Source: Gluconacetobacter asukensis
GTDB lineage: Bacteria > Pseudomonadota > Alphaproteobacteria > Acetobacterales > Acetobacteraceae
DNA length: 64,000 bases
Assembly: GCF_014174375.1 (NCBI RefSeq)
Contig: NZ_JABEQE010000002.1
Span: forward strand, 1-64,000
Reading direction: 5' to 3'
Shown: positions 1 through 64,000 of the stretch, in pieces
Layout of the letters: every line of letters starts with the position of its first letter
Numbering within the stretch: the stretch's first letter is position 1
Translations under genes and position numbers: made by a program
The notes under the pieces: generated by a model
What the model was told of the DNA's origin: nothing
Database searches by the model: none
The model's input: the letters and a program-made list of their open reading frames with translations, nothing else

Positions 1-171
1 CAGCCGCACCACCAGCACCGTGCAGGCGCCGCAATCGCCTTCGTTGCAGCCCTCCTTGGTGCCGGTCCGGCCGCAATGCTCCCGCAACCAGTCCAGCACG
101 GTCAGGGTCGGTGAAAAGCCGGACATTTCATAATACTCGTCGCCGATATAAAACCGGACATGGTGTCGCAT
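1..171 (-). CDS. xdhA: xanthine dehydrogenase small subunit (XdhA-like), N-terminal part only
   Basis: The leftward reading frame from the ATG at 171 stays open for 57 codons to the window edge. The protein begins MRHHVRFYIGDEYYE and carries the plant-type 2Fe-2S ferredoxin loop CNEGDCGACTV near residues 42-52, with a Gly-Thr-Lys-Glu-Gly-Cys run just before it. This is the electron-transfer N-terminus of molybdenum hydroxylases of the xanthine dehydrogenase family, which oxidise purines. The FAD domain and the catalytic subunit would lie beyond position 1. It is divergent from the LysR gene at 596, a common arrangement for a regulator and its target. Another molybdenum hydroxylase small subunit (aldehyde or isoquinoline type) is possible, because only the iron-sulfur domain is visible. 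Confidence 0.8.
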   Translation of the reverse strand, partial: MRHHVRFYIGDEYYEMSGFSPTLTVLDWLREHCGRTGTKEGCNEGDCGACTVLVVRL

Positions 172-595
172 TGGCGGCTTCTCCTGACACGAGGACCCGA
201 GATCGGACGCAGCGACCACCCGGCAGGAAACGGCATGACCATAGGGACGCTTCCGACAAACTTGCGGATACGACGCGACAACCAGATTTTTCATCGCGAT
301 GACGCGCTGATGAAGCATCAACAGGCGACAAAAAAGCTCGATGCGCGACGCGCCCCTCAGTCTCCGCAGGCGCGGCAAATCCGCAGATCAGTGCTAGTGA
401 CTGTATGACAATATAAAATTGCCGATATCGAACCGCCCGTCCAACACAAAGAACGTGACAGGCCGTTGCATTTTTGTCGACACCGGCGCAACCGCCAGTC
501 CTCCTTGACGTTTCTTGACAAAAGCCGCCAAGCTGGATTCGAAACATGCCACATTAAGCCACATACCGTGAACAAGGGTCTCATCAACCAGTCCG
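172..595. other. intergenic region between divergent xdhA and LysR genes
   Basis: These 424 bases hold no convincing gene. The stretch from about 395 to 425 is AT-rich, and a TTGACA hexamer lies at 515-520, but no good -10 follows at 17 bp. A LysR operator for the divergent pair would be expected here; I could not pick out a clear T-N11-A box. Confidence 0.4.
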
Positions 596-1564
596 ATGCC
601 CACTATAAAAACCAGAATACCCGGCAATCGTAATGCGGGTCGAATTTTTACGTTGTCCCGCTTCTCGATCTATTTCGAGATGGTGGCGCAAACGGGTTCC
701 ATTCGACAGGCCGCGAGTGCGCTGAACGTCTCGGCATCGGCGGTCAATCGACAGATTCTGACCGTGGAACAGGAGATGGAGCTCCTGCTGTTTCACCGGC
801 ATAGTGCAGGTCTGACCCTGACGACGGCCGGAGAGTTGCTGCTGGCAGCGATCATGTCGGGAAAACGCGATTTCGAGTCGTTCCGTACACGCCTCGAAGA
901 TCTGTCCGGCCTTCGCCGCGGCCTGGTGGAAATGGCCGTGGTCGAAGCCGTCAGCGATCGTTTCATTCCGGAAATTCTTCTTGAGGTCAACAAACTCTAT
1001 CCCCGTGTCGAATTCAACATCCGGACACTGGACATCGCGGAAATCTGGGAGGCCGTCACCAGTAACGAAGTGGATTTCGGCATCTCGATCCGCGAAGGTG
1101 CGTCGAAGAAGGTCCGTACAGTCGCCACACTCAATTCGCCCGTCGGTCTGGTCGTGCGATCCGACCATCCGCTCGCCGACCTGCGGGAAACCAGACTAAG
1201 CCATGCGGTAGGATTGAAACTCATTCTTCCCAGCGGCACCTTGGCAATCGGTGCCAATATTCGCGAAACCCTGGCGCGGCATAGTGTCAACCTGCACGCG
1301 GCGATCACCAGCAACCGCATCGTCAGCATCAAATCGCTCGTCAGGAGCGGCCTGGGAGCAGGCCTCCTGACCCTCGCCGACGTCATGAACGAAGTGAAGG
1401 CCAGAGAATTCAGCTTCGTCCGGTTGATCGATACCGGCATCACACCCCTGAATTTCTCCCTCTTCTACCATGTCCAGCGTAGCATTTCTCCTGCCGCGCA
1501 GACGGTGATCGACTTGATCTCGGATAAATTCAACTCAATCCTCGATGAGACGGACCAGACCTGA
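596..1564 (+). CDS. LysR-family transcriptional regulator
   Basis: This 322-residue protein is the usual length for the family. The N-terminal winged helix-turn-helix is at about residues 20-80 (FEMVAQTGSIRQAASALNVS, then a conserved QI..E.E..LLFHR stretch), followed by a periplasmic-binding-like effector domain starting near residue 105. It lies divergently from the xanthine dehydrogenase gene, so regulation of purine or related oxidation is the natural guess, but the ligand cannot be read from sequence. The ATG at 596 gives about 19 extra residues before the DNA-binding domain and has no strong ribosome site, so the true start could lie slightly downstream. Its stop is followed directly by a bidirectional hairpin repeat. 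Confidence 0.88.
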   Translation: MPTIKTRIPGNRNAGRIFTLSRFSIYFEMVAQTGSIRQAASALNVSASAVNRQILTVEQEMELLLFHRHSAGLTLTTAGELLLAAIMSGKRDFESFRTRLEDLSGLRRGLVEMAVVEAVSDRFIPEILLEVNKLYPRVEFNIRTLDIAEIWEAVTSNEVDFGISIREGASKKVRTVATLNSPVGLVVRSDHPLADLRETRLSHAVGLKLILPSGTLAIGANIRETLARHSVNLHAAITSNRIVSIKSLVRSGLGAGLLTLADVMNEVKAREFSFVRLIDTGITPLNFSLFYHVQRSISPAAQTVIDLISDKFNSILDETDQT

Positions 1565-1570
1565 GAACCT

Positions 1571-1667
1571 GAAGAAAAAAAGCAAAAAGACTTTGATTCG
1601 TTCAGGGGCATCGCGTGTCCCACGCACAAAACTCCCGAATGAATCAAAGTTTTTTGGTTCTTTTTTC
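1571..1667. terminator. bidirectional terminator-like inverted repeat, family 1 copy 1
   Basis: The left arm (about 1574-1606) reads GAAAAAAAGCAAAAAGACTT followed by TGATTCGTTCAGGG. The right arm (about 1632-1667) is its near reverse complement, ending in TTTTTTGGTTCTTTTTT. The A-run on one side and T-run on the other would terminate transcription both ways. It fills the gap between the convergent LysR and permease genes. The loop and arms are homologous to the element at 23676-23795, so this is a dispersed repeat rather than a single terminator. Confidence 0.8.
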
Positions 1668-1679
1668 AAAAGAAGAACC

Positions 1680-3008
1680 TCAGGCATCACCCGGCAGCGC
1701 AATGGCGCCCCCCACGAACAACACCGCGACCCCCAGCGCCACCGGATGGAAGACACCCATCAGGACCAGCGCGCCGGATGCCGCGAGCAACGCAAAGGCG
1801 GGGACGTAAGGAAATCCCGGCACTTTCCACACCAGATGCGCACTGCCGTCGCGCCGGCGCAGCCTGAACAGGCTGGCCATGGTCAGTACATAGACGATCA
1901 GCGCGCCGAACACCGACAGCGTGACCAGTGACGCCGTCAGCGACTGGCCGCCGAAGCTGGCGAAATCGTCGCAGAGAATGGCGGCAATCCCGATCATGCC
2001 TCCGGCAAGGGTCGCGACCCAAGGCGTGCCGAGGCGGGGATGGCGGTGCGCGAGCAGGCGCGGCAGGCCGCCGTCGCGCGCCAGCGCGTAGATCTGCCGC
2101 GAATAGCCCATGATGATGCCGTGCAGCGAGGCGATCAGCCCGAACAGGCCGAGCCAGACCAGCATGTGGACGTAGCCGCTATGCGGGCCGACGACGATGC
2201 GCATGGCCTGCGGCAGCGGGTCGTTGCGATCGGCAAGGGCGCGCCAGTCGCCCACCCCGCCGGCCAGTACCATCACGCCGAGGGCGAGGACGACCAGCGT
2301 GAAGATCGAGGCGACATAGGCCAGCGGCAGGGTGCGGTGCGGGTCGCGCGCTTCCTCGGCGGTCAGCGCCACGCCCTCGATGGCGAGGAAGAACCAGATG
2401 GCGAACGGCACCGACTGCGCGATGCCGCCCAAGGCGGCGAACGAGACCTGCCCGCTGCCGGCCCAGCCGCCATCGGTAAAGCGCGCCATCGAAAAGCCGG
2501 GCCAGACGATGGCCATGAAGATCAGGAGCTCGATAATCGCCGCCAGCGTCACGAACAGCTCGAACCGTGCCGCCAGATGCACCCCGGCGATATTGAGCGC
2601 CATGAATGCGCAAAATGCCCCCGCCGCCGCCAGGGTGGGCGACAGCCACGGATATTGCACATGCAGGTAGGCGCCGATCGCCAGCGCGATGGCGGGTGGC
2701 GCGAAGACGAATTCCATGACCGAGGCGATGCCCGCGATCAGCCCCGCCCGCCGCCCGAAGGCAGCGGTGACATAGACGAACGGACCGCCCGCGCGCGGCA
2801 TGGCGGTCGTCAGTTCGGTGTAGGAGAAGATCAGCGACAGGTACATCAGCGCGACCGCGAGGGTCGCGACCAGAAAACCGAGCGTGCCGGCGCTGGCCCA
2901 GCCATAGCTCCAGCCGAAATATTCGCCCGAGATGACCAGCCCGACCGCGATGGACCAGAGATGGATGACGCCCAGATGGCGGGGCAGCGCGTCGGTCTGG
3001 GTGGTCAT
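1680..3008 (-). CDS. eat: ethanolamine permease (amino acid-polyamine-organocation family)
   Basis: This 442-residue integral membrane protein has about 12 hydrophobic segments and begins LPRHLGVIHLWSIAVGLVIS, then GEYFGWSYGWASAGTLGFLVA, the conserved first helices of the ethanolamine permease branch of the APC superfamily. It would import ethanolamine across the inner membrane for the lyase encoded just upstream in the same operon. Its ATG overlaps the eutC stop by 4 nt (ATGA type), so the order of translation is eutB, eutC, permease. No eutH or microcompartment shell genes are nearby. The function call rests on both family features and this context. Confidence 0.88.
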   Translation of the reverse strand: MTTQTDALPRHLGVIHLWSIAVGLVISGEYFGWSYGWASAGTLGFLVATLAVALMYLSLIFSYTELTTAMPRAGGPFVYVTAAFGRRAGLIAGIASVMEFVFAPPAIALAIGAYLHVQYPWLSPTLAAAGAFCAFMALNIAGVHLAARFELFVTLAAIIELLIFMAIVWPGFSMARFTDGGWAGSGQVSFAALGGIAQSVPFAIWFFLAIEGVALTAEEARDPHRTLPLAYVASIFTLVVLALGVMVLAGGVGDWRALADRNDPLPQAMRIVVGPHSGYVHMLVWLGLFGLIASLHGIIMGYSRQIYALARDGGLPRLLAHRHPRLGTPWVATLAGGMIGIAAILCDDFASFGGQSLTASLVTLSVFGALIVYVLTMASLFRLRRRDGSAHLVWKVPGFPYVPAFALLAASGALVLMGVFHPVALGVAVLFVGGAIALPGDA

Positions 3009-3754
3009 GGCGTGCCGGGCGGCAATTGGGCGGTCATGCTGTCATCCTTGAGGGCAATGCCGCTGCGCCCCAGCGTGCGCGCGCCGCGCAGCAGCCAGGC
3101 GAGGCGGAAGGCGGCTTCGTCATGCGTCATGCCGCCATGGGCATGGATGTTGGAGAGGCAGTTGCGTTCGGAATCCATGCGGCCGATTTTCGGGTCCCAT
3201 GTCAGATAGAGGCTGAGACTGTCGGCGGCGCTCAGGCCCGGCCGCTCGCCGATCATCATGACCACGCAGCGCGCGCCGACCCGCGCGCCGATCTCGTCCC
3301 CCAGTGCGACCCGCGCATTATGCGCGACGATGACGGGGCCGACGGACCAGCCCGGCAGGGACGCGCGCGCGGCCTCCAGCACGCCGGGCGCCTGGCGCGC
3401 CGCCGCCAGTGCCGAGAGCCCGTCGGCGACGACGAACAGGACGTCGCAGGGCGCATGCGGCAGGCGCTCCGCATCCTGCGCGCGCAGCCGCCGCCCCAGA
3501 TCCGGGCGGCGTACGAAGACGCCGCGATCGGGCGCGCGGCTGCGCACTTCGATGAACGGTTCGGCGAGGGAAAGCCGGGTCGGATCGAGCGTGGCATGAA
3601 CCGCCCGTCGGGCCGCCGCGTGCGCGGCCTGCAAGGCGCGTACATCCGCCCCCGCCAGCGCGTCGCCGGCCCGGCCGAGGCCGATGCGGGCATGGGTCAG
3701 GCCACGCAGCGCGGTCCAGGGATCGCGGGCGAGATCTGGCCGGCTCTCACTCAT
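3005..3754 (-). CDS. eutC: ethanolamine ammonia-lyase small subunit EutC
   Basis: This 249-residue protein is the light subunit of the adenosylcobalamin-dependent ethanolamine ammonia-lyase, which splits ethanolamine to acetaldehyde and ammonia. Typical family stretches are TRLSLAEPFIEVRSRAPDR, DVLFVVADGLSALAA, ARVGARCVVMMIGERPGLSA, and LSLYLTWDPKIGRMDSERNC followed by LSNIHAHGGM. It overlaps eutB by 8 nt and the permease by 4 nt, which implies coupled translation of all three genes. The N-terminus is shorter than in enteric EutC, where it serves microcompartment targeting, and this fits the absence of shell genes. Confidence 0.94.
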   Translation of the reverse strand: MSESRPDLARDPWTALRGLTHARIGLGRAGDALAGADVRALQAAHAAARRAVHATLDPTRLSLAEPFIEVRSRAPDRGVFVRRPDLGRRLRAQDAERLPHAPCDVLFVVADGLSALAAARQAPGVLEAARASLPGWSVGPVIVAHNARVALGDEIGARVGARCVVMMIGERPGLSAADSLSLYLTWDPKIGRMDSERNCLSNIHAHGGMTHDEAAFRLAWLLRGARTLGRSGIALKDDSMTAQLPPGTP

Positions 3755-5123
3755 CCATGAAGCCGGGAAGGGCCAGCGGCGCGTTGGCGTTCAGGCGGCG
3801 CTTGCCGTCCAGCAGGGCCATCCGTTGCAGCCAGTGTTCGAATTCGGGGGCGGGAGCGGTGCCATAGACGGAGCGGACGGTCAGGATGTCGTGGTAGGAG
3901 AGGCTCTGGTAATTCAGCATCACGTCATCCCCTCCCGGAACGGCGATCAGGAAATTCACCCCTGCGGCCGCCAGCAGCAGCATCAGATCGTCGCTGTCGT
4001 CCTGGTCGGCTTCGGCATGGTTGGTGTAGCAGACGTCGCAGCCCATCGGCAGGCCCATCAGCTTGCCGCAGAAATGATCTTCCAGGCCAGCACGAATGAT
4101 CTGCTTGCCGTCATAGAGATATTCGGGGCCGATGAAGCCCACGACGGTGTTGACCAGCAGCGGCGCATAGTCGCGCGCCACCGCATAGGCGCGCACTTCC
4201 AGCGTCTGCTGGTCGACCCCGAAATGCGCGTCCGCCGAGATCGCCGCCCCCTGCCCGGTCTCGAAATACATCACATTCTCGCCCACGCTGCCGCGCCGCA
4301 GGCTTCGCGCCGCCTGATGCGCCTCGTCCAGCAGCGCCAGCGAGACGCCGAAGCTTTCATTGGCGCGCTGGGTGCCGGCGATGGACTGGAAGACCAGATC
4401 GACCGGCGCCCCGCGCTCGATCATCGCCAGCGTATTGGTGATGTGGGTCAGGACGCAGCTCTGGGTCGGGATGTCGTAGCGCCGGCGGATTTCGTCGAGC
4501 ATGTGCACCAGCACCATGCCGGTCTCGATGGAATCGGTGGCCGGGTTAATGCCCAGCACCGCATCGCCCGCGCCCAGCAACAGCCCGTCCAGCAGCGAGG
4601 CCGCGATGCCGCGCGCATTGTCGGTCGGGTGATTGGGCTGGAGGCGCGACCCCAGCCGCCCCTTCAGCCCCTGCGTGTTGCGGAAGGCAGTGACGACACG
4701 CACCTTGCGGGCGACCGCGATCAGATCCTGGTTGCGCATCAGCTTGCTGACGGCCGACACCATTTCCGGCGTCAGGCCCCGCGTGATGGCGGCCAGCGCG
4801 GCCTCGTCGACCTCGTAGCTCAGCAGCCAGTCGCGCCACTGGCCGACCGTCATATGCGCGATCGGCGCGAAGGAGGCGGCGTCGTGCCGTTCCACGACCA
4901 GACGCGTGACGTCGCACTGTTCGAAGGGAATGACGGCTTCGTTCAGGAAGGCCCGCAGCGGCACGTTGGCCAACGCCTCCCGCGCCGCCACCCGCTCGAC
5001 CGGATCGGCGGCGGCCACGCCGGTCAGCTCGTCGCCCGACCGCAGGGGCGAGGCCCGGGCCAGCAGGGTGCGCAGATCGTCGAACCGATAGCGTTCGCCC
5101 TGGAGGGTCGCGTGAAACACCAT
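3747..5123 (-). CDS. eutB: ethanolamine ammonia-lyase large subunit EutB
   Basis: The gene encodes the catalytic TIM-barrel subunit of ethanolamine ammonia-lyase. I chose the ATG at 5123 (MVFHATLQGERYRFDDL) because it matches the family N-terminus and gives 458 residues, close to the roughly 453 of the E. coli enzyme; the frame is open further upstream to 5354 but that part looks non-coding. Recognisable family stretches include LRSGDELTGVAAADPVERVA, RLQPNHPTDNARGIAASLLD, LLLGAGDAVLGINPATDSI and GLPMGCDVCYTNHAEADQDD. With EutC it forms the B12 holoenzyme. It is the first gene of a leftward operon that diverges from hisG. Confidence 0.95.
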   Translation of the reverse strand: MVFHATLQGERYRFDDLRTLLARASPLRSGDELTGVAAADPVERVAAREALANVPLRAFLNEAVIPFEQCDVTRLVVERHDAASFAPIAHMTVGQWRDWLLSYEVDEAALAAITRGLTPEMVSAVSKLMRNQDLIAVARKVRVVTAFRNTQGLKGRLGSRLQPNHPTDNARGIAASLLDGLLLGAGDAVLGINPATDSIETGMVLVHMLDEIRRRYDIPTQSCVLTHITNTLAMIERGAPVDLVFQSIAGTQRANESFGVSLALLDEAHQAARSLRRGSVGENVMYFETGQGAAISADAHFGVDQQTLEVRAYAVARDYAPLLVNTVVGFIGPEYLYDGKQIIRAGLEDHFCGKLMGLPMGCDVCYTNHAEADQDDSDDLMLLLAAAGVNFLIAVPGGDDVMLNYQSLSYHDILTVRSVYGTAPAPEFEHWLQRMALLDGKRRLNANAPLALPGFMDE

Positions 5124-5352
5124 GGGGCCGTCCGTCGTCGAGAGAGCGGGTCTGGCAGGGCGGAGCGCCCTCTTGTTCTTGTGTAAGCGGCCGGTCGCAT
5201 ACGCGGCAAGCGCCGGATTCCGCCAGTCACGGCTGTGCGCCCTTCCTGTCGCAGGGCGGAATGTGATAAGTCGCAGCGCACCTGGCGCCTGGACGCGGCC
5301 CTGGCGGCCCTGCCGCCACCGCAATGGGGGCGCGCTTGTAGCCGGAGTTCGC

Positions 5353-6063
5353 ATGACCGCCCCAGTTCAGGAAACGACGACTCAGGACACGAAGCTGGTC
5401 CTCGCCCTGCCCAAGGGACGCATCCTGAAGGCCGCCGCCCCGCTGCTGGCCGGCGCCGGCATCCTGCCGGCCTCGGACTGTCTGGACGAGGGCAGCCGCC
5501 GGCTGCGCTTCCCCACCGACGACCCGACGCTGGACGTGGTGCGCGTGCGCTCGTTCGATGTCGCGACCTTCGTGGCCTTCGGCGGGGCGCAACTGGGCAT
5601 CTGCGGCGCCGACGTGCTGATGGAATTCGACTATCCCGAAATCTATGCGCCGCTGGATCTGCGCATCGGCGCCTGCCGTGTCTCGGTCGCGCGCCCCAAG
5701 GGCCAGGGCGAGGGCGACAATCCCGCCCGCTGGTCGCGGGTGCGGGTGGCCACCAAATATCCGGCCATCACCCGCCGCCATTTCGCGGCGCGCGGCATCA
5801 ATGCCGATATCGTGCATCTGCATGGCGCGATGGAACTGGCCCCGGTGCTGGACCTGTCGCACCTGATCGTGGATCTGGTCGATACCGGGTCCACCCTGCG
5901 CGCCAACGGGCTGGAGGAAACCGAGACGATCGCCACCGTCACCAGCCGGCTGATCGTCAACCGCACGGCGCTGAAGACCCAGCCGGAGCGGATCGGCGCG
6001 CTGATCGCGCGCTTCCGCCAGGCGCTGGCCGCGCCCGCCACCGCCGAGACCCTGCCCGCATGA
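5353..6063 (+). CDS. hisG: ATP phosphoribosyltransferase catalytic subunit HisG, short form
   Basis: HisG condenses ATP with PRPP, the first step of histidine synthesis. The ATG at 5353 gives 236 residues, starting MTAPVQETTTQDTKLVLALP with KGRI following. The conserved nucleotide loop DLVDTGSTLRANGLEE is near residues 175-190. It lacks the about 70-residue regulatory domain of long HisG. Short-form enzymes normally need HisZ, a histidyl-tRNA-synthetase-like partner, which is not in this window and should be sought elsewhere in the genome. Its TGA overlaps the ATG of hisD (ATGA), so the two are translationally coupled. Confidence 0.95.
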   Translation: MTAPVQETTTQDTKLVLALPKGRILKAAAPLLAGAGILPASDCLDEGSRRLRFPTDDPTLDVVRVRSFDVATFVAFGGAQLGICGADVLMEFDYPEIYAPLDLRIGACRVSVARPKGQGEGDNPARWSRVRVATKYPAITRRHFAARGINADIVHLHGAMELAPVLDLSHLIVDLVDTGSTLRANGLEETETIATVTSRLIVNRTALKTQPERIGALIARFRQALAAPATAETLPA

Positions 6064-7373
6064 AACGCCTCGACAGCACCCAGCCCGATTTCCGCGCCGG
6101 CTTCGCCCGCCTGCTGGCCGACCGCGAGGGCGATACCGCCCGCGTCGATGCCCCGGTGGCCGAGATCCTGGCCCGCGTGCGCGCCGAGGGCGATGCCGCG
6201 CTGTGCGCCTATACTGAGCGGTTCGACCGCATGCCGATCACGCCTGACCGGCTGCGGGTGACGGAAGCCGAGATCGAGGCCGCCTGCGCGCAGGTCTCGC
6301 CGGACCTGCTCCAGGCGCTGGACGTGGCCGCCACGCGCATCGAATCCTTCCATCGCGCGCAGTTGCCCGCCGACCTGCGCTATACGGATGCCGAGGGCGT
6401 GGAGTTGGGCATGCGCTGGACGCCGCTGGATGCGGTGGGGCTGTATGTGCCCGGCGGCACGGCGGCCTATCCGTCCTCGGTGCTGATGAATGCGGTGCCG
6501 GCGCGCGTGGCGGGCGTGGAGCGGCTGGCCATGTGCGTGCCGACGCCCGACGGCGTGCTGAACCCGCTGGTGCTGGCTGCCGCCCGCCGCGCCGGCGTCA
6601 GCGAGATCTATCGCGTCGGCGGGGCGCAGGCCGTGGCGGCAATGGCCTACGGCACCGCCACCATCCAGCCGGTGGACCGCGTGGTCGGTCCCGGCAATGC
6701 CTATGTGGCCGAGGCCAAGCGGCAGGTCTTCGGCCGGGTGGGCATCGACAGCATCGCCGGCCCGTCGGAAGTCGTGGTGGTGGCCGATGCTGGGGCCGAT
6801 GCGCGCATCGTGGCGCTGGACCTGCTGGCGCAGGCCGAGCATGACGCGCTGGCCCAGTCGATCCTGATCACCACCGATGCCGCCCTGGCCGACCGGGTGG
6901 CCGCGGCGGTCGAGGCCGAACTGCGCACCCTGCCGCGCGCCGCCATTGCCGGGGCAAGCTGGGCGACGCATGGCGCCATCATCCTCGTGCGCGACCTGGA
7001 CGAGGCGGCGGCGCTGATCAACGAGATCGCGCCCGAGCATCTGGAACTGCTGCTGGCCGAGCCCGAGGCGCTGTTCGCGCGCGTGCGCCATGCCGGTGCG
7101 GTGTTCCTGGGCTATCAGTGCGCCGAGGCGATCGGCGATTATGTGGGTGGCCCCAACCATGTGCTGCCGACCAGCCGGACGGCGCGTTTTGCCTCCGGCC
7201 TGTCGGTGTTCGACTTCCTCAAGCGCACCACCTTTATCGGTGCGGGGCCGGATGCGCTGCTGCGGATCGGCCCGGCGGCGGTGGCCCTGGCGCGGGCCGA
7301 AGGGCTTGATGCGCATGCCCTGAGCGTATCGGCCCGGCTGGACGCGCAATGCTCGGGCGCGGACAAAGCTTGA
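6060..7373 (+). CDS. hisD: histidinol dehydrogenase
   Basis: HisD carries out the last two oxidation steps of histidine synthesis, L-histidinol to L-histidine, using two NAD+ and a zinc ion. The protein has 437 residues, normal for the family. Signature segments are VGLYVPGGTAAYPSSVLMNA, DRVVGPGNAYVAEAKRQVFG, and GIDSIAGPSEVVVVAD. Likely zinc ligands and catalytic residues are visible in LLAQAEHDALAQS, EIAPEHLELL, GDYVGGPNHVLPTS and LDAHALSVSARL. It shares 4 nt with hisG. A strong hairpin at 7421-7457 follows about 50 nt after the stop. Confidence 0.97.
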   Translation: MKRLDSTQPDFRAGFARLLADREGDTARVDAPVAEILARVRAEGDAALCAYTERFDRMPITPDRLRVTEAEIEAACAQVSPDLLQALDVAATRIESFHRAQLPADLRYTDAEGVELGMRWTPLDAVGLYVPGGTAAYPSSVLMNAVPARVAGVERLAMCVPTPDGVLNPLVLAAARRAGVSEIYRVGGAQAVAAMAYGTATIQPVDRVVGPGNAYVAEAKRQVFGRVGIDSIAGPSEVVVVADAGADARIVALDLLAQAEHDALAQSILITTDAALADRVAAAVEAELRTLPRAAIAGASWATHGAIILVRDLDEAAALINEIAPEHLELLLAEPEALFARVRHAGAVFLGYQCAEAIGDYVGGPNHVLPTSRTARFASGLSVFDFLKRTTFIGAGPDALLRIGPAAVALARAEGLDAHALSVSARLDAQCSGADKA

Positions 7374-7420
7374 CCGCGGCCCCGACAGACCGCACATATC
7401 CGCCTGCATTTCATCCGACC

Positions 7421-7457
7421 GGCCGCAGGACCGTCCCAATAGGACGGTCCTGCGGCC
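7421..7457 (+). terminator. perfect 16-bp hairpin between hisD and infA
   Basis: GGCCGCAGGACCGTCC at 7421-7436 is followed by the loop CAATA and its perfect reverse complement at 7442-7457. There is no long T-run after it (ATGCCTGCTTCCTT), so it is either a weak intrinsic terminator for hisGD or a stable leader structure for infA, whose ATG is 59 nt downstream. Confidence 0.7.
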
Positions 7458-7515
7458 ATGCCTGCTTCCTTATTTCCGGCCCGATGCCGGCCAACCAGCA
7501 TGATCGAAGGATACA

Positions 7516-7734
7516 ATGTCGAAAGAAGACATGATCGAATTCAGCGGTACGGTGACCGAACTGCTGCCCAATGCCATGTTCCGCGTGAAGCTCGATAACG
7601 AGCACATGATCCTGGCCCACACCAGCGGCAAGATGCGCAAGAACCGCATCCGCGTGCTGGCCGGCGACCGGGTGAACGTCGAAATGACCCCGTACGATCT
7701 CTCCAAGGGTCGCATCACGTTCCGCTTCAAGTAA
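7516..7734 (+). CDS. infA: translation initiation factor IF-1
   Basis: This 72-residue S1-like OB-fold protein binds the ribosomal A site of the 30S subunit during initiation. The family signature is plain: [19 protein letters not shown], then [18 protein letters not shown] and [20 protein letters not shown], ending KGRITFRFK. Length and sequence are canonical. It is followed 11 nt later by maf, so infA-maf-RNase-yacG probably form one transcript. Confidence 0.98.
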
Positions 7735-7745
7735 GGCACCTGCCT

Positions 7746-8357
7746 GTGTCCGACAGTGCCACGGGACCAGGGCTGATCCTGGCTTCCGCCTCGCCTCGCC
7801 GGCGCGACCTGCTGGCGCAGATCGGACTGGTGCCCCGGCGGATCGTCGCCGCCGATCTCGACGAACAGCCCCTCGCCGGCGAACTGCCCCGCCCCTACGC
7901 CGAGCGTCTGGCGCGGGAGAAGGCGGCGCATGTCGCCGCCATGCTCGATGAACCCGCCCTGGTGCTGGGCGCCGATACGGTGGTCGCGCTGGGTCGGCGC
8001 ATCCTGCCCAAGGCCGAGGACCGGGAGACCGCCCGACGCTGCCTGTCCCTGCTGTCGGGCCGGCGCCATACGGTCCTGACCGCCATCGCCGTGCGGCCGA
8101 CCGCCGCGTGGCCCGAGGGCCGGGCCGCCGAGCGCACGGTCGTCAGCACTGTCACCTTCGCGCGACTGACGGAGCGGCAGATCGAGGCGCTGCTCGATGC
8201 CGGCGATTGGGAAGGCAAGGCCGGGGGCTATGCGCTGCAAGGCCATGCGGCGGCGCATATCCGCTTCCTGTCGGGATCGCCCTCCGCCGTGATCGGCCTG
8301 CCTGTGTTCGAGGTCGCGCAATTGCTGCGTGGCCAGAAAGGGGCCTGGCTGCCGTGA
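7746..8357 (+). CDS. maf: Maf-family nucleotide pyrophosphatase (septum formation inhibitor-like)
   Basis: Maf proteins hydrolyse non-canonical or methylated nucleoside triphosphates and are linked to cell-division arrest. This 203-residue protein begins at a GTG and shows the N-terminal motif LILASASPRRRDLLAQIG, the catalytic LGADTVVALGRRILPKA, and the later GKAGGYALQGHAAAHIRFLS and GSPSAVIGLPV stretches. It lies between infA and an RNase E/G-like gene and overlaps the latter by 4 nt (GTGA), a frequent alphaproteobacterial order. Confidence 0.94.
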   Translation: MSDSATGPGLILASASPRRRDLLAQIGLVPRRIVAADLDEQPLAGELPRPYAERLAREKAAHVAAMLDEPALVLGADTVVALGRRILPKAEDRETARRCLSLLSGRRHTVLTAIAVRPTAAWPEGRAAERTVVSTVTFARLTERQIEALLDAGDWEGKAGGYALQGHAAAHIRFLSGSPSAVIGLPVFEVAQLLRGQKGAWLP

Positions 8358-9469
8358 CGGCGCGGATCCTCGCCGCCAGCGCGCCGGGCGAGATCCGCAT
8401 CGCGGTCACCGATGCCGCCGGCCTGCGCGATTATGCGCTGTGGCGGCCGGGCTGGCCGGACGGCGTGGGCGACCTGCATCGCGGCCGTGCCGGCGCGCGG
8501 CTGACGGCCATGGGCGGCACCTTCATCGACCTGGCCGACGGGGCCTCGGGCTTCCTGCCCGACTCGGCGGCGCCCGGCCCGCTGGCCGAGGGCGACCCGG
8601 TACTGGTGCGGATCGTGCGCGCCCCGCAGGACGGCAAGGGCGCGCGGCTGACGGCAACCGGCCTTGTCCTGCCCGAGGGCCAGAGCCCATCCGGGCCGCC
8701 AGCCCTGCTGGCACGCGGCCCGACGCCGCTGGACGCCCTGGCCGCCGCCTGGCCCCACGCCCCCATTGTGATCGACGATGCCGCCCTCGCGGCCCGCCTG
8801 CCCGCCGGGCTGCGCGGCCGGGTGCAGCGCGAACGCCATGCCTTCGATGCCGAGACCGAGGCCGCCTGTGCGGCGCTGGCCGAACCATCGGTGACATTGC
8901 CGGGGGGGCTGCGGGCCACCATCACCCCCACCCCGGCGCTGGTCGCCATCGACATGGATGGCGGGGCTGCCAGCAGCGACCGGCGCGCCAAGCAGACGGC
9001 GCAGTTTGCCGCCAACCGCGACGCCCTGCCGGCCCTGCTGCACCAGATCCGCCTGCGCAACCTCTCCGGCGCCATCGTGATCGACGTCGCGGGATTGGCC
9101 ATCCGCAAGCGCCCGGCCCTGCGCGAGACGATCGAGGCCGCACTGGCGCAGGACCCGCTGCGCCCGCGCTTCCTCGGCTTCAGTGCCCTGGGGCTGGCCG
9201 AAATCATGCGCCCGCGCATCCGCCCGCCGCTGCACGCGCTGTTGTCGGAGGCGCCGGGCCAGATGCTGCGGATGCTCGATGAATGGGCGCGCCAGGTCAC
9301 GGGCCAGCCGGGCCGGGCGCCCGCCCTGCGCGTCGGCACCGATCTGGCCCGCGCGCTGGGCCATGATCCGGGCGCCATCGCCGACACCGCCCAGTTATCG
9401 GGCCACCAGCCGGCCTGGCGGCTGGACCCGTCCTTGTCCCCCCTGAGCTGGACGCTCGACCATGTCTGA
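8354..9469 (+). CDS. short RNase E/G-like ribonuclease
   Basis: The GTG at 8354 overlaps the maf stop and gives 371 residues. An S1/OB-like region lies at about residues 30-110 ([20 protein letters not shown]), followed by the DNase I-like RNase E/G catalytic fold. Two aspartates typical of the RNase E/G active site can be recognised, in [10 protein letters not shown] and [10 protein letters not shown]. The protein is much shorter than E. coli RNase G (about 490 residues), and no CPxCxG zinc-link sequence for dimerisation is present. The next gene encodes the small zinc protein YacG, so a shared or coupled function in RNA processing is a reasonable inference. Confidence 0.82.
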
Positions 9470-9689
9470 TCCCACCGCACCCGCCACCCCCGCCCGTCTG
9501 CCCCCCTGCCCGATCTGCGGGCGGCCGGGCGAGGCGGCGTTCCGCCCCTTCTGTTCCAAGCGATGCAGCGACGTGGACCTGGGCCGCTGGTTCTCGGAAA
9601 GCTACCGCGTACCCGACCAGAGCGAAGGCGGACAAAACTTCGACGAAAACGATCCGAGACGGGTTGATCCCGATGACGAGGTGGGATAG
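9462..9689 (+). CDS. yacG: YacG zinc-binding protein (DNA gyrase inhibitor family)
   Basis: This 75-residue protein carries a four-cysteine zinc site, [20 protein letters not shown], at about residues 16-35, then the family tail [14 protein letters not shown]. coli YacG binds zinc and inhibits gyrase through GyrB. The acidic C-terminus ([13 protein letters not shown]) is also typical. The ATG lies 8 nt inside the end of the RNase gene, so translation is likely coupled. Confidence 0.92.
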
Positions 9690-9748
9690 ATCACACCCCC
9701 ACGGCGGCACGATCCCGATCGCACCGCCCGCGCCGGTCTCGGCCCGGT

Positions 9749-9824
9749 GCCCAAGTAGCTCAGTTGGTAGAGCATGCGACTGAAAATCGCAGTGTCGGTG
9801 GTTCGATTCCGCCCTTGGGCACCA
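9749..9824 (+). tRNA. tRNA-Phe (GAA)
   Basis: The 76-nt cloverleaf has acceptor stem GCCCAAG/CTTGGGC, D-arm GCTCAGTTGGTAGAGC, anticodon stem-loop TGCGA-CTGAAAA-TCGCA with anticodon GAA, and a T-arm with GTTCGATTC. A73 and CCA are encoded. Its last bases, CGCCCTTGGGCACCATT (9810-9826), recur with one G missing at 19259-19274, so this gene is the attachment site of the island that follows; the tRNA itself is intact. Confidence 0.96.
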
Positions 9825-9826
9825 TT
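9810..9826 (+). other. attL: tRNA-Phe 3' end at left boundary of genomic island
   Basis: CGCCCTTGGGCACCATT at the tRNA 3' end is repeated at 19259-19274 as CGCCCTTGGCACCATT. Integration into the 3' end of a tRNA gene is the usual behaviour of P4-like tyrosine integrases, and a remnant of such an integrase starts 200 nt inside. Confidence 0.8.
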
Positions 9827-9999
9827 AGTCTCATTTCCCCACATCTCAAGGCGTTTCATCGAGGCTCATAAAGCCTTGAAATAATTTGTATTTTACAGGT
9901 TTTGGCGTTTTTCGCCGTCTCAATCGGCGCCTCCCGATATCGCCCCATCCCACGGATTTTGTTGGCCTTGATGTTGGCCTCGCCCTGATGTTTGCTGGC

Positions 10000-10013
10000 A
10001 AAAGGCCAACAGC
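10000..10013. repeat. terminal inverted sequence of the island, left copy
   Basis: AAAAGGCCAACAGC at 10000-10013 is the exact reverse complement of GCTGTTGGCCTTTT at 19173-19186 near the right end. Further GTTGGCCT copies lie at 9961-9968 and 9973-9980. These may be integrase arm-binding sites. Confidence 0.6.
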
Positions 10014-10024
10014 ATGAGGCGGGA

Positions 10025-10393
10025 ATGGCCCTGACCGATACGTCTTCCCGCACTGCCAAGGGACGGGCGGCGGATTACAAGCTCTCCGATGGTGACGGGC
10101 TCTATCTCCTTGTGAAGCCAAGCGGCGCGCGGCTCTGGAACCAGGCATACCGATTCAGTGAGAAGCAGAAGAAGCTCTCCCACGGCGCTTACCCGGTCGT
10201 TTCTCTTGCCGAAGCGCGGCGCCTGGCCGAGACGAAGGATGCCGGAAAGAGGGAGGCGTGGGCGAAGCGAGGCGCCGCCTTCTTTCAGCGCCGGGCGCGC
10301 AGAACTGCATCCCCGTCTGATCGCGACGCTGGCGGCGGTCAAACGCAGCCGGGCGGCGCGGAATCGATATCAGGCAACGCGAGCGAGGCATGA
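10025..10393 (+). pseudogene. truncated tyrosine integrase (P4-type), N-terminal domain only
   Basis: The frame starts MALTDTSSRTAKGRAADYKL, then SDGDGLYLLVKPSGARLWN, the DUF4102-type N-terminal DNA-binding domain of P4-like integrases that sits just inside tRNA-borne islands. Homology-like sequence continues to about SHGAYPVVSLAEARRLAE (near residue 74) and then changes to unrelated sequence ending at 10393. The core-binding and catalytic domains with the Arg-His-Arg-Tyr residues are absent. The island has probably lost its ability to excise by its own enzyme. The break point lies next to a conjugal traD remnant, which suggests a deletion joined two mobile fragments. Confidence 0.85.
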
Positions 10394-10394
10394 T

Positions 10395-10661
10395 ATGCGC
10401 GACTGGCAGATGAAGCGCCGCCTCCGCACGTGCCGTCTGATCGAGCTTGGCGGCCTCGTCGTCAAGGCCGGGATCGTGGACCTCACCGGCGACAACCGCG
10501 CTATGATCTATGGCGCCCTGCTCTGGATGACAGGCAAGCTCCAAAGCGCGGACGGCGAACGCGCGCGGGAACTGTGGGGCGGAAAAGGAAGGCTGGCGTT
10601 CAAGGTGGAGCGTGAGAGCATAAGCCGCGCGATCTCGCAAGATCGTGACACTGGGACGTGA
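10395..10661 (+). CDS. traD: small conjugal transfer protein TraD-like
   Basis: The ATG at 10395 gives 88 residues, starting MRDWQMKRRLRTCRLIELGG and LVVKAGIVDLTGDNRAMIYG. This matches the small TraD proteins found beside the relaxase gene traA in Ti-type and IncP-related conjugation regions; it is unrelated to the large coupling protein of the same name. The matching upstream reading frame is open for another 79 codons, so the start may lie earlier. No relaxase or traC gene is present, so this looks like a leftover of a conjugative or mobilisable element and is probably non-functional alone. Confidence 0.7.
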   Translation: MRDWQMKRRLRTCRLIELGGLVVKAGIVDLTGDNRAMIYGALLWMTGKLQSADGERARELWGGKGRLAFKVERESISRAISQDRDTGT

Positions 10662-10871
10662 GACCGAATGGACGGCTCATGTCGCAGCGCCACCTTTCTT
10701 GCTATGCTTCCTCTTGACCCAAAGAATCCATTTCGATTCAAATGGCAAAAGGCAAGTTTGGCGAGATTCGGGCCGCGAAAGCCACGTTGACCCGCCGAGC
10801 GAAAAAGACTCCGGCCCAATGAGCAACCCGCTCCCGAAGGCGTCTGCGTGAGTAAGGATTGGTAGGGCGGA

Positions 10872-12695
10872 ATGGCTAGGCAATCGCTCAAAGAGAAGTT
10901 CGTCACCGTGTTGACCGAGCTGGGCGGCTCGGCAGGCAACGGTCGTTTGCGCGAGACGCTTGGTTGGGCCGAAGCCACATATAATGCCGTCAAGGAAGAG
11001 TTGGTCACCGAAGTTGTCGTGATTCCGGGCAGGGGTCGCGGCGGCTCCGTGGCGCTGGCCGACGCTCCACGGGTTGAAGCGGTAAGCGACAAGCCGGTTG
11101 TGCCGGCGCCCACAAAGCCTTCCCGATCGAGTGGCAATGGCAAGGGCGGCAACCTGGGCTTCGAGGCAGAACTATTCAAGGCGGCCGACAAGCTGCGCGG
11201 CAACATGGAGCCATCGGACTACAAACACGTCGCGCTCGGCCTGATCTTCCTTAAGCATATCTCGGACAGCTTCGAGGCCAAGCGCGCCGAGCTGCTGGCA
11301 GACTATCCCGAGGGCGCCGAGGACCGCGACGAATACGCCGCCGACAACGTGTTCTGGGTGCCGCCTACCGCCCGCTGGTCGCACCTTCAGGCAAACGCAA
11401 AGCAGCCGGCGATCGGCAAGATGATCGATGAGGCGATGATCGCCATCGAGAAGGACAACGAGAACCTGAAGGGCGTGCTGCCGAAAGACTACGGTCGCCC
11501 CGCGCTCAACGCTGTGATACTCGGCGAGTTGATCGACCTCATCTCTGGGATCGCGCTGGGCGCCGAGCAGGGCGCGGCGCGCGACGTGCTCGGCCGTGTT
11601 TATGAATATTTCCTCGGCCAGTTCGCGGGGTCTGAAGGCAAGCGTGGCGGCGAGTTCTACACGCCGCGTTCAGTCGTTCAGGTCATGGTCGGCATGATCG
11701 AGCCGTTCAAGGGACGCGTCTATGATCCGTGCTGTGGTTCGGGCGGCATGTTCGTGCAGTCCGAACGCTTCGTCGAAGAGCACGGCGGCCGCATCGGCGA
11801 CATCGCCATTTACGGCCAGGAGTCGAACTATACGACATGGCGGCTGTGCAAGATGAACCTCGCCGTGCGCGGCATCGACGCGGACATTAAATGGAACAGT
11901 GACGGCAGCTTCCATAAGGATGAGCTGCGCGACCTGAAGGCCGATTTCATCCTCGCCAATCCGCCCTTCAACATCTCCGACTGGGGCGGGGAGCGGCTGC
12001 GCGAGGACGTACGCTGGAAATATGGCGTTCCACCAGCCGGCAACGCCAACTTCGCCTGGGTGCAGCATATCGTGCATCACCTCGCACCAGCGGGCGTAGC
12101 CGGCGTGGTACTAGCCAATGGCTCCATGTCTTCGACGCAAAATGGAGAAGATGCGATCCGCCGCGCCCTGGTCAAGGGCGTCAATGGTGCGCCCGGTGTC
12201 GTCGATTGCATGGTGGCGTTGCCCGGCCAGCTCTTTTATTCGACGCAGATTCCCGTATGCTTATGGTTTCTTGCCCGTGATCGGTCTAACGGCTTGGTAA
12301 GAAGTGATAAGTTGCGCGATCGACGCGCCGAAATCCTGTTCATAGACGCCCGCAAGCTCGGCCACATGGTGGACCGCACGCGCAAGGAGTTCTCCGACGC
12401 TGACATCGACATGATTACACGCGCCTACCACGCTTGGCGCGGCGAAGGTGAAGCGGGCGCCTATGAGGATGTGCCGGGGTTCTGCAAGTCAGCGACGTTG
12501 GAGGAGATTCAGGCGCATGGCTACGTACTGACGCCTGGGCGGTATGTCGGAGCGGCAGAAGCTGAAGAGGATGATGTGCCTTTTGTCGAAAGGCTTTCTA
12601 GCTTTCAGGCAGAGCTAGACATCCATTTTCAGGAGTCAGATCGACTTGCCGCGATCATCCGCCGAACGCTCGCTAAGGTCGTTGTCAATGGGTGA
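10872..12695 (+). CDS. hsdM: type I restriction-modification system DNA methyltransferase HsdM
   Basis: HsdM is the N6-adenine methyltransferase subunit of a type I restriction system. In this 607-residue protein a winged-helix-like N-terminal extension (residues 1-60, [20 protein letters not shown]) and a linker precede the HsdM N-domain ([20 protein letters not shown]). The methyltransferase core follows, with motif [14 protein letters not shown] and catalytic motif [15 protein letters not shown]. It is the first gene of a six-gene block in which neighbours overlap or abut. The short N-terminal extension is an addition to the usual HsdM. GC content is lower than in the flanking host genes, in keeping with acquisition. 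Confidence 0.96.
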
Positions 12696-14013
12696 ATGGA
12701 TCACCGATACTGTCATCAATCTTCAATCAAGGGGCATATTGCGCGTCGAAGATGGAAACCATGGGGAGTCGAGGCCTCGGCCTGACGAGTTTGTAGATGT
12801 CGGTGTGGCCTTTATCAGGGCGGCCGACATGGCCGATGGTGTCGTTCTATTTGATAGCGCGTCCAAAATAAACAATAGGGCTCGTGAACGTATCACCAAA
12901 GGAATCGGGAAACCTGGCGACATTCTAATCTCCCACAAAGGCACTGTTGGAAGAATTGCGCGAGCGCCCTTAAACGCCCCAGATTTCGTGTGCAGTCCAC
13001 AAACAACATTCTGGAGAAGCGCAAATGAAGAAATCCTAAGTCAGGATTTTCTATATGCTTATATGCGCTCGCCAAGATTTGCTCAAGAATTTCAGGTTCG
13101 GTCGGGCGAGACCGACATGGCAGGCTATGTAAGCTTGACCTCTCAGCGATGCCTTGTGCTCTCTATACCGCCGATAGAACTCCAGCGACCTATTGGCGCG
13201 CTCATGTCGACACTTGACGAGAAAATTAAGCTGAATCGGCGGATGAATAAGACGCTGGAGGCGACGGCACGGGCGATCTTCAAGGACTGGTTCGTCGATT
13301 TCGGCCCAACCCGCGCCAAGATGGAAGGCCGCGCGCCCTACCTCGCTGCGGAAATCTGGCCTCTATTTCCCAGCCGTCTTGATGATGGCGGCATACCGGA
13401 GGGATGGACGGTCGTTCCGCTCGCCACTCTCATTGAAATAAATCCATCGGAGCAAATAGCGCGCGGGAAGTCGGCTCCCTATCTCGATATGGCGTCGATC
13501 CCGATTGCGGGGCCAAACCCAGAGCCTTATGTCGTTCGCGAGTTTGGATCGGGTATGCGCTTTCGGAATGGTGATGCGTTGCTGGCGCGGATCACTCCGT
13601 GCCTCGAAAACGGCAAGACCGCATTCGTCCAGAATCTCCCTGAGGGCGAAGTGGGGTGGGGTTCGACGGAGTTTATCGTCCTTCGGTCGCGCCCACCGCT
13701 TCCCAAAGCGCTGACCTATCTGATCGCACGCGATCCGGTCTTCCGCGCGAATGCTATTCGGAGCATGACAGGGACCTCAGGCCGACAACGAGCATCGAAC
13801 GACGCAATATCGGCGTATTTCTTAACTCAGCCCAAGAACGATACCCTATGGACCCATTTGAATAATCTGATTGCCCCGATGTTCGACCGTATTGCCGCCA
13901 ACGACCGAGAAAACCAAAGTCTCGCCGCGACCCGCGACCTCCTTCTGCCCAAGCTGATGTCGGGCGAAGTGCGCGTGAAGGATGCCGAGAAAATTGTCAG
14001 GCCGGCGACATGA
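12688..14013 (+). CDS. hsdS: type I restriction-modification specificity subunit HsdS
   Basis: HsdS sets the bipartite DNA target of the system. I chose the ATG at 12688, 8 nt inside the end of hsdM, giving 441 residues. Two target-recognition domains (about 1-170 and 225-390) are each followed by a conserved helix, [20 protein letters not shown] centrally and [20 protein letters not shown] at the C-terminus. The first recognition domain is distinctly AT-rich compared with its neighbours (for example around 12855-13080), typical of swapped specificity modules. The target sequence cannot be predicted by eye. Confidence 0.95.
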
Positions 14014-14456
14014 CGATTTGGCTAACTCAAGCGGAAGCCGACGCCCTTCTCGCGATGGAGAAGCATCGCGTCGACGAGCAACGCTGGAGCCTGCCCGATA
14101 TGGGAGGCGGCATCGTCGTGCCGCTTGTCTCGGCTGATGGCGACGAAGCCTTCCATATCGATATCAGCCGGGGACGGATCAATCTCGCAAAGGGCAAGAT
14201 TCAGAACCGCGCGCGAACAACGATGGTGCTGGCGCGGATCGATTTTGGCGGCCCGCCACATCGTAACCCTGATGATGAAGAGATCGCTTGTCCGCATGTT
14301 CACCTCTATCGCGAGGGGTATGGAGATCGCTGGGCATTCCCGATCTCGCCCGAAGTTTTCACGCAGCCGACGGACCACTGGCAGACGCTCGTCGACTTTA
14401 TGCGGTTCTGCAACGTTACCCGTCCGCCCGAATTTGATCGGGGGCTGTTCACATGA
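14010..14456 (+). CDS. hypothetical protein in type I restriction operon (DUF6978-like)
   Basis: This 148-residue soluble protein overlaps hsdS by 4 nt and the next gene by 4 nt. It has a central stretch GRINLAKGKIQNRARTTMVL followed by ARIDFGGPPHRNPDDEEIAC and PHVHLYREGYGDRWA, including several His residues (HRN, CPHVH). From memory this resembles a domain of unknown function (DUF6978) that accompanies DUF1828 proteins; I hold that family name tentatively. It has no signal peptide or membrane segment. Its position inside the restriction operon suggests a partner of the following protein, perhaps a protective or toxin-antitoxin-like module. Confidence 0.7.
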   Translation: MTIWLTQAEADALLAMEKHRVDEQRWSLPDMGGGIVVPLVSADGDEAFHIDISRGRINLAKGKIQNRARTTMVLARIDFGGPPHRNPDDEEIACPHVHLYREGYGDRWAFPISPEVFTQPTDHWQTLVDFMRFCNVTRPPEFDRGLFT

Positions 14457-15214
14457 GCGAAATCGACCTTCTGATCGATGGGTATTGGCGCTGGCTGCGA
14501 GACAAGACCGCAATCAAGCAATTGAAGGACTGGACCGAGATCACGACGCCGTATCTCGACCGGCACAACGACTATCTTCAGATCTATGCCCGCAAGACCG
14601 AGACCGGCTTCGTGCTGACCGATGGCGGTGAAACATTGCTTGATCTTAAGCAGTCGGGATGCCTGATGGACAGCCAGAAGCGCCAGGCCATCTTGCAAAC
14701 AATCCTCAACGGTTTCGGCATCGAACAGCAGGACACCGAGTTGCAGGTCACGGCGACCAGCGACAATTTCGCGCTGCGCAAACACAACCTGATCCAGGCG
14801 ATCTTGTCGGTGCACGACATGTTCTTCCTGGCCTCCTCAACCATCGAAGCCCTGTTCTTCGAGGATGTGGCGGACTGGCTTGAAAGCGTCGATATCCGGT
14901 ACACACCGCGCGTGAAGTTCTCGGGCAAGAGCGGATTCGATCACATGTTCGACTTCGTGATCCCGAAGTCGAAGGTCGCCTCTGAGCGGATCATCCGCGC
15001 GATCAACAATCCGAGCCGCAGCACAGCGCAGAATCTGATTATGGCGTGGATTGACACAAAGGACAGCCGACCAGAAAGCTCCGAATCCTTCGCCTTCCTT
15101 AACGACAACGAAAAGACCATCGCAGGCAACGTGACCGAGGCGCTTCGAAACTACGGGATCACGCCCGTCGCATGGAGCCAGCGCGATCAATTCCGCGAAC
15201 GGCTTGTAGTATAG
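14453..15214 (+). CDS. DUF1828/DUF1829 domain protein
   Basis: The 253-residue protein has an N-terminal DUF1828-type domain at about residues 25-120 (WTEITTPYLDRHNDYLQIYA, TGFVLTDGGETLLDLKQSG, KRQAILQTILNGFGIEQQD, HNLIQAILSVHDMFFLASST). A C-terminal DUF1829-type domain follows at about 140-245 (VDIRYTPRVKFSGKSGFDH, FDFVIPKSKVASERIIRAIN, then LIMAWIDTKDSRP). Such proteins are known from phage, plasmid and defence contexts, but no biochemical role is established to my knowledge. It overlaps the preceding gene by 4 nt and is followed 11 nt later by an Abi-type gene. Confidence 0.85.
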   Translation: MSEIDLLIDGYWRWLRDKTAIKQLKDWTEITTPYLDRHNDYLQIYARKTETGFVLTDGGETLLDLKQSGCLMDSQKRQAILQTILNGFGIEQQDTELQVTATSDNFALRKHNLIQAILSVHDMFFLASSTIEALFFEDVADWLESVDIRYTPRVKFSGKSGFDHMFDFVIPKSKVASERIIRAINNPSRSTAQNLIMAWIDTKDSRPESSESFAFLNDNEKTIAGNVTEALRNYGITPVAWSQRDQFRERLVV

Positions 15215-15225
15215 GGGCGGCCGCT

Positions 15226-15963
15226 ATGTCAGCCGACTGGTATCCCGGCATCCGCGCCTTCTGTGCATATTGGGAACAAGCGCCGATGTTGCAGCAGACG
15301 TTCGAGACGCTGGAACGCGAGTTCAACGACGAGAACGATGCGTGCATCGACGCGGCCAAGGGCCTTGTCGAATGTGCCTGCCGAGTGCTGATTGAGGAAC
15401 TCGATGATCCGTTGGCCCCACTTAAGCCGAATGCCACCGATACTCCGCTTGGCCAGTTGGTGGGACTCGCCACTCGCCTACTAGGTCTCGGCGCCGTTCG
15501 CCATCGCGCCTTCTCAGATTTGATCAAGCAGCACAACAAGCTGACTGAAACGCTACGGGTGTTGCGCAACGAAGCCGGCACCGTCAGCCACGGCAAAGAT
15601 GGCTTCATCACCAAACTGTCAATCCATCACCGCGGCTCGGCAATGCTCGCTGCCGACGCCATCATCACCTTCCTGCATGAAGCCTATCTCGAACGCGAAC
15701 CCGACCCGGTACGGACGTTCGAGCCCTATGAGCGGTTCGAGTCATCCAACGTGATCATTGACGAATTTGCGTCACTTCGCGCCGAGTTGGATGACGAGGG
15801 TTCCCTGACTGTCGTTGTCGTCCTCCCTGAAGGAGAAGAAGTGCCACTGGCGATCGAGCCCTCGCGTCTGCTGTTCGGGATTGATCGTGAAGCCTACAAG
15901 GCAGTGCTAAATGCCTGCCGAGACGCCAAACTGACTGAGGTTCAAGAAGGGAAGATCACCTGA
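15226..15963 (+). CDS. abortive-infection C-terminal domain (Abi_C-like) protein
   Basis: The ATG at 15226 gives 245 residues. A helical N-terminal half ([20 protein letters not shown]) leads to a motif typical of the abortive infection C-terminal domain, [20 protein letters not shown], at about residues 110-130 and then a helix. The RNEAG...HG pattern is the recognisable core. The C-terminal 70 residues form a separate mixed region. It shares 1 nt with hsdR (TGATG). Its place between DUF1828 and hsdR indicates an accessory anti-phage role; that is inference from context and domain. Confidence 0.75.
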
Positions 15964-18900
15964 TGGCCTGGCTTTCCGAAGCCGATGTCGAACAACTCGT
16001 GCTCGATCGCCTTTCGGCCCTCGGCTATGCCGTTCTGAGCGATGCCGAAATCGGCCCGGATGGCACGACGCCGGAGCGAGAGGCTTACTCGGACACTCTG
16101 CTGTTCAAGCGGCTGACCGCCGCGATCGAGAAGCTGAACCCGTCGATCCCGCTGGAAGCACGCGGCGATGCGTTGCGCAAAATCCTGGCGACGGAACACG
16201 CCGCGCTTCCACAGGAAAATCGGCGGCTCCACAGGATGATGGTCGAGGGCGTGGACGTCGAGTTCTTCAGCGACGACGGAACGATCCGGGGCGATAAGGT
16301 TCGGCTGATCGATTTCGATGACGTCGACGCGAATGACTGGGTCGCCACCAGCCAGTTCACGGTGATCGAAGGCGCCGTCGCGCGGCGACCCGATATCGTG
16401 CTTTTTGTCAACGGCTTGCCGGTGGGCGTGATCGAACTCAAGGCGCCCGGGGCTGAAAACGCCACGATTTCCGGCGCTTGGAACCAGCTTCAGACCTACA
16501 AAGCGCAGATCGCGTCCCTGTTCCGAACGAACGCCGCCCTTGTGGTGTCGGACGGCATCACCGCGCGTGTGGGCTCGCTGACCGCCGATCAGGAGCGATT
16601 CATGCCGTGGCGCACAACAAATGGAACGATCATCGCCGCGAAGGGGCAAGAGGAGTTGACCACGCTCATCGAAGGCGTGTTTGAGCGGCGGCGCTTTCTC
16701 GATCTCCTCCGCGATTTCACCGTTTTTGCCGAGACGGGGTCGGGCCTTGCCAAGATTCTCGCTGGTTACCACCAGTTCCATGCCGTGCGCCACGCCGTGG
16801 AGAAGACCATCGCGGCGTCCGAGCCGCAGGGCGACAAACGGATCGGCGTCATTTGGCACACACAAGGGTCCGGCAAGAGCCTGCTGATGGCATTCTATGC
16901 CGGGCAGCTTGTCCGTGTCCCAGCAATGGAAAACCCGACGATCGTTGTCATCACCGACCGGAACGATCTGGACGATCAGCTATTCGCGACGTTTTCCATC
17001 TGCCGCGACCTGATCCGGCAGACGCCGATCAAGACCGAGAGCCGCGAGGACCTGCGATCGGTACTCAACCGCGCGTCCGGCGGCGTGATTTTCACCACCA
17101 TTCAGAAATTTTCTCCCGCTGCTGGCGAGAGTGCCTATCCGATGCTGTCCGACCGGCGAAATATTATCGTCATCGCCGATGAGGCGCATCGGAGCCAATA
17201 TGGTTTTCGCGCGAAGTTCGGGCAGAAAACAGGGGAAATCTCCTATGGGTTCGCCAAGTATCTTCGCGATGCACTGCCCAATGCCTCGTTCATCGGTTTT
17301 ACCGGAACACCAATCGAAAAGGACGATGTAAACACGCCGGCCGTTTTCGGCGAGTATATTGACGTTTACGATATCAGCCGCGCGGTCGAGGATGGCGCGA
17401 CCGTCCCGATCTATTACGAAAGCCGCCTCGCGCGCATCGAACTGCCCGACGCAGAAAAACCCAAGATCGACGCCGAGATCGAGGCGTTGACCGAGGACGA
17501 GGCGACAACCGAACAGGAGCGCATCAAGCGCAAATGGGCGACCGTCGAAGCGCTGGTCGGTTCCGAAAAGCGGCTTGCGATGGTCGCGGCGGACTTGGTT
17601 CGTCATTTCGAGGAGCGGATCGCCGCGCTGGACGGCAAGGCGATGGCGGTGTGCATGAGCCGGCGCATCTGTGTCGCGCTCTATGATCAGATCGTCGCCC
17701 TGCGCCCTGATTGGCACAGCGACGATGACGCGGCTGGCACGATCAAGGTGGTGATGACCGGCTCGGCCGCCGATCCTCAGGACTGGCAGCCGCATATCGG
17801 CACCAAGGCGCACCGTGATCTTCTGGCAAAACGCGCAAAAGACCCGAACGACCCACTAAAGCTGGTGATCGTGCGCGATATGTGGCTGACCGGCTTCGAC
17901 GCGCCGTCAATGCATACTATGTATGTCGACAAGCCGATGAAGGGCCACGGGCTGATGCAGGCCATCGCCCGCGTGAACCGCGTTTTCCGTGACAAACCGG
18001 CTGGGCTGGTGGTCGATTATATCGGAATCGCGCAAAATCTAAAGAACGCGCTAAGCCAGTACTCCGCCTCGGATCAGCGCCAAGCCGGGATCAACGAGGC
18101 GGAGGCGATCGCGCTCCTGCTCGAAAAATATGATGTTGTGAAGGCAATGTACCACGGCTTCGACACTGAGCGCGGCTTGTCCGGCACACCGCATGAGCGC
18201 TTGGTTGTACTGGCAGGAGCCATTGAATGGATTCTGAGCCGTCAGCATGAGGCAGCGGCCCGTGAGACCACAGAAGACGGAAAACGGCGCGAGAACCGGC
18301 GCTATCAGGACTCGGTGCTGGCCCTGTCCAAGGCATTCGCCCTGGCCGCCGCGAGCGACGAAGCGCGGGCCATCCGCGACGAGGTCGGCTTCTTTCAGGC
18401 GGTGCGTGCGGCACTGGTCAAAACGGGAGAAGGGACGGGAGCGAGTGCCGCCAACCGGGAATTCGCGATCCAGCAGATTTTGGATCGCGCCGTCGTCTCG
18501 ACCGAGATTGTCGATATTCTCGCTGCTGCTGGGATTGCGACACCCGATATTTCGATCCTGTCGGACGAATTCCTGGCCGAAGTCCAGCAGATCGAGAAGA
18601 AAAATCTTGCCTTAGAGGCCTTGCGCAAGCTGCTGAATGATGAAATCCGCTCCCGGAGCAGAACGAACGTCGTTGAGACCAAACGCTTTTCAGAGCGCTT
18701 GGAAGCCGCTATTGCGCGATATCATACGAACGCCATCAGCACGGTCGAGGTGCTTCAGGAACTGATCGAGCTAGCCCGGGAAGTTCGGGCCGCGCGCCAG
18801 CGTGGGGAGGAAGAAGGTCTTTCCCAAGACGAGATCGCTTTCTACGATGCTCTGGCCGAAAACGAAAGCGCCGTCGAAGCAATGGGTGACGATTCGCTTA

Positions 18901-19103
18901 AAGTGATCGCGCACGAACTACTCGTAAGTCTCAAGGGCAGCGTCAGCGTTGACTGGTCGCATCGCGAGAGCGCCCGCGCTCGAATGCGGGTACTTGTGAA
19001 ACGAATTCTGCGCAAGTACGGCTATCCGCCTGACCTCCAGGACGCTGCCGTGCAGACGGTTCTCCGTCAGGCCGAGGCCCTGTCTGCCAGTTGGACGGCC
19101 TGA
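15963..19103 (+). CDS. hsdR: type I restriction enzyme HsdR
   Basis: HsdR is the ATP-dependent translocase and nuclease subunit. The 1046-residue protein is of normal length. The N-terminal nuclease domain has [20 protein letters not shown], with D and E-x-K active-site residues near 139-158. The helicase region has Walker [17 protein letters not shown] near residue 299 and a DEAH box [13 protein letters not shown] near 402, then [13 protein letters not shown] and later helicase motifs ([26 protein letters not shown]). The C-terminus is the helical HsdM-binding region. All key motifs appear intact, so the enzyme is probably active. Confidence 0.97.
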
Positions 19104-19446
19104 TCGGATCGGCTACGGGTAGGAAACTTTGCTCGCTCTGGCCAACGTAGGCGAAGTTATCCACAGGAAATTGCTGTTGGCCTTTTTGTTGACCTTAGCA
19201 TTTTCCACACTCACGATTTTCTGTTAGATATCAGGATCATATAGAAATCATGTGATGACGCCCTTGGCACCATTTTCATGAAAAAATACCATCAAATCAA
19301 AATCTTATGGTTCCGATTCGCCATTCGCACGGTGTGCGTTCAGGGCGGAAATTCCATCGGACATGCATTAAAAAAGATCGCAGGGGCATCCTTCCGGAGG
19401 CCGGGCCGTTGTTTTGCCGGGGCGGCGAAACAAGGAGCAGAATCCC
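19104..19446. other. AT-rich right end of genomic island with attR and arm-site repeats
   Basis: No gene is seen in these 343 bases. GCTGTTGGCCTTTT (19173-19186) mirrors the left-end sequence at 10000-10013. The direct repeat of the tRNA-Phe 3' end is at 19259-19274. Base composition changes from AT-rich before that point to GC-rich after about 19320. A single TTATCCACA at 19157-19165 matches the DnaA box consensus. Confidence 0.75.
19259..19274 (+). other. attR: partial copy of tRNA-Phe 3' end
   Basis: CGCCCTTGGCACCATT repeats the tRNA-Phe 3' end (9810-9826) with one G lost from the GGG run. It marks the right boundary of an insert of about 9.4 kb. Confidence 0.78.
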
Positions 19447-19701
19447 ATGATCGCGCTATCCGATATTCACGCCGGCATGCATGTCGTCGGTTCCGACGGC
19501 CATCCGGTGGGCAGAATCCGCGCCGTGGAAGGCGCGACGCGTCTCCTTCTTCAGGACACCACTCTGGCGGATGGGGACACGCATTACCTGCCCACGAGCC
19601 ATATCGTGGAGATCACCGATCAGGTGCATCTCGATTGTTCGGGGGCCATTGCACGCACGCTCTTCGACAAGGATCTGCCGGCGGGCGAGAACACGACATA
19701 G
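19447..19701 (+). CDS. DUF2171-type small protein
   Basis: This 84-residue protein begins MIALSDIHAGMHVVGSDGHP with VGRIRAVEG next, the PRC-barrel-like fold seen in DUF2171 proteins of alphaproteobacteria, which are often induced by stress. GGAGCAGAATCCC lies just before the ATG and supplies a ribosome site. No catalytic residue can be named. It converges on the gene at 19777 and both end at a shared strong hairpin. Confidence 0.75.
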   Translation: MIALSDIHAGMHVVGSDGHPVGRIRAVEGATRLLLQDTTLADGDTHYLPTSHIVEITDQVHLDCSGAIARTLFDKDLPAGENTT

Positions 19702-19732
19702 GCGGTAGGAAACATCACCTTCATCGTAATGC

Positions 19733-19765
19733 AAGGGCCGCCCCGGAGAGCCCGGGGCGGCCCTT
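19733..19765. terminator. strong bidirectional hairpin between convergent genes
   Basis: AAGGGCCGCCCCGG (19733-19746) and its perfect reverse complement CCGGGGCGGCCCTT (19752-19765) enclose a 5-nt loop. AA and TT flanks give a modest terminator tract for both directions. Confidence 0.85.
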
Positions 19766-19776
19766 CGTCATGTCGC

Positions 19777-20205
19777 CTAAGACTTGCGGCGAAGTTTCTT
19801 TACAATCATCACGACGGTTGCCACAACGGCGATGGCCGCCGCGGTACGGATCAGCGGGCTCAGATTCCCGGTCGAACGCGCGGGCACCTGCCCGCTTTCC
19901 AGCTTCGCCAGCGCGCCCTGCGTGCGGTCGGCGACCTGGCCGAGCAATGTCGCGGCCTGCTCCGCGCGCTCTTTCGAATTGCCGACCTTTTCCAGGACCT
20001 TCGTGTTCAGCTCGTTCACCTGGCCGACTGCGGTATCGCCAAGCTCCTGCAACTGTTTCGCGGTCTGGCGCAGGGCGGTCGCCCCGCTCCGCAGGCCCCA
20101 GGATTTGAACTCGGTCCGCAGGGCCTGGTCCGCCTCCCGAAGATCTTCCCCGAGGGTATGAAGATCGGCCCGGAGCTTTTCGACCTGATCAGAAATATTG
20201 GCCAC
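19777..20205 (-). CDS. membrane-anchored coiled-coil protein (YqjD/ElaB-like)
   Basis: The 142-residue protein has a long amphipathic, probably coiled-coil region (residues 5-90, SDQVEKLRADLHTLGEDLRE and onward, rich in Ala, Gln, Leu and Lys). It ends in one transmembrane helix (LIRTAAAIAVVATVVMIV) with a basic tail KKLRRKS. This C-tail-anchored layout resembles the DUF883 proteins YqjD and ElaB, which tether ribosomes to the inner membrane in stationary phase. Sequence identity to them is not clear, so the function is tentative. It lies 46 nt downstream of a DUF1269 gene in the same direction, perhaps one operon. Confidence 0.7.
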   Translation of the reverse strand: MANISDQVEKLRADLHTLGEDLREADQALRTEFKSWGLRSGATALRQTAKQLQELGDTAVGQVNELNTKVLEKVGNSKERAEQAATLLGQVADRTQGALAKLESGQVPARSTGNLSPLIRTAAAIAVVATVVMIVKKLRRKS

Positions 20206-20251
20206 GATCTCTTTCTCCCGTTTTCTGCTCGGTGATGTGGCGCCCGCCCTC

Positions 20252-20773
20252 TCAGCCGGAGCCGGCCAGGAACGCCTGGCGCAGCTTCTGCTCCGCCTCG
20301 GACGACAGGGAGGTCTGGACGATGTGGGGATTTCCTTCGAGCGCGCGCAGATGGTCCACCACCTTTCCCGGCTCGACCTTCCGCACCAGGACGAACAGCT
20401 CCGATGTCCCGGGCTTCAGGTTGGCGCCCACTTCCCTGATGAAATGGTCGTTGATTCCATAATCGAAGAGCGCACCCCCACCGGCGCCCGCGACCCCTCC
20501 CGTCAGCGCCCCGACGGCGAAACCGGCCAGCGGGTTCATGAAGACCAGCCCCACCAATGTTCCAAGCAGCATCCCGCTCCAGAATCCGTCCAGCGCGCCC
20601 AGCGCCACCGTATGAACCGACTGGTCGAGATGCAGCCGCCCGTCATCGGTACGGCGCACGACAACCGCGTCATCAACATCAACGAGATACGCGTTTTCGA
20701 GTTTCCATATTTCCGCGCGGGCGCGGGTGGCGCCGTCGAGCGTATCGAAGCCAAGAACCACGAGATCGGACAT
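20252..20773 (-). CDS. DUF1269-family membrane protein
   Basis: This 173-residue protein begins MSDLVVLGFDTLDGATRARA with EIWKLENAYLVDVDDAVVV next, the DUF1269 signature. A central glycine-rich hydrophobic hairpin, SGMLLGTLVGLVFMNPLAGF and AVGALTGGVAGAGGGAL (about 66-101), resembles glycine-zipper membrane segments. The C-terminus forms an alpha/beta domain. These proteins are common stress-associated proteins of unknown function. It probably shares a transcript with the gene at 19777. Confidence 0.85.
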   Translation of the reverse strand: MSDLVVLGFDTLDGATRARAEIWKLENAYLVDVDDAVVVRRTDDGRLHLDQSVHTVALGALDGFWSGMLLGTLVGLVFMNPLAGFAVGALTGGVAGAGGGALFDYGINDHFIREVGANLKPGTSELFVLVRKVEPGKVVDHLRALEGNPHIVQTSLSSEAEQKLRQAFLAGSG

Positions 20774-21199
20774 GTCCTGCCTCCTTCGTCACGCGGGGGC
20801 TCTCTGCCCCGCTGCCTGGTTTTTCGCCACATGAGAAGACGCCCATTCCCCGTGGCCCGCAAGGCCAACCGCACCGGCCGGGCCGAGGGCTCGCCTGAAC
20901 GTGCGCGAGCGCAGGGCCACCGCTCACCGCGAGGGAATTTTTCATATCAAGATCGTGATATAAATATCGCACGCGACAATAACGCCTATCCGCCTTCTTC
21001 TGTCGCGCATCATTCGATCAACATATTGTATATAAATAATTCTTTTGCCGGATATTTTCATCCCTGACGGGACGCGAGCAGGGTACAGGCAGGAACGCCC
21101 TCCTGCTTATTCATGCGAATCCCCGTCTTGATCGGAGGACACCCGACCATATACAACGCACGGAATGCGTATATTTCTTCTTCTGATCGGGGCCCCTCG
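20774..21199. other. intergenic region upstream of metQ, with palindromes
   Basis: These 426 bases hold no convincing gene. The right part is AT-rich. An imperfect palindrome ATATCAAGATCGTGATAT lies at 20944-20961, directly followed by GATATAAATATC. Near metQ an inverted pair ATACAACGCA...TGCGTATAT lies at about 21151-21174, within 50 nt of the ATG. One of these could be an operator. I do not recognise a SAM riboswitch fold. Confidence 0.4.
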
Positions 21200-22009
21200 A
21201 TGACTTCTTTTTTATCCCAGCCCCGCCGTACCTTCCTGGGCCTGCTGGCGACGGCGCCGCTGCTGCGGGTCGCCCGTGCCGCCGAGCAGAAGACCCTGCG
21301 CATCGGCATCATGTCCGGCGAGGACGAGGATATCTGGCGCCTGATCGCCACCCACGCCGCGCAGGCCGGCCTGACGCTGAAGATCGTGACCTTTTCGGAC
21401 TATAACGCGCCCGACGAGGCCCTGGCGGAGCATGAGCTGGACGCCAACGCCTTTCAGCATGGCCCGTTCCTGGAGGCCCAGAAGGCCGCGCACGGCTATG
21501 GCATCGTGCCGGTGGGCGATACCTATTTCTCGCCGATCGGGCTGTATTCCACCCGCTGGCCGTCGGTGGCGGCGCTGCCGAAGGGCGCCGTGATCGGCGT
21601 GCCGAACGACCCGAGCAACGAGGGCCGGGCCCTGCGCCTGCTGGAGGTGCTGGGGCTGATCAAGCTGGCGCCCTCGGCCGGCCTGCTGCCGACCGCGCTG
21701 GATATCACCGACAATCCGCGCAATCTGTCGGTCAAGGAACTGGATGCCGGGATCGTCGGCCGCACCCTGCCCGACCTCGACGCCGCTGTCGTCAATACCA
21801 ACTGGGCGTTCAAATCGGGCATCCAGGTCGACAAGCAGCGGATCGGGCAGGAAGCGCTGGCCAATAACCCGTATGTCAATTTCGTCGCGGTCAATGCGGA
21901 AGACGCCAAGGCGCCGTGGATCGCGCCGCTGATGAATGCCGTCCATCAGCCGGACGTGCGGCAGGCCATTCTGGACATCTATCACAACGCGATCGTCCCG
22001 GCATGGTGA
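21200..22009 (+). CDS. metQ: methionine ABC transporter substrate-binding protein MetQ
   Basis: MetQ captures methionine in the periplasm for the MetNI importer. I chose the ATG at 21200 (MTSFLSQPRRTFLGLLATAP), which gives a signal peptide with a twin-arginine-like RRTFLGL and a likely cleavage after VARA; there is no lipobox cysteine, unlike E. coli MetQ. The mature part shows the NLPA lipoprotein family pattern: FSDYNAPDEALAEHELDANA with FQH next, IGVPNDPSNEGRALRLLEVL, and VVNTNWAFKSG. The 269-residue protein is encoded first in the order Q-N-I and its stop overlaps the metN start. Confidence 0.92.
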   Translation: MTSFLSQPRRTFLGLLATAPLLRVARAAEQKTLRIGIMSGEDEDIWRLIATHAAQAGLTLKIVTFSDYNAPDEALAEHELDANAFQHGPFLEAQKAAHGYGIVPVGDTYFSPIGLYSTRWPSVAALPKGAVIGVPNDPSNEGRALRLLEVLGLIKLAPSAGLLPTALDITDNPRNLSVKELDAGIVGRTLPDLDAAVVNTNWAFKSGIQVDKQRIGQEALANNPYVNFVAVNAEDAKAPWIAPLMNAVHQPDVRQAILDIYHNAIVPAW

Positions 22010-23037
22010 CGAGCCTTCTGCGGGTCGAACATGCCTGCCGCCGCTTCGGCGGCCAGACGGCGCTGGACGATGTCTCGTTTCAGGTGCGGCCCGGCGAGAT
22101 CCTGGGCATTATCGGCCGGTCGGGCGCGGGCAAGACCACGCTGCTGCGCTGCCTGAACGGGTTGGAACGGCCCGATAGCGGGCGCATCCTGATCGAAGAC
22201 CGCGACATCACGACCCTGCCCGAGCGCGAACTGGTGCAGGTGCGGCGGCGGATCGGGCTGGTGTTCCAGCATTTCAACCTGCTGAATTCCCGCACCGTCG
22301 CCGCCAATATCGAATTGCCGCTGCAGATTGCCGGCGTGCCCCGCGACAAGCGCCGAGCGCGCGCCGACGAATTGCTGGAGCTGGTGGGGCTGACGGGCCA
22401 TGCCGACAAACGCCCCGGCCAGTTATCGGGCGGCCAGAAGCAGCGCGTGGGCATCGCGCGGGCGCTGGCGGCGCATCCGGCATTGCTGCTGTGCGACGAG
22501 GCGACATCGGCGCTGGACCCGGAAACCACGCTGTCCATCCTCGACCTGCTGCGCGACATCAACCGGCGGCTGGGGCTGACGATCATCCTGATCACGCATG
22601 AGATGGATGTGATCCGCCGCATCGCGCAGCGAATTCTGGTCATGGACCATGGCCGCGTGGTCGAGGACGCCGAGACCGCGCAGGTCCTGCGCGGCGGGGC
22701 ACAGCACGATGTCACGCGGGCCTTCCTGCATGGCGAATCCGCGCGCCTGCCCGACGCCCTGCTGGCCCGGCTGCGCCCGGACCCCTTTGCCGGGGGTGCC
22801 CCCGTGGTGCGCCTGACGCTCGATACTGGGGCGACCGGCACGCCCGTGCTGTCGATCCTGGCCCGCCGCCACGGGATCGACGCCACGATCCTGCAGGCCG
22901 GCATGGCCGAAGGCCGCACGCACATGCAGGCGGAATGCGTCGTGCGCCTGTCGGGACATGATGACGGGGCCATGGGCTTTCTGCTTCAGGCCAGCCCGTC
23001 GATGGAGGTACTGGGCTATGTCCCGGCTGATTCTTGA
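22003..23037 (+). CDS. metN: methionine ABC transporter ATP-binding protein MetN
   Basis: The 344-residue protein has Walker A GRSGAGKTTLLRCLNGLE, Q-loop FQHFNLL, signature LSGGQKQRVGIARAL, and Walker B LLLCDEATSALDPET. A C-terminal ACT-like NIL domain (about residues 270-340, ending MGFLLQASPSMEVLGYV) binds methionine and shuts the transporter down in homologues. The ATG at 22003 lies 7 nt before the end of metQ. It overlaps metI by 20 nt. This is a complete methionine importer operon. Confidence 0.95.
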   Translation: MVTSLLRVEHACRRFGGQTALDDVSFQVRPGEILGIIGRSGAGKTTLLRCLNGLERPDSGRILIEDRDITTLPERELVQVRRRIGLVFQHFNLLNSRTVAANIELPLQIAGVPRDKRRARADELLELVGLTGHADKRPGQLSGGQKQRVGIARALAAHPALLLCDEATSALDPETTLSILDLLRDINRRLGLTIILITHEMDVIRRIAQRILVMDHGRVVEDAETAQVLRGGAQHDVTRAFLHGESARLPDALLARLRPDPFAGGAPVVRLTLDTGATGTPVLSILARRHGIDATILQAGMAEGRTHMQAECVVRLSGHDDGAMGFLLQASPSMEVLGYVPADS

Positions 23038-23665
23038 TCTGATCCTGCACGCCACGGTCGAGACCATGGAAATGGTGCTGGCGTCCGGCCTGATCGCGGT
23101 GATCGGCGGGCTGCCGCTGGCCATCCTGCTGATCGCGACCGCGCCGGGGGGCATCCTGCCCCTGCCGGCCTTTTCCCGCGTGCTCGGGCTGGTGATCGAC
23201 GCCGCGCGGGCGGTGCCGTTCATGATCCTGCTGGTGCTGCTGATCCCCGTCACACGGCTGGTCGCGGGCACCGCGCTGGGCACCGGGGCAGCCATCGTGC
23301 CACTCTCGATCGCCGCCGTGCCCTATTTCGCGCGCATCGCGGAAGTGTCGCTGCGCGAGGTCGATCGCAATCTGGTCGATGCCGTGCGCGCGATGGGCGG
23401 CACGCGCTGGATGGTCATCCGCTTCGTCCTGCTGCCCGAGGCGCTGCCCGGCCTGATCTCCGGCCTTACGGTCACGCTCGTCACGCTGGTTGGGGCCTCG
23501 GCCATGGCGGGCGTGATCGGCGCCGGGGGGCTGGGCGACCTGGCGATCCGCTATGGGTACCAGCGCTTCAATACGACGATCATGCTTTCGGTCGTCGCGG
23601 TGCTGATTGCGCTGGTCACGCTGATGCAGGCTGTCGGCAACAGGCTGGCGCGTCGGCTGCGGTGA
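23018..23665 (+). CDS. metI: methionine ABC transporter permease MetI
   Basis: The 215-residue membrane protein has five hydrophobic helices and the permease coupling motif seen as DAVRAMGGTRWMVIRFVLLP followed by EALPGLISGLTV. GAGGLGDLAIRYGYQRFN near the C-terminus is characteristic of MetI. It begins inside the end of metN. A family 1 hairpin repeat starts 11 nt after the stop. Confidence 0.95.
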   Translation: MSRLILDLILHATVETMEMVLASGLIAVIGGLPLAILLIATAPGGILPLPAFSRVLGLVIDAARAVPFMILLVLLIPVTRLVAGTALGTGAAIVPLSIAAVPYFARIAEVSLREVDRNLVDAVRAMGGTRWMVIRFVLLPEALPGLISGLTVTLVTLVGASAMAGVIGAGGLGDLAIRYGYQRFNTTIMLSVVAVLIALVTLMQAVGNRLARRLR

Positions 23666-23675
23666 AGGAAGATCT

Positions 23676-23795
23676 CTTCTTTTTCTGAAGAAAAAGAAGC
23701 AAAAAGACTTTTGATTCGTTCAGGGACATCGCGCGCCCCAGCAAAAAACTCCTGAACGAATCAAAGTTTTTTGGTTCTTTTTTTCAAAAAAGAAC
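23676..23795. terminator. bidirectional terminator-like inverted repeat, family 1 copy 2
   Basis: A 10-bp hairpin, CTTCTTTTTC-TGAA-GAAAAAGAAG (23676-23699), leads into the same long inverted repeat as at 1571-1667: left arm GCAAAAAGACTTTTGATTCG then TTCAGGGA, right arm TCCTGAACGAATCAAAGTTT then TTTGGTTCTTTTTTTC. The loop GACATCGCGCGCCCC is also close to the first copy. Again it separates convergent genes (metI and the Mg2+ ATPase). Confidence 0.82.
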
Positions 23796-23811
23796 AGAAA
23801 CCGATCCCCGC

Positions 23812-26346
23812 CTAGTTCTTCCCCGCCGCCATACGCTTCACAAGTTGGGCCGCGACCAGATAACCCGCCGTGATCCCGCCCATCGCCAACAGCACGGCGG
23901 CACCAGGCACGGCGAAAGCGAGCCAGCGCCCCGCGATCGTGAAAGGCAGGACCAGGGCCACACTCAGGGCGCACAGGGCGGAGACCAGGAGCCACGGATC
24001 GGGTGGGGTGCGCCAGGGCAGGCCGCGTGTGCGGATCAGAAAGACCACGAGGATCTGTGTCGCGATGGATTCCAGGAACCAGGCGGTGCGGAATTCCGGC
24101 GCCGCGACGTGGAAACCATAGAGCAGCACGACAAAGGTAATCCCGTCGAAGACCGAGGAGAGCGGCCCCATGATCCCGGCATAGCGGACGATCCCGCGCA
24201 TGCTCCAGCGTTGGGGGCGGCCGAGATCGGACGGATCGACGGTATCGAACGGGATACCGATTTCCGACAGGTCATAGAGGAGGTTGTTGAGCAGGATCTG
24301 CGTCGCCAGAAGGGGCAGGAAGGGCAGGAACAGCGACGCCATGGCCATCGAGAGCATGTTGCCGAAATTGGAGCTGGAGCCCATGCGGACATATTTGAGG
24401 ATGTTCGCGAATGTGCGCCGCCCCTCGGCCACACCATCGGCTACCACATTCAGGTCCGGAGCCAGCAGGATCATGTCGGCCGCCGCCCGCGCGACGCCTG
24501 TCGCACCATCGACGGAAAGCCCGACATCGGCCGTGCGGATGCCCGGCGCGTCGTTGACGCCGTCGCCCAGGAAACCGACGGTCTCGCCCCTGGCCTGCAG
24601 GGCGCGGACCACGCGCACCTTCTGGTCGGGGGTCAGGCGACCGTAAAGCGCGACACCCTGGACCCGCGCGGCCAGGGCCTCGTCGCTCAGCATCTCCAGT
24701 TCCGGGCCGGCCAGGACGGCGTCTGCGTTCAATCCGACCAGCCCCGCGATCCGCGCGACCACCAGCGGGTCGTCTCCCGACAGCACGTTCACGCGCACGC
24801 CGGCCGCCGCCAGTCGTTTCAAGGCAGCGGCGGCACTCTCCTTCGGGGGGTCGGCGAAGGTACAGAAACCCTCGAAGATCAGATCCACCTCATCACCGGG
24901 CGCCAGCGCATTGGCAGGCGTGGCGCAGGGTTTGGTGGCGACCGCGATGGCGCGGAGGCCCTGGGCGGCAAGACCGTTCAGCCGGGCCGTGATCGCGTCA
25001 CGGGCCGCGTCGTCGAGGGCGGGTGCGTCCGTGCCCGCCCGTCGCCGATCGCAGACTGCCAGGATCGCTTCCGGCGCGCCCTTGCAGATCAGCACGCACT
25101 CCCCGGCCCGCGCCGCCAGCACGGAGCCACGCCGCCGCTCGTAATTGAACCCGATCCGGCCTTGCGCGGTCCAGCCCTCGGCGGCCTGTGGCGCGGCGGT
25201 GGCGAGCGCGCCATCCATGGCGCCGCGATCGCCCGCAAGCTCGGCGCACCGGCCAGCCAGCGTTGCGATATGCGGATCGTCCTCGCCGCTGGCATTGAGG
25301 CTGCCGGCCAGCACGATCTCGGCCGAGGTGAGGGTGCCCGTCTTGTCGGTACAGAGAACCGTCATGGCGCCGAGATCGTGGATCGCGGTCAGCCGCTTGA
25401 CGATCACCCGGCGCCGGGCCATCCGCACGGCGCCGCGCGAGAGGGTGACGGTGGTGATCATCGGCAGCAGTTCGGGCGTCAGCCCTACCGCCAGCGCCAC
25501 CGCGAACATCAGGGATTCGATCAGGGGCCGCCCGAACAGCAGGTTGATCACCAGCACCGCCACGGACAGGACGCCGGCCGCGCGCGCGACGACCAGGCCG
25601 AGGGCGCGCAGATCGCGCTGGAACGGCGAAGGTGCGGTGTCCTCGGCCAGCACGGACGCGACCGCGCCGAACAGGGTCTTGCGCCCGGTGGCCACCGCCA
25701 GGGCGGTTGCCTCGCCCGTCTGCGCGATCGCCCCGCGGAACAGCGCGTTCGATGCGTCGGCGGGTGAGCGGGAGAGGATGGGACCGGGGCGCTTTTCCAC
25801 CGGGTAGGGCTCGCCGGTCAGCGCCGCCTCGTTGGCGGTAAAGCTGGCGACCTCCAGGACCAGGGCATCGGCCGGAATGACATCGCCGGTCCGCACGCGA
25901 AAGACATCGCCCGGAACGACCTCGGCGGTGGGGATGCTGACGAATTTTCCATCGCGCCTGACTTCTGCCGTCAGCGCCACCGATTGCTTGAGCGCCTCGG
26001 CCGCCCGGGCCGCACGGCCCTCCTGGATCGCGTCCAGCGCAATGGAGCCGATGATGATGGCGGCGATGATGCAGGCGCTGGTCACGTCGCCCATGCCCGC
26101 CGACACCCCGGCGGCGAACAGCAGCAGCAGGATCAGCGGCTCCAGAACACGCCGGCCGATCGCGATGACAGGCGAGAGCCTGCGGACGGGCCTGTCCGTG
26201 TTCGGGCCGACGCTGGCCAGACGGGCTGCTGCCTCGCTGCCCGTCAGCCCCTGCGCGCCGGATGCGACTGCGGCACATACCGCATCCGGCGGCTGGGTCC
26301 AGAAAGGCGTGGGGGACTGCGTTGCGCGCGGCGGATGGCCCATCAC
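23812..26346 (-). CDS. mgtA: magnesium-translocating P-type ATPase (MgtA/MgtB type)
   Basis: This 844-residue type IIIB P-type ATPase imports Mg2+ at the expense of ATP. It shows the actuator motif LTGEPYPVEK (TGE), the membrane helix 4 stretch AVGLTPELLPMITTVTLSRG, the phosphorylation site VLCTDKTGTLTSAEI, and the hinge FLGDGVNDAPGIRTADVGLS. About ten membrane helices are visible, with the last ones at the C-terminus as expected. No leader with a Mg2+ sensor or peptide gene is apparent. It is transcribed toward metI and ends at the family 1 repeat. Confidence 0.93.
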   Translation of the reverse strand: MMGHPPRATQSPTPFWTQPPDAVCAAVASGAQGLTGSEAAARLASVGPNTDRPVRRLSPVIAIGRRVLEPLILLLLFAAGVSAGMGDVTSACIIAAIIIGSIALDAIQEGRAARAAEALKQSVALTAEVRRDGKFVSIPTAEVVPGDVFRVRTGDVIPADALVLEVASFTANEAALTGEPYPVEKRPGPILSRSPADASNALFRGAIAQTGEATALAVATGRKTLFGAVASVLAEDTAPSPFQRDLRALGLVVARAAGVLSVAVLVINLLFGRPLIESLMFAVALAVGLTPELLPMITTVTLSRGAVRMARRRVIVKRLTAIHDLGAMTVLCTDKTGTLTSAEIVLAGSLNASGEDDPHIATLAGRCAELAGDRGAMDGALATAAPQAAEGWTAQGRIGFNYERRRGSVLAARAGECVLICKGAPEAILAVCDRRRAGTDAPALDDAARDAITARLNGLAAQGLRAIAVATKPCATPANALAPGDEVDLIFEGFCTFADPPKESAAAALKRLAAAGVRVNVLSGDDPLVVARIAGLVGLNADAVLAGPELEMLSDEALAARVQGVALYGRLTPDQKVRVVRALQARGETVGFLGDGVNDAPGIRTADVGLSVDGATGVARAAADMILLAPDLNVVADGVAEGRRTFANILKYVRMGSSSNFGNMLSMAMASLFLPFLPLLATQILLNNLLYDLSEIGIPFDTVDPSDLGRPQRWSMRGIVRYAGIMGPLSSVFDGITFVVLLYGFHVAAPEFRTAWFLESIATQILVVFLIRTRGLPWRTPPDPWLLVSALCALSVALVLPFTIAGRWLAFAVPGAAVLLAMGGITAGYLVAAQLVKRMAAGKN

Positions 26347-26406
26347 CCTTCCCTCTGCCCTGTGACGATCTGAAAGGACGGCGAAAGCGGCTCCGGCCGG
26401 GTGACG

Positions 26407-27312
26407 TTATTCCGTGAGGGACCGCCGCCGCCACGGTAGCAGATAGGGCGCGCGCCCATGGTGGCCGAAATGGGCCACCCGCGCCTCGTGCAGTTCGATC
26501 GCGCCCAGGGCGCCCAGCCGCACCAGCGCCACCGTCAGCGCCGCACCCGCGAAAGGGGCCACGCCATAGATCCAGAAACTGCGCCACTGGCCGGAGAACA
26601 GTGCTGGCCCCAGGCTGCGGGCCAGGTTGGTGCTGTCGCCCGACAGCCAGGCCTCGAACGGATTGAGCATGAAGAAGAGCGGGCCGGCCACCAGCGGCGT
26701 CACCCAGCGCAGGCCGGCGGTCCCGCCGGTGAACAGCAGGGTCCCGATCAGCAGCGCCGTGGTGCAGACCTCGCCCAGGAAGGGCCAGGAGAGCGGCACC
26801 GCCTCCGAAGGGATGGTGGCGGCGAAATGGGTGACCCGCGACCACGCCGCCCAGCGCGGCCAGAGCAGCCCCACCAGCGCGACCAGGCCGGTGCCCAGGA
26901 CCGCGCCCGCCAGTTGTGCAGCCATGTAGCCCAGCATGTCCCGCCACGCCAGGCGTCCCATCAGGGTGAAGGCCAGCGTCACCGACGGGCTGACATGCCC
27001 GCCGCTGACCCGGCCGAAGGGCGAGAGGGCCGCGATGGTGCCGCCCATGCCGAAGAACAGCCCCTGCAACGCCACCTGCAAGGCGGGATGGGCCGCCAGC
27101 ACCCGCCCCACCGGGCTGCCGGCCGCGCCGAGCAGGACGTTGGTGGCAACGCCGAAGACCATCAGCAGGACGGTCCCGGCGCACTCGCAGGCATACAGAC
27201 GGGGATGGACCGGCCGGCCCGGATTCGGCGCCCCGGCCAACGGCCGGTCATGCGGATGGGGATAGCATGCCGGATCGGATGAAATAGGGGGAACGGAAGC
27301 GGATTCGGACAC
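26407..27312 (-). CDS. aquaporin/MIP-family channel with altered NPA motifs
   Basis: The GTG at 27312 begins VSESASVPPISSDPACYPHP and lies 2 nt after the VOC gene stop, giving 301 residues. Six helices and the two-fold MIP pattern are clear. The first pore motif, normally GGHxNPAVT, reads SGGHVSPSVT (SPS at about 108-110). The second, normally NPARSxGP, reads STNLARSLGPA (NLA at about 229-231). Both canonical asparagine-proline-alanine boxes are thus changed, while GAxLG and RSLGPALF contexts are kept. The substrate (water, glycerol, metalloid or other) cannot be assigned. The upstream half of the frame to 27435 overlaps the VOC gene and is unlikely to be coding. Confidence 0.82.
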   Translation of the reverse strand: MSESASVPPISSDPACYPHPHDRPLAGAPNPGRPVHPRLYACECAGTVLLMVFGVATNVLLGAAGSPVGRVLAAHPALQVALQGLFFGMGGTIAALSPFGRVSGGHVSPSVTLAFTLMGRLAWRDMLGYMAAQLAGAVLGTGLVALVGLLWPRWAAWSRVTHFAATIPSEAVPLSWPFLGEVCTTALLIGTLLFTGGTAGLRWVTPLVAGPLFFMLNPFEAWLSGDSTNLARSLGPALFSGQWRSFWIYGVAPFAGAALTVALVRLGALGAIELHEARVAHFGHHGRAPYLLPWRRRSLTE

Positions 27313-27314
27313 TG

Positions 27315-27707
27315 CTATCCCTGGTAGGATGCGATCTCGACCAGATTGCCGTCCGGGTCCTCGCAATAGACCGAGGTGACGGGGCCCAGCGCCCCCAGGC
27401 GGGCCACCGGCCCGTCGGTGACGCGGACGCCGCACCCTTCCAGATGCTCGACCACGTCGGCGCTGGAAACGGCGGTGATGAAGCAGAGATCGTTGGTACC
27501 GGGCAGCGCATCGGTGGCCGAGGCCCAGCCTTCCGCCCCCTGGGGGCGGAGATTGAGCTTCTGGCCGCCGAATTTCAGCGCCGTGCGGTTGTTGCGGCCA
27601 TATTCCTCCCGCTCCATGCCCAGAACCCGCTGATACCAGGACGCCGAGACCTCCAGGTCACGGACGGTAATGACGACATGGTCCAGCCGATCGACGGTAA
27701 AGCGCAT
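27315..27707 (-). CDS. VOC (glyoxalase/bleomycin resistance/dioxygenase) family protein
   Basis: This 130-residue protein is a compact vicinal oxygen chelate fold: RLDHVVITVRDLEVSASWYQ with RVLGM at the start, RTALKFGGQKLNLRPQG in the middle, and SVYCEDPDGNLVEIASYQ at the end. The putative metal ligands are His-10 and Glu-125. Members of this branch are often annotated as virulence-like or fosfomycin-type proteins, but the substrate is unknown. It lies between fumarase (upstream, same strand) and the aquaporin gene. Confidence 0.88.
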   Translation of the reverse strand: MRFTVDRLDHVVITVRDLEVSASWYQRVLGMEREEYGRNNRTALKFGGQKLNLRPQGAEGWASATDALPGTNDLCFITAVSSADVVEHLEGCGVRVTDGPVARLGALGPVTSVYCEDPDGNLVEIASYQG

Positions 27708-27753
27708 GGAACGGGGATCTCCTTGTAGACGGAAGGCGGGGCGGCGCCCCGAC

Positions 27754-29418
27754 TCAGCCCGTCAGGCCTTCGTAGAAATCATTGCCCTTGTCGTCGATGA
27801 CGATAAAGGCCGGGAAATTCTCGACCTCGATCTTCCAGACCGCTTCCATGCCCAGTTCCGGATATTCCAGAACCTCGACCTTGCGGATGCAGTCCTTGGC
27901 CAGCCGCGCCGCCGGGCCGCCGACCGAACCGAGATAGAAGCCGCCATATTTGTGGCACGCCTCGCGCACCGCCTTCGACCGGTTGCCCTTCGCCAGCATG
28001 ACGAACGACCCGCCGGCAGCCTGGAGCATGTCGACATAACTGTCCATGCGTCCGGCGGTGGTGGGGCCGAACGAACCGGTCGGCAGCCCGTCCGGCGTCT
28101 TGGCCGGGCCGGCGTAATAGACCGGATGGTCCTTCAGATATTGCGGCAGGCCCTCGCCGCGCTCCAGCCGCTCGCGGAACTTGGCATGGGCGATGTCGCG
28201 CGCCACGACCACGGTGCCGGTCAGCGACAGGCGGGTTTTGACCGGGTACTGTGACAATTGCTTGCGGATTTCGGTCATCGGCTTGTTGAGGTCGATCTGC
28301 ACCTCCTCGCCGCCCAGATGCTCGTCGGTCGTCTCGGGCAGGAAGCGCGCGGGATCGGTTTCGAGCTGTTCGAGGAAGAAGCCGTCGGCGGTCACGCGGG
28401 CCTTGATCTGCCGGTCGGCCGAGCAGGACACGCCGATGCCCACCGGCAGCGACGCGCCATGGCGCGGCAGGCGCACCACGCGCACGTCATGGCAGAAATA
28501 CTTGCCGCCGAACTGCGCGCCGATGCCCAGGCCCTGGGTCAGCTTCAGGATCTCCTGCTCCATCTCCAGGTCGCGGAAGGCGTGGCCCTGCGGGCTGCCT
28601 TCGGTCGGCAGGCTGTCCAGCCACTTGGTCGAGGCCAGCTTGACCGTCTCCAGCGTCTGTTCGGCCGACATGCCGCCGATCACCACCGCCAGATGGTAGG
28701 GCGGGCAGGCCGAGGTGCCCAGCGTGCGCACCTTGACGTCCAGCCATTTCAGCAGGTTTTCCTTGGTGGACAGCAGGGCGCGGGTTTCCTGGAACAGGAA
28801 GGTCTTGTTGGCCGACCCGCCGCCCTTGGCGACGAACATCAGGTCCATCTGCTCGGCATGGTAGTCGCCCGGCGTGGCCGAGATATGGAACTGCACCGGC
28901 AGGTTGGTGCCGGTATTCACTTCCTCGAACATCGACAGCGGCGCCATCTGCGAATAGCGCAGGCTGGTGCGGGTGTAGGTGTCGTAGACGCCGCGCGAGA
29001 AGGCCTCTTCCTCGTTGCCGTCCACCCAGACGCGCTGGCCCTTCTTGCCGTAGATGATGGCGGTGCCGGTATCCTGGCACATCGGCAGCACGCCGCCGGC
29101 GGCGATGCAGGCATTCTTCAGCAGGTCCAGCGCCACGAAGCGGTCATTGTCCGACGCCTCCGGGTCCTTCAGGATCTTGGCAAGCTGGGCCAGATGGCCG
29201 GGGCGCAGCAGGTGGGCGATCTCGTGGAAGGCGCGGGCGGCGAGTTCGCTCAGGGCCTCAGGCTTGACGTGCAGCACGGTGCGGCCGTCGCAGACCGTGG
29301 TGTGGACCCCTTCGATCTCCAGCCGCCGATAGGGCGTGTCATCGTCATGGAGCGGAAAGAGCGGGCCGTAGACGAACGGCTTCAACGGTGGCTTGGGGGG
29401 GGTGGATGAGGCGTTCAA
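27754..29418 (-). CDS. fumA: class I (iron-sulfur) fumarate hydratase
   Basis: The enzyme interconverts fumarate and malate in the TCA cycle with a 4Fe-4S cluster. No ATG fits the N-terminus; a TTG at 29418, 4 nt after a good GGGAGAAAG ribosome site, gives 554 residues ([20 protein letters not shown]), close to the 548 of E. coli FumA. Cluster cysteines are likely those in [26 protein letters not shown] and [15 protein letters not shown]. The C-terminal fumarase domain has [20 protein letters not shown]. The rare TTG start is an inference from spacing and family length. Confidence 0.94.
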
Positions 29419-29521
29419 TGGACTTTCTCCCTCTGTGTGCCTGTCTCCCCCGGATTGGTTCCGGGTGGTGGCGATGCACGGAGAGCCCGGCCGCATCCGG
29501 GCCCCCCGGATGGTGTACGGT

Positions 29522-30073
29522 TCAGCCCGGACCGGAACCCTTCTTGCGGAAGGCGGCCAGGCTGACCACTTGTGGCGAGGACGGCGCTTCCTCCGCGGGT
29601 TCCGCGGCGTCATCCGCCGGGGCCGCCAGCTCGGCGGCGGCGGGCGCCTCGTCTTCCTCGACCGCCGGCTCGGGCGGGGTGAAGCGCAGCGCGAGCCGGA
29701 CATGGGGATCGGCGAAGGCGGTCACGGCGTCGACGGGAATGACGAGGATCGACCCCACGCCGCCGAAGGACAGGCCGACCGAGATGGTCTGCGCGTCCTC
29801 ATCCACCTTCAGGTCCCAGAACTGATGTTGCAGCACGATGGTGATCTCGTGCGGATACTGGGCGCGCAGCCGGCTGGGCAGGACCACGCCCGGCCAGTCG
29901 GTGCGGTAGGTGATGTAGAAATGATGCCCGTCGGGCAGCCCCTCGCGCCCCACATGTTCCAGCGCGCGCAGCATCACCCCGCGATACGCGTCCTCGATCC
30001 AGGAATCATAGGGCAGGAGGCTTTCGGGAATCGTGGGGTCGAAACCGTTTTCCTCGTCGCGATCGTCGGACAT
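29522..30073 (-). CDS. sspB: SspB-family ClpXP adaptor
   Basis: SspB delivers ssrA-tagged proteins to ClpXP. The 183-residue protein has the alphaproteobacterial SspB core at about residues 18-130 ([80 protein letters not shown]). An acidic Ala/Glu-rich linker follows, and the tail [18 protein letters not shown] probably docks on ClpX. I chose the ATG at 30073. The tmRNA gene, which makes its recognition tag, lies directly upstream on the same strand. Confidence 0.92.
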
Positions 30074-30261
30074 GCGGGATACTCCGTACCGTCCGGCCGC
30101 CCCATCGGGAGTCGGCCGGGCCATGATGGCCGTGTGGGTCGCGCCACGCCCTGCCACAGCCTTCAGCCATGCGTCAAACCGCGTGAGGGCACAAGGGCTG
30201 CCTCGGCAGGTCAGACATCACAACCGCAGGAATGAATAATGGCATGATTTGGCGGCGAAGT

Positions 30262-30537
30262 GGGAGGGCTTCTGTTGCCCGGTGCCCTCCCGAACCGCGC
30301 TTGTCACTTATGCAGCGACAGCGAGCACCTCAGAGTTATCGTTGGCACTTGTAAGTTAGCCCGATGACGGCGGTACAATGCCGGGCAAAAGGCAGGTCTT
30401 TACCATGCGTGTCGAGCCTGTTTCGTCCCCATGCTCCCCTGCCCCGAAGGGTCATGGCGGGGAGAGTTCTGGTGGAGACGCCGGGTACTGCCCCCGGGTC
30501 CACTACACTTATTCCACGTGCCGTTTATCGCCATAGC
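30262..30537 (-). ncRNA. ssrA: tmRNA (ssrA), circularly permuted two-piece form
   Basis: tmRNA rescues stalled ribosomes by acting first as tRNA-Ala and then as mRNA. On the minus strand the acceptor piece comes first (about 30537-30470), ending in the T-arm region GGACCCGGGGGCAGTACCC and CTCCACCA. An intervening segment (30469-30431) follows, then the coding piece beginning GGGGACGAAACAGGCTCGAC at 30430, whose GGGGA pairs with TCTCC of the acceptor. The tag frame is at 30346-30308: GCC AAC GAT AAC TCT GAG and onward, giving ANDNSEVLAVAA then TAA. A hairpin of GGGAGGGC/GCCCTCCC lies at about 30262-30290. The acceptor-before-coding order is the permuted alphaproteobacterial arrangement. End positions are approximate. 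Confidence 0.96.
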
Positions 30538-30565
30538 CAAGGAGCAAGCCCCTCCGGCGCTCTGA

Positions 30566-30594
30566 TATATAAGGATGCCGCATCATGGGCGCAA
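30566..30594 (-). promoter_or_regulatory. sigma-70-type promoter of ssrA
   Basis: Read on the minus strand, TTGCGC (30594-30589) and TATATA (30571-30566) are separated by exactly 17 bp. Transcription would start near 30559, just ahead of the acceptor piece. Confidence 0.65.
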
Positions 30595-30663
30595 GCCGTG
30601 TCCGCAGCCGGTGATTCGTGGTATGCGGCCCCTTGGACTCAGCGGCAGGGACGGAGCGCGGCA

Positions 30664-31614
30664 ATGTTTTCAACGGACCAGAAATCGGAAATCGACGCGG
30701 CCCGCGCCGACTGGGCCCAGACACGCCGCACGGTCGTCCCCGCCATCGAAGAGGCGCTGTACGAGCCCCAGCCCGTGCTGGGCACCGGATTCGTCCGGCT
30801 GGTCGATTATATGGGCGGCGACCAAGCCATCGTGCAGGGTGCGCGCGTCTCCTACGGGCGGGGCACGCGCAGCACCTCGGACGACCGGGGGCTGATCCGC
30901 TACCTGATGCGCCACCGGCACACCAGCCCGTTCGAACTGGCGGTGGCCAAGTTCCACGTCCGTGCCCCGATCTTCGTCACCCGCCAGTGGTTCCGCCACC
31001 GCACGGCCAGCATCAACGAATATTCGGCCCGCTATTCGGTGCTGGAGAAGGAATTCTATTTCCCCCGGCCCGAGGACATCGCCCACCAGTCGGCCAGCAA
31101 CAAGCAGGGGCGCGGCGACAGCCTGCCCCCCGATGCCGCCCAGCATGTGCTGGACCTGCTGCGCGAGGACGCCACCCGCTGCTACGACCATTACCTGGAA
31201 ATGCTGAACCAGGACGAGGAAGGGAAAATCGTCGATCCCACCCGCCCGGTGGTGGCGCGCGAGCTGGCGCGCATGACGCTGCCGGTCAATGTGATGACGC
31301 AGTTCTACTGGCAGCTCAATTTGTGGAACCTGCTGCATTTCCTGCGGCTGCGGGCCGATGCCCACGCGCAGTACGAAATCCGCGCCTATGCCGACACGAT
31401 CCTGAACCTGGTGGAACGCTGGGTGCCGCTGACCTACGAGGCCTTCCGCGACTACATGCAGGAAGCCGCCCTGCTCTCCGGCCCCGCGCTGCGGGCCCTG
31501 CGCGACGTGCTGGCCGGGCGGGAGGTCGATCTGCAGGCCTCCGGCCTGTCGAAGCGCGAGGTCACGGACCTGATCGGCCTGCTGCCCGAGATCGCCCCCC
31601 GTCTGGGGCGGTAA
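30664..31614 (+). CDS. thyX: FAD-dependent thymidylate synthase ThyX
   Basis: ThyX methylates dUMP to dTMP using methylenetetrahydrofolate and reduced FAD. The ATG at 30664 gives 316 residues. The ThyX motif RHRTASINEYSARY is at residues 111-124, and the C-terminal FAD/dUMP region is seen in LPVNVMTQFYWQLNLWNLLH and LRLRADAHAQYEIRAYA. The protein is longer than bacterial ThyX of about 220-250 residues, as in other alphaproteobacteria. It diverges from ssrA. Confidence 0.96.
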   Translation: MFSTDQKSEIDAARADWAQTRRTVVPAIEEALYEPQPVLGTGFVRLVDYMGGDQAIVQGARVSYGRGTRSTSDDRGLIRYLMRHRHTSPFELAVAKFHVRAPIFVTRQWFRHRTASINEYSARYSVLEKEFYFPRPEDIAHQSASNKQGRGDSLPPDAAQHVLDLLREDATRCYDHYLEMLNQDEEGKIVDPTRPVVARELARMTLPVNVMTQFYWQLNLWNLLHFLRLRADAHAQYEIRAYADTILNLVERWVPLTYEAFRDYMQEAALLSGPALRALRDVLAGREVDLQASGLSKREVTDLIGLLPEIAPRLGR

Positions 31615-31624
31615 AAGGCTGCCG

Positions 31625-32491
31625 TCAGACCGGTAACAGGTTCGACGGCCCCTCTTCCAGCACCCGCACGTCATCGCCCATCGCGACCCGGCCCGGCCGC
31701 ACCACCACCGCGTTCTGGCCGAACATGACCCCGCCCCGGGCGCGCCGGGTGCGGGCCAGCGTCGCCAGCGGCTCGCGCGGGTCGGGACTCTCCGCCGTCC
31801 GCTGGTCGATGGTCGTTATCACGCAGCGTGAGCAGGGCTTGACGACCCGCAGCAGCGCCTCGCCCACCGCCAGCAGGCGCCAGCCATCCTCGGCCCAGGG
31901 TGCCGCCCCTTCCAGCACCAGGTTGGGCCGGAAACGGTCCATCGGCACGGGAGACGGCAGGTCGCGGTTCAGGGCGTCCAGCGACGCCCTGCTGGCCAGC
32001 AGCACGGCAAACCCGTCGGCGAACCCCACGGTGGCGCCGGGCGGCGCGAAGGCCGGATCGGCCGGTCGCGCCCCCGTATCGTGCAGGTAGACCAGCCGGC
32101 AGGGGCGGCCCAGCGCGGCACCGAGCCAGGCGGCCGCCGCATCGCCCGCATCGACGGCCGGCACGCTGTCCTTCCACACCCGTACGATCCGCCGCGTGCC
32201 GTCGACGGGCGGACGTGCGACCGCATGCGCGCCGTGGCCTTCCATCGCCAGCACCAGCCCATCGGTGCCGCGCGCCACCGTCACCAGCGCCATCCGCGCC
32301 AGCTGGCGCTGGGTCAGGAAACCGCCATCCGGGTCGGTGACCATCCAGCGCCGGTCATCCTCCAGCCCGCATGGCCCCAGCCGGCCGGCCGATACCGCGA
32401 TCCCGCCCAGCGACTTGACGGGATGGACATGCAGCGCCACGACCCGCGCCACGCACGCCCCGGCCGCCTGGTCCGTCATATCCTGCATCAT
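31625..32491 (-). CDS. MOSC domain protein (YcbX/mARC-like)
   Basis: An N-terminal beta-barrel domain (LHVHPVKSLGGIAVSAGRLG, PCGLEDDRRWMVTDPDG) precedes a MOSC domain with the conserved cysteine region VVKPCSRCVITTIDQRTAES. This layout is that of YcbX and the mitochondrial amidoxime reducing component, molybdenum-cofactor enzymes that reduce N-hydroxylated compounds. I chose the ATG at 32491, preceded by GGGAGAAGA, giving 288 residues. There is no fused ferredoxin domain, so an external electron donor is needed. Confidence 0.88.
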   Translation of the reverse strand: MMQDMTDQAAGACVARVVALHVHPVKSLGGIAVSAGRLGPCGLEDDRRWMVTDPDGGFLTQRQLARMALVTVARGTDGLVLAMEGHGAHAVARPPVDGTRRIVRVWKDSVPAVDAGDAAAAWLGAALGRPCRLVYLHDTGARPADPAFAPPGATVGFADGFAVLLASRASLDALNRDLPSPVPMDRFRPNLVLEGAAPWAEDGWRLLAVGEALLRVVKPCSRCVITTIDQRTAESPDPREPLATLARTRRARGGVMFGQNAVVVRPGRVAMGDDVRVLEEGPSNLLPV

Positions 32492-32878
32492 TCTTCTCCC
32501 TGGCTTCGCGACAGGATGCTGCCGCAGGCGGCCACCGGTCAATCACGGGAACGTGAACGACTCTGCCCGGCGGCGTCCCGCGCCCCTGGTTGCGGGTGCC
32601 GGCCGCATCGGCCCCGCCGGGCTGTTCCGCGCGATGACGAACCGGACCGTTCCGGTGGAGAAACAGGCCTGGCACGGCGCAGGTGGCCTGAAAACCCCTG
32701 CCGCCCCCGCGCTCGCTCCCCAGGCGCATGACCGATCGGTCAACGGCGACGATTGCACACGCCGCGTCCCATGCTAGAGAGAGGTTTCGCGGACACGCGT
32801 CGACGCCCGCGACATCCATTGGCTTCCCCGCGCGTTAGTGGCGCTCGGGAACGGCAGACCAGGGAAACGGGAACGAGC
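32492..32878. other. intergenic region between divergent MOSC gene and mlaA
   Basis: No convincing gene is seen in these 387 GC-rich bases. A TTGCAC hexamer at about 32754 with CATGCTAGAGA downstream could be part of a promoter for mlaA, but the -10 is weak. Confidence 0.4.
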
Positions 32879-33694
32879 ATGCGTGCAGTGACAGGATCGA
32901 ACTTACAGCCATCCCGGTCATGTACCCCCGCCCGCCGCCCGCGCCGGATCACCCGCCTCATCGCCGGACTGGGGCTGGCCGCGCTGGCCGGCTGCGCGGC
33001 CCCGCCGCCCAAGGACCCGGAGGCACTGGCCGAATATCGCGAGGCCAACGATCCGTACGAGTCCCTCAACCGCAAGATGTACGACGTCAGCATGACGCTG
33101 GACAAATATTCCATGCGTCCGGTGGCCAAGGCCTATGTCTGGGCGGTGCCCTATCGCGTGCGGCAGTCGCTGGGCAACATGGTCCAGACGATGAACGAGC
33201 CGGTGGTGTTCTTCAACGACGTCGGCGCCGGCAAGCCCCGCCGGGCGGGCGATGCCTTCGTGCGCTGGTGCATCAACATGGTAGCCGGTGTCGGCGGGCT
33301 GATCGATGTCGCGAAATATGCGGGCTATCCGCACCACGACAATGATGCGGGCCTGACGCTGGCGACATGGAGCGTGCCGTCCGGCCCTTACCTGTTCCTG
33401 CCCATGATGGGGCCCTCATCGTTCCGCGACGGGGCCGGCTACGGCATCGATGTCGGCCTGTCGCCCTGGAACTATGTCCCGCGCGGCTATGGCCTGCTGA
33501 CTTTCAACTGGGCCTATAACATCATGGGCACGATCAACGGACGGGCCGACCATCTGGACGCGCTGGACCAGTTGCAGAAGGACGCGCTGGACCCCTACGC
33601 GACCATCCGCAGCGCCTACCAGCAGCAGCGCAAAGCCCAGGCTGAAGCCATCCGCAACGACCATCGCGCCACCGTACCCGACTGGTACAATTGA
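32879..33694 (+). CDS. mlaA: outer-membrane lipid asymmetry lipoprotein MlaA (VacJ)
   Basis: MlaA removes phospholipid from the outer leaflet of the outer membrane and hands it to MlaC. The 271-residue protein starts at the ATG at 32879, carries a basic N-terminus and lipobox LAALAGC with the lipidated Cys near residue 39, and shows family stretches NDPYESLNRKMYDVSMTLD, NMVQTMNEPVVFFNDVGAGK and DAGLTLATWSVPSGPYLFLP. It is followed 14 nt later by mlaC. MlaFEDB transport genes are not in this window. Confidence 0.94.
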   Translation: MRAVTGSNLQPSRSCTPARRPRRITRLIAGLGLAALAGCAAPPPKDPEALAEYREANDPYESLNRKMYDVSMTLDKYSMRPVAKAYVWAVPYRVRQSLGNMVQTMNEPVVFFNDVGAGKPRRAGDAFVRWCINMVAGVGGLIDVAKYAGYPHHDNDAGLTLATWSVPSGPYLFLPMMGPSSFRDGAGYGIDVGLSPWNYVPRGYGLLTFNWAYNIMGTINGRADHLDALDQLQKDALDPYATIRSAYQQQRKAQAEAIRNDHRATVPDWYN

Positions 33695-33708
33695 ACAGGG
33701 ACACAGAG

Positions 33709-34329
33709 ATGAAGACAGCCCTCTCCCGTCGTCATGCGCTGGGTCTTGTTGCCGCGGTCGCCACCCTACGGGTTGCGGCACCAGCCCGCGCCGCTTCTGC
33801 CGTGGATGCCCGCGCATTCGTCAACAGCTTCGGCCAGCAGTTGATCGCGATCGTCAATTCCGACCATTCACTGGCCGACAAGAAGGTCGCAATCCTGCCG
33901 CTGCTGCAGGCGCATGTCGACATGGACGCCATGGGCCGCTACTGCCTGGGCCGCTACTGGCGGGTCGCCACGCCGGAGCAGCAGACGCGCTTCCTGGCGC
34001 TGTTCCACCAGATCCTGGTCAATTCCATCACCGACAAGATCGGCGATTATCGGGGCGTGACCTTCATGATCGGCAATGTCGCCTCCTCCGGTCCCGACCA
34101 GGCGGTGGATACGGTGATCAGCCGCCCCGAACAGCCGGCCTTCAACGCGCAATGGATCGTCAGCTTCAGCAGCGGCAAGCCCATGGTGGTGGACGTGATG
34201 GCCGAAGGCCCCAGCCTGCGCCTGACCACGCGGCAGGATTATGCGTCCTTTCTCGGCCGGCATAATGGCAGCATCGACGCCCTGCTGCATGCGCTGGACC
34301 ATCAGGTACAGGCGCACGCCGCCCCCTAG
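33709..34329 (+). CDS. mlaC: periplasmic phospholipid-binding protein MlaC family
   Basis: The 206-residue protein has a signal peptide with a twin-arginine-like start (MKTALSRRHALGLVAAVATL, cleavage likely after ARA) and the Ttg2D/MlaC fold: AHVDMDAMGRYCLGRYWRVA, FLALFHQILVNSITDKIGDY. MlaC ferries phospholipids across the periplasm between MlaA and the inner-membrane complex. In hopanoid-producing bacteria close relatives are called HpnM. The stop codon TAG at 34327-34329 is also the first part of the structured repeat that follows. Confidence 0.9.
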   Translation: MKTALSRRHALGLVAAVATLRVAAPARAASAVDARAFVNSFGQQLIAIVNSDHSLADKKVAILPLLQAHVDMDAMGRYCLGRYWRVATPEQQTRFLALFHQILVNSITDKIGDYRGVTFMIGNVASSGPDQAVDTVISRPEQPAFNAQWIVSFSSGKPMVVDVMAEGPSLRLTTRQDYASFLGRHNGSIDALLHALDHQVQAHAAP

Positions 34330-34491
34330 AGGCGGTTGTAAATGCGCGCTGGTGGCGATCCGGCGCGCGTTTCCTGCGCTTCGGTGCTCTCGGCCATCAA
34401 GGCCGCTCCGCTCCGATGCTCGGAAACACACGCCGGGCGCGGCCCTGCGGGCCGCTCTCGCTCACCAGCCCACATTTCCAATCCGCCTCTC
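34328..34491 (+). repeat. structured intergenic element, family 2 copy A
   Basis: The outer stem pairs AGAGGCGGTTGTAAATGCGC at the left with CATTTCCAATCCGCCTCT at the right, with a few mismatches. The conserved core includes CTTCGGTGCTC and CCGCTCCGCTCCGATGCTC. Internal stems are GTTTCC/GGAAAC and GCGGCCC-TGC-GGGCCGC. The element starts on the mlaC stop codon and lies between convergent mlaC and the GNAT gene. Confidence 0.85.
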
Positions 34492-34521
34492 TCACGCTGA
34501 TTGGAATGCGCTTCGTCCCCA

Positions 34522-35190
34522 CTATTCCGGCAGCCTGACCGGGCGGCGCGGCGGCAGGGGGGGCAGCGGCTCGGGCGCGACGTCGCGGATGCTTTCATAG
34601 ACCAGCATCTGGTGGCCATCGCGTTCGAAACTGTCGCACTGGGTCATGCCGATCCCGCCCAGGATGGTGCGCGAGGCGATGTTGGTGTCGCGCGTCACCG
34701 CCATCACGCGGCGAATCCCTGCATCATGGGCGAAGCTCAGCGCCGCCGAGGCGGCCTCGCGCGCCAGGCCGCGCCCGGCGGCCCACGGCCAGAGCGCAAA
34801 GCGCAGGCCGAGCCCGCGCCCGTCCGGGCGTTCGTGCAGGCCGGTCATGCCGATAAAGCGGCCATCCTCGCGAATGATGAAGATTCCGACCCCGCGCCGT
34901 GCCCAGCAGGCCATGTCGTCGGCCATGTCGGCCTCGGCCTGCTGGCGGCTGCGCACGCCGCCCAGCATCATGCCGAACGCCCCGGCATCGGCCTTCAGCC
35001 GGGCCATGTCGTCCATGTCCCGCCACGAGACCGGTTCCAGCACCAGGCGCGGCGTGCGGATCGACCCGCCCGTGATCCGGGGATAGGTCGCCCATTCGGT
35101 GCGGTCGGCGGGCTGCCCCCACGGGCCACGGCGCAAATGCCGCGCCCCGGCGGGGTCTGGCCCGTCAGCTCCGCGCGGCGGACGCGTCAC
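34522..35190 (-). CDS. GNAT-family N-acetyltransferase (RimJ/RimL-like)
   Basis: The GNAT domain begins GGSIRTPRLVLEPVSWRDMD with DMARLKADA and has the acetyl-CoA-binding stretch FALWPWAAGRGLAREAASAA and the later AVTRDTNIASRTILGGIGMT. No ATG precedes the domain, so I chose the GTG at 35190, just outside the end of ettA, for 222 residues; this start is uncertain and about 40 residues before the domain look low-complexity. The C-terminus is proline-rich (EPLPPLPPRRPVRLPE). The substrate is unknown. Confidence 0.8.
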   Translation of the reverse strand: MTRPPRGADGPDPAGARHLRRGPWGQPADRTEWATYPRITGGSIRTPRLVLEPVSWRDMDDMARLKADAGAFGMMLGGVRSRQQAEADMADDMACWARRGVGIFIIREDGRFIGMTGLHERPDGRGLGLRFALWPWAAGRGLAREAASAALSFAHDAGIRRVMAVTRDTNIASRTILGGIGMTQCDSFERDGHQMLVYESIRDVAPEPLPPLPPRRPVRLPE

Positions 35191-35236
35191 GGGGGCCCGG
35201 CAGGACGGTCGGGACGTGCATGGCCGCCCCGGCGGT

Positions 35237-36916
35237 TCAGCGTGCCAGGGGGCGGTACTTGATCCGTCCCGGCTCGGTCGCATCCGGACCGAGTCGGCGT
35301 CGCTTGTCCTCTTCATAAGCCTGGAAATTGCCCTCGAACCATTCGACGTGGCTGTCGCCCTCGAAGGCCAGGATATGCGTCGCCAGCCGGTCCAGGAACC
35401 AGCGATCATGGCTGATGATCACGGCGCAGCCGGCGAATTCGGCCAGCGCGTCTTCCAGCGCGCGCAGCGTATCGACGTCCAGGTCGTTGGTCGGTTCGTC
35501 GAGCAGGATGACATTGCTTTCCTGCCGCAGCATCTTGGCCAGATGCACGCGGTTGCGCTCGCCGCCCGAGAGGATGCCGACCTTCTTCTGCTGGTCCGCA
35601 CCCTTGAAGTTGAAGGCGCCGACATAGGCGCGCGACGGCACGGCCCGCTTGCCCAGATAGATGACGTCGGTGCCGCCGGAGATTTCCTCCCACACACTCT
35701 TATTGTCATCCAGGCTGTCGCGCGACTGGTCGACATAGCCCAGCTTGACTGTGTCGCCGACCTTCAGCGTGCCGGAATCCGGCTGTTCCTGGCCCACGAT
35801 CATGCGGAACAGAGTCGATTTGCCGGCGCCGTTCGGCCCGATGACGCCCACGATGCCGCCCGGCGGCAGCTTGAAGCTGAGATCGTCGATCAGCAGCCGG
35901 TTGCCGAACGCCTTGCGCAGATCCTCGGCCTCGATCACCGTGCCGCCCAGGCGGGGGCCGGGCGGAATGACGATATCGGCGGTGCCGCCCGCACGCTCGG
36001 CGTTCTGGGCCAGCATTTCCTCATAGCGGGCGATACGCGACTTGCTCTTGGCCTGACGCGCCTTGGGGCTGGAGCCGATCCATTCCTGCTCGGCGGCCAG
36101 GGCGCGCTGGCGGGCGCTCTCTTCCTTTTCCTCCTGGGCCAGGCGCTTGCGCTTCTGTTCCAGCCACGAGGAGTAATTGCCCTGGAACGGATAGCCGCGG
36201 CCACGCTCCAGTTCCAGAATCCAGTTGGTGACGTTGTCCAGGAAGTAGCGGTCATGGGTGATGATCATGACCGTGCCTTCATAGTCGCGCAGGGTCCGCT
36301 CCAGCCAGGCCACGCTCTCGGCGTCCAGATGGTTGGTCGGTTCGTCCAGCAGCAGCAGGTCCGGCTTTTCCAGCAGCAGGCGGCACAGGGCCACGCGGCG
36401 GCGCTCACCGCCCGACAGCTTGCTGACCGGGCTTTCGGCCGGCGGGCAACGCAGGGCGTCGAGTGCGATGTCGATCTTGCGGTCCAGTTCCCAGCCGTCG
36501 CCGGCGTCGATCTTTTCCTGCAATTCGGCCTGCTCGGCCAGCAGCGCCGTCATCTCGTCGTCCGACATCGGCTCGGCGAACTGCATCGAGATCTCGTTGA
36601 AGCGGTCGACCGCCACCTTCAGGTCGCCGAAACCCAGCGCCACGTTCTCGCCGACGGTCAGGGACTCGTCCAGCTTGGGCTCCTGCTCCAGATAGCCGAT
36701 CCGGGTGCCTTCGGCGGCCCAGGCCTCGCCGCCATATTCCTTCTCGATCCCGGCCATGATCTTCAGCAGGGTCGATTTACCGGCGCCGTTCACGCCCAGC
36801 ACGCCGATCTTCACCCCGGGCAGGAAGGACAGGGTGATGCCCTTGAAGACCTCGCGCCCACCCGGATACGCCTTGGTCAGGTCCTTCATCACATAGACAT
36901 ATTGCGTGGCGGCCAT
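35237..36916 (-). CDS. ettA: energy-dependent translational throttle protein EttA (ABC-F)
   Basis: EttA is a ribosome-associated ABC-F ATPase that gates the first peptide bond according to ATP/ADP. The 559-residue protein has two ATPase cassettes: GVNGAGKSTLLKIMAGIEKE with LSGGERRRVALCRLLL and LLLLDEPTNHLD, then IGPNGAGKSTLFRMIVGQEQ with LSGGERNRVHLAKML and VILLDEPTNDLD. A helical linker lies between them (LEQKRKRLAQEEKEESARQR). I chose the ATG at 36916, MAATQYVYVMKDLTKAYPGG, matching the family. Confidence 0.95.
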   Translation of the reverse strand: MAATQYVYVMKDLTKAYPGGREVFKGITLSFLPGVKIGVLGVNGAGKSTLLKIMAGIEKEYGGEAWAAEGTRIGYLEQEPKLDESLTVGENVALGFGDLKVAVDRFNEISMQFAEPMSDDEMTALLAEQAELQEKIDAGDGWELDRKIDIALDALRCPPAESPVSKLSGGERRRVALCRLLLEKPDLLLLDEPTNHLDAESVAWLERTLRDYEGTVMIITHDRYFLDNVTNWILELERGRGYPFQGNYSSWLEQKRKRLAQEEKEESARQRALAAEQEWIGSSPKARQAKSKSRIARYEEMLAQNAERAGGTADIVIPPGPRLGGTVIEAEDLRKAFGNRLLIDDLSFKLPPGGIVGVIGPNGAGKSTLFRMIVGQEQPDSGTLKVGDTVKLGYVDQSRDSLDDNKSVWEEISGGTDVIYLGKRAVPSRAYVGAFNFKGADQQKKVGILSGGERNRVHLAKMLRQESNVILLDEPTNDLDVDTLRALEDALAEFAGCAVIISHDRWFLDRLATHILAFEGDSHVEWFEGNFQAYEEDKRRRLGPDATEPGRIKYRPLAR

Positions 36917-36999
36917 GACGAAGGCTCCCGATGATCCAGAGTAAAAAGAAAGCGAACGGCCGGCGTTCCCCGGTGGGACGCGCGACGCGGGCTGCGGCC

Positions 37000-37073
37000 T
37001 GCGCCCGGCAGGACTTGAACCCGCAACCAAGCCGTTATGAGCGGCCCGCTCTAACCAATTGAGCTACGGGCGC
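37000..37073 (-). tRNA. tRNA with CAT anticodon (Ile2 or elongator Met)
   Basis: On the minus strand the acceptor stem GCGCCCG/CGGGCGC, D-arm GCTCAATTGGTTAGAGC, anticodon stem-loop GGCCG-CTCATAA-CGGCT and T-arm GCGGGTTCAAGTCCTGC form a full cloverleaf. CCA is not encoded. The anticodon CAT with the TTGGTTG variable loop is closer to tRNA-Ile2, whose C34 becomes lysidine, than to elongator tRNA-Met, but this needs a model-based check. Confidence 0.9.
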
Positions 37074-37233
37074 GCAGGCCGGTCCTCACTTCGCGCATGT
37101 GCGGGCTTTTGGCAAGATGCACATTGGCCCGTACCGGCGATTCCCGCCATCGAAACGACGCTTGGCAACGGCCGGCGGCGTCGATAGGTTCGGCGCCATT
37201 CTGTTCCTGTTTCCAAGAGTATGGAGCGCCGCC

Positions 37234-37761
37234 ATGGATGTGTCGAAAATCTCGCCCGGCAAAGACGTGCCGTTCGATATCAACGTCGTCATCGAGATCC
37301 CGCAGGGATCGTCGGTGAAATATGAAATCGACAAGGACAGCGGTGCCGTCGTCGTCGACCGCATCCTGTTCACGCCCATGGCCTATCCGGCCGCCTACGG
37401 CTTCATTCCCGGCACGCTGGCCGACGATGGCGACCCGGCCGATGCGCTGGTGCTGATCCCGGCCCCCGTCGTGCCCGGCGCCGTGATCCGCGCGCGCCCG
37501 ATCGGCATGCTGCGCATGGAAGACGAAAGCGGCCAGGACGAGAAGATCATCTGCGTGCCGCACGACAAGGTGCATCCGCACTATTCCAAGGTCGAGAAGC
37601 TGGAAGACCTGCCCGAGATCACCCTGCAGGCGATCGAGCATTTCTTCACCCGCTACAAGGACCTGGAGAAGGGCAAGTGGGTGAAGGTGACCGGCTGGGC
37701 CGGCCGCGAGGAAGCGGGCGAGATCATCAAGGCGTCACTGGCCGCCGCCCAGAAAGCCTGA
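37234..37761 (+). CDS. ppa: inorganic pyrophosphatase (family I)
   Basis: Ppa hydrolyses pyrophosphate to phosphate and pulls biosynthetic reactions forward. The 175-residue length is typical. Motifs are DVPFDINVVIEIPQGSSVKY with EIDKDSG following, the metal-binding region GDDPxD-like as ADDGDPADALVL, and PHDKVHPHYSKVEKLEDLPE. The ATG at 37234 fits the family start. The TGA at 37759-37761 touches the start of structured repeat copy B. Confidence 0.96.
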   Translation: MDVSKISPGKDVPFDINVVIEIPQGSSVKYEIDKDSGAVVVDRILFTPMAYPAAYGFIPGTLADDGDPADALVLIPAPVVPGAVIRARPIGMLRMEDESGQDEKIICVPHDKVHPHYSKVEKLEDLPEITLQAIEHFFTRYKDLEKGKWVKVTGWAGREEAGEIIKASLAAAQKA

Positions 37762-37926
37762 GAGGCCGTTTGCAAAGTCACCCTGCCGGCGATCCGACGC
37801 GCATTTTCTGCGCTTCGGTGCTCACGGCCATCAAGGCCGCTCCGCTCCGATGCTCAAAAATGCACGCCGGGCGTGCCGCTACGCGGCACTCTCGCTCGGC
37901 AGGCCGACTTTTCAAACAACCTCTCT
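37760..37926 (+). repeat. structured intergenic element, family 2 copy B
   Basis: The outer stem pairs AGAGGCCGTTTGCAAAGTC with GACTTTTCAAACAACCTCTCT. The core keeps CTTCGGTGCTCACGGCC and CCGCTCCGCTCCGATGCTC. The internal stems are GCATTTT/AAAATGC and GTGCCGC-TAC-GCGGCAC, differing from copy A by paired changes. It begins on the ppa stop codon and separates convergent genes. Confidence 0.85.
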
Positions 37927-37973
37927 AAGTCCTCTTTCCCCTCTTGCCGCGCCTGGGGGGGCAGGAAAGATTT

Positions 37974-39200
37974 TCAGGCGCCTTGGCCCGCCACCCGGTC
38001 AATCAGGTCCCGGTAGCGCGCCATATACGCCCCCATGTCCAGCGTGCGTTCGGCCTGCCGACGCGCGGCCCGGCGCAACCGGGCGGACAGGCGGGCATCT
38101 TCCAGCACCTCCAGGACGCCTTGGGCGATGCCATCGGGGTCCAGGAACGGTACCAGCCGGCCGGTGCGTCCATCGGCCAGGAATTCGCGCACCGGCATGG
38201 TGTCGCTGCCCACGATGGCACAGCCCATCGCCATCGCCTCGCGCAATGACCAGGACGCCACGAACGGGTAGGTTAGGTAGACATGCGCGTCGGACCGGCG
38301 CAGCAGCGCGCGGAATGTCTCGTAATCGACCCTTCCCGCGAAATGGACCCGGTCCGGATCGATCCGCCCCGCCAGTTCCGCCATCATCCGCGCCCGCCAC
38401 GCGCCATGCGGCTGCTTGGCGCCGTAGCTGACGCCATCGCCGCCCACCAGCACCACCCGCACATCCGGCCGCGCCGCCAGAATGCGCGGCAGCGCGCGCA
38501 TGAAGACATGAAAGCCGCGATAGGGCTCCAGGTCCCGCGCCACATAGGTCACCAGCCGATCATGCGGCGCGATGACCGTGCCGGCGACATGCAGGGGCCG
38601 TTGAAAGGCCGAGGGGTCGGGGGAGCAGGCGTCCAGGTCCACCCCTTCGGGCAGCAGGGCGATCCGCTCCCGCGCCCAGTCGGGATAGGTCATCCACTGG
38701 AAGCGGGTGGGGGTATGGCCATGCCCACCCAGCGCCAGCGCCTGGAGATTGACCGCATTCTTGGCGCGGATGGTCGGCCGGATGCTCTCGGGCGAGGGGA
38801 ATTCCGGGTCGAACCCCACATCCAGCGCGTCGGCATGGTAGAAGAATTCGAAATAGCCCAGCAGCGGTACGCCGGGAAACACATCGCCCAGGTTCAGCAA
38901 TTCGCCCCAGCCGTGATGGCCGATCACGATATCCGGGCGATAGCCCAGCTCGCGCAGGCTGAGTGCCGCGCGCGCCACGCATTCGGCCCGCAGCAGCGCG
39001 AGGTCGAATTCCCGCGCCCCCGGATGCACGCCGTCCAGCCCGCCGCGCGGCAGGCGATAGGCCACGCGGCGCACTCCGGGGACCTGATTGTCGTTCGGCT
39101 CGCTGATGAAGACGATCTCGTTCCCGGGGTCCTGGCCCAGATGCCGCAGCAGATGCAGGAACTGGCCGGGAAAATTCTGGTGAACGAACAGATATCTCAA
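37974..39200 (-). CDS. glycosyltransferase family 4 protein
   Basis: The 408-residue protein has a GT-B fold pattern: MRYLFVHQNFPGQFLHLLRH at the start, DIVIGHHGWGELLNLGDVFP in the N-domain, and the nucleotide-sugar-binding C-domain with VTYVARDLEPYRGFHVFMRA, VRVVLVGGDGVSYGAKQPHG and the EX7E-like SWSLREAMAMGCAIVGSDTM. It would transfer a sugar from an activated donor in the cytoplasm. It ends a leftward gene series with another glycosyltransferase and a type I secretion pair. Donor and acceptor are unknown. Confidence 0.9.
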   Translation of the reverse strand: MRYLFVHQNFPGQFLHLLRHLGQDPGNEIVFISEPNDNQVPGVRRVAYRLPRGGLDGVHPGAREFDLALLRAECVARAALSLRELGYRPDIVIGHHGWGELLNLGDVFPGVPLLGYFEFFYHADALDVGFDPEFPSPESIRPTIRAKNAVNLQALALGGHGHTPTRFQWMTYPDWARERIALLPEGVDLDACSPDPSAFQRPLHVAGTVIAPHDRLVTYVARDLEPYRGFHVFMRALPRILAARPDVRVVLVGGDGVSYGAKQPHGAWRARMMAELAGRIDPDRVHFAGRVDYETFRALLRRSDAHVYLTYPFVASWSLREAMAMGCAIVGSDTMPVREFLADGRTGRLVPFLDPDGIAQGVLEVLEDARLSARLRRAARRQAERTLDMGAYMARYRDLIDRVAGQGA

Positions 39201-39258
39201 GACATCATCCCGGCAGCCGATTGGGACGGAAACGTGACGGGCGCACGCCGGCCGCCGG

Positions 39259-40491
39259 TCACGGCTCCTGTCGGGGCCGACGGCGCGACGCCATCTGCCG
39301 GCGCGCCTTCAGCAGGCCCACGCGCGACCCCTGCGCCTTGCGCCCCCGGCCCGGCCGGAGGGCATCGATGGACACAATGTCTTCGGCCGGTTCGGCACCC
39401 TTGCTCCGGCGCTTCCCCGCGATTTTGGCTGGAGCGTCCTTGACCGGATCGGCGATTCCGGCCCGACGTTTCCGGACCGTCCCGGCGGGCGCCTCCGCCA
39501 CCGGCGGGGGAGCCGTCACGGGTTTGGGGCGGCGGCGGGTGTTTTTCTCCGCCGCCATGGTGCTGGCCAGCAGCGCCTTTTCCCCCTCGTCGGGCACCTC
39601 CGATTCCGCCACCGGCACGATCTCGATGCGGAAAGCCTCCAGCGGCGCCGCGCTTTCGGCCTCCGCCACCCCGCCATCCGTCACCGGTCCCACCCGGCTG
39701 CCATCGGTAAAGCTGGCCCAGACGCGGCACTGATACCGGCCGGCGGCCTGCGGCTTGAGCCGGACGCGCAGGCCCAGGATCGGCAGCGCCATGCCGCGAC
39801 TGCCGCAGAACTGCCCCCCCGAGGCCCAGGGCGACAGCCAGCCGCGCCCCAGCACCGCCTGATATTCGATCTCCTCGGCCGTGATCAGCCGGGCGGGCGC
39901 GATGGCGAAGCCCTCGATCCAGTTCCGGCTGCCGGGCGTGCCCATCCAGTCGGCCATCGCGGTCGCCACATCGCCGCGACGCTGGATATGGGCCGTCAAC
40001 TCGCCGGTGGTGGGTTGCCCGGCCGGGCGATCCCCTGTCGGCCGTTCCGCGGATGTGGGCGGTAGCGGAAAGGGCGGCGCGGCACCGAGGGCCGGCCGGG
40101 GCGAGGCCATGGCGGGCGCCGGGCCAGCGGCCGGCGCATCGGCCAGACGCACCACCTGAAGGCGCGGCGTCTCGGCCATCTGGGCCGGGTCCTGGTAGAT
40201 GGTGATCAGGATCTGCCCGGCCGCCCCCGGCACACGGACCAGTGCGGCGTTGCGTGCCGCCCCCAGCCAGCCATCTTCATCGAAGGTCGCGATCCCGACC
40301 CCGACGCCGCCCGGCCCCGGAGCGCGCGAGATGCGCACGCCCGGCAGGTCCTCGCCCGCCCCGCCAGCCGGCATCTCGCCCCCGGCGGCATGGAAGATGC
40401 AGTATAGCCCCGGTTCAAGCGTCATCAGGCGGCCGGAGACCTTCAGGTCCATGAGCCGGCCCGGATTGTCGGTCGTCATGCTGTCCGGCAT
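39259..40491 (-). CDS. unknown protein in glycosylation/secretion locus
   Basis: I do not recognise this 410-residue protein. It starts at the ATG at 40491, sharing one base with the TGA of the glycosyltransferase upstream (TGATG), so translation is coupled. Residues 1-110 form a compact domain (LKVSGRLMTLEPGLYCIFHA, GVGIATFDEDGWLGAARNAA, AGQILITIYQDPAQM). A Pro/Ala-rich linker follows, then a second domain (residues 170-300, IQRRGDVATAMADWMGTPGS, NWIEGFAIAPARLITAEEIE, LRVRLKPQAAGRYQCRVWAS). The C-terminal 100 residues are strongly basic and look disordered (KNTRRRPKPVTAPPP and similar). There is no signal peptide. It may assist or regulate the glycosyltransferase. Confidence 0.75.
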   Translation of the reverse strand: MPDSMTTDNPGRLMDLKVSGRLMTLEPGLYCIFHAAGGEMPAGGAGEDLPGVRISRAPGPGGVGVGIATFDEDGWLGAARNAALVRVPGAAGQILITIYQDPAQMAETPRLQVVRLADAPAAGPAPAMASPRPALGAAPPFPLPPTSAERPTGDRPAGQPTTGELTAHIQRRGDVATAMADWMGTPGSRNWIEGFAIAPARLITAEEIEYQAVLGRGWLSPWASGGQFCGSRGMALPILGLRVRLKPQAAGRYQCRVWASFTDGSRVGPVTDGGVAEAESAAPLEAFRIEIVPVAESEVPDEGEKALLASTMAAEKNTRRRPKPVTAPPPVAEAPAGTVRKRRAGIADPVKDAPAKIAGKRRSKGAEPAEDIVSIDALRPGRGRKAQGSRVGLLKARRQMASRRRPRQEP

Positions 40492-43400
40492 CAGCGGGCT
40501 TTCCGTCGAGGGGTGGGGGAACAAGAGGCAGTGTCCTGCACCGGCAGGTAGTCGACTGGATGCAAGGTCGGGATCTCCCTTTTCTCCCGGCGACACGTGC
40601 TGGCCGCCCCGATCTGCCCATAAGACAGCAAAAACGTATTCAATTCGTGAATCGGCAGGCCGGGCGGCAGCACGGCCCCGCGACCGGTCCGGCGCACGCG
40701 CTCCGCCATCGCGCCCAGATCGAACACCACCGCGTCCAGCCCCGCCTGCCACGCCAGCCCCAGGGCGAAACACCAGGTCTCGGGCCAGATCGAGGGCAGG
40801 AAGGCCAGATCCGCCCTTTGCGCCGCCAGCAGCGCGGCGCCGTCGCCTTCCGCGTACGGGCCGGTGACGAACACCCGGCCGGTGGCCATCAGCGCGTCAT
40901 CGTCCGGCGTATGCCCCACCACGATGAATTCCAGATCCAGCCCCCGGGCGGCGGCATCCTGCGCCGCTTCCAGCAGCACGCGGTACCCTTTCTCGACCCC
41001 GATCGCGCCGGGCACCGCCACCCGTATCCGCGCCGCCGAACCACGGGCCGCGACCGCTGGCGGCGCAGCCGCCGCATCGTCCGCCAGCGCGGCCACGCCG
41101 ACCGCAAGGCCGGGAAAGGCCCGTTCCATGCGGCGGGCGGTATCGGCGGAGGGGGCCATCACCGCCCCCGCTCCGCGCAGCACGGCATTGGACCGCGCAC
41201 GATAGGCCGACAGGCGCCCGAGCACCGGGCCGGCGCCCTTCAGCAGGCTGTCGCCCGCATGCAGACAGGCGGCGCATCCCGCCGGCCCGGGCTCGCCGCA
41301 ATACTGGCCGGACGGGTCCACCAGTGCGACGCGGGGGCAGAACCAGACATAATCATGGACATGCACGCTGTACGGCACACCCAGCCCGGCAGCCAGCGTC
41401 GGCGCGTCGATCCCGAGCCCCAGCCCGTGATGCCATTCCAGCCTGTCCACCCCCGACGTCCTCAACACCGCCAGCAGCAGATCCAGATCTGCCGGCAGGT
41501 GGAAGCGCGGGCTGGCGGACCAGTCGCCCCCCGCCGCGTCTTCCAGCCGGCAGCCATCGGGCGCGGGGCGCAGCACCACCGGCCGCACGCCCCGCGCGCG
41601 CCACATCCGGGCCCGGTCCCGCACCACCCGTTCCACCCCGCCGCCCTGATCATGCGTGACCAGAAGCACCGCATGGCGCCAACCGGCCCCGCCCCGCCGC
41701 CAGCACACCAGATCCAGCCGCCTGCGGGCATCGAACAGCGGATCGACGACGGCATGGGCCGCCACCAGCGCACCGTAATCGGGATGCAGCCGGTCCATGA
41801 TCGCCAGATTGCGCCGCAGCAGCGCCGGGCGGGCGGCGCCGAAGGAGGCGGCACCCGCATGGCCGACAAACGCGCCGGGTGCGGCGACATGCCGCCAGCC
41901 CACCATGGCAGCGCGTCGGCAGAATTCATTCTCCTCGCCATAGCCCTGGGCGAAGAGGTCGGCGCGGAACGGGCCGGTGGCGGCCAGGCAGTCGTGCCGG
42001 ATGAACAGGCAGAATCCATGCCCGGTCGGGACATCGACCGCCTGCCCGCGATTGGCCGCCCGCGCCGCCGCCATCAGATGCTGCACCGTCGCCAGATCGG
42101 GCATCGGCGCGGGCGCGTCGCCCGGCAGCGCATCCGGGCCGGGCCAGGAGAAGAGGCTGGCCCGGTTGGACAGCGGCGTGACGGTGCCGATATCGGGCGC
42201 GCCATAGGCGATGTCGGCCAGTTCCTCCAGCCATCCGCCGGCCACCAGCGTATCGCTGTTCAGCAGCACCACATCGTGCTCCGCCACCGCGCGCATGCCG
42301 TCATTGGCCGATTGCGGAAAGCCCAGACGGCGTGTGTGACGGATCAGGCGAATGGCCCCCTCCCGCGCCCGCCGGTCCAGTTCGGCGGCCAGGACCGGGT
42401 CCGGCGTCGCGTCATCGACCACGATCACCGCCACCGCGTCCCCCACGCTGGCCCGCACCGAATCCAGGCACGCCAAGGTGGCCGCGCCATCGCCATGCAC
42501 CGGGATGACGATGGCCGGCCCGGCCCGGCGCGGCGGTTCCAGCGGGGGCGGGCCGGCGGATTGTGCCTCGTCGGAGGACATGACCGGGCGCACCGTCAGC
42601 GGGCTGCCCGTCAGGTCGCTGCCATCCGGCCCCAGCACATGCAGCGGGCCGGGCGGCAGGTCGGCCGTCGCCAGGGCAAAGCGGCGGGGCCGGGCCAGCG
42701 GGAGCGTGCTCTCCGCCCCCGGCGCAGGATCGGCGACGAGGACGCGCCGGATCATGCGTCCCCGCGCGTCGCGGATGTGCAGCACAGGCGCCTGATCCGG
42801 GTCCGACGGATGCCAGGCCCAGCCCGACAGCCCGTCGGGTCCGGCCTCGACCAGCCCGTCGATCCGTTGCAGGGCCGCCGGGTCCAGCGGGCTGCCCAGC
42901 AGATTCGCGCCGCCGGCCAGGACCTCCACCCGCCGCGCGCGGCGCCACCGGGCGGGCAGTACGGTCCCATCCTCCGCACCGGGAACGGGCCGGCCGTCGA
43001 TCAGGACCGTCACCGCCGGCGCCCCTGCCCCCAGGCACAGCCGCCCGGACACGGACAGGCCGCACCAGCCCGGCCGGCCGGCCCGCGCCGCCAGCCGCGC
43101 GAGCAGGGGCTGCATGTCGTCGGGCGGCGCATGATGGGACAAGGCATGCTGCGCAGCGGCGATGGCGGCGGTCTCCTCTCCCGCCATCAGCAGGGCGGCC
43201 GCCAGGGCCACCCAGCCCTCGCGGAAATCGAAACGCCCGGTCAGGGTACGCAGTAATTGCGCGGCGCCCGCGCCATCGCCGCCGCGCAGCCGCGCCATCG
43301 CCAGCGGAAAGGCGACCACGACACTGTCCGGTGCCAGACGATGGGCGCGTTCGTACCAGGCCCAGGCGCTGCCATGGTCGGCGGCGTCCTCGCTCTCCCG

Positions 43401-43508
43401 CGCGCGGCGAAAGGCCGACTGGGCCTGGGCGTCGGCCCAGACCTGCCAAGCCGCGCGGTCCTGCGGCGTGACCCGGCCGCGTGCGGGCTGCACCCTGTGC
43501 CCTGCCAC
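40491..43508 (-). CDS. large bifunctional glycosyltransferase (TPR-like, GT2 and GT4 domains)
   Basis: The 1005-residue protein has an N-terminal TPR-like helical region (about 15-145, SAWAWYERAHRLAPDSVVVA), a beta-rich segment (150-310), and a GT2 domain at about 330-570 (GPAIVIPVHGDGAATLACLD, AVIVVDDATPDPVLAAELDR, VVLLNSDTLVAGGWLEELAD, FAQGYGEENEFCRRAAMVGW). A GT4-like domain follows at about 610-970 (HDQGGGVERVVRDRARMWRA, AVPGAIGVEKGYRVLLEAAQ, DLAFLPSIWPETWCFALGLA). Similar multi-domain enzymes decorate surface polysaccharides or glycoproteins. It is 3 nt after the Sel1 protein gene. Confidence 0.9.
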   Translation of the reverse strand: MAGHRVQPARGRVTPQDRAAWQVWADAQAQSAFRRARESEDAADHGSAWAWYERAHRLAPDSVVVAFPLAMARLRGGDGAGAAQLLRTLTGRFDFREGWVALAAALLMAGEETAAIAAAQHALSHHAPPDDMQPLLARLAARAGRPGWCGLSVSGRLCLGAGAPAVTVLIDGRPVPGAEDGTVLPARWRRARRVEVLAGGANLLGSPLDPAALQRIDGLVEAGPDGLSGWAWHPSDPDQAPVLHIRDARGRMIRRVLVADPAPGAESTLPLARPRRFALATADLPPGPLHVLGPDGSDLTGSPLTVRPVMSSDEAQSAGPPPLEPPRRAGPAIVIPVHGDGAATLACLDSVRASVGDAVAVIVVDDATPDPVLAAELDRRAREGAIRLIRHTRRLGFPQSANDGMRAVAEHDVVLLNSDTLVAGGWLEELADIAYGAPDIGTVTPLSNRASLFSWPGPDALPGDAPAPMPDLATVQHLMAAARAANRGQAVDVPTGHGFCLFIRHDCLAATGPFRADLFAQGYGEENEFCRRAAMVGWRHVAAPGAFVGHAGAASFGAARPALLRRNLAIMDRLHPDYGALVAAHAVVDPLFDARRRLDLVCWRRGGAGWRHAVLLVTHDQGGGVERVVRDRARMWRARGVRPVVLRPAPDGCRLEDAAGGDWSASPRFHLPADLDLLLAVLRTSGVDRLEWHHGLGLGIDAPTLAAGLGVPYSVHVHDYVWFCPRVALVDPSGQYCGEPGPAGCAACLHAGDSLLKGAGPVLGRLSAYRARSNAVLRGAGAVMAPSADTARRMERAFPGLAVGVAALADDAAAAPPAVAARGSAARIRVAVPGAIGVEKGYRVLLEAAQDAAARGLDLEFIVVGHTPDDDALMATGRVFVTGPYAEGDGAALLAAQRADLAFLPSIWPETWCFALGLAWQAGLDAVVFDLGAMAERVRRTGRGAVLPPGLPIHELNTFLLSYGQIGAASTCRREKREIPTLHPVDYLPVQDTASCSPTPRRKAR

Positions 43509-43511
43509 CGG

Positions 43512-45281
43512 TCAGCCCGCCCCAGCGCCGGCGGCCGGGCCGGCCGCTGCCCCCAGCCGGGCCAGCTCGGCCACGGCGTCCGGCACGCCCTGCGCGGCGG
43601 CGCGTTCCAGCCATTGCCGGGCCTCGGCCGGGTCGGTCACGCCGGCCAGTCCACGCAGCAGATAGCGCCCCAGCATCAACTGCCCCAGCGCATTGCCGCG
43701 TTCGGCCGCCATGCGGAACCAGTGCTGGGCCTGCGGGCGATCCACCGGCACGTCGTGGCCGCCGCCCAGCAGCGCGCCCAGCGAGAACATGGCATCGACC
43801 TGCCCCTGTTCGGCCGCCGCCCGATAGAGCACGGCCGCCGCCGCATGGTCGCGCGGGCCGCCACGCCCGGTCAGCATCAATTGCGCCAGAGCGACCTGGG
43901 CATCGGCCATGCCGGACTCGGCCGCCCGCGCGATCCAGCTCCGGCCCGCCGCCGCGTCGGCCGCGCAGCCGCGCCCGTCCAGCAGCATGCGGCCGTACCA
44001 ATATTGCGCGTTCACCACCCCGTCGGCGGCGCGCAGCATCCAGCCCGCCGCCGCCTGTTCGTCCCGCGCCATTCCCAGCCCCTGGGACAGGCAGATGCTG
44101 AAATTGAAGGCCGCGACTGGGTCCCCGGCCTCTGCCGCGTGGGCGAAATACCGGCCGAGATCGCGCCGGTCATCCTCCGACGCATCCTGGTCCAGCAGCA
44201 GATTGCCCAGATCGGCGCCCGCCCGCCCGTCGCCCAGTGCCGCCGCCTGCCGGAAACAGCGCGCGGCCTCGGTCACGTCGCGGGGCTGGCCGGCCCCGGT
44301 CAGGGCCAGCATCCCCAGCGCCCGCCATGAGGCGGCATGGCCGGCCGAGGCCGCCCGGCGATACCATTGCGCGGCCTCGATATAGTTCGGCGGCAGATCG
44401 CCGCCGCTGGCATACCGATCGCCCAGCAGCGATGCGGCCTCGCGATCGCCGGCCAGGGCGGCACGGCGCAGCCAGCTTTCCGCCCGCGTCGCATCGCGGG
44501 CGCAACCCCGCCCCTCCAGCAGGGCCAGGCCAAACCGTGCCTGGGCCGCGCGCACGCCGGCCTCGGCCGCACGCCCATACAGCGCAGTGGCCGCCGCGCT
44601 GTCGCGCGCCACGCCGCGCCCCTGTTCGGTCAACGCCCCCAGCAGGAACTGCGCCGATCCCAGCCCGGCATCGGCCGCCAGACGCAGGGACGCCGCCGCC
44701 CGCGCATGCCCGGCCTCATCGGTCGCCGCCCGCATCCAGACCAGCCCGAGGCCCAGATGGCCCTGCGGACAGCCGGCGGCGGCGGCGCGGGAGAACCAGC
44801 CCTCCGCCGCCGCCGGGTCGCGCATGTCGGCCGGCCCGTCGGCGAGGATATAGCCATAGAGCGCCTGTGCATCGGGCGACCCGGCCTCGGCCGCAAGAAG
44901 CGCCCAGCGGGCGGCCTCGACCGGGTCCGACACCCGGTCGCCCGGCGTTTCGGCCACCAGGCGCACGCCCTGCCCCTCCGCGCTTTCGCGCGGCAGGCCG
45001 AACAGATAGAGCGTGCCCAGCACCATCCGGGCCTCGACCCACCCGGCCTCGGCCGCGCGACGCATCCAGCGCGCACCCTCCACCAGGCTGGGCGGCACGC
45101 CGGTGCCATCCAGATAGGCCCGCCCGACCCGAAACTGGGCTTCGGGCATGCCGGCCTCGGCCACGCTGCCCAGCAGCGCCACCCCGGCCACCACATCCCC
45201 GTCCTCGATCAACCGCAAGGCATGCGCCAGACGCGCCCGCGACGAAAACCGCGCCCCCAGCGCCGAAAAAACCCGCTTCAC
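43512..45281 (-). CDS. Sel1-like repeat (TPR) protein
   Basis: The 589-residue protein consists almost entirely of about 14-15 Sel1-like repeats of 35-38 residues, with the usual A..G...A...LG..Y..G.G...D...A..W...AA pattern, for example GSPDAQALYGYILADGPADM, and AGVRAAQARFGLALLEGRGC. The first 25 residues (MKRVFSALGARFSSRARLAH) look like a basic leader but not a clear signal peptide. Sel1 proteins are scaffolds for protein complexes, often in envelope and polysaccharide pathways. Its place just ahead of the glycosyltransferase suggests a scaffold for that machinery. Confidence 0.9.
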   Translation of the reverse strand: MKRVFSALGARFSSRARLAHALRLIEDGDVVAGVALLGSVAEAGMPEAQFRVGRAYLDGTGVPPSLVEGARWMRRAAEAGWVEARMVLGTLYLFGLPRESAEGQGVRLVAETPGDRVSDPVEAARWALLAAEAGSPDAQALYGYILADGPADMRDPAAAEGWFSRAAAAGCPQGHLGLGLVWMRAATDEAGHARAAASLRLAADAGLGSAQFLLGALTEQGRGVARDSAAATALYGRAAEAGVRAAQARFGLALLEGRGCARDATRAESWLRRAALAGDREAASLLGDRYASGGDLPPNYIEAAQWYRRAASAGHAASWRALGMLALTGAGQPRDVTEAARCFRQAAALGDGRAGADLGNLLLDQDASEDDRRDLGRYFAHAAEAGDPVAAFNFSICLSQGLGMARDEQAAAGWMLRAADGVVNAQYWYGRMLLDGRGCAADAAAGRSWIARAAESGMADAQVALAQLMLTGRGGPRDHAAAAVLYRAAAEQGQVDAMFSLGALLGGGHDVPVDRPQAQHWFRMAAERGNALGQLMLGRYLLRGLAGVTDPAEARQWLERAAAQGVPDAVAELARLGAAAGPAAGAGAG

Positions 45282-45323
45282 GCCCTACCCCGGATCAGAC
45301 AACTGCCAGAACAGCGCATAGAT

Positions 45324-45390
45324 GTTTCCAAGCGTCCGAACGCAGCGGCCATGAACACCGGACGCACGAAACCCGCCCCAGATCGGATTG
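45324..45390 (-). repeat. decayed partial copy of family 2 element
   Basis: GTTTCCAAGCGTCCGAACGC followed by AGCGGCCATGAACACCGGA and CACGAAACCCGC aligns with the GTTTCC...GGAAAC section of copy C with many substitutions. It stands in tandem with copies C and D. It lies in the 423-bp gap between the Sel1 and membrane-fusion genes, which holds no gene. Confidence 0.5.
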
Positions 45391-45399
45391 AGCCGCGGA

Positions 45400-45540
45400 G
45401 TTTGGACCCGCAAACGTGAGCTGCTGAGCGAGAGCGGCCCAAAGGGCCGCGCCCGGCGTGCGTTTCCGAGCCTCGGCGCGGAGCGACCTCCATGGCCGTG
45501 AGCACCGGAGCACAGGAAACGCGCGTTTGCGGGTCCAAAC
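45400..45540 (-). repeat. structured intergenic element, family 2 copy C
   Basis: The outer stem is a perfect 17-bp inverted repeat, GTTTGGACCCGCAAACG at 45400-45416 and CGTTTGCGGGTCCAAAC at 45524-45540. Read on the minus strand the core matches the other copies, with internal stems GCGTTTCC/GGAAACGC and GCGGCCC-TTT-GGGCCGC. It lies 1 nt beyond copy D in tandem, same orientation. Confidence 0.88.
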
Positions 45541-45541
45541 G

Positions 45542-45707
45542 TAAAACCTGTCCTGCAAGCCATTCTGCCGAGCGAGAGTGCCGCCCAGCGGCACGCCCGG
45601 CGTGCATTTCCGAGCATCGGAGCGGAGCGGCCTTATGGGCCGTGAGCACCGAAGCACAGGAAATGCGCGTCGGATCGCCGGCAGAATGGCTTGCAGGACA
45701 GGTTTTA
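45542..45707 (-). repeat. structured intergenic element, family 2 copy D
   Basis: The outer stem is a perfect 29-bp inverted repeat: TAAAACCTGTCCTGCAAGCC at the left (45542-45570) with its exact complement at 45679-45707. Internal stems on the minus strand are GCATTTCC/GGAAATGC and GTGCCGC-TGG-GCGGCAC. The stem begins with the TAA stop codon of the membrane-fusion gene (45707-45705). Confidence 0.9.
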
Positions 45708-47141
45708 TGGTTCGCGCATGCCATTGGTCATGGCCGGCACCAGATGATTCATCAGATATTGCATGATGGTACGGCGGCCGACATGGATATCGGCTTCGAC
45801 CGGCATGCCGGGCTGCGCGTGGAAGAAAGGCGGCACGCCATGCAGCGTGTACCGATCGACCCGCACCCGCGCGCGGTAATAGGCGTCCATCCCGCCGGCG
45901 GCATCGGCCGGCTGGGCCGGGGCCGGCGATCCCGGGGCGCCGCGCCCACTTTCACCGGGGGCGAAGGAATCCGCGCTGATGACGCGCACCACGCCTTCGG
46001 CCCCGCCATACTGAGTGTACGGGAAGGTCGCGAATTTCAGCAGCACATGGTCCCCCGGCCGGATGAAGCCGACATCGGAGCCCCGGATCGCCGCCTCGAC
46101 CTCCAGCCCGCTATCGACCGGCACCAGGGTCATCAACTGCGTGCCCGACTGCATCACCGACCCCACGGACAGGGCGGCGATGCCCAGCACCACGGCGTCG
46201 CGATCGGCGCGCATCACCACCATGCTGTGCCGCAGCCCGGCCTTGCGGGATTCGTCGCGCGCGTCGGCCAGATGGTGCTGGGCGGTGGCCAGATCCTCAT
46301 AGACCGTGGCCTTCCAGTTCTGGGCGAAGCCGTCGCGTTCGGCCGTCACGGCCTCCAGCTTGGCGCGGGCGCTGTCGGCGGCCTGATGGGCGGCAATCTG
46401 GGCGCGCTCGACCTCCATCAGGTCGTTCTGCGCCGAGAGCGTGGACAGGCGGCTGCCCACCTGGTCGCGTTGCAGGCGCTGGCGCATGGCAAGCACGTCG
46501 GCCGCCACGCGGGCACGGGCGCCATACATCGCGGCATCGGCCAGATTGCCCTGCATGTCGCTGCGCGCCCCGGCAATCTGCTTGTCGTAATTCTCGATCC
46601 GGGCGGTCAGTTCGGCCCGCCGCCGCGCGAAGGCCGCAGCTTCCTGCATCGCGGCCGGGTCGCCGGGGTTGGGCGCATACTCCCGCCCGTCGGCCTCGGC
46701 CGTCAGGCGCGCCACCTGGGCGGCGTAGGCATCGGCCTGCTGGCCCATGTCCTCGACATCCGCGCCGGTCACGGTCGGGTCCAGCCGGGCCAGAATCTGG
46801 CCCTTGTGGACGAAATCGCCCTCATGCACGTCGATGGTGCGGATGATCGCGGTTTCCAGCGGCTGGACCACCAGCGTCGCTTCGGTGGAGACCATCCGCC
46901 CCTGCGCCGTCACCACCTGGTCGAGCGGGAAGACCGACATCACGATCACGCCCACGATCGCCAGGGCCGAGACGACCCAGACCAGATAGAGCGCCGAGGC
47001 GGTGGGCGGCAGGTCGATCAGCGCCAGGCTGGGCGAATGGAATTCCAGCAGGGCGCGCGGCATGTCGCGGTCGGCGGTCTCGGGCAGGACATAGGCTTCG
47101 ACCGCGTCGGAATCGGGCGGCACCAGGGGGGTGGCGGTCAT
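45705..47141 (-). CDS. type I secretion membrane-fusion protein (HlyD family)
   Basis: This 478-residue periplasmic adaptor links an inner-membrane ABC exporter to an outer-membrane TolC channel. It has one N-terminal transmembrane helix (ALYLVWVVSALAIVGVIVMS, about 49-68), a lipoyl-like half (VVQPLETAIIRTIDVHEGDF), a long helical hairpin (about 125-310), the returning lipoyl half, and a beta-barrel C-terminus (GMPVEADIHVGRRTIMQYLM). It overlaps the ABC gene by 4 nt. No TolC gene is in the window. Its TAA stop forms the end of repeat copy D. Confidence 0.92.
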   Translation of the reverse strand: MTATPLVPPDSDAVEAYVLPETADRDMPRALLEFHSPSLALIDLPPTASALYLVWVVSALAIVGVIVMSVFPLDQVVTAQGRMVSTEATLVVQPLETAIIRTIDVHEGDFVHKGQILARLDPTVTGADVEDMGQQADAYAAQVARLTAEADGREYAPNPGDPAAMQEAAAFARRRAELTARIENYDKQIAGARSDMQGNLADAAMYGARARVAADVLAMRQRLQRDQVGSRLSTLSAQNDLMEVERAQIAAHQAADSARAKLEAVTAERDGFAQNWKATVYEDLATAQHHLADARDESRKAGLRHSMVVMRADRDAVVLGIAALSVGSVMQSGTQLMTLVPVDSGLEVEAAIRGSDVGFIRPGDHVLLKFATFPYTQYGGAEGVVRVISADSFAPGESGRGAPGSPAPAQPADAAGGMDAYYRARVRVDRYTLHGVPPFFHAQPGMPVEADIHVGRRTIMQYLMNHLVPAMTNGMREP

Positions 47142-49375
47142 GGCGCGTCCCCCTCGGCCAGCATCGCCGCCGGATGGGCGTGCGCGTGCGCGCCCGATTC
47201 ATGCCGGTTCTGTTGCAGCCATAGCGCGCGATAGATCGCGCAGCGCTCCAGCAGGACCGCATGCGGGGCGATATCGACCACCTGCCCCCGGTCCATGACG
47301 CAGATCCGGTCGCAATCGACCAGCGAGGACAGGCGGTGCGAGACGATGACCATGGTGCGCCCGCGCGCGATACGTTGCAGGTTGGCGTTGACCACGGCCT
47401 CGCTCTCCGGGTCCAGGGCCGAGGTCGCCTCGTCCAGGATCAGCAGTTTCGGGTCGCAGATCAGCGCGCGGGCAATGGCCAGCCGCTGCCGCTGGCCGCC
47501 CGAGATGTTGGTCGATCCTTCCTCGATCCAGGTTTCGTACCCGGCCGGCATGCGCTCGATGAATTCCTCGGCCCCCGCCAGCCGGGCAGCCCGGATCACG
47601 TCATCCAGCGTCAGGCCCGGCCGCCCGGCGGTGATGTTGTCGCGCACGGTGCCCCGGAACAGGAAATTGTCCTGCAGCACCACGCCGAGCGAGCGGCGCA
47701 GATGGGTCAGGTTGATCTCACGCAGGTCCACCCCGTCCAGCCGCAGATAACCGGTATAGGACCGGCTGACGCCCTGGAGCAGGCGGGTGATGGTGGATTT
47801 GCCCGACCCGCTGCGCCCCACCAGCCCCAGCGTGCTGCCCGCCGGAATATCGAAGCTGACACCCGACAGGGCGCGCGTGGTGGCGCCGGGATAGGAGAAA
47901 TAGACCTCCTGGAACGACAGGGCGCCCCGGATGACCGGGCGCAGGCCGGTCGTCAGGGCCTGGCGCTCGGTCGGCTGGTTCAGCACATGGCCGGCCTCGG
48001 CCAGCGCGGTGCGTACCTCGCTGAAATCGTCCAGCAGCCGCGCCAACCCCACCAGCGGCGACGCGACACGGCCGCCTAGCATCATGAAGGCCATCAGCGC
48101 CCCGGCACCCATGTCGCCGCGATGCGTCAGGATCAGCCACGCCCCCACCAGCAGGACGCCGCGACTGATGAAAAGCTCGAACGGCTGGGCCACGGTCGCG
48201 GCCATGTTGCCCATGCGCCCCGCCGCCAGCCCCCACAAGGCGGCCTCCGCCGAGCGTTCGTCCCATAGCTGGCGCCGTGTCTGTTCCAGCGCCAGCGTCT
48301 TGACGGTGCGGATTCCGGCTACCGTTTCATACAACACGGCGCCACGCCCCATGTCGGCGGCCATCTTGCGCCCGACCAGTTGCCCGACCGGCCGCATGAA
48401 ACCGAACACCACCAGGCCGATCATCCCGGCGGCGCCAATGGTCATCCAGGCCATGGGCGGGCTGAAATAGAACAGGAACGGCAACACGACGACCAGCGTG
48501 AACAGGTCCAGCACCGTGTTCATCAGCTTGCCGGTCATGAAATCGCGCACCCTGTAGATGGCGGATACGCGACCGATCACCTGCCCGGCCTGCTCGCGCT
48601 CGAAGAATTCCAGCGGCAGGGACAGCAGCCGGTCGAACACCAGCAGCGAGATCCTGGTATCCAGCCGCGTCGTCACCACCAGCGCCAGTTCCCGCCGCGC
48701 ATAGGTCAGCAGGATTTCGTAGAAGCTCATCACGCCCAGGATCGCCGAAACCGAGATCAGGGTGGCGAAGGAGTGATAGCTCACCACCTTGTCGATCACC
48801 TGCATGACGATCAGCGGCGGGAAGATCGCCAGCACGCTCAGCACCATCGAGGCCAGCAGGATGTCGCGCATCATCCGCTTCTCGCGCAGCACCATGCGGC
48901 CCAGCCACGCGGCGTCGATCGGCGCGTCGGCCTCGCTCTGGTCGCGGCGGCGCTTGACCAGCAGCACGTCGCCCGTCCAGACCTGCGCCAGGCGCAGTTC
49001 GTCCAGCGGTACGGGGGGCGTGCCTTCATCACCCAGCGGGTCGCGCAGCCAGACGACGCCACGATCGGGGTCGCCCGCCACCATCAGCCCCGCCGAGCCG
49101 TCACGGAACATCAGCACCATGGGCGGCACGCTGCGCAACCGCACCAGGTCACGCCAGCGCAGGCGCATGCCGCGCGCCACCGCGCCATGCTCGTTCAGCC
49201 AGCGCGCCAATGAAGCCGGTGAGGGTGTGACCTCGCCGGGTTCGGCGATGAAATCGCGCACATCCATCGACAGGCCATGGAAGCGTGCCGCCGCAATCGC
49301 CGCATACAGGCGGATCATCGTCGGCGTCGGCCGCGCCCCTGTCTCCTGATCTGCCCCCTGATCTGGCTGCGCCAC
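47138..49375 (-). CDS. type I secretion ABC transporter with degenerate C39-like domain
   Basis: The 745-residue exporter has a peptidase-C39-like N-terminal domain (about 20-145, LARWLNEHGAVARGMRLRWR, PPMVLMFRDGSAGLMVAG) in which the catalytic cysteine is missing, as in HlyB-type exporters of unprocessed RTX-like substrates. A six-helix membrane domain (about 165-450) follows, then an ATPase with GLVGRSGSGKSTITRLLQGV, NISGGQRQRLAIARALICDP and LLILDEATSALDPES. The substrate gene is not evident nearby. With glycosyltransferases downstream, the secreted protein may be glycosylated; this is inference. Confidence 0.93.
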   Translation of the reverse strand: MAQPDQGADQETGARPTPTMIRLYAAIAAARFHGLSMDVRDFIAEPGEVTPSPASLARWLNEHGAVARGMRLRWRDLVRLRSVPPMVLMFRDGSAGLMVAGDPDRGVVWLRDPLGDEGTPPVPLDELRLAQVWTGDVLLVKRRRDQSEADAPIDAAWLGRMVLREKRMMRDILLASMVLSVLAIFPPLIVMQVIDKVVSYHSFATLISVSAILGVMSFYEILLTYARRELALVVTTRLDTRISLLVFDRLLSLPLEFFEREQAGQVIGRVSAIYRVRDFMTGKLMNTVLDLFTLVVVLPFLFYFSPPMAWMTIGAAGMIGLVVFGFMRPVGQLVGRKMAADMGRGAVLYETVAGIRTVKTLALEQTRRQLWDERSAEAALWGLAAGRMGNMAATVAQPFELFISRGVLLVGAWLILTHRGDMGAGALMAFMMLGGRVASPLVGLARLLDDFSEVRTALAEAGHVLNQPTERQALTTGLRPVIRGALSFQEVYFSYPGATTRALSGVSFDIPAGSTLGLVGRSGSGKSTITRLLQGVSRSYTGYLRLDGVDLREINLTHLRRSLGVVLQDNFLFRGTVRDNITAGRPGLTLDDVIRAARLAGAEEFIERMPAGYETWIEEGSTNISGGQRQRLAIARALICDPKLLILDEATSALDPESEAVVNANLQRIARGRTMVIVSHRLSSLVDCDRICVMDRGQVVDIAPHAVLLERCAIYRALWLQQNRHESGAHAHAHPAAMLAEGDAP

Positions 49376-49446
49376 GGATCGTCCTTCGCTGGTCCTGATG
49401 GCACGATCCTAGGACCGGAAAGACGAATGGACGGTTAATGGGGCCG

Positions 49447-49848
49447 CTAATGCCCGGACGCGTCCGCCGACAGGCGCCAGACGGGGCGATAACGCGCCAC
49501 GACCACGCGATTTTCCTCCAGCGCCTGCCGCGTTCCTTCGCGCAGGGCGGCGGGCACCACCACCATCACCCGCGCGAACCACGGGCGCTGGCCGGTCACG
49601 CGGGCACGAAACAAATCAGCCAGCATGGCGGCAATCGCGCCATCCGGCGTGCAGCAGACACAGTTCGCGCCATGACCGAAGGGCGTGGGGGCCGGCATGG
49701 CGACGATGCCCAGCCACTGACCGCCCTTGCCGCCGCCATCGCCCGCGCCTCCCACGCACAGCACCAGTGTCGCGCCATCGCCGGGCAGGTCGGCGAAAAT
49801 CGCGTCATCCACAAGGTCCAGTGCGATCAGCCCGTCACCGCGTTGCAT
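49447..49848 (-). CDS. small hypothetical protein with CxCC motif (CobW-like fragment?)
   Basis: The ATG at 49848 has a strong GGAGGAG ribosome site. The 133-residue protein contains NCVCCTPDGAIAAMLADLFR with ARVTGQRPWFARVMVVV following, which resembles the metal-binding CxCC region of CobW/G3E GTPases and the helix after it. The nucleotide-binding P-loop half of those proteins is absent; a Gly-rich stretch (VGGAGDGGGKGGQWLG) stands in its place. It may be a reduced metal-binding relative. It is 71 nt upstream of the secretion ABC gene in the same direction. Confidence 0.6.
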   Translation of the reverse strand: MQRGDGLIALDLVDDAIFADLPGDGATLVLCVGGAGDGGGKGGQWLGIVAMPAPTPFGHGANCVCCTPDGAIAAMLADLFRARVTGQRPWFARVMVVVPAALREGTRQALEENRVVVARYRPVWRLSADASGH

Positions 49849-49968
49849 GATGCTCCTCCATGCCCGTTCTCGGCCATGATAGATGATCGGGCGCCCGCGC
49901 TGCAGACATACAAACTATTTAATTCATGGCCTTTCATTTTCATGGCCTGTTCACGCACGTCACAGGAC

Positions 49969-50808
49969 ATGAGCAGAATGAAGGACGCCCTCATGGTCGG
50001 CAGTACACTCCCCGCCCAGACGAACATGACGCGGGGCAGCCGCAGGGCGGCGGCCCTGCTCGCGATGGCCATGGTAACAATGCATGGCGCGGCCGCAGCC
50101 GACGGCGACGCCACCTCCCGGCCCACGCAATCGTCGCTGATCGTTTCCTACCGCAGCACGCCTGCCGGACGGCCGGCCCTGCTGCACACGTTGCGAGCCC
50201 GACTGGCACCCCGCCTGCATGCATTGCAGGCCGAAGGCAGACTGATGCATTACCGCATCCTGTTCAGCCGCCTAGCCGACGCGAATACGTGGGACGCGCT
50301 GCTGATCCTCGATTTCCGCACCGACGCGCAAGCAGCCTCCTGGCGGGCAGTCGATGCGGAAACACCGGCCGGGCTGGCCGCGACGGACCTGGCGCAGGTG
50401 ACAGCCGTGGAAAGCACCCCCTCCGATCCGGTCGGCAAGGGCGGCCCTGCCGATGATGGACCGGACCCGGTCTATATGGTGGTTCCCTATGATTATTTCG
50501 TGCCGACGAAGGACTACATCGCCTATGCCCGATCCTATGTCTTTCCGCAGACCGACGGGTGGATCGCGGCCGGCGCCCTGAATGCCTACCAGCTCTACAT
50601 CGCCCGCTATGGTGCCGGCCGAAACTGGATGTCGATGCTGGTGCTGGCCTATCACGGCGATAACGGGCTGGACCGGCGCAATGACGTCGTTGCCGCCACC
50701 CGCAAGGCCTTGAGCGCGAACCCCGACTGGGCGGCAAGGGCAACCGGAAAAGGCCATATCCGCACGGAGAAGGCCGCCATGATCGCTGATCTGATCGCCG
50801 GCGGCTGA
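49969..50808 (+). CDS. secreted protein of unknown function
   Basis: The ATG at 49969 (an alternative is 49978) gives about 279 residues. A signal peptide is likely, MTRGSRRAAALLAMAMVTMH with cleavage after GAAAA. The mature protein has two similar-looking halves, SLIVSYRSTPAGRPALLHTL with RILFSRLADANTWDALLILD, and later VYMVVPYDYFVPTKDYIAYA with YIARYGAGRNWMSMLVLAYH. This is reminiscent of a tandem ferredoxin-like or dimeric alpha-beta barrel fold. I do not recognise a family. It precedes a cytochrome c gene by 160 nt on the same strand. Confidence 0.7.
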   Translation: MSRMKDALMVGSTLPAQTNMTRGSRRAAALLAMAMVTMHGAAAADGDATSRPTQSSLIVSYRSTPAGRPALLHTLRARLAPRLHALQAEGRLMHYRILFSRLADANTWDALLILDFRTDAQAASWRAVDAETPAGLAATDLAQVTAVESTPSDPVGKGGPADDGPDPVYMVVPYDYFVPTKDYIAYARSYVFPQTDGWIAAGALNAYQLYIARYGAGRNWMSMLVLAYHGDNGLDRRNDVVAATRKALSANPDWAARATGKGHIRTEKAAMIADLIAGG

Positions 50809-50967
50809 ATCCCTTCGGGAAGATCCCCGGAAACGGCGGGTCCACGACAGTTCCGTATTCCATGAACGTTTTTTGAATATCATTCATGGTCTGGGCATAT
50901 GTTCTCGTGATGTCCGCCGCGCCCCTTTACACTTCCGGCACAAAAAGGGCCGAAAGGATAACGTGCG

Positions 50968-51399
50968 ATGTCGAAAAGAATGTTCCTGTTCCTGACCCTG
51001 TCGGCCCTGGCGGGCGGACTGCCGGTGATCGCCATGTCCGAAGCTGCGGAGACGTCGTTCGCCAATCTGGTGCAGCATGGCGATCGTTCGCGCGGCCGTG
51101 ATCTGGCGGACAGCATGTGTTCCGACTGTCATAATTTCGATCGTGGCGGCGCGGCAATGATCGGACCGAACCTCTATGCCGTACAGGGCCGGCCAGTCGC
51201 ATCCATGGCCGATTTCAATTTTTCGCCTGCCCTTCTGGCGCACAAACCGCAGGTCTGGACTGTCGACACGCTCTCCGCCTGGCTGAAGAACCCCGCCGCC
51301 TTCGCGCCGGGCACACGCATGGCGTTTGACGGCATCACGGATGATCGGGACCGGGCGGATATCGTGGCCTATCTGGAGAGCCTGTCCGACGGGAAATGA
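50968..51399 (+). CDS. class I cytochrome c, secreted
   Basis: The 143-residue protein has a signal peptide (MSKRMFLFLTLSALAGGLPV, IAMSEA) and one haem site CSDCH at about residues 51-55, with IGPNLYAVQGRPVASMADF and a probable axial Met in GTRMAFDGI. The C-terminal helix RDRADIVAYLESLS is typical of mitochondrial-like cytochromes c2. It would carry electrons in the periplasm. It converges on the cytochrome b561 gene, 10 nt away, and both may serve the redox cluster here. Confidence 0.92.
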   Translation: MSKRMFLFLTLSALAGGLPVIAMSEAAETSFANLVQHGDRSRGRDLADSMCSDCHNFDRGGAAMIGPNLYAVQGRPVASMADFNFSPALLAHKPQVWTVDTLSAWLKNPAAFAPGTRMAFDGITDDRDRADIVAYLESLSDGK

Positions 51400-51409
51400 T
51401 CCGCATCCG

Positions 51410-51952
51410 TCACCGGGGGCGGAGACGCGGCAGCATCCGCCCCAGCGTATCGTCGCGCCCCACCAGATGATGCCACAACGCGGCGCCGGCATGGCCGCAA
51501 GCCAGCACGATGATGGCCCAGGCGCCATAATGATGCAGCCAGGTCAGGGCATTATGCCAGGACCGATCCAGCCGGCAGGCGCCGCAGCTTATGTTGGCGC
51601 CAAAGACATAAAGCGGATGGGTGCCCGTCAATCGCCAGGCGACACCATCGATCACTTCGGCAATCAGCAGGCCGTATAAGAGCGCATGAACCCCCGGCAC
51701 CAGCCGGCCAGGCACGGGCGGCATACCGGCCCGGCGTGTCCAGCGCCAATACAGACGCACCAGAAGAAGCAGCGCGAATGCCACCCCGACACTGGTATGG
51801 ATATTGCGGGCCATCGTCTTCCATGCCGACCCGTACCAGCCCCAGCTTTCGCCCATGGCGAATTGCAGGATCACGATGGCGGCGGTGATCCAGTGCAGCC
51901 GGCGCGTCACAGGATCGTAGGAAAGAGAGGGAGGATTCTGCATCGTGATCAT
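51410..51952 (-). CDS. cytochrome b561 family membrane protein
   Basis: The 180-residue protein has four membrane helices with histidines placed for two haems b: RRLHWITAAIVILQFAMG, NIHTSVGVAFALLLLVR, HALLYGLLIAEVI and WLHHYGAWAIIVLACGHAGA. It can pass electrons between quinol and periplasmic partners. A CGAC pair in GANISCGACRLD is unusual. The start overlaps the end of the MauG-like gene by 4 nt (ATGA type), so it is the last gene of that operon. Confidence 0.9.
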   Translation of the reverse strand: MITMQNPPSLSYDPVTRRLHWITAAIVILQFAMGESWGWYGSAWKTMARNIHTSVGVAFALLLLVRLYWRWTRRAGMPPVPGRLVPGVHALLYGLLIAEVIDGVAWRLTGTHPLYVFGANISCGACRLDRSWHNALTWLHHYGAWAIIVLACGHAGAALWHHLVGRDDTLGRMLPRLRPR

Positions 51953-53220
51953 TTCGGTTGGACCGACGGAATCCGATAGCCATCGGTCAGGGTTTTCAAA
52001 AAGGCGACCAGGTCATCGACCTCGCGTTCCGACAGGATCGGCCTGCCGCCGCGTGTCTGGGCGGCGAAAGGCATGTCCGCACGGTCCACGTTTCCGCGCA
52101 GATCGGGCGGAAGCCCGTCATAGGGCAGCGCCGCATCCTGCCGCCCATACCATCGGCTGGGGTCGGTATCGCGGGTGATGTAGAATTCGACGACGTCGCG
52201 CAGGCTTTTCAGCGATCCGTTATGGAAGAAGACATGCCGGCTGGCGACGTTGCGCAGCGTCGGCGTCATGAACAGCCCGCAATAAGCCCGATTGGCCGGG
52301 TCGCGCGCCGGGGTCAGGTCGGTGCGCAGCGGGCCGCACAGCCCCATGTCGTAGCCCCCGTGGCCGGCCGGTGCGATATCCGGATTGGCGGGAATGCCGA
52401 TATCCTTGAAGAAGAAATCCGTGAACTGACCCACCGATGTCGCGCCGTCGCGTCCCGGCCCCTGGCCGGCGGTGTGGCATGATGCGCAGTTCGCACGGTC
52501 GGCATCGTTGAACAGCGCCATGCCCCGCTGTTCCTGCGCGCTCAGTGTCACCTGGCCGCGCGTATAGAAATCATATTTGCTGCTATAGGGATGAAAGGAC
52601 GTATCTTCATGCTGGAAGGCCGCCAGCGCCGTCCCCATCGCCTGGACCAGCCGATCGGGCGTGGCGAATATGTCCGCGCCGAATAATCTGGTAAATATTT
52701 GCACATAGTCCGGATTGCGCTGCACGCGCACGCGGACGGCCGCAAGGTCGGGGTTCGCCATTTCGAAAGGGGTGGTCAGCGGGCTGGCCGACTGAGCCGC
52801 CACCGACGCCATGCGACCATCCCAATCATAGCCGCCACCGGGGCCGCTGGCCGATTCATCCGGATTCTCCAAAGACACTGAGAAATCCGGATTTTCATCC
52901 CTGTATGTCAAGGTCGGAACGGCCCGGATTCCGGCCCGGTCCAGGGCCGCGCCCCCCATCTGCACCGGCCGGGCATTGGCGGGCGCATAATGATTGGCCG
53001 GATCATGGCAACTGGCGCAGGATTGCCGGCCTGAGGCCGATAGTCCAGGATCGAAGAATAACAGCCGGCCCAGCCGGGCGGCAGGCGACAGCCCGTCTGC
53101 CGCCCGCGCGGTGCCGGCGCCCCAGGGCAGGGTCAGCAGGGCGGCCAGCACGCACCACCCGGCGATCCGCCCGGCGGACCGGCTCGCCGCACCCATGCGC
53201 CCCGGCCCGCCTGCCATCAA
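51949..53220 (-). CDS. dihaem cytochrome c peroxidase/MauG family protein
   Basis: The 423-residue exported protein (signal peptide about residues 1-41) has two c-type haem sites, CASCH at about 68-72 and CASCH at about 245-249, each in the context usual for the CcpA/MauG family (LGRLLFFDPGLSASGRQSCA; NCASCHTAGQGPGRDG; MTPTLRNVASRHVFFHNGSL; LSEREVDDLVAFLKTLTDG). Family members reduce peroxide or oxidise protein side chains. It overlaps the phosphoesterase gene by 4 nt and b561 by 4 nt, so these three are translated together. Confidence 0.92.
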   Translation of the reverse strand: MMAGGPGRMGAASRSAGRIAGWCVLAALLTLPWGAGTARAADGLSPAARLGRLLFFDPGLSASGRQSCASCHDPANHYAPANARPVQMGGAALDRAGIRAVPTLTYRDENPDFSVSLENPDESASGPGGGYDWDGRMASVAAQSASPLTTPFEMANPDLAAVRVRVQRNPDYVQIFTRLFGADIFATPDRLVQAMGTALAAFQHEDTSFHPYSSKYDFYTRGQVTLSAQEQRGMALFNDADRANCASCHTAGQGPGRDGATSVGQFTDFFFKDIGIPANPDIAPAGHGGYDMGLCGPLRTDLTPARDPANRAYCGLFMTPTLRNVASRHVFFHNGSLKSLRDVVEFYITRDTDPSRWYGRQDAALPYDGLPPDLRGNVDRADMPFAAQTRGGRPILSEREVDDLVAFLKTLTDGYRIPSVQPK

Positions 53221-54500
53221 TGTGCCGCCAGGGCAAACATCCTGACCATCGGCACGACCGGCGTCTGCACGAACGAGCCATCGGCCGGCTGGGCCGCCGT
53301 TCCGTCATTGGCATGGCCGATATGCTCGGCGATGCCGAACGCATCTTCCATCGTGCGCAGCAGCGAATAGTGATTATAGGGCGTGTCGTCCTGCACGCCG
53401 CGCACACCGTGATTGGTGATCACCAGCGTGGGAATGCGTCCGCCACCCTGATTGACCACGCCCTTGTGCGGCTGCCCGGGAGCGACCGGATGATAGCCGC
53501 AGCAGCCCTGTACGCCGGCGCCACCGCTGTCATCCTCGTCGAACGTGACCACGATCGCCACATTCTTCTTCGACTTCCACTGAGGCGAAGCCTGGATATG
53601 ATCCACCAGGGTCTGGACATAATTGTCGCCTGTCGTCAGCAGCGGCGACGGTCCGTAGCCATGGCCCTTGCATTCCGGGTGGTCGTTCATGGGGCCGGAC
53701 GGACCATGATCGTCATGACACTGGTCAGGCACGAAATAGGCGAAACGCGGCAGCTCGCCCGTCGCCAGATCGTTGAAGAAGGCCTGCTCGCCGCGATTGT
53801 GCGCATGGAAATCCGCCGCCTCGCGGATATCGTCGAAATTGACCGACGGATTATGCTTGGACGCATACAAGCCGCGCACGTCGGCAGTGGTATCGTCCGA
53901 TGCCGGATAGGTGGGCATTTCCGGCATGCTTTCGCCGGTCTGCGGATTGGTGGGCATGCTCTGATTGTACATCGACCAGGAAATGCCAGCCTTGTTCAGT
54001 TGCGCGAAGAAATTCGGTCCCGTGAAGTGATGCGCGACATAGGCCTTGTTCTTCTTGATGCCGTTACAGGGCCGGTTCATCGGCGCCATATCCGGCTTGC
54101 CGGCCACGATCGCCTTGTCGGCGGGCAGCGCAGTGCCGTCGGCCTGGCAGTACCAGCCATCGTCATCCAGGACACCTTCCTGATCGCCGGCCATCATGGC
54201 GATATAGTTCGGTTCGCTGGGGTGGGTAATCCCGTAATAGGAAGTGGCCGAATTATAGGTCCGCGCCAGTTCCGTCATGTGGGGCGAGCTGGCCGGATCG
54301 GCACCGATGATTTCGCCATACTGGCGATTTTCCATCTCGATGACGATGATATTGTCGTAATGTGGCACGCCTTCCAGCACCGGAGCTGCGTGATGCGCGG
54401 CATGAGCCTGCTGGCCCGCCGCGAGCGCCGAAGTCACGAGCAGAGCAGCCCCGAGACGGCTGAAGATCGATCGCTTGGTCATGGCTACCTTGTTTTTCAT
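53217..54500 (-). CDS. secreted phosphoesterase family protein (AcpA/phospholipase C-like)
   Basis: An exported enzyme of the PF04185 phosphoesterase type, expected to cleave phosphomonoesters or phosphodiesters in the periplasm. The signal peptide is TKRSIFSRLGAALLVTSALA to QAHA. Core motifs are YDNIIVIEMENRQYGEIIGA, ATSYYGITHPSEPNYIAMMA, YFVPDQCHDDHGPSGPM and AIVVTFDEDDSGGAGVQGCC. Candidate starts are ATG codons at 54524, 54500 and 54482; the last has AAGG upstream and the best signal peptide. Acid phosphatase AcpA is the nearest named relative I can recall; the substrate is unknown. Confidence 0.88.
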   Translation of the reverse strand: MKNKVAMTKRSIFSRLGAALLVTSALAAGQQAHAAHHAAPVLEGVPHYDNIIVIEMENRQYGEIIGADPASSPHMTELARTYNSATSYYGITHPSEPNYIAMMAGDQEGVLDDDGWYCQADGTALPADKAIVAGKPDMAPMNRPCNGIKKNKAYVAHHFTGPNFFAQLNKAGISWSMYNQSMPTNPQTGESMPEMPTYPASDDTTADVRGLYASKHNPSVNFDDIREAADFHAHNRGEQAFFNDLATGELPRFAYFVPDQCHDDHGPSGPMNDHPECKGHGYGPSPLLTTGDNYVQTLVDHIQASPQWKSKKNVAIVVTFDEDDSGGAGVQGCCGYHPVAPGQPHKGVVNQGGGRIPTLVITNHGVRGVQDDTPYNHYSLLRTMEDAFGIAEHIGHANDGTAAQPADGSFVQTPVVPMVRMFALAAH

Positions 54501-54623
54501 TCGTGAAACACTGCCGGGGAGCATGTTTCCTTGCAGGATTCTATCATACCGCCCCGACCGGGCCGCCAGAAGGACGAAAACGTCCTTCCAGCATGAATTT
54601 TTTTGGAAATTATTGATTTGGAT

Positions 54624-57365
54624 TTACAAAGAAACATCGACACCGAACATGTAGGCCGAACCGAAATATTGCAGTTCGACCATTCTTTTCGCGGAGATGC
54701 CCTGTGTCGCATTCTGCATCGTATTGGTGAAATTGCGAGCCTGGAAATTGACGGTGACCCTACGATTGATCCGGTAGCTCGCGCCGATGTCGAAATTCAG
54801 GAACGGCTGCACGTAGCTGTCCAGTGACGGGTCCGAGCCCAGGCCGGTCATGGTCAGTCCCTGGTAATTACCGTTGAACTGCACGTTGACCGGTCCATAA
54901 TTATAGAAGGCTTCGAAGTTCCAGACATGGCTTGTGGTGTTGGGTAACGTCTCCTGCGTGCCGTTACGCTGCTGGCCCCGCGAATTGACGTAGGTCATAT
55001 TGCCGCCGACCCCGAATCCTTTCAGAATTCCTGGCAGGAATTCGAATTGCTGCCGGTAGTTCAGTTCGAATCCGCGGGCGTAGGCATTGGGGATATTGGC
55101 GTAGGTGCTGACGGTGGCCTGACCGGGCAGATTATAGCACCCCGTGCAATAATTCGTGTAATTTACGATATAGTTCTTGAACAGCTTGTAGAATGCTCCG
55201 CCGGAAATGATTCCGCCATGTGGCAGGTAATATTCCATCGACACGTCGAAATTATTGCCGGTGGTCGGCTTCAGACCGGGATTGCCGATGCTGACCGCGT
55301 TCGTGGACGTATTGACCGTCTGGCTGGCCGTCACCTGGTTGAAGCCGGGGCGGCCAACGGCAGTGGACCAATTGGCGCGGGCGATCAGATTATCGGTGAT
55401 ATTGTAGCGCAACTGCACGGTTGGAAAGAAATTGGCATATTCCTGCCCCACCGCGCGCGGTGAAAGCGTGGTGACGCTGCCCTGCGTCACCGTCTGCGTA
55501 CCACGATAGACACCATCCGTCTTTTCATAGCGGAAACCGGCGAGAATCCCCAGACGGCGCCAGGTAGCCCGATATTGCAGATAGGTATTATAGACGTTTT
55601 CGTTATCGTTGATATATTGCTGCTGCGCCGTCGTGCCGGCGGAACTGGTGACCTGCGGATAGATCGCGCTGCTGGCCAACTGGTTGACCTGGTGAGGGCC
55701 GGCCGGGTAGCCGATATTATAAAGCCCGTCGAAGAACGTCCATTGGTCGCTACCCGCCAACTGCCCGGCGGTGACGTTGGGCAGGTGGGAATATGTATAG
55801 GTCGGGTCATAATGCTGGATATGCTCCATGCGCAGACCGCCGCCGAAGCTGAGCATGCCCTTGAGTTCGCGGAACAGGTTCAGCTCCGTCGACGCCCCGA
55901 CATGACCGGTCCATTCGTAATCCTTGTCGTGCTGGATCTGGTTGCTCAACGACGACAGTTTGTACGCATTATAGTCCAGCGGGTTGAGCCCGTTCAGCAC
56001 GGTAACCGTCGGGCGCAGGGGATTGGTCACATTGTCATAACTGACCGGAACATTTGTCGGGCCGGCGAAATTGGAGACATAGGACGAGGTCTGATCGACA
56101 TTGTTGGCGGCCCAGGCACCGAAATAATCCAGCTTGAAGCGCCCGATCCTGCTGTCGCCGCCGAATTTGTAAACCCGCTCCAGATCCGTGGTCTTGGTAT
56201 TGGTCACACCCTGCGATAGGCTTGCGGTACCATCCTGCCCCGGATCACCCAGACCGGTCTTGGGGCTGAACGCATAGATCAGCTGATTCCTGACGACCGG
56301 CGCATAGATCGCCGATTCGAACATTTTCAGATAGATCTTGTTATTATGGTCGATATCCCAGCCCAGCGTGCCGCCGTAGGAATAACGCACCTTGTGCCCC
56401 GCATACATCACCTGCGATGCCTGCGTGACCTTGTTCGCCTGGCTGCCGACCGGATCGCCCGACGCGAATTTCTGTTGCAGGTCCCCCATGTTCAACCAAT
56501 CGGTCAAACCGTTGAGGAAGAACGATACGCTGAACGGCCTCTCGCCCGATGCATGGGGATTGAAGGGATCGCCATGCAGGCCAAACCGCATGCCGCCCGC
56601 CAGAGTGCCCTGAAAAACCGGCGTCGCGCTGGGATCGCGGTAGCCGCCCGCAAGGTGGAATTTCAGGAACGGGTCCTGATTTTCGCCGATATCGCGCGAC
56701 AGGATGTTCATCTGGCCGCCCAGCGCGATGGCGTCCTGCTCGGGGCGGTTGGTCTTGGTAAGTTCCAGCGCCCCGGCCAGCGATGCCGGCATGGCATCCA
56801 GCGGCATGGCGCGGCCCGAGCCGCTCATCGAGCCGGCGGGCAGCAGAACGTCCTCGAACATCACGCCATTGAGGCTGGAATCCAGGCCGCGTATCTGGAG
56901 TGCCCGCGATTCGCCGCTTTTGAAGATGATCGAGGCTCCGGGCATCCGGCGCATCGCGTCACCCAGAACGAAGTTCGGAATCTTCTCGATTTCCGACTGC
57001 GGCATCAGAACGACGATGTTGGGCGCGTTTTTCTGGACCAGGCGCGCTTCCTCGATGGTGCCGAGGGCATTGGCCTTGGGCGGGCGCTTGAAACCCACGA
57101 CCTGAAGATGCTCGGGGGCGGAGGAGCGCGCCGCGTCCGCGTGCCGCGCGCCACGTCCGGCGTCACCGCCATGAGATCGCCCGGCATCGGCATGCGACGC
57201 CCGCTTACCGTGGTGCTTCTTGCTTTCCTTGTGCCTCTTCCCGTCATGATGGGACTTTTCCACCTTCTGTACATCCTGGGCATACAGAAGAGGCGCCCCG
57301 ACAGGGGCCAGCGCGGTCGCCAGGCATAGAAGCGTGCTGCGGCATAGCATCGGATGGATACGCAT
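54624..57365 (-). CDS. TonB-dependent outer-membrane receptor with His-rich N-terminal extension
   Basis: The 913-residue protein has a signal peptide (residues 1-29), then a His/Lys/Arg-rich stretch at about 35-86 (KSHHDGKRHKESKKHHGKRA and on). A plug domain follows (about 115-235, VLMPQSEIEKIPNFVLGDAM, RRMPGASIIFKSGESRALQI, RGLDSS), and then a 22-strand-type barrel ending in the aromatic C-terminus YMFGVDVSL. Late motifs include NPGLKPTTGNNFDVSMEYYL. Such receptors import large or scarce ligands with TonB energy. The His-rich part could bind metal. It precedes the phosphoesterase gene, 123 nt away, on the same strand. Confidence 0.93.
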   Translation of the reverse strand: MRIHPMLCRSTLLCLATALAPVGAPLLYAQDVQKVEKSHHDGKRHKESKKHHGKRASHADAGRSHGGDAGRGARHADAARSSAPEHLQVVGFKRPPKANALGTIEEARLVQKNAPNIVVLMPQSEIEKIPNFVLGDAMRRMPGASIIFKSGESRALQIRGLDSSLNGVMFEDVLLPAGSMSGSGRAMPLDAMPASLAGALELTKTNRPEQDAIALGGQMNILSRDIGENQDPFLKFHLAGGYRDPSATPVFQGTLAGGMRFGLHGDPFNPHASGERPFSVSFFLNGLTDWLNMGDLQQKFASGDPVGSQANKVTQASQVMYAGHKVRYSYGGTLGWDIDHNNKIYLKMFESAIYAPVVRNQLIYAFSPKTGLGDPGQDGTASLSQGVTNTKTTDLERVYKFGGDSRIGRFKLDYFGAWAANNVDQTSSYVSNFAGPTNVPVSYDNVTNPLRPTVTVLNGLNPLDYNAYKLSSLSNQIQHDKDYEWTGHVGASTELNLFRELKGMLSFGGGLRMEHIQHYDPTYTYSHLPNVTAGQLAGSDQWTFFDGLYNIGYPAGPHQVNQLASSAIYPQVTSSAGTTAQQQYINDNENVYNTYLQYRATWRRLGILAGFRYEKTDGVYRGTQTVTQGSVTTLSPRAVGQEYANFFPTVQLRYNITDNLIARANWSTAVGRPGFNQVTASQTVNTSTNAVSIGNPGLKPTTGNNFDVSMEYYLPHGGIISGGAFYKLFKNYIVNYTNYCTGCYNLPGQATVSTYANIPNAYARGFELNYRQQFEFLPGILKGFGVGGNMTYVNSRGQQRNGTQETLPNTTSHVWNFEAFYNYGPVNVQFNGNYQGLTMTGLGSDPSLDSYVQPFLNFDIGASYRINRRVTVNFQARNFTNTMQNATQGISAKRMVELQYFGSAYMFGVDVSL

Positions 57366-57446
57366 CGAAAATGACGACTCCAGGCGGTGCGGGCACGCTG
57401 GGCGGCCTCGCTGGATCTGACGGGGAAAGATCGGAATATCAGTGCC

Positions 57447-57470
57447 GCCGCCCCGGAAGATGGGGGCGGC
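57447..57470 (-). terminator. GC hairpin between beta-propeller and receptor genes
   Basis: GCCGCCCC (57447-57454) pairs perfectly with GGGGCGGC (57463-57470), loop of 8. No T-run follows in either direction. It may reduce read-through or stabilise the upstream message within the operon. Confidence 0.5.
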
Positions 57471-57480
57471 GAGCGGGATG

Positions 57481-58554
57481 TCAGGGCTTCTTCTTGGCGT
57501 CGGCAGCCGCCTTCGCGGCGGCCTGGGCGACCGGATCGGGCGCCACGGTGTAGATGTCCAGCGCCGCCGGACCGTCCGGCGTCTTGGCGTGGGCGATATA
57601 AAGCTGCTTCAGCTTGTCGACATAGACGGAGACCTTGCCGGTCTTGGTGTCGATGCGCTGGATTTCGGTGAAATGATCGGCATCGTCGCGGTGAAAGACG
57701 CTCAGCCCTTCGCTGCCGCTGACATACAGACGGGCATTTCCGCCGTCCCAGGTGATGCCATCGGCCGTATCCACCGAACCGGCGGTGGAGAGCAGCGTGC
57801 CGTTGGCCGCATCGATCACCGACAGCTTGCCCGGCTTGCGGCCGATGACGAACAGGCGCTGGGTCTTGCCGTCATAGGCCATCGGCGTGATCAGATTCAG
57901 GCCGGGAACGGTCCAGATCGTCTTCAGCGTCCGCGTCGCCAGATCGATGACGGCGATCTGGTTCTTGTCGCGCAGGTTGGCGAACATCAGGCCGCGCGCG
58001 TGATCGATGGCCATCATCTCGATATTGGACGACGGAATCGCGATCCGCGCGACTTCCTTGTACGTCTTGACGTCGATCACGCTGATCGACGAATTGTCGG
58101 ACTTGTCCTTCTTGCCGCCGTTGCCGATATAGAAGAGACCCGCCTTCTTGTCGTAGATGGCTTCATCGGCGCCCTGCCGCAGCGGAATGACCCTGGCGAT
58201 CTTCAGCGACGGCACGTCGACCACGACGCAGCCCAGCTTGTCGTCCGAAACGAACATCTGATGCTGGTCGGCGACATAAGCGGGCGTATGCGGCAAACCG
58301 AACCCGCCGGCCGAGGCCAGGTGCGCCCCGTCGCTGAGGCGGAACATTTCGACCGTCGCATGTTTTTCCGCCATGATCAGAAGGCGATCATCCTTCTTGT
58401 CCACGGCGAAATGATCGAAGCCGCCTTCGGTGATTTCGGGTAACGGCGTGCTGCGCAGGAATTGCACGGGGCCATTGTCGGCATTCAACGGCGCGGCCAT
58501 CGCCGTTCCGCAACCGACCAGAACCGTGCCCACAAGAAGAAAAAATTTTCTCAT
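57481..58554 (-). CDS. secreted YncE-like beta-propeller protein
   Basis: The 357-residue protein has a signal peptide (MRKFFLLVGTVLVGCGTAMA) and a series of about seven YVTN-type blades, for example HQMFVSDDKLGCVVVDVPSL, NSSISVIDVKTYKEVARIAI and GKLSVIDAANGTLLSTAGSV. Other stretches are TQRLFVIGR and ARLYVSGSEG. The C-terminal tail is Ala/Lys-rich. No catalytic motif is visible; such propellers often bind ligands or partner proteins in the periplasm. It is the first gene of the leftward run that continues with the receptor. Confidence 0.88.
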   Translation of the reverse strand: MRKFFLLVGTVLVGCGTAMAAPLNADNGPVQFLRSTPLPEITEGGFDHFAVDKKDDRLLIMAEKHATVEMFRLSDGAHLASAGGFGLPHTPAYVADQHQMFVSDDKLGCVVVDVPSLKIARVIPLRQGADEAIYDKKAGLFYIGNGGKKDKSDNSSISVIDVKTYKEVARIAIPSSNIEMMAIDHARGLMFANLRDKNQIAVIDLATRTLKTIWTVPGLNLITPMAYDGKTQRLFVIGRKPGKLSVIDAANGTLLSTAGSVDTADGITWDGGNARLYVSGSEGLSVFHRDDADHFTEIQRIDTKTGKVSVYVDKLKQLYIAHAKTPDGPAALDIYTVAPDPVAQAAAKAAADAKKKP

Positions 58555-58847
58555 TTCTACAACATCCCATCCGTTCGGCAGTCATGGACCACCGGAAAGG
58601 CGGTCTCCGCGACAACGGCGGATCAACTGCGAAATGAATGACGGTGTTATAGTCGAGCGTATTGGAAACCTGCGTGAAGGTTCTGAAGAACAATTGCGGC
58701 TGAATTTTTAAAACATTGGCGATTGTTTAGACTGCCCGCAATCGCCGACGCCAGGCAGGCGCAGGCGCATATGTTCCATGCCCCCGATAGACGACGGACG
58801 TGGTGAACAGGGTCAGCGCGTTGAAATAACCCCCAAACTTCGTTCCG
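58555..58847 (-). promoter_or_regulatory. probable promoter region of the beta-propeller/receptor operon
   Basis: On the minus strand, TTCAG-type repeats (TTCAGCCGCAATTG, TTCTTCAGAACC, TTCACGC) run from about 58704 to 58668 and are followed by TATAAC near 58648. Spaced direct repeats ahead of a -10 box are the layout expected for an OmpR-type regulator, and one is encoded upstream. This is a visual suggestion only. Confidence 0.35.
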
Positions 58848-60218
58848 TCACGAGCCGCAGGGTATCGAAATGGTGCAGCGCAGGCCGGGATCATTGTCCG
58901 ACAGGACGATGGTGCCGCCATGCAGCCGCACGATCGCCCGCGCCATGCTCAGCCCCAGGCCGCTGCCCGGCACCGACCGGCTGGCATCCAGCCGCACGAA
59001 CCGATCGAAGACCTTCTCGCGACTCTCCGGTGGAATACCGGCGCCATTATCGGCAACGACCAGGATCGCGCAATCGTCGCGCACCTGCCGCGTGACCATG
59101 ATCATGCTACCGGCCGGCGTGTGGTTGATCGCGTTTTCCACCAGGTTGGACAGCATCTGCGACAGCAGGACGATATCCCCCAGCACAGTGATCGGCGCGG
59201 CATCGCCAGCCGCCAGGGACTGCCCCCGGTCCTCGGCCAGAGGGCGATACATTTCCACGATCTGGCAGACCAGCACGTCCAGCGGGACAGGCGACAGCGC
59301 ATCGGTGGCGATCCGGGCCTCGATCTGGGAGAGGCGGAGAAGAGAGGAAAAAATTTCCAGCGCTCCATCCAGATCGTCCAGCGCGTCTTCGATCATGTCC
59401 CGCCCTTCGGCGGATACTTTCTGGAACGCCGCCGCCATCTCCAGCCGCTGGCGCAGGCGCGACAGGGGGCGGCGCATGTCGTGCGCGATATCGTTCGATA
59501 CCTGCCGCAGGCTGGCGATCAATTGCTCGTTTTTCTCCAGCATCGCGTTCAGACTGTGCGACAGATGGTCGAATTCGTCGTCACCCCCCTGATAGGGAAT
59601 GCGCCGGGACATATCGCCATTCATGATCTGCCGCGCGGTGACGCTGATCGTCTCGATCCGCCCCAGGATAACCGCGCTGAGCAGCGTGCCGCCGCCCACG
59701 CCCAGGACAGCGAAGCCGATGACACCCCACCCGAGCAGCATCCAGACATCACGCCGCAATTCGGTCAGGGAGCGCGCATTGAGGCCGACAAACAGATAGC
59801 CGTCCTTCAGCAGTACCCCTTCGCCGAAGATCATCTGGGTCCGCTCGCCGGACGGCCGCCGGTGTTCGCGCGACAGCCAGCGCAGACCGGGCCATGGATG
59901 CAGATGCAGCATGTTACCGGCGACCACGCGCTGCGAATCATCCTGCAGGAGATAGAAGAATTCGGGTTCATGCCGCACCAGTCCCTGGATGACCGGCTGG
60001 ATATCCGCCAGGTTGCGCCCCCCGGCGGATGACAGGATCTCAGTCACTTCCGCAATCACCGCCCGGCGGATCTGCTGCTCCATGGAATGCTGGCTATGCA
60101 GGGCTGCCAGAAGAACAACAAACAGGCCGGACACGATCAGCAGCCCGGCAAACAGCAGCACGATCCGGAAGGAGAGGCTGGACGCGATCCGGTACAACCT
60201 GTCCAGCCGGTGTTTCAC
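58848..60218 (-). CDS. two-component sensor histidine kinase
   Basis: I chose the GTG at 60218, which overlaps the response regulator stop (GTGA), giving 456 residues. Two transmembrane helices (SLSFRIVLLFAGLLIVSGLF; MLLGWGVIGFAVLGVGGG) flank a periplasmic domain of about 110 residues. A HAMP region follows, then the phosphoacceptor helix with His in VSNDIAHDMRRPLSRLRQRL. The ATPase has N-box LVENAINHTPAGS, DNGAGIPPESREKVFDRFVR and GSGLGLSMARAIVRLHGG. It likely controls the envelope locus that follows on the same strand. The signal is unknown. Confidence 0.93.
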   Translation of the reverse strand: MKHRLDRLYRIASSLSFRIVLLFAGLLIVSGLFVVLLAALHSQHSMEQQIRRAVIAEVTEILSSAGGRNLADIQPVIQGLVRHEPEFFYLLQDDSQRVVAGNMLHLHPWPGLRWLSREHRRPSGERTQMIFGEGVLLKDGYLFVGLNARSLTELRRDVWMLLGWGVIGFAVLGVGGGTLLSAVILGRIETISVTARQIMNGDMSRRIPYQGGDDEFDHLSHSLNAMLEKNEQLIASLRQVSNDIAHDMRRPLSRLRQRLEMAAAFQKVSAEGRDMIEDALDDLDGALEIFSSLLRLSQIEARIATDALSPVPLDVLVCQIVEMYRPLAEDRGQSLAAGDAAPITVLGDIVLLSQMLSNLVENAINHTPAGSMIMVTRQVRDDCAILVVADNGAGIPPESREKVFDRFVRLDASRSVPGSGLGLSMARAIVRLHGGTIVLSDNDPGLRCTISIPCGS

Positions 60219-60943
60219 GGGGCCGTATCCGCTTGATCGAAGGAGGGACAATCATGGGACACCATGATGTAGCCGGCGCCACGAACAGTGCGGATCAACT
60301 GCCGCCCGTCAGGCCCCAGCTTGTCGCGCAGGCGGCTGATATGGTTTTCGACCAGATTGGTATGAACGGGAAAATCGACGTTCCAGGCATAATGCAGCAG
60401 CATCTTCCGCGACAGAATGACACCGGGATTGTGCATGAAATATTCCAGGACCTTGATCTCCTGGGGTTGCAGCTGCAGCTTCACGCCGAAACGCGTCACG
60501 TCTCGTGACAGCAGATCCAGCGTGATGCCGGCGATCCGCAGAGCCGTCGCAGCGCGCGCCGGGCCCGCGCGACGCACCAGCACGACCACCCGCGCCGCCA
60601 GTTCACGCATGGCGAAAGGCTTGACCAGATAATCGTCCGCCCCGCCGCGCAGCCCCTCCACCCGACTGGACACGCCGTCCATCGTCGTCAGGACCAGTAC
60701 AGGCGTGCGGATCTCCTCCTTGCGCAGTCGGGTCAGCACCTGCATGCCGTCCATGCCCGGGAGCATCCGGTCCAGCACGACAACGTCCCAGGGCTCGCGC
60801 AGGATATGGATCAGCCCCTCCATTCCGTCGAAGGCGCATGTCACCGCAATGTCATACTGCGCCAGACCTTCGCGGATATAGGCCGCCATGTCCGCGTCGT
60901 CCTCGACCAGCAGCAATCGTATCGGGGAATATTTTTTGCTCAT
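60215..60943 (-). CDS. OmpR/PhoB-family response regulator
   Basis: The ATG at 60943 (MSKKYSPIRLLLVEDDADMA) gives 242 residues. The receiver domain has the acidic pair EDD and the phospho-acceptor Asp in WDVVVLDRMLPGMDGMQVLT, with Lys in DDYLVKPFAMRELA. The winged-helix output domain shows LQPQEIKVLEYFMHNPGVIL with SRKMLLHYAW, and VENHISRLRDKLGPDGRQLI with RTVRGAGY. It is co-translated with the kinase gene and diverges from metH. Confidence 0.94.
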   Translation of the reverse strand: MSKKYSPIRLLLVEDDADMAAYIREGLAQYDIAVTCAFDGMEGLIHILREPWDVVVLDRMLPGMDGMQVLTRLRKEEIRTPVLVLTTMDGVSSRVEGLRGGADDYLVKPFAMRELAARVVVLVRRAGPARAATALRIAGITLDLLSRDVTRFGVKLQLQPQEIKVLEYFMHNPGVILSRKMLLHYAWNVDFPVHTNLVENHISRLRDKLGPDGRQLIRTVRGAGYIMVSHDCPSFDQADTAP

Positions 60944-61030
60944 GCCGGCGCGACAATAGCGGCAGCCGCCCCCCGAGCGTAAGCAGGACATCGGCGATAT
61001 GGGGATTTTTTACCCATCCTTCCCTACCGA

Positions 61031-61063
61031 CCTGTCCCGTCGGCTCACAACGGGCTGGACAGG
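61031..61063 (+). promoter_or_regulatory. stem-loop in the metH leader
   Basis: CCTGTCC (61031-61037) pairs with GGACAGG (61057-61063), and CCCGT pairs with ACGGG inside with a small bulge. It lies about 65-95 nt before the metH ATG. It does not match a cobalamin or SAM riboswitch that I can recognise. Confidence 0.35.
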
Positions 61064-61126
61064 GGGGGACGCCATGGGAATAACTCCAGCCTTTACCCTG
61101 CCCTCCATGCCGGATCACTATACACG

Positions 61127-64000
61127 ATGACCGCTCGCCCCCATCTTCTCGACGCCCTCCGTGACCAGGTCCTGCTCTGCGATGGCGGCATGGGCTCGCG
61201 CGTGCAGGTGCTCGACCTCGATGTCGAGCGCGATTACTGGGGGCAGGAGAACTGCACCGAGATCCTGAACCTGTCCCGCCCCGAACTGGTGCGCGAAATC
61301 CATCGCGGCTATTTCGAAGCCGGCGCGGACATGGTCGAAACCAATTCCTTCGGCGGTTCGCCCATCACGCTGGGCGAATTCGGCCTGACCGACCGGGCGC
61401 GCGAGATCAACCGCACCGCCGCCCATCTGGCGCGCGAGGCCGCCGAGAGCTTCGCCGACGGCCGCCACCGCTATGTGGTGGGCTCGATCGGGCCGGGCAC
61501 CAAGCTGCCCTCGCTGGGCAATATCGATTACGACACGCTGGAAGCCGGCATCGCCGAGCAATGCCGGGGCCTGATCGAAGGCGGCGTCGATGCGCTGCTG
61601 ATCGAAACCTGCCAGGACACGCTCCAGATCAAGGCGGCGGTGAACGGTGCCAAGATCGCCCGTGCCGAGCAGGGCACCGACACCCCGATCTTCGTGCAGG
61701 TGACGGTCGAGACCACCGGCACGCTGCTGGTCGGGCCGGACATCGCGGCGGCGGCCACGGCCATCCACGCGCTGGACGTGCCGCTGATGGGGCTGAACTG
61801 CGCCACCGGCCCGCAGGAAATGGCCGAGCATGTGCGCTGGCTGGCCACCAACTGGCCGGGCCTGGTCTCCATCCAGCCCAATGCCGGCCTGCCCGAACTG
61901 GTGAACGGCCAGACCCACTACCCGCTCTCGCCCGCCGACATGGCAAGCTGGGTGGAGCGCTTCATCACCGAGGACGGGCTGAACCTGGTCGGCGGCTGCT
62001 GCGGCACCTCCACCCCGCATATCGCGGCGCTGGACGCCATGCTGCGCCGCCGCGCCGAGGGCACGGGCCGCCACCGCCCCGCCCCGATCGTCCGCCGGCC
62101 GGTGTGGATTCCCTCGGTCGCCAGCCTCTACACCCAGGTGCCGCTGCGGCAGGAAAACAGCTATTTCTCGATCGGCGAGCGCTGCAACGCCAACGGCTCG
62201 AAGAAATGGCGTACCCTTCAGGAAGAGGGCGACTGGGACGGTTGCGTGGCCGTGGGCCGCGAGCAGGTGGGCGAGGGCTCCAACGCGCTGGATATCTGCA
62301 CCGCCTTCGTCGGCCGCGACGAGATGCGCGAGATGAACGAGGTGGTGACCCGCTTCACCGCCTCGGTCAACGCGCCGCTGGTGATCGATTCCACCGAAAC
62401 CCCGGTCATCGAGGCCGCGCTGAAGCTGTATGGCGGCAAGGCGATCATCAACTCGATCAATTTCGAGGATGGCGAGGGCCACGCCCGCGACCGCATGCTC
62501 CTGGCCCGCAAGTACGGCGCCGCCGTGGTGGCGCTGACGATCGACGAAGTCGGCATGGCCAAGACGGCCGAGGACAAGCTGCGCATCGCCACCCGGCTGG
62601 TGGAATTCGCCTGCGACCGCCACGGCCTGCCGCAGTCGGACCTGATGATCGACCCGCTGACCTTCACCATCGGCACCGGCGTCGAGGACGACCGCAAGCT
62701 GGGCCTGTGGACGCTGGAGGGCATCCGCCAGATCCATGAGCGCTTCCCCGACATCCAGATCGTGCTGGGCCTGTCGAACATCTCGTTCGGCCTCAACCCG
62801 GCGGCGCGCGCGGTGCTGAATTCCGTGTTCCTCGATCACGCGGTGCGCGCGGGCATGACGGCGGCGATCGTCCATGTCTCGAAGATCCGCCCGCTGCACC
62901 TGATCCCCGAGGAAGAGGTGAAGGTGGCCGAAGACCTGATCTTCGACCGCCGTGCGGAGGGCTACGACCCGCTGCAGAAGCTGCTGGAACTGTTCGCCGA
63001 CCGCAAGGCCAGCGATGCGGTGAAGAAGGTCCGTGCCGAAACGGTGGAAGGCCGCCTGAAGGACCGCATCGTCGATGGCGACCGCAAAGGGCTGGAAGCC
63101 GATCTCGACGAGGCGATGGCCACCATCCCGCCGCTGGACATCATCAACACCATCCTGCTGGACGGCATGAAGGTGGTGGGCGAGCTGTTCGGCGCCGGCA
63201 AGATGCAGCTGCCCTTCGTGCTGCAATCGGCCGAGACGATGAAGGCCGCCGTCGCCCATCTGGAGCCGCACATGGAGCGCGTCGAGGGCCAGGCGCGCGG
63301 CATCATCGTGCTGGCGACCGTCAAGGGCGACGTGCATGATATCGGCAAGAATCTGGTCGATATCATCCTGACCAATAACGGCTACCGGGTGATCAATCTG
63401 GGCATCAAGGTGCCGGTCGCCGACATGATCACCGCCGCACGCGAGCACAGTGCCGATGCGGTGGGCATGTCGGGCCTGCTGGTCAAATCGACCGTGATCA
63501 TGCGCGAAAACCTCGAAGAGATGGCCCGTCAGGGGGTCGACCTGCCCGTGCTGCTGGGCGGCGCCGCGCTGACCCGCAATTATGTCGAGGAAGATTGCGC
63601 CGCCGCCTACGGCACCGACGGCCGCGTGGCCTATGCCCGCGATGCGTTCGACGGCCTGTCGCTGATGGACCAGGTGGCCAAGGGCGAGTTCGACAATTAC
63701 CTGGCCGCCGTGCGCTCCCGCCGCGCCGGCAAGGCCACCCGCTCGCGCCCGCGCGACATGGAACAGCAGGAGCAGCGCGGCTTCGGCCCCGTCGATATCG
63801 CCGCCGCCCGCGCCCGCCGCCACCGCCTGACGCAGGGCGAGCCGGTCGTTACCCCGCCCTTCTGGGGTTCCAGGGTGCTGGAAGCCACGCCGGACGCCGT
63901 TCTGCCGTTCCTGAACGAGCGGTCGCTCTATCAATTCCAGTGGGGCTTCCGCAAGCAGGGCCGCTCGCTGGACGATTTCATGGGCTGGGCCAAGCAGGAA
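61127..64000 (+). CDS. metH: cobalamin-dependent methionine synthase MetH (C-terminus beyond window)
   Basis: MetH transfers a methyl group from methyltetrahydrofolate to homocysteine through B12. The frame is open from the ATG at 61127 (MTARPHLLDALRDQVLLCDG) for 958 codons to the window edge. The homocysteine domain has zinc ligands in GLNCATG and GGCCGTSTPH (about residue 289). The pterin domain starts near SYFSIGERCNANGSKKW. The B12 domain has GDVHDIGKN with the cobalt ligand His near residue 737 and later MSGLLVKST. The activation domain begins at SLYQFQWGFRKQGRSLDDF. About 200-250 residues are likely missing. Many alphaproteobacteria split MetH in two; here the domains are fused. Confidence 0.96.
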   Translation, partial: MTARPHLLDALRDQVLLCDGGMGSRVQVLDLDVERDYWGQENCTEILNLSRPELVREIHRGYFEAGADMVETNSFGGSPITLGEFGLTDRAREINRTAAHLAREAAESFADGRHRYVVGSIGPGTKLPSLGNIDYDTLEAGIAEQCRGLIEGGVDALLIETCQDTLQIKAAVNGAKIARAEQGTDTPIFVQVTVETTGTLLVGPDIAAAATAIHALDVPLMGLNCATGPQEMAEHVRWLATNWPGLVSIQPNAGLPELVNGQTHYPLSPADMASWVERFITEDGLNLVGGCCGTSTPHIAALDAMLRRRAEGTGRHRPAPIVRRPVWIPSVASLYTQVPLRQENSYFSIGERCNANGSKKWRTLQEEGDWDGCVAVGREQVGEGSNALDICTAFVGRDEMREMNEVVTRFTASVNAPLVIDSTETPVIEAALKLYGGKAIINSINFEDGEGHARDRMLLARKYGAAVVALTIDEVGMAKTAEDKLRIATRLVEFACDRHGLPQSDLMIDPLTFTIGTGVEDDRKLGLWTLEGIRQIHERFPDIQIVLGLSNISFGLNPAARAVLNSVFLDHAVRAGMTAAIVHVSKIRPLHLIPEEEVKVAEDLIFDRRAEGYDPLQKLLELFADRKASDAVKKVRAETVEGRLKDRIVDGDRKGLEADLDEAMATIPPLDIINTILLDGMKVVGELFGAGKMQLPFVLQSAETMKAAVAHLEPHMERVEGQARGIIVLATVKGDVHDIGKNLVDIILTNNGYRVINLGIKVPVADMITAAREHSADAVGMSGLLVKSTVIMRENLEEMARQGVDLPVLLGGAALTRNYVEEDCAAAYGTDGRVAYARDAFDGLSLMDQVAKGEFDNYLAAVRSRRAGKATRSRPRDMEQQEQRGFGPVDIAAARARRHRLTQGEPVVTPPFWGSRVLEATPDAVLPFLNERSLYQFQWGFRKQGRSLDDFMGWAKQE

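Follow-up and report, generated by a model that had tools for sequence, protein, structure and literature searches.

A family of palindromic miniature elements at stop codons in Gluconacetobacter, probably of IS1031 type

Four structured intergenic elements (copies A to D) in a window of 64,000 nt from Gluconacetobacter asukensis (contig NZ_JABEQE010000002.1, positions 1-64,000) are members of a large MITE family of an already known kind, the striking feature of which is its placement at stop codons. The family is very probably a non-coding one of the IS5/IS1031 type. This assignment is supported directly by the copy number, the element ends, a statistical 3-bp target duplication, empty sites at orthologous loci, the placement and orientation at stop codons, and the presence of IS5-family elements with similar ends. 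In acetic acid bacteria the elements make up a large family of repeats situated at many gene 3' ends, including that of the inorganic pyrophosphatase gene (ppa), and both filled and empty sites are available for measuring the effect of the element.

All four copies were found where the initial annotation had placed them, with boundaries off by a few bases, and the internal stems that it quoted and the outer stems of C and D are all present. Copy A (34,329-34,489, + strand) lies directly 3' of an MlaC-family gene and overlaps the TAG stop codon of that gene (34,327-34,329) by 1 nt. Copy B (37,762-37,923, + strand) lies directly 3' of the TGA stop codon of ppa (37,759-37,761), and its terminal inverted repeats on the same strand are GAGGCCGTTTGCAAAGTCACC on the left (37,762-37,782) and GGCCGACTTTTCAAACAACCTC on the right (37,902-37,923). 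The tip of copy D (45,544-45,705, - strand) touches the TAA stop codon (45,705-45,707) of an HlyD-family gene, and copy C (45,400-45,540, - strand), with arms GTTTGGACCCGCAAACG, lies directly behind D. C is indeed a copy of the family, as had been proposed, but it is a shortened one without the CTGGnGGCGATCC part of the left side, which is retained in the same-site elements of two relatives (G120 and G042). A repeat search of the window gave inverted matches between B and D (128 nt, 91%) and between A and C (114 nt, 88%). A single long hairpin containing an inner three-way junction is predicted for each of A, B and D. Elsewhere in the window, positions 30,259-30,598 on the - strand hold an ordinary permuted alphaproteobacterial tmRNA gene.

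Blastn with the core of B found 52 copies in the G. asukensis genome, and a covariance model (R1) built from 43 of these 52 hits gave at least 138 matches at E ≤ 1e-3 in the same genome, a lower bound because only 150 of 6,550 first-look candidates were scored; with such numbers, the recurrence goes far beyond chance. The nine weakest matches and then five without 60-nt flanks were dropped, leaving 124 copies for analysis. A covariance-model search of this kind had been suggested as a check in the initial annotation, and it yielded many further copies both here and in other Acetobacteraceae: matches at E ≤ 1e-4 were present in 22 of the 120 genomes of a family-wide sample, this genome counted, and hits were present in 14 of the 14 Gluconacetobacter genomes searched. 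In a class-wide sample of 289 genomes with stricter filters, two genomes matched at E ≤ 1e-6, namely this one and one from another family. The HlyD-family gene adjoining D was found in six named relatives, all Gluconacetobacter species. A scan of the window against Rfam gave no match on A-D at the gathering score, and the best match of B alone (E 0.4) was far below threshold; for lack of an Rfam match, a known RNA family was rejected as the identity of these elements. No description of such a family was found among the titles and abstract openings listed from a literature collection with few subscription papers, and an earlier description elsewhere is possible. Three tandem copies about 183 nt apart, with a similar flank after each, were observed in this genome (C2:156568-157058, L041), and further close pairs exist.

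The element is about 162 bp long and non-coding, with a core of about 110 nt, itself palindromic, between terminal inverted repeats of about 21 bp, whose tips are mostly GAG...CTC and whose arms share the consensus GAGnCTG. It is therefore short, non-coding, multi-copy (138 matches) and inverted-ended, as is a MITE. Arm pairing was scored in the 95 of 124 copies whose arms were clean: Watson-Crick pairs made up 86-100% in 14 of the 15 columns j6-20 and 73% at j9, and from j22 outward their share dropped to 24-36%, which is the background level. C.C and C.A mismatches are common within the arms. In one relative (G128: L182, L187, L190 and L306), a repeat starting ATGTGTGGACGGCCC was observed inside the loop of several copies, always at the same point after GATGCTC; this repeat has six matches in that genome, one weak match in G124 and none in the other 12 genomes of the genus. 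A likely guess is that it is an IS targeting the hairpin loop of the element.

A duplication signal was found in the flanks. Of the 95 copies, 21 had identical flanking 3-mers, where permutation predicts 11.5, and none of 5,000 shuffles reached 21; exact flank identity at lengths 2, 4, 5 and 6 gave no signal in the same 95 copies. The left flank is TnA in 51 of the 95, the right flank is also TnA in 23 of these 51, and the middle base is the same in 19. The 3-mer signal is the mark of a 3-bp duplication of TNA type, partly eroded. The duplication expected of a MITE is thus present statistically at a length of 3, and it is inexact at the three young sites: the copy at C2:124884 is flanked by TGA on the left and CAA on the right, and the sites of B and D have extra bases and no exact repeat.

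At the same three loci, filled sites can be set beside empty orthologous ones, which the initial annotation had suggested looking for. Copy B is absent behind ppa in 13 of the 13 other genomes of the genus, and the ppa neighbourhoods of these genomes (2.2-3.5 kb) gave no match to any part of B. The copy at C2:124884 is absent in all five relatives seen. In this genome (G000) and G128, D lies between the stop codon of the HlyD-family gene and a C-type element, whereas in G120 and G042 D is absent and the C-type element lies directly behind the stop codon. Copy number, element ends and empty sites together bear out the earlier suggestion of a small mobile element. The comparison of sites across species covered 28 of 58 selected copies, with six of 66 regions (all from G126) and most G127 rows excluded, and several sites were occupied across species. 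Orthologous sites that hold only a simple hairpin, seen in G120, G126, G127 and G042, had prompted the reading that the core inserts into pre-existing terminator hairpins; several of these hairpins are more simply explained as deletion derivatives, and this reading was rejected except at C1:124493. At C14:55444, G128 has a deletion joint at a GCCTG direct repeat.

Full-length relatives with similar ends were found within the genus. G042, G122 and G123 contain IS5-family elements measuring 883, 897 and 929-930 bp, each between identical TNA flanks; their boundaries were the same whether or not identical TNA flanks were demanded, and their ends include GAGCCTGTTTGGGAAAT, GAGCCTGTTTGAGAATG and GAGCCCGATCCGAAAGT. 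The NCBIfam model transpos_IS5_3 matches the two G042 transposases at 3e-70 and 2e-67. The G. asukensis genome itself has one 897-bp IS5-family element with a 274-aa ORF and non-identical flanks (TTA and TCA), which was missed by PF01609 with a strict end search and found by a looser search. In G122 and G123 (L304, L305), two lone element arms enclose an 848-bp segment, which was considered as a full-length IS and rejected on account of its other coding content, which we take to be a gene for an MgtC-like protein. When seven ends of the IS5-family elements were compared with the 95 MITE arms, 12-15 of 17 bases agreed with the best arm and 9.3-10.6 on average, against at most 9 of 17 for the reversed ends as controls, and 7-10 (average 3.9-7.0) for five ends taken from other Gluconacetobacter ISs. 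One paper describes the IS1031 group as inserting at TNA with a 3-bp repeat and gives as an example ISLrh, with ends GAACCTGTC... and insertion at TGA (PMC12016507). Judging from ends and flanks, the IS5-family elements of the genus with TNA-type flanks would belong to this group, the NCBIfam match itself naming only the IS5 family. The MITE family resembles the group in its ends, by the comparison above, and in its TNA target and 3-bp repeat, by the flank counts, but about 162 bp leaves no room for a DDE transposase; it is a non-autonomous relative of the IS1031 group and not a full member. Beyond the ends, B showed no significant similarity to four full-length ISs (best E 0.2), so its core did not arise from those ISs by simple internal deletion. 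Against the IS5/IS1031 assignment stand the inexact duplication in all but 21 of the 95 copies, the differing flanks of the IS of this genome, and the outer 11-mers, of which 75 are distinct among 95 copies, making the arms far more varied than one transposase would suggest.

The placement of the element is strongly biased towards gene ends. Genes were called by our own codon-usage script rather than taken from annotation; by these calls, 104 of the 124 copies share their strand with the closest gene upstream, 18 have that gene on the opposite strand, and two are without a call. In 56 of the 124, the tip of the element carries a stop codon of the same strand (16-22 nt ahead of the model start, in 36 at exactly 19), and in 11 further copies the frame closes slightly within the left arm (5-11 nt), giving a total of 67. 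The stop codons of these 67 are TGA in 54, TAG in seven and TAA in six, with no clear enrichment of TGA over other stops (141 of 197 TGA), the 197 being stops of predicted genes in the stretches fetched around the copies and not a random set. The tip stops are mostly CTGA: C precedes the stop in 49 of 56, compared with 86 of the 197 other stops (p=2e-9), and over all 67 in 55 (p=4e-8 against the same 86 of 197). In four of the 124 copies, the stop of an opposite-strand gene lies within 27 nt of the right end of the element. A preference for CTGA targets, together with duplication of TGA, explains much of the stop-codon placement. The orientation bias requires either asymmetry, in the target or in the transposition complex, or else selection.

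The IS5/IS1031 assignment suggests the following course of events. The DDE transposase of full-length IS5-family elements would act in trans on the MITE ends, joining them to target DNA at TNA and duplicating 3 bp there. C-TGA, often a stop codon, would be preferred, so that duplication of TGA would leave the gene intact, and insertions breaking genes or promoters would be purged by selection. After insertion, the hairpin would become part of the upstream gene's 3' UTR, where it may alter the ending or decay of the mRNA, and old copies would degrade through point mutation and internal deletion. Of this scheme, mobilisation in trans, current activity of the family and an effect on mRNA are the parts that we infer.

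What do the paired changes in the stems reflect? They are real in the alignment, in both core and arms, and the initial annotation had argued from compensatory change for selection on structure. In the corresponding reading, the element would be a structured 3'-UTR RNA, acting as a terminator or decay block and kept by selection, as proposed for Yersinia YPAL. Such an RNA is a possible but rather unlikely explanation of the family. In its favour, 67 of the 124 copies have a same-strand stop codon at the left tip or slightly within it, the upstream gene is on the same strand in 104 against 18, and several sites stay filled across species; in other genera, a stop triplet followed by the element was seen by eye in many of the copies inspected. 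The older hairpin behind ppa (37,928-37,977, + strand) is also weaker next to B (predicted -16.9 kcal/mol) than in four relatives without B (-26.6 to -34.3 kcal/mol), which at this one site hints that the element may have taken over the 3'-end role. However, A.C mismatches outnumber G.U on the sense strand of the element by 75 to 33 (34 to 20 in the arms and 41 to 13 in the core), a poor fit to selection on sense RNA, with p-values that are overstated because the copies are related. Such an excess could fit structure formed by the opposite strand, or common descent of the copies. In addition, a near-palindrome folds either way, so hairpin function alone cannot account for the orientation bias.

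The arms changed little in concert where descent is clear. Orthologous sites gave 195 paired arm differences, 109 of them from species pairs with at most four each, and these had suggested rapid compensatory evolution in place. A core-identity control weakened this suggestion: in the 22 species pairs of clearest descent, with cores more alike than 90% of paralogous pairs, three paired changes were found against 19 one-sided ones. Most paired differences came from pairs with cores no closer than those of paralogues, in which the element may have been replaced or may have inserted anew at the same stop. The case for selection on RNA structure made from compensatory changes is thus weakened on two counts, and the best view of the matched arms is that they are terminal repeats which are inherited and decay after insertion. 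In the A1 alignment (columns 33-43 and 65-75), the apical stem was observed in two linked forms, CTTCGGTGCTC...CTCCGATGCTC and the same arms exchanged; swapping of the block would account for two "compensatory" pairs in a single step. More generally, covariation between paralogous palindromes may stem from transposon inverted repeats and can mimic selection on RNA structure.

It is also conceivable, with a probability slightly lower than that of the RNA reading, that template switching inside the palindrome keeps the arms matched as DNA, with no selection on RNA. Paired differences at the same stop in different species, for example at C15:70514 (GTTTCTGCCCG/GTTTATGCCCG/GTTTTGGGCCG) and C2:104692 (GTGTGTG/GTGCGTG/ATGGGTG), and the lack of a G.U preference agree with this mechanism, which PMC8794818 describes for RNA stems. 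Nevertheless, the common C.C and C.A mismatches in the arms were left unrepaired and the paired changes are barely clustered (52 adjacent, where permutation gave 43.9 and at most 58), and most of the paired differences are between species whose cores are as distant as paralogues. Template switching is a candidate source of new matched arms. A composite of these ideas appears unlikely, although less so than the two readings that follow: an IS1031-type MITE specialised for stop codons, which duplicates TGA, inserts in near-single orientation and would thereafter act as a portable 3' end replacing the host terminator, as hinted at ppa, its arms matched by template switching rather than by RNA selection.

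REP/BIME sequences are linked to RAYT, a Y1 transposase. Assignment of the family to REP/BIME or to another element moved in single-stranded form by a Y1 transposase is very improbable: the copies are palindromic, intergenic and numerous, and GTAG REP ends often provide stop codons according to PMC3733652, but a length of about 162 bp, inverted GAG/CTC ends, the 3-bp duplication signal and IS5-family elements with similar ends all speak against it. Least credible is the suggestion in the initial annotation that the element copies its own flank into an inverted repeat, for although the outer arms vary from site to site, they are the element's own terminal inverted repeats with a common GAGnCTG consensus, pairing stops sharply at the tip, and the empty ppa neighbourhoods have no match to the arm of B, which contradicts flank copying at that site.

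How does the IS5/IS1031-type MITE family compare with known systems? REP/BIME sequences with RAYT, as described in PMC3733652, are likewise palindromes near gene ends, but they are 20-40 bp long and carry GTAG or CGTC tags, from which the present elements differ in both length and ends; the same source reports CGTC repeats as missing in Acetobacteraceae. ERIC, NEMIS/Correia, RUP and other bacterial MITEs are similarly short, non-coding and stem-loop forming, and most are inverted-ended, but they have other hosts (PMC2229807, PMC10969869). Members of the IS1031 group (IS5 family, e.g., ISLrh), as described in PMC12016507, share GA(G/A)nCTG-type ends, a TNA target and a 3-bp repeat. Unlike that group, the family carries no transposase gene, is about 162 bp long, has a palindromic core unlike the IS interiors compared, and is concentrated at stop codons. 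This position behind stop codons fits a 3'-UTR function, and a putative role at mRNA 3' ends, by analogy with that proposed for YPAL, is plausible. In the primary study, YPAL is said to insert close behind stop codons, and mRNAs carrying it reportedly occur at higher levels. YPAL/RU-2 of Yersinia (PMC2229807, PMC2759123) resembles the family in being about 168 bp long and palindromic, with many intergenic copies and both filled and empty sites, and differs from it, by anatomy only, in having duplications of 3-26 bp and internal inverted repeats (PMC2229807) instead of the 3-bp signal and terminal repeats of the Gluconacetobacter elements.
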